In this document: positions 1 through 11,341 of the stretch, piece by piece
Layout of the letters: every line of letters begins with the position of its first letter
Position numbering within the stretch: position 1 is the first letter of the stretch
Assembly (NCBI GenBank): GCA_003697105.1
Contig: RFFQ01000030.1
Coordinates: forward strand, 1 to 11,341
Length of the DNA: 11,341 bases
Origin: Gemmatimonadota bacterium
Lineage (GTDB): Bacteria > 4572-55 > J002
Direction of reading: 5' to 3'
The notes under the pieces: generated by a model
Database searches by the model: none
Told to the model about the DNA's origin: nothing
The model's input: only the letters and a program-made list of their open reading frames with translations
Translations under genes and position numbers: made by a program

Positions 1-373
1 CATATGTTTATTATTTTTAATATAAAGTTGTTTTCGGATGAGTTTATCTTTTTTATTTATTAGTAAAAATGTTGTAACTTATTAACACAGAATAACTTAC
101 CCATTTGTTAATTTTGTAGTAGTTAATTAAAAGTATTCATTTTTATTTCGAATGCAAGCCTAAGTTCCGTATTGCGGCCCGCGAAGTTCTATCTTGGAGG
201 TTTTTGTCGAAGAAACTGCCACCTTGACACCTTCTCTGAACATATCCCCCAACAATCTGCCATTTTAACCGCAACAGCCTCAAAAATAAGCGATTATTTC
301 GGGCACACCCCTTGCGAACCCCTTAACCGCATGAAACGCATAAACCTTACAAAACGCTTCAGGAGGAATAGTT
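1..373. other. AT-rich leader region upstream of clpB
   Basis: No convincing gene is seen here. The first 160 bases are very AT-rich with scattered T and A runs and a TTAATTAA palindrome (123-130). The rest is closer to genic composition. A TTGACA hexamer lies at 224-229, followed 17 bases later by CCCCAA (247-252). This resembles a mixed sigma70 -35 and heat-shock (sigma32) -10 element, but the spacing is long for sigma32 and the -10 is poor for sigma70, so it is only a possible clpB promoter. No CIRCE element is present. A 71-codon open frame at 172-387 overlaps the clpB start and looks like chance. The window edge may cut off upstream signals. Confidence 0.5.
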
Positions 374-2950
374 ATGAGACTCGATAAATTTACCTTAAAA
401 TCGCAAGAGGCATTGCAAGCCGCGCAGGAAATTGCCGATCAGCATCAACATCAGGCAATTCATGATGTGCATCTGCTGCTGGCACTGATCGAACAGTCCG
501 AAGGTGTTGTTGTACCGTTGTTGCAAAAGTTGGGTGCCCGTCCAGAACGTATTGTGGACGAAACGCAGCAGGTGCTACAGACAATTGCCAAAGTGCAAGG
601 TGTTACGGGGCAGCATTATCTTTCTACGGCGCTCCAAAAAGTGTTGGATGACGCCTGGAAAGAAGCTCAACGGCTAAAAGATGAGTATATTAGTACGGAA
701 CATTTGCTCATGGCACTTGCCACTTCCAGTGAAAAAGCCGGTAAAATCCTGCGGGATAATGGGGTGAAAAAAGATGCCATCCTCAAAGTTTTAAAAGAGA
801 TTCGCGGTTCACAGCGGGTGACTGACCAAAATCCAGAAGATAAGTATAATGCGTTGAAGCGTTTCGGGGTCAATCTGGTGGATGCCGCCCGGCAAGGCAA
901 AATTGACCCCGTGATCGGGCGCGATGAAGAAATCCGGCGAACGATTCAAGTGTTATCCCGTCGGAAAAAAAACAATCCGGTGCTAATCGGGGAACCGGGT
1001 GTCGGGAAGACCGCGATTGTGGAAGGTATCGCACAACGGATTGTGGAAGGCGACGTCCCGGAATCCCTTAAAAATAAGCAGTTGATCGCATTGGATATGG
1101 GAGCGCTCATCGCGGGAGCAAAATTTCGGGGAGAATTTGAAGACCGGTTGAAAGCGGTCTTGCGGGAAGTTACCGAAAGTAACGGTGAAATCATCCTGTT
1201 TATTGATGAGTTACACACGATGGTGGGTGCCGGTGCGGCAGAAGGCGCGGTTGATGCCGCCAATATGCTCAAGCCTGCGCTCGCCCGGGGGGAATTACGC
1301 TGTATTGGTGCCACAACCCTCGATGAATATCGCAAATACATCGAAAAAGATGCCGCGTTGGAACGGCGATTCCAACAAGTTTACGTTGACCAGCCCTCCG
1401 TTAGCGACACCATCAGTATTTTGCGCGGTCTCAAGGAAAAATACGAGGTACATCACGGGATTCGCATTCAGGATAACGCCCTCGTTGCCGCCGCCGTCCT
1501 CTCAAACCGCTATATCACGGATCGATTCTTGCCGGACAAAGCGATTGACCTGATCGATGAAGCCGCCTCCAAACTACGGATCGAGATCGATAGTATGCCC
1601 CATGAAATCGATGAGGTCGAACGGCGCATCCGCCAACTGGAAATCGAACGGCAAGCGCTTAAAAAAGAAAAAGATAAAGCCTCACGGGAACGGCTGGAGA
1701 ACCTCGAACGCGATCTGGCAGAACTGAAAGAAAAATCAAGCCAGATGAAAGCGCAATGGCAGCACGAAAAAGAGATCATTTTAGCCATCCGGCAGGTCAA
1801 AGAAGAGATCGACCAGATCAAAATCCAGATGCAACAAGCCGAACGAAACGGCGACCTGAATCGTGCCGCCGAGTTAAAATACGGGCAACTCCCCGCCGCG
1901 GAACGGAAACTGGAAGAATTGAATCACAAACTAGCAAAAATTCAACTAGACCGCAGTTTTTTGAAAGAAGAGATCGATGAAGAAGATATTGGCGAAATTG
2001 TTTCCAAATGGACGGGAATTCCGGTCAGCAAATTGTTGGAGAGTGAAAAGCAAAAACTGGTGAGGATGGAAGACAATCTACGGCAGCGCGTGGTTGGGCA
2101 AGATGATGCGCTGGAAGCTGTCGCCGATGCGGTGCGACGAAATCGTGCCGGTCTGGGTGACCCCAACCGCCCCATTGGCTCGTTTATTTTCCTGGGTCCC
2201 ACCGGTGTCGGTAAGACCGAAACCGCCCGTGCGCTTGCGGAATTCCTTTTTGATGACGAACGGGCAATGGTGCGAATCGATATGTCCGAATTTATGGAAA
2301 AACATAGTGTCTCCCGTCTGATCGGTGCGCCGCCGGGCTATGTTGGGTACGATCAAGGCGGATATTTGACAGAAGCGGTGCGCCGTCGTCCGTACAGCGT
2401 CATTTTGTTCGATGAAATTGAAAAAGCGCACCCGGATGTCTTCAATGTACTGCTGCAAATTCTGGATGACGGCCGCCTGACCGACGGGCAAGGTCGAACC
2501 GTGGATTTCAAAAATACGGTCATTATTATGACCAGTAACATTGGTAGCCAGTGGATATCTGACCTCGGCGAAAATGTGGAGCAGATCGAACACCGCGTGA
2601 TGGAAGCTATGAAACAGCACTTCCGCCCGGAATTCCTCAACCGGATTGACGAAACCATCATCTTCCATCGTCTGAAAAAGGAACATCTGCGCCAGATTGT
2701 GGACATCCAACTGCAACACCTGCGGGATCGCCTCGCAGACCGGAAACTCAACTTGACGATTACCGATGCCGCCAAAGATTATCTCGGCGAAATGGGTTAT
2801 GATCCCATTTACGGCGCACGCCCGCTCAAGCGACTGATCCAGAAAGAACTTGAAAATCCGCTGGCACTGCGCTTACTCGAAGGGCACTATCTGGAAGGTG
2901 ATACCATCGTTGTGGATCGCGGTGGTGCCGGGTTGGAGTTTAAGAAATAA
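374..2950 (+). CDS. clpB: ATP-dependent chaperone ClpB (Hsp100 disaggregase)
   Basis: This encodes a cytosolic hexameric AAA+ disaggregase that, with DnaK/DnaJ/GrpE, threads polypeptides out of heat-induced aggregates. At 858 residues it matches the family length. Domains in order are a Clp N-domain (about 1-145), AAA1 with Walker A GEPGVGKT (206-213) and Walker B FIDELH, the long charged coiled-coil M-domain (about 405-530) that distinguishes ClpB from ClpA and ClpC, AAA2 with Walker A GPTGVGKT (608-615) and Walker [11 protein letters not shown], and the small C-terminal domain with the GARPLKR sensor-2 motif. No IGF/IGL loop for ClpP is apparent, as expected. The start is fixed by AGGAGG at 361-366. 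A GTG at codon 149 coincides with the internal start used in E. coli for the short ClpB form, but no clear ribosome site precedes it here. It is probably monocistronic, because a hairpin follows the stop. Confidence 0.98.
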
Positions 2951-2986
2951 CCCGGATCCCATTCACCGCTTTACGGTTACCAAGCC

Positions 2987-3030
2987 CGCTCTCGTAAGAG
3001 AGAGCGTTTAACTGAGTTTTAGCCTTTTTT
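2987..3030 (+). terminator. Probable intrinsic terminator of clpB
   Basis: A 7-bp perfect stem, CGCTCTC (2987-2993) with GAGAGCG (3000-3006), closes a 6-base loop. It is followed by TTT, then TTTT, and then a six-T run at 3025-3030. It lies 36 bases after the clpB stop. The T tract is interrupted, so this is a moderate rather than textbook terminator. Confidence 0.55.
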
Positions 3031-3036
3031 CTACCC

Positions 3037-3102
3037 CACATTGAGCAGGTCATACGTTATAACCTGATAAAACTGAAGTTAATTTTTGACCTGCTCAATG
3101 TG
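3037..3102. repeat. Perfect 16-bp inverted repeat with 34-base spacer
   Basis: The left arm CACATTGAGCAGGTCA (3037-3052) and the right arm TGACCTGCTCAATGTG (3087-3102) are exact reverse complements separated by 34 bases. Neither arm is followed by a T tract on its own strand, so it is not a standard terminator. An alternative smaller pairing exists inside it: CAGGT (3046-3050) can pair with ACCTG (3062-3066). No second copy of the arm occurs in the window. It could be an RNA hairpin, a protein-binding dyad or a remnant of a small mobile element. Confidence 0.8.
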
Positions 3103-3554
3103 AGGGCAACATCCGCCGGAGCGACAGTAGAAAGACGAATTCGACAGAGTCGCAGAGTAAGAGACTTCTCGTGCCAATTCCACTGCCTTGATTTGTTCGG
3201 TTTTGGCTTGGCCTTGAAACTTTTGTTTGCAATGATGCCCCCATTTTACCCCAATTACCAGCACTTTTCAAATTGAAAGATTCCATTGGGAAAAACGGCA
3301 CGGTGTCTTTTTCTTTTGATTTGTTTTTTTGCTCCAATCCGGCGCACGATTGCGGACGGCGTTGGCGGTGTCGTTTCCGCCATAAACCGGGAGCAATGGA
3401 GCGACAAACCGCCAACACGTAAGGAACGGTTCGCCCGTTTTAAGCAATATAGACATTGTTAGCAGGCATTACGGAATTAGTGGATCAGCACCGAATGCGC
3501 ATGTTATCCCGCGATCCAAGTCAGAAAAAGTAACTGACACCCTTTAAACAAGTG
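3103..3554. other. Gene-free stretch with several small hairpins
   Basis: No protein with recognisable character is encoded on either strand. The minus-strand open frames here (up to 107 codons, 3095-3418) have low-complexity, basic sequences and no family resemblance. What is present is secondary-structure potential: a dyad at 3361-3416 (listed separately), AACGG/CCGTT with a 5-base loop (3425-3439), and a run of T-rich sequence at 3306-3330. The segment could be a decayed mobile element or the body of an untranslated RNA that ends at the strong terminator at 3555-3589. The sequence alone does not decide between these. Confidence 0.4.
3361..3416. repeat. Imperfect dyad, 9+4 bp stem with a 2-base bulge
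   Basis: GTTGGCGGT (3361-3369) pairs perfectly with ACCGCCAAC (3408-3416). GTCG (3370-3373) continues the stem with CGAC (3402-3405), leaving AA (3406-3407) bulged on one side. The loop is 28 bases (3374-3401). A long stem with extrahelical bases recalls folded integron attC sites, but the flanking core-site consensus (RYYYAAC and GTTRRRY) is not convincingly present and no integrase is nearby, so it is recorded only as a structured repeat. Confidence 0.6.
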
Positions 3555-3589
3555 GCTCCTCAATATATTAGTATTGAGGAGCTTTTTTT
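3555..3589 (+). terminator. Strong intrinsic terminator with no gene upstream
   Basis: An 11-bp perfect stem, GCTCCTCAATA (3555-3565) with TATTGAGGAGC (3572-3582), closes a 6-base loop and is followed directly by seven T residues (3583-3589). This is a textbook Rho-independent terminator for + strand transcription. The nearest upstream + strand gene, clpB, ends about 600 bases earlier and has its own candidate terminator. This one may therefore end a non-coding transcript or a lost gene, or act as a backstop. Confidence 0.9.
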
Positions 3590-3869
3590 ATGGTAGGAGC
3601 CAATGCTGAGCGGTAGAATCTTTGCTTGCCATAATTTTATAAACTTGCGCTTCGTTAAACTCATTTTACACCGGCTTCGAGGCGTTATTAGCTACCCCTA
3701 CATGCGGTTTTTCATTTCGTTGACCGATGAAACTTGTCCTTGCCCGTCTGATGTTCTATCTTCTATCCACCGCATTGCATTGTGCCCATTATTTGGATAG
3801 GAGCCTTAACATTTAGGTAAGGTTATTGGTGCGGGGATTGCGAATTTTTCCCCATCTTTATTTCAGGGA
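3590..3869. other. Gene-free spacer upstream of the nitrate reductase operon
   Basis: No supportable gene is seen. A 65-codon open frame at 3603-3800 has no ribosome site and no recognisable domain. The octamer TAGGAGCC occurs twice (3594-3601 and 3798-3805), too short to interpret. The stretch ends at the CRP/FNR-type box of the nap promoter. Confidence 0.4.
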
Positions 3870-3885
3870 CTTGACTAAAGTCAAG
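3870..3885. promoter_or_regulatory. CRP/FNR-superfamily activator box of the nap operon
   Basis: CTTGAC-TAAA-GTCAAG is a perfect 6-bp inverted repeat around 4 bases. Its core TTGAC-N4-GTCAA has the layout of FNR-family sites (TTGAT-N4-ATCAA), with the C/G variant associated with DNR/NnrR/HcpR-type nitrogen-oxide regulators. Its centre (3877.5) is 41.5 bases upstream of the start site near 3919 implied by the -10 box at 3907-3912. That is the class II activator position, so the operon is probably activated under anaerobic or nitrogen-oxide conditions. The regulator gene is not in the window. Confidence 0.75.
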
Positions 3886-3906
3886 GCTAGATTTGTTGTT
3901 TGGGAT

Positions 3907-3912
3907 TATTAT
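3907..3912 (+). promoter_or_regulatory. -10 box of the nap operon promoter
   Basis: TATTAT (5 of 6 matches to TATAAT) lies 22 bases after the FNR-type box, which takes the place of a -35 element. The predicted start of transcription is near 3919, giving a leader of about 50 bases before napD. Confidence 0.6.
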
Positions 3913-3929
3913 GAATTAACCGATAAAAG

Positions 3930-3941
3930 AGTATTAATACT
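3930..3941. promoter_or_regulatory. 12-bp perfect palindrome in the nap leader
   Basis: AGTATTAATACT is a perfect palindrome lying about 11 bases downstream of the predicted transcription start and 28 bases before the napD start codon. Its position suits an operator for a repressor or response regulator. It is AT-rich, so a chance origin is possible. Confidence 0.4.
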
Positions 3942-3969
3942 TAATAATGCGATTTGAAGAGGAATCGTT

Positions 3970-4203
3970 ATGCCAATCAAAAGTTATCTTGCCTATCCAT
4001 TAGAGGGCAAAAAGCAACAACTCGCGCAGGAGTTGGCAAATATAACTGGATGTGAAATCATACCATCAACGAACACCGAATTAATTGTTTTGGTGACAGA
4101 AACAGCAGACGAACAGGCAGAGACCGAGCTAGAAAATCGCTTGAAAAACCTCATGTCATTGCAATGTTTAACAATGGTTTCCGGTTTTGGCGATCATGCT
4201 TAA
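3970..4203 (+). CDS. napD: NapD-like Tat-signal chaperone for nitrate reductase
   Basis: This 77-residue cytosolic protein fits the NapD family in size and layout: a ferredoxin-like beta-alpha-beta fold starting IKSYLAYPLEGK, a helix leading to a GCEII strand, then an ELIVLVTE strand, a second helix and a final strand MVSGF. NapD proteins bind the twin-arginine signal of NapA and hold back export until the molybdenum cofactor is inserted. It is the first gene of the operon, with an AGAGGA ribosome site just before the ATG. Its stop lies 23 bases before napA, whose product carries a Tat signal, which supports the assignment. The sequence is divergent at residue level, so the call leans partly on context. 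Confidence 0.85.
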   Translation: MPIKSYLAYPLEGKKQQLAQELANITGCEIIPSTNTELIVLVTETADEQAETELENRLKNLMSLQCLTMVSGFGDHA

Positions 4204-4226
4204 TCTTAACGTTTAGGAGTAAACTA

Positions 4227-6554
4227 ATGAATCGAAGAGAATTTTTAAAGCAGATGGCTGCCGTCACCGCCATGACAGCGGCGGCGACGATGTTTCCGGG
4301 CATTCTGTTTGCCGAAGACCAGAACAAAACACTACCAAACGATGATCTAACGTGGAAAAAAGCACCATGCCGGTTTTGTGGTGTGGGTTGTGGGTTGTTG
4401 ATTGGTTTGTCGGGGGGTCGTGCGGTAGCGGTCAAAGGAGACCCAGCAAGTCCGGTCAACAAAGGGTTGTGTTGTGTCAAGGGCTATCACTCTGTGATGG
4501 CATTGTACGGCGCCGATCGATTAAAAACGGCGTATGTTCGCAAAAATGGGGAGCTTGTCCCCACGCCAATCAAGGAAGCACTTGATCTGGTTGCCCAAAA
4601 GATGCAAGAAACCATTAAAACACATGGTAAAGATTCGGTGGCAATGTATGGATCGGGGCAGTGGACCATTCCGGACGGTTATGTTGCTTCCAAATTGATG
4701 AAAGGGGCTATCGGGACAAATAATCTGGAAGCGAACGCCCGGTTGTGCATGGCAAGTGCGGTCACCGGTTTTATCAGTACATTCGGGATCGATGAACCGA
4801 TGGGCTGTTATGAAGATATTGATCATGCCGATGTATTTGTGTTATGGGGCAATAACATGGCAGAAATGCATCCGGTGCTATTTTCACGAATACTGGATCA
4901 GCGCCTTAAACGCAAAGATGTAAAAATTATCGATTTGGCGACGCGAACGACACGCACCAGTATGGCGGCAGATAAATCGATTCTGTTTTTGCCCCAATCA
5001 GATTTAGCCCTTGCCAACGCAATCTGTTACGAAATTTTGCGGAATGGCTGGGAAAACAAATCATTTATCGAAAAACATTGTCATTTCAAGAGCGGTAAGA
5101 CCAATATTGGGTATGGGGTAGAGGATAAATTCGCGTTTAAAGACGAGAATACCGATATAACCTTTGATCAATATAAAAAATTTCTGGAAGATTATACTCC
5201 TGAAAAAGTGGAGCAGATATCGGGGGTATCGGCAAAGGACATTCGGTATCTTGCCTCATTATATGGTGATCCCAACCGCAAAGTAACCAGTTTCTGGTGC
5301 ATGGGTATGAACCAACATACACGCGGAACGTGGATCAACAACCTCGTTTACAACATCCATTTACTGGTGGGTAAGATTTCCACCCCGGGTAATAGCCCGT
5401 TCTCACTAACCGGACAGCCCAGCGCCTGCGGAACCGTGCGAGAAGTTGGCACTCTTACCCACAAACTCCCCCACGGTGTGGTAATGAACGAGGAGGCTCG
5501 GAAAAAAGCCGCGAAAATCTGGAAAGTGCCGGTAGAGAACATCCCTCCCAAACCCAGCCTACACACCGTTGAAATGTTTCGGGCATTGGATCGGGGCGAG
5601 GTAAAATTTATGTGGATTCAAGTCACCAACCCGATGGTAACCATTCCAAAACTGAATCGCTATCGAGAGGGTGCACAAAAAGCGGGTCGATTTATTGTTG
5701 TTTCGGATGTTTACCCCACACCCACAACCGATATTGCTGATGTAATTTTGCCTTCTGCTATGTGGATCGAGCGAGAAGGGATGTTTGGCAATTCCGAACG
5801 ACGAACCCAACATTTTGAGAAAATGGTGGATCCCCCCGGCGAAGCCATGAGTGACACCTGGCAGATTATCGAAGTTGCCCGCCGGATGGGATTTCAGGAG
5901 CTTTTTCCGTGGGATGAAGCGACTCATATTGAAGAGATTTGGAAAGAGTACACCCAATTTCATGCGGGTGAAAAACACGGCATGGCACCTTATGAGGTTC
6001 TCAAAGAGCGTCCCGGTGTGATGTGGCCCTTCGTCAATGGAAAAGAGACCAAATGGCGTTTTAATGCAGAAACCGATCCGGCAGCAAAAGATGGTGATCC
6101 GTTCAAATTCTATGGCAAACCCGATGGTAAAGCCTGGATTCTGGCGCGTCCGTATGAACCCCCTGCGGAAGAACCCGACGATGAATATCCATTCTGGTTA
6201 AATACCGGTCGTGTATTGGAACATTGGCATACCGGCTCAATGACGCGGCGAATCCCCGTATTGCATAAAGCCATGCCGCATAGCTATGTTGAACTCAATC
6301 CCGAAGATGCGAAAGAATTAGGTATCCGTAATGGTGAAAACGTCCTCCTGACTTCCCGACGGGGCAAAATTACACTCCCCGCATCGATCAATGAACGGGG
6401 TGTTCCACCCAGAGGTCAAGTCTTTGTCCCATTTTTTGATGAAAACCTGTTAATTAACGAATTAACGCTTGACGCGTTTTGTCCCATCTCTAAACAACCG
6501 GATTATAAAAAATGCGCCGTGAAAGTTCAGAAAGCCCTCAAAAGCGAATCGTAA
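4227..6554 (+). CDS. napA: Periplasmic nitrate reductase catalytic subunit NapA
   Basis: This Mo-bis-MGD enzyme reduces nitrate to nitrite in the periplasm. At 775 residues it is between short Desulfovibrio-type NapA and proteobacterial NapA. Start ATG 4227 is chosen over the in-frame ATG 4164 because GGAG (4215-4218) precedes it and the product then begins with the Tat signal MNRREFLK plus a hydrophobic stretch ending near FAED (about 30). The [4Fe-4S] site is C48, C51, C55 and C83, in CRFCGVGC and CCVKGY. K85 is the usual lysine between cluster and pterin. The molybdenum ligand is C174 in NARLCMASAV, followed by the NapA-typical FGIDEPMGCYED. The C-terminus keeps the family LTLDAFCPISK and KCAVKV pattern. 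An extra cysteine (C82) sits beside the cluster ligand. Export with NapD points to respiratory Nap rather than assimilatory Nas. Confidence 0.97.
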   Translation: MNRREFLKQMAAVTAMTAAATMFPGILFAEDQNKTLPNDDLTWKKAPCRFCGVGCGLLIGLSGGRAVAVKGDPASPVNKGLCCVKGYHSVMALYGADRLKTAYVRKNGELVPTPIKEALDLVAQKMQETIKTHGKDSVAMYGSGQWTIPDGYVASKLMKGAIGTNNLEANARLCMASAVTGFISTFGIDEPMGCYEDIDHADVFVLWGNNMAEMHPVLFSRILDQRLKRKDVKIIDLATRTTRTSMAADKSILFLPQSDLALANAICYEILRNGWENKSFIEKHCHFKSGKTNIGYGVEDKFAFKDENTDITFDQYKKFLEDYTPEKVEQISGVSAKDIRYLASLYGDPNRKVTSFWCMGMNQHTRGTWINNLVYNIHLLVGKISTPGNSPFSLTGQPSACGTVREVGTLTHKLPHGVVMNEEARKKAAKIWKVPVENIPPKPSLHTVEMFRALDRGEVKFMWIQVTNPMVTIPKLNRYREGAQKAGRFIVVSDVYPTPTTDIADVILPSAMWIEREGMFGNSERRTQHFEKMVDPPGEAMSDTWQIIEVARRMGFQELFPWDEATHIEEIWKEYTQFHAGEKHGMAPYEVLKERPGVMWPFVNGKETKWRFNAETDPAAKDGDPFKFYGKPDGKAWILARPYEPPAEEPDDEYPFWLNTGRVLEHWHTGSMTRRIPVLHKAMPHSYVELNPEDAKELGIRNGENVLLTSRRGKITLPASINERGVPPRGQVFVPFFDENLLINELTLDAFCPISKQPDYKKCAVKVQKALKSES

Positions 6555-7234
6555 ACACCAAATACCGGATCATTTTTATTGGGATTTGTGTGATTCTGAT
6601 GACCTCAGCCATCTATATTATCGGTGAGAGTCTCCAGCAAGAACAGCAAGGTGCGGAACTGAAAGCACCTGCCACCGGCGATATACCGTCAATTCCCGTC
6701 GAAGCCGGAGTATTCCGCCGGTCGGAACAGGCGTTGACCTATGCCAATGCACCGGAAAATAACAAAAACCCACGTACGCTGGACACATTCTATGATTTGC
6801 GGGCGTATCCCGGAGCACCACCGGTAATCCCCCATGAATTGATTAATGAGCAAAGCTATGGGGGCAAAAGTTGCTTACCGTGCCATGAAAATGGCGGTTA
6901 TGTCCCCCGATTTAACGCCTACGCACCAGTGACACCGCATCCCGAAATGATCAATTGCCGCCAATGCCATGTGGCCGTCAAAACAAAAGATACCTTTAAG
7001 GAATCAAATTGGGTGACCATAATACCCCCCCCTATCAATCAGGAAGCGATGACGGGAAGTCCTCCGCCCATTCCGCACGGGTTGCAGATGCGCGAAAATT
7101 GTCTTGCCTGCCATGCGGGACCGGCAGCGCCGACCGAAATTCGGACATCCCATCCTGAACGCATCAACTGCCGTCAATGTCATGCTTTAAATGATAAACC
7201 GACAACGGCTTGGACTCGAAACACTTCTTACTAA
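6512..7234 (+). CDS. napB: Tetraheme NapB-like cytochrome c (duplicated NapB unit)
   Basis: This is an electron-transfer subunit for NapA. It has 240 residues and four CXXCH hemes: C121-H125, C149-H153, C197-H201 and C220-H224. Residues 98-172 follow the NapB pattern: YPGAPPVIPHE, CLPCH, TPHPEMINCRQCH, then a proline-rich tail. Residues 184-224 repeat it as PPPIPHG, CLACH, TSHPERINCRQCH. Likely distal ligands are H108, H143, H189 and H214, two per unit. Standard NapB has two hemes, so this looks like an internal duplication. Residues 19-38 form one hydrophobic segment after a basic N-terminus with no clear cleavage site, suggesting a membrane anchor facing the periplasm. The gene overlaps the end of napA by 43 bases with no strong ribosome site, implying translational coupling. 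The NapB identity of the first half is firm; the function of the extra half is inferred. Confidence 0.88.
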   Translation: MRRESSESPQKRIVNTKYRIIFIGICVILMTSAIYIIGESLQQEQQGAELKAPATGDIPSIPVEAGVFRRSEQALTYANAPENNKNPRTLDTFYDLRAYPGAPPVIPHELINEQSYGGKSCLPCHENGGYVPRFNAYAPVTPHPEMINCRQCHVAVKTKDTFKESNWVTIIPPPINQEAMTGSPPPIPHGLQMRENCLACHAGPAAPTEIRTSHPERINCRQCHALNDKPTTAWTRNTSY

Positions 7235-7244
7235 GAGATGATCT

Positions 7245-7898
7245 ATGAAACACTTTACCCGATATTTTCTTATTGTGAGTGCTATTTTTGGTCTCTATGG
7301 GTTGGTGGGCTGTGGTAATCGGGATCATGCGGACTTTGCGGCGATAACAAAACATCGAAGTTTACCGGAACAGCTCGAACATATAACAGAACCGAACACC
7401 AACGGCGGTGTGACCATTGACGCACTAGTTGCTGAGATTACCACCGTAGATGCCATTGGACTTCCTCCCGATATCCAACCGTTTCAGGTTAAAGATCGAC
7501 TGGTTGAATTGAGCAAATATCCGTGCCTAAATTGCCATTCCAAATCCATCGAACAATTAAAAATAGAGCAGGCAGATAGCCTTCGCAATGCCCACTGGGA
7601 CGTGGAACTAAATCACGCCCCGGAACATGTGATGAAGTGTGGTACATGCCATAATGAGGAAAATTTCGATCAACTGAAAACCCTAAACGGTGAACCAGTA
7701 TCGTTTAGCCACAGTTACTTGATTTGTGCTCAATGTCACTCCCAACAACATGAGGATTGGATGATCGGTGCACACGGTAAACGGCTTGGCGGATGGGCAC
7801 CACCGCGGGTCGTCAATAATTGTACACACTGCCATAACCAACACCAACCGGCGTGGGGAAAACGGTGGCCCGCTCGTGTGACTCAAACCGTACACTAA
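7245..7898 (+). CDS. Tetraheme c-type cytochrome lipoprotein
   Basis: This 217-residue protein has a signal sequence ending in the lipobox LVGC (C23), so it is probably an outer-face, lipid-anchored periplasmic cytochrome. Four CXXCH sites bind heme: C94-H98, C132-H136, C161-H165 and C193-H197. Further histidines (H117, H124, H128, H156, H169, H177, H200) can provide bis-His ligation. The segment AHGKRLGGWAPPRVV just before the last heme, followed by a KRWPA tail, resembles cytochromes encoded next to NrfC/NrfD-type quinol dehydrogenases. It starts 10 bases after the NapB-like gene and ends 16 bases before the Fe-S protein, so it likely bridges the two. It is not NapC: it lacks the N-terminal helix and heme spacing of NapC/NirT. 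NapM, a small tetraheme Nap partner in some lineages, is a possible functional counterpart, but homology is not claimed. Confidence 0.85.
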   Translation: MKHFTRYFLIVSAIFGLYGLVGCGNRDHADFAAITKHRSLPEQLEHITEPNTNGGVTIDALVAEITTVDAIGLPPDIQPFQVKDRLVELSKYPCLNCHSKSIEQLKIEQADSLRNAHWDVELNHAPEHVMKCGTCHNEENFDQLKTLNGEPVSFSHSYLICAQCHSQQHEDWMIGAHGKRLGGWAPPRVVNNCTHCHNQHQPAWGKRWPARVTQTVH

Positions 7899-7914
7899 TG
7901 GAGAACAGGAAACA

Positions 7915-9063
7915 ATGAATGCGAAAAACCCTTCTCATTCAATGGAAAGTTGTAATGAAAATTGCGCAAATACGGCTGATTTAAGCATCTCCACCTTGAT
8001 CGAGGGTATGCTGGCGGAAAATATCCTCTCAACTCCTGAAAAAACAGAACGTGACTTAGAGGTGTTAATGGAGCGTAATCAAGAAGGAGATGGTTGGAAC
8101 GAACCCACCGATCAAGTGATTCCCTCGGGCTACCAACAAATGGTACAGCAACCGGTGAACCGGCGAACTGCAGTAAAAATCGTTGCCGCCGGACTCCTTG
8201 CTGGTGCGGGGCTCTTCCAAACTGCATGTAGCCCCTTCGCCAGTGCCGAAGCCAGAGAAAAAGCCCAACTGAATTGGGAAGAGTACTTCAAAGGCAATTT
8301 TCGGTTAATGAGCGACGACGAAAAGGAAGCCACTGTTGCCCGGTTAGAACGCTTGTATGAACTGAACACCGGTAAACATCTTAATATTTCGGCGGCGAAT
8401 GCGCTACCGGGAGTATTGTACGGTTATGCGTTCAATATTTCCAAGTGCCGCGGTTATATGGATTGTGTGCGTGCGTGTATCAACGAAAATAATCAAGATC
8501 GTAAATCGGGAATGCAGTACATCACAATTCATGAGCATAAAAAAGGACAGATCAATTTTGAGCATGCTGAAGATGATTTTTACCATGAAGTGCCTCAAGA
8601 GGGTCATTTTTACATCGGTACACAGTGCTTTCATTGCGAAAATCCACCTTGTGTGAATGTGTGTCCCGTCAAAGCCACATGGAAGGAACCTGACGGTATT
8701 GTGGTCGTGGATTACGATTGGTGCATCGGCTGCCGTTACTGCGAAGCCGCTTGTCCTTATGACGCACGTCGTTTTAATTGGGCGGATCCGGTCATTCCTG
8801 AAGAAGAAGTCAACCGAAACCAGCATTATTTAGGCAACCGTCTGCGCAAAAAAGGGGTGATGGAAAAATGTACCTTCTGCATCCAGCGAACCCGAACGGG
8901 TAAAAATCCAGCCTGTGTGGAAGCCTGCCCCACCGGCGCACGAATTTTTGGAAATCTACTCGACCCCAATAGTGAAATACGCCATGTTTTGCGGACCAAA
9001 AAAGTCTTTCGATTAAAAGAAGACTTAGGTACAGAGCCAAAATTCTGGTATTTTATGGATTAG
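7915..9063 (+). CDS. DsrO/NrfC/ActB-like iron-sulfur subunit with extended N-terminus
   Basis: This is a periplasmic ferredoxin-like subunit expected to take electrons from the downstream NrfD-type protein. It has 382 residues. An unusual extension of about 80 residues precedes a twin-arginine-like segment, NRRTAVK (82-88), and a hydrophobic stretch to about residue 105 ending QTAC. Variant Tat signals after an N-terminal extension are known for ActB-type proteins. Cysteine motifs: C178, C184, C188 (CRGYMDC then C, with Y181 where a second Cys is usual); C238, C241, C246, C250; C270, C273, C276, C280; C319, C322, C334, C338. Three motifs are complete and the first lacks one ligand, so three [4Fe-4S] clusters plus one altered or missing cluster are likely. 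An AGGA ribosome site precedes the ATG, 16 bases after the cytochrome gene. The exact subfamily is uncertain. No molybdopterin domain is fused to it. Confidence 0.88.
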   Translation: MNAKNPSHSMESCNENCANTADLSISTLIEGMLAENILSTPEKTERDLEVLMERNQEGDGWNEPTDQVIPSGYQQMVQQPVNRRTAVKIVAAGLLAGAGLFQTACSPFASAEAREKAQLNWEEYFKGNFRLMSDDEKEATVARLERLYELNTGKHLNISAANALPGVLYGYAFNISKCRGYMDCVRACINENNQDRKSGMQYITIHEHKKGQINFEHAEDDFYHEVPQEGHFYIGTQCFHCENPPCVNVCPVKATWKEPDGIVVVDYDWCIGCRYCEAACPYDARRFNWADPVIPEEEVNRNQHYLGNRLRKKGVMEKCTFCIQRTRTGKNPACVEACPTGARIFGNLLDPNSEIRHVLRTKKVFRLKEDLGTEPKFWYFMD

Positions 9064-9163
9064 CCAAAGGGGTTCATCAACGAATAAGCAGTCTTCAATG
9101 AGCGTGTCAAGCAATGGTAGGGTTCAAAGTTTACAGAACGTAACTAGATAGGAACGAAAACGT

Positions 9164-10390
9164 ATGAAAGTGTTGATCGGCTTTATTAAAGATGCGGTAA
9201 TCTCGGTGACATCCGGCAGTTTAAAATACCATATCTGGATGGCATTCCTCACCTTTTTGATGCTCTGCGGTGCCTATGCCTACTCAATTCAGATCAAAAA
9301 CGGACTGATTGTTACCGGTATGAGCGACGGCGTAAGTTGGGGGCTTTACATTTCCAACTTTACCTTTTTGGTCGGTGTTGCCGCCGCCGCCGTGATGCTG
9401 GTGTTACCCACATACATCTTGAAAGATATCGATTTTTCCCGTGCCGTATTAATTGGTGAAGGGATGGCAGTTGCCGCGTTGGTCATGTGTTTAGCGTTTG
9501 TTACGGTTGATTTAGGGGGACCCGCCCGTATCTGGCACTTGATCCCCGGTATTGGCTTGTTCAATTTTCCCAACTCCATGCTCAGTTGGGATGTAATTGT
9601 TCTTAACGGCTACCTGTTTATCAATTTAACGATCCCCTTGTATATTTTGCTCTGGCATTATCAGGGGAAAGAACCGAAAAAAGCAGTTTACTTACCGGGC
9701 GTTTTTATCTCCGTCTTTTGGGCCGTGGCGATTCATATGGTGACGGCATTTTTATACGCTGGATTGGTTTCGCGCCCGTTTTGGAATTCATCCTTGTTAG
9801 GACCACGGTTTTTAGCATCCGCCTTCGCCGCGGGACCGGCGCTGATGATCCTTGTTTTGGGGGTGATTCGCCGTAACACGGATTATTGGGTAGAAGACAT
9901 CACCTTAAATAAAATAGCGCTGGTGACAACCGTAGCCGCACAAATCAACATGGTGATGCTTATCTCCGAGCTATTTAAAGAGTTTTACTTCCCCACACAC
10001 CATAGTCTGAGTGCAATCTATCTCTATTTTGGGTTGGACGGCTACGATGGATTGACTCGTTGGATTTGGCCCGCCGTGATTATGAACCTGATCGCCACGA
10101 TCATGTTGACCCTGCACCCGTTACGAAAAAATCCGTTTTTCTTAAAGCTCGCGTGTTTGATCTTATTTGTTGCCATTTGGATTGAAAAAGGAATGGGTTT
10201 AATTATCCCCGGTTTTATCCCTGGACCATGGGGGAAAATCATTGAATACACCCCAACCTGGATCGAAATTGTGGTGACTGCTGGCGTTTGGGCACTGGGT
10301 TTATTTGTATTTACCCTACTTGTTAAGATTGCAATTCCCATAGAATTAGGACAATTGCGATTTCACCAGACGGCAACAAACCAACCCTAA
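9164..10390 (+). CDS. DsrP/HmcC/NrfD-family quinol-site membrane protein
   Basis: This integral membrane subunit is predicted to oxidise menaquinol and pass electrons to the Fe-S protein encoded before it. Its 408 residues contain about ten hydrophobic segments (roughly 24-42, 58-83, 95-115, 141-164, 176-202, 213-235, 250-272, 299-320, 326-350 and 365-392), matching the ten-helix HmcC/DsrP branch rather than eight-helix NrfD. Family-like signatures include GVSWGLYISNFTFLVGVAAA (56-75), VDLGGPARIWHLIPG (115-129) and LGPRFLASAFAAGPA (212-226). No heme motif is present, as expected. The gene follows the Fe-S gene after 100 bases with no obvious terminator between them, and has its own AGGAA ribosome site (9150-9154). 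It is the last gene of the operon. With the Fe-S partner it would replace NapC or NapGH as quinol dehydrogenase for Nap, which is inference from gene order. Confidence 0.92.
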   Translation: MKVLIGFIKDAVISVTSGSLKYHIWMAFLTFLMLCGAYAYSIQIKNGLIVTGMSDGVSWGLYISNFTFLVGVAAAAVMLVLPTYILKDIDFSRAVLIGEGMAVAALVMCLAFVTVDLGGPARIWHLIPGIGLFNFPNSMLSWDVIVLNGYLFINLTIPLYILLWHYQGKEPKKAVYLPGVFISVFWAVAIHMVTAFLYAGLVSRPFWNSSLLGPRFLASAFAAGPALMILVLGVIRRNTDYWVEDITLNKIALVTTVAAQINMVMLISELFKEFYFPTHHSLSAIYLYFGLDGYDGLTRWIWPAVIMNLIATIMLTLHPLRKNPFFLKLACLILFVAIWIEKGMGLIIPGFIPGPWGKIIEYTPTWIEIVVTAGVWALGLFVFTLLVKIAIPIELGQLRFHQTATNQP

Positions 10391-10620
10391 AATGCAAAAC
10401 CCAACCTGAACAAAATTTAAAGACTCTATAACGAATTGACTGACAAAACTATTTCTGAATTTATTTGATAGCTAGGTGAAAAATGTAAGTTCGATGTTAT
10501 ATTTTTTTAGCGCCACTGTTGTGGTTGCATTCAAAGTGAGGTTATATGATTGTTGTTTCATAAATAGAATATGATAATACCACATACCTGTATAAATTTA
10601 CCCCTACACGTTTTGGTAGG
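10391..10620. other. AT-rich spacer after the nap operon
   Basis: No gene is seen. A weak hairpin, CCAC-TGTT-GTGG (10514-10525), lies after a seven-T run rather than before one, so it is not a + strand terminator. No convincing terminator for the operon was found in this interval. Confidence 0.4.
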
Positions 10621-10649
10621 TTGACAGATAGTAAAATCTGTTTTATTCT
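10621..10649 (+). promoter_or_regulatory. Sigma70-type promoter for the protease gene
   Basis: A perfect -35 hexamer TTGACA (10621-10626) is followed by a 17-base spacer and TATTCT (10644-10649, 4 of 6 matches to TATAAT). Transcription would start near 10656, giving a leader of about 86 bases before the ATG at 10742. This makes the protease gene independent of the nap operon. Confidence 0.65.
10624..10641. promoter_or_regulatory. Inverted repeat overlapping the protease promoter
   Basis: ACAGAT-AGTAAA-ATCTGT is a perfect 6-bp inverted repeat around 6 bases. It overlaps the -35 hexamer and fills the spacer, the place where a repressor would block RNA polymerase. The binding protein is unknown. 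Confidence 0.45.
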
Positions 10650-10741
10650 TCGCTCGTTCGATTGAACAAAATGATGACACGCGCGATCATCAGATATTTT
10701 TCTCACTAAATCGAAACTTTTATCAATATGGAGAATAACTT

Positions 10742-11341
10742 ATGAAACACCATATTCTTACCCTTATATCCATATGTTTGGCTTTGGTTTTTGTTCATCG
10801 GCTTTTGCTAATGCGATCATTTCCGATCAACTTCAAGACGAACTGAATACCGCAGGAGAAACCGAGTTCATAGAAGCAATCATTTTTATGGTTGACCAAG
10901 TTGATACGAAAACACTAGACCGCCAACTGTATAAAGAACAAGCCTCACCCGCAGACCGAGCGTATACCGTTATTACCGCATTGCAGGATAAAGCGAATCA
11001 GACTCAGAATAGTTTGGCAGCATATCTGGACGCGAAAACATCAGCTGAAGTAAACCAATACAAAAGTTATTGGATTGTAAATGCGGTTTTTGTTGAAGCT
11101 ATCCCATCCGTTTTAAGCGAGATCAGTCTTGATCCGACTGTTTATTATATGGATAGCAATGTACCTATTGAAATTGATGAACCGGATGCGAACTTGTATC
11201 TAGACCCTCCGGATTGTCCTGAAGAAGGTTCTGAAGATATAGAGTGTGGTATTCGAGTCATTAATGCTCCCGCACTTTGGGATTTAGGAATTACAGGCAC
11301 TGGAGTTGTGGTTATGAATGTGGATACTGGTGTTGACGGTA
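10742..11341 (+). CDS. Secreted S8 (subtilisin-family) protease, 5' part, apparent frameshift
   Basis: This is the N-terminal part of a secreted serine protease, cut by the window end. ATG 10742 has GGAG at 10730-10733 and begins a signal sequence, MKHHILTLISICLALVF. That frame hits TGA at 10844. The frame one base back is open from there to the window end and continues CSSAFA-NAIISDQ, completing a signal peptide with an AFA cleavage site. The switch point is a five-T run (10788-10792), and one extra T would restore a single frame. The mature part has a propeptide-like domain (inhibitor I9-like, ending near VYYMDSN) and then ALWDLGITGTGVVVMNVDTGVDG-type sequence, whose DTG contains the catalytic Asp (codon 11323). 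The His and Ser regions lie beyond the window. An in-frame ATG at 10774 would avoid the shift, but it lacks a ribosome site and yields a poor signal peptide. Confidence 0.8.

Follow-up and report, generated by a model that had tools for sequence, protein, structure and literature searches.

How does a periplasmic nitrate reductase draw electrons from quinol when its operon lacks the proteins that usually deliver them? The window analyzed here, 11,341 nt of DNA from a Gemmatimonadota bacterium, contains six intact, co-directional genes at positions 3970-10390, in which we observed napD, napA, a napB-like gene and genes for a tetraheme lipoprotein, a DsrO-like protein and a DsrP-like protein (Table 1). 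No napC, napG or napH is present in the operon. The first-pass annotation had listed this gene set with its short gaps and had proposed that an NrfD-family quinol dehydrogenase stands in for NapC or NapGH. Gene set and spacing were as described, the junctions being, in order, a 23-nt gap, a 43-nt overlap and gaps of 10, 16 and 100 nt. The proposal itself passed the tests accessible to sequence: the block is conserved across phyla, and its NapA and DsrP proteins are each monophyletic. We consider it very probable that the six genes constitute a self-contained periplasmic nitrate respiration system in which a DsrP-like module replaces NapC/NapGH. The further suggestion of one candidate promoter found no support, as a sigma-70 consensus scan returned 12 sites, no excess over the 14.4 +/- 4.0 expected from shuffled sequence. 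A search of the window for RNA families found none.

Table 1. Features of the nitrate reductase locus in window coordinates
Feature	Position	Strand	Basis or remark
Perfect palindrome TTGACTAAAGTCAA, candidate operator of the CRP/FNR-family type	3871..3884	.	85 nt 5' of napD
napD, chaperone of NapA, 77 aa	3970..4203	+	Pfam NapD 25.9 bits; position kept in relatives
napA, short-form periplasmic nitrate reductase catalytic subunit, Tat signal	4227..6554	+	NF010055, TIGR01706
napB-type cytochrome with four hemes: two NapB-like diheme units in tandem behind an N-terminal membrane helix	6512..7234	+	
Tetraheme c-type cytochrome lipoprotein	7245..7898	+	Four CXXCH, lipobox Cys23
DsrO-like four-cluster Fe-S protein	7915..9063	+	NF045797
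DsrP-like NrfD-family membrane protein, proposed quinol dehydrogenase	9164..10390	+	NF045798

When 84,980 species genomes were scanned, 386 stretches proved to encode a NapB of this type, and the best 80 of the 386 were analyzed in detail. All six genes occur in identical order in 71 of these 80 loci, from Calditrichota, Bacteroidota, Acidobacteriota and SAR324; the other nine, one of them labeled Nitrospina, end at contig ends, and no locus among the best 80 contradicts the order. Such an arrangement lies far beyond chance. Median junctions in the 80 relatives are 4, 3, -11, 13 and 43.5 nt. The set was also found in genomes G030, G054, G084, G128 and G264, on a Flammeovirga plasmid and, over the part that its contig covers, in G050. 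The six-gene kit is conserved, and its carriers include numerous marine Bacteroidota as well as members of several further phyla.

The phylogenies place the cassette NapA proteins in one clade (support 100) and the cassette DsrP proteins in another (support 99), and distances within the two families correlate (Mantel r 0.69, with 0 of 999 permutations as high). One genome, G273, has all six parts arranged as two divergent units. A separate origin of this layout was not shown, since a single clade was not rejected (p-AU 0.655).

The window NapA exceeds the cut-offs of both nitrate reductase models (NF010055, 1008 bits against 904; TIGR01706, 980 bits against 930.55), and on these scores qualifies as the catalytic subunit defined by the nitrate reductase equivalog. 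Its Tat motif reads RREFLK, with the start taken at the ATG at 4227 and not at the ORF start at 4164. The Pfam score of NapD lies slightly below the 28-bit cut-off, and a NapD relative stands at the corresponding position in 74/80 loci; on score and position together, the chaperone expected of a Nap system is present.

The third gene departs from the usual pattern. Its kinship to NapB, suggested by the first-pass annotation, was upheld by profile comparison: Pfam NapB gave 23.1 bits against a cut-off of 25.1, and a 23-member profile retrieved the solved NapB structures 1ogy, 3ml1 and 1jni (E 4e-7 to 3e-5), though a Foldseek search of the structure model against the PDB gave no match. The protein is not a diheme NapB, however, as it has four CXXCH motifs instead of two, a count observed in 80/80 relatives. 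The structure model has a helix at residues 9-45. We conclude that the cassette NapB is a membrane-anchored tetraheme protein made of two diheme NapB-type units. Four additional histidines are invariant in it (108, 143, 189 and 214) and four in the lipoprotein (117, 124, 177 and 200), where the four CXXCH motifs are likewise found in 80/80 relatives and the lipobox cysteine is invariant. With exactly four invariant non-motif histidines apiece, both tetraheme proteins are consistent with bis-His heme ligation. The structure model of the lipoprotein was too poor for use (mean pLDDT 54.4).

The DsrO-like protein narrowly exceeds its model (201.9 bits, cut-off 200) and has conserved cysteine ligands and a conserved twin-arginine pair, R83 R84, behind an N-terminal extension. 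One of its clusters has Tyr181 where a cysteine would be expected and may be of the 3Fe-4S type. The DsrP-like protein scores 401 bits against a cut-off of 350. Quinol-site and gate residues have been proposed for DsrP1 (PMC8076601), and we found the corresponding quinol-site residues (Y62, D116, S138 and D143) and the gate residue Lys342 in 28/28 aligned cassette proteins. These positions were transferred by numbering offset and checked against sequences of the DsrMKJOP clade; the D. vulgaris protein itself was not aligned.

From these features we propose that the DsrP-like protein would oxidize menaquinol on the periplasmic face of the membrane. The electrons would travel through the clusters of the DsrO-like protein, exported by the Tat pathway, and through the membrane-tethered tetraheme lipoprotein. 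From there they would reach the membrane-anchored tetraheme NapB and then NapA, which, matured by NapD, would reduce nitrate to nitrite. The last three genes would be one form of a more widespread tetraheme/Fe-S/NrfD module that has become fixed to one Nap lineage. The sequences show which genes are present, their conserved order, the clades they form, the heme and ligand residues, and the lack of the usual donors in relatives. Function, direction of electron flow and order of carriers are inferred here, as are a physical complex and any proton translocation, without expression or biochemical evidence.

The origin and independence of the module bear on this proposal. The first-pass annotation described it as typical of sulfur-cycle and alternative-complex-III-like enzymes. 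The pair does score above the NCBIfam models for DsrO and DsrP, the Flammeovirga copy is annotated as a DsrMKJOP subunit, and one could suppose that a true sulfite-reduction DsrOP pair had been relocated beside nap. However, DsrP of DsrMKJOP forms a clade apart from the cassette DsrP (support 100), dsrA is above cut-off in 0/32 carrier genomes, and no DsrM, DsrK or DsrJ adjoins the pair in the window operon. On the DsrP tree and the absence of dsrA, the module is not taken from the sulfur cycle and a true DsrOP origin was rejected; largely refuted, it retains next to no credence. The DsrP-like protein instead falls in a sister clade, made up of tetraheme/Fe-S/NrfD modules that resemble Geobacter CbcSTU. 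Such modules also occur without nap in many genomes, solitary or near other multiheme genes, which leaves room for the reading that the last three genes encode an independent quinol:cytochrome oxidoreductase serving several acceptors, with NapA fed from the cytochrome pool, for example by alternative complex III. The window's genome does have an alternative complex III-like set, another possible source of periplasmic electrons, and the DsrO-DsrP gap exceeds 150 nt in 11/76 loci. The six-gene order across several phyla, the cassette DsrP clade that tracks NapA, the divergent layout of G273 that still holds the six parts together, and the many carriers without a NapC or NapGH alternative all speak against such independence, and we think it unlikely.

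Whether a dedicated donor of the usual kind lies elsewhere in the genome is the remaining question, and draft genomes may miss genes. NapH is above cut-off in 0/30 carriers (0/6 and 0/24; the search covered NapH and not the NapG model), and no NapC-family match of any kind was observed in 12 of the 24 named carriers, nor in G050 or G128. Cultured carriers without any NapC-family gene include Cellulophaga baltica, Zobellia uliginosa and Arenibacter latericius. Where a NapC-family gene does exceed the cut-off, in nine named carriers and in G030, G054 and G084, it lies within ~1 kb of nrfA; in the nine it adjoins nrfA and is therefore NrfH. In the window's genome, two large multiheme proteins have a NapC/NrfH-type N-terminus, a 17-heme protein of 673 residues and an NrfH-like one of 500. 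Neither is a hidden NapC, and with only these larger multihemes the genome does not conform to the NapC type of Nap; on the NapH result the system is not of the NapGH type either. Nap in Shewanella is fed by CymA, and one of the two, the NapC/NrfH-family protein on contig C118, could in the same way be the main donor to Nap in the window's genome. It matches the NrfH model (52.5 bits), and 130 nt upstream of its HAO-type operon, on the opposite strand, lies the only other TTGACTAAAGTCAA site with equal spacer. The palindrome has 14 exact sites in the genome, most of them intragenic, against 1 for a reversed control pattern; it precedes napD in only 1/74 relatives, so that an FNR-type operator is not conserved. 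The protein scores only 23-24 bits on the NapC models (cut-offs 310-349), and it directly adjoins an octaheme cytochrome of the HAO family, with 4qo5 as best solved relative; this is its natural partner, which it most likely serves. With proteins of this kind missing from 12 named carriers, we judge it very unlikely that it is the main donor, although it might also feed Nap. Since it exists and the palindrome is common to its operon and nap, no exclusivity can be claimed from the window's genome alone, and the replacement of NapC by the DsrP-like module is best shown by the relatives.

A review of Nap systems from May 2026 distinguishes four operon types, napEDABC, napDAGHB, napCMADGH and napAGHBFLD (PMC13223375). 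The cassette is not among them: it joins a periplasmic nitrate reductase to a kind of electron-supply module that does not appear in the list for nitrate reduction. We found no earlier description of the six-gene set in the open literature searched, which did not cover older Nap reviews. The cassette has NapA, NapD, a NapB-type donor and the reaction in common with NapC- and NapGH-dependent systems and differs from them in lacking napC, napG and napH, in its tetraheme, membrane-anchored NapB and in its NrfD-family quinol dehydrogenase module. The closest described system to the last three genes, by composition and with no Geobacter sequence compared, is Geobacter Cbc4 (CbcSTU), which consists of a tetraheme cytochrome, an Fe-S protein and a membrane quinone oxidoreductase (PMC11434368, PMC10989804). 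The cassette has a tetraheme periplasmic cytochrome, an Fe-S protein and an NrfD-like membrane protein in that order, matching four-heme CbcS, DsrO-related CbcT and membrane CbcU, and electrons are proposed to run in the same direction, from menaquinol to cytochrome c; the lipoprotein is like CbcS in position and make-up. CbcSTU, however, is tied to extracellular electron transfer and not to napA.

DsrMKJOP shares with the cassette the proposed quinol and ion-path residues as well as DsrO and DsrP proteins that reach the model cut-offs; the cassette lacks DsrM, DsrK, DsrJ and dsrAB, and its DsrP falls outside that clade. Substitution for a NapC-family protein by an Fe-S protein and an NrfD/PsrC-type quinol dehydrogenase has a parallel in Shewanella SirCD, which is able to replace CymA (PMC11434368). 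In two Oslofjord MAGs, an NrfD/ActD-type cluster lies downstream of nap (PMC10732223). These environmental genomes resemble the cassette in having an NrfD-type membrane protein in that place, but their clusters were described as containing ActD and a multiheme cytochrome, in most cases pentaheme, and no tetraheme NapB or lipoprotein was described.

The cassette would explain nitrate respiration in bacteria without the usual supply proteins, and cultivable marine carriers that have no NapC-family gene or recognized NapH gain a specific, testable electron route. Because NapC pumps no protons, the usual view is that the energy of quinol oxidation goes to waste in periplasmic nitrate reduction. 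It is possible, though we hold this only tentatively, that the cassette represents a fifth kind of Nap, a membrane-bound, ion-translocating NrfD-type quinol:nitrate oxidoreductase that is the standard Nap of much marine Bacteroidota. If true, periplasmic nitrate reduction would be electrogenic here, unlike NapC-driven Nap. The cassette opens the prospect of a Nap that conserves energy. Automatic annotation conceals the system by labeling the membrane subunit a sulfate-reduction protein; the Flammeovirga copy, for instance, bears the name of a DsrMKJOP subunit in public annotation.

The six-gene observation of the first-pass annotation is confirmed; the main point of its interpretation is supported, and two parts, the origin of the membrane module and the nature of NapB, are corrected. 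The contig is complete (C93, 11,341 bases) and belongs to a 4.18-Mb host genome, 97% complete, with almost no sampled relatives. The annotated gene list was right, as family searches name every member except the tetraheme cytochrome. A gap of approximately one kilobase, which holds a strong terminator-like hairpin with no clear gene before it, separates the block from clpB.

Features of contig C93 and of a second nitrogen locus in the same genome (contig C118)
Feature	Position	Description
clpB	374-2950	precedes the six-gene block
terminator-like hairpin	3554-3583	13 pairs then T run, between clpB and napD
six-gene block	3970-10390	all same direction
NapD		first of six; family search, slightly under cut-off
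NapA		second of six; family search, well over cut-off
NapB-like		third of six; multiheme cytochrome, weak NapB match
tetraheme cytochrome		fourth of six; no specific family
DsrO-like	7915-9063	fifth of six; 201.9 bits vs cut-off 200
DsrO-like N-terminal extension	7915-8160	before the twin-arginine motif
DsrP-like		sixth of six; 401 bits vs cut-off 350
protein start	10774-11341	truncated by contig end; weakly matches a protease family
C118 locus (L186, L279)	9498-13816 of C118	HAO-family octaheme cytochrome, NapC/NrfH-family protein, 411-residue protein

The six-gene block is real and conserved. In a first search of 145 genomes, five further carriers all kept the order NapA, NapB, tetraheme cytochrome, DsrO, DsrP; their NapA is 71-75% identical, and NapD was found in three of the five. 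When 84,980 species genomes were scanned with a NapB alignment, 386 stretches encoding the cassette-type NapB emerged, and the best 80 were used for locus comparison. These loci come mainly from marine Bacteroidota (Aquimarina, Zobellia, Cellulophaga, Arenibacter, Flagellimonas, Tenacibaculum), with the rest from Calditrichota, Acidobacteriota, SAR324 and one genome labelled Nitrospina. Of these 80 loci, 71 hold the complete set, in a single order and on a single strand, and the other nine are truncated by contig ends. Flammeovirga kamogawensis carries the six genes as a stand-alone set on a 640-kb plasmid, the last annotated as a subunit of DsrMKJOP, the sulfite-reduction membrane complex, and one genome (G273) has the same six parts laid out as two divergent units. 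Within a broad 386-genome sample, NapA was over the cut-off in 25 genomes, seven of them with the cassette. The cassette is widespread, and it is directly testable in cultured strains.

The central proposal, that an NrfD-family module stands in place of the usual Nap quinol dehydrogenases NapC and NapGH, is supported by the carrier genomes. NapH did not exceed the cut-off in any of 30 carriers (0/6 and, among named carriers, 0/24; best approximately 69 bits vs a cut-off of 213). Twelve of the 24 named carriers, including Cellulophaga baltica, Zobellia uliginosa, Zobellia amurskyensis, two Arenibacter and Tenacibaculum pelagium, lack any match to the NapC/NirT family (PF03264) at E 0.001. Genes may have been missed in draft genomes, but this is unlikely to have happened in all twelve. 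Matches over the cut-off in nine of the 24 all lie within approximately 1 kb of nrfA, as do the NapC-family matches in genomes G030, G054 and G084, a position as expected for NrfH, a NapC-family protein; genomes G050 and G128 gave no NapC-family match.

The first-pass annotation had named a napC or napGH set elsewhere in the same genome, co-expressed with napA, as refuting its reading; in the host genome the picture is less clear-cut. A NapC/NrfH-type N-terminus is present in two large multiheme proteins, one with 17 hemes (contig C114) and one of 500 residues (C118), the latter adjoining an octaheme cytochrome of the HAO family (best solved relative, 4qo5). The palindrome TTGACTAAAGTCAA (other strand), 130 nt upstream of the C118 operon, is the same 14-mer that lies 85 nt before napD, suggesting one likely regulon that covers both steps, nitrate to nitrite by Nap and nitrite to ammonium by an HAO-type enzyme with its own quinol donor. 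TTGAC-N4-GTCAA has 14 exact copies in the genome vs 1 for the reversed control; most are inside genes, and the two upstream of nitrogen genes have the same spacer. Relatives do not keep this palindrome ahead of napD (1/74). On the evidence of this genome alone, the NrfD module cannot be called the exclusive donor.

Elsewhere in the host, C114 (loci L184, L185) has a group of cytochromes extremely rich in heme motifs (17 and 19 CXXCH), clustered with an NrfD-family protein that itself carries three CXXCH. On contig C183 (locus L187), a set resembling alternative complex III precedes cytochrome oxidase genes, which makes oxygen respiration by the host probable as well.

Every one of the four nap operon structures set out in a May 2026 review includes NapC or NapGH (PMC13223375), and no nitrate reductase appears in a review of NrfD-like subunits (PMC8076601). 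Among described modules, Geobacter CbcSTU comes closest, comprising a tetraheme cytochrome, an Fe-S protein and a membrane quinone oxidoreductase (PMC11434368, PMC10989804). A related kind of donor, Shewanella SirCD, substitutes for the NapC-family protein CymA, but not for nitrate (PMC11434368), and the NrfD/ActD clusters near nap in two MAGs (PMC10732223) differ from the cassette in their parts. We found no description of the six-gene set in the open literature; subscription reviews were outside our scope, and a prior description is not excluded. Two loci (L177 in genome G224, L179 in G366) encode NapA and a tetraheme NapB-like protein without DsrO/DsrP, L177 having in their place an octaheme protein together with a membrane protein of seven helices, a hint that there may be other undescribed Nap donors.

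The module had also been described as typical of sulfur-cycle enzymes, which does not hold as an origin. In a tree of 74 DsrP-like proteins, the 28 cassette proteins form one clade (SH-aLRT 99) and the DsrMKJOP proteins a separate one (support 100), and dsrA was over the cut-off in none of 32 carriers. The sulfur-cycle label therefore stems from profile names and does not denote an origin. Adjoining the cassette clade are stand-alone tetraheme/Fe-S/NrfD modules, found without napA in many genomes. Cassette NapA likewise forms one clade (support 100) vs 22 other NapA sequences; clade supports are from a quick tree method. Distances among NapA proteins track those among DsrP proteins (Mantel r 0.69, 0/999 permutations as high), which favours co-inheritance without proving function, because vertical descent alone would give the correlation too. 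At loci L229 and L232, a DsrO/DsrP-like pair lies beside an octaheme cytochrome (approximately 535 residues) without napA, which suggests that the same module serves other periplasmic reductases.

Profile searches upheld the NapB relationship of the third gene, with one refinement. Its product has an N-terminal membrane helix and two tandem units, each His - CXXCH - His - CXXCH, giving four heme motifs. Because a 23-member profile of this family finds solved NapB proteins (E 4e-7 to 3e-5), the protein is, judged by sequence, a double NapB. Its four extra His are invariant, as are four extra His and the lipobox Cys of the tetraheme lipoprotein; in both proteins the extra His would fit bis-His hemes.

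The four residues proposed as the quinol site of DsrP1 (PMC8076601) are kept in the DsrP-like protein of all cassette members, along with the proposed proton-gate lysine and the majority of the residues in both half-channels; positions were mapped by numbering offset and checked on DsrMKJOP-clade sequences. The most likely path, its direction and order inferred, would run from menaquinol through the DsrP-like protein, the DsrO-like protein, the lipoprotein and the tetraheme NapB to NapA and nitrate. A twin-arginine is conserved in the DsrO-like protein, which also has 15 cluster cysteines. At one ligand position, 85 of 86 cassette proteins carry Tyr181, whereas 17 of 26 stand-alone module proteins used for comparison have Cys; as Tyr replaces a Cys ligand, one cluster may be 3Fe-4S. 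Tyr also occupies this position in the nearest stand-alone modules (loci L235, L237). The N-terminal extension of the DsrO-like protein is shared with Bacteroidota relatives and is often Cys-rich, e.g. SSCGCGKTSGGC.
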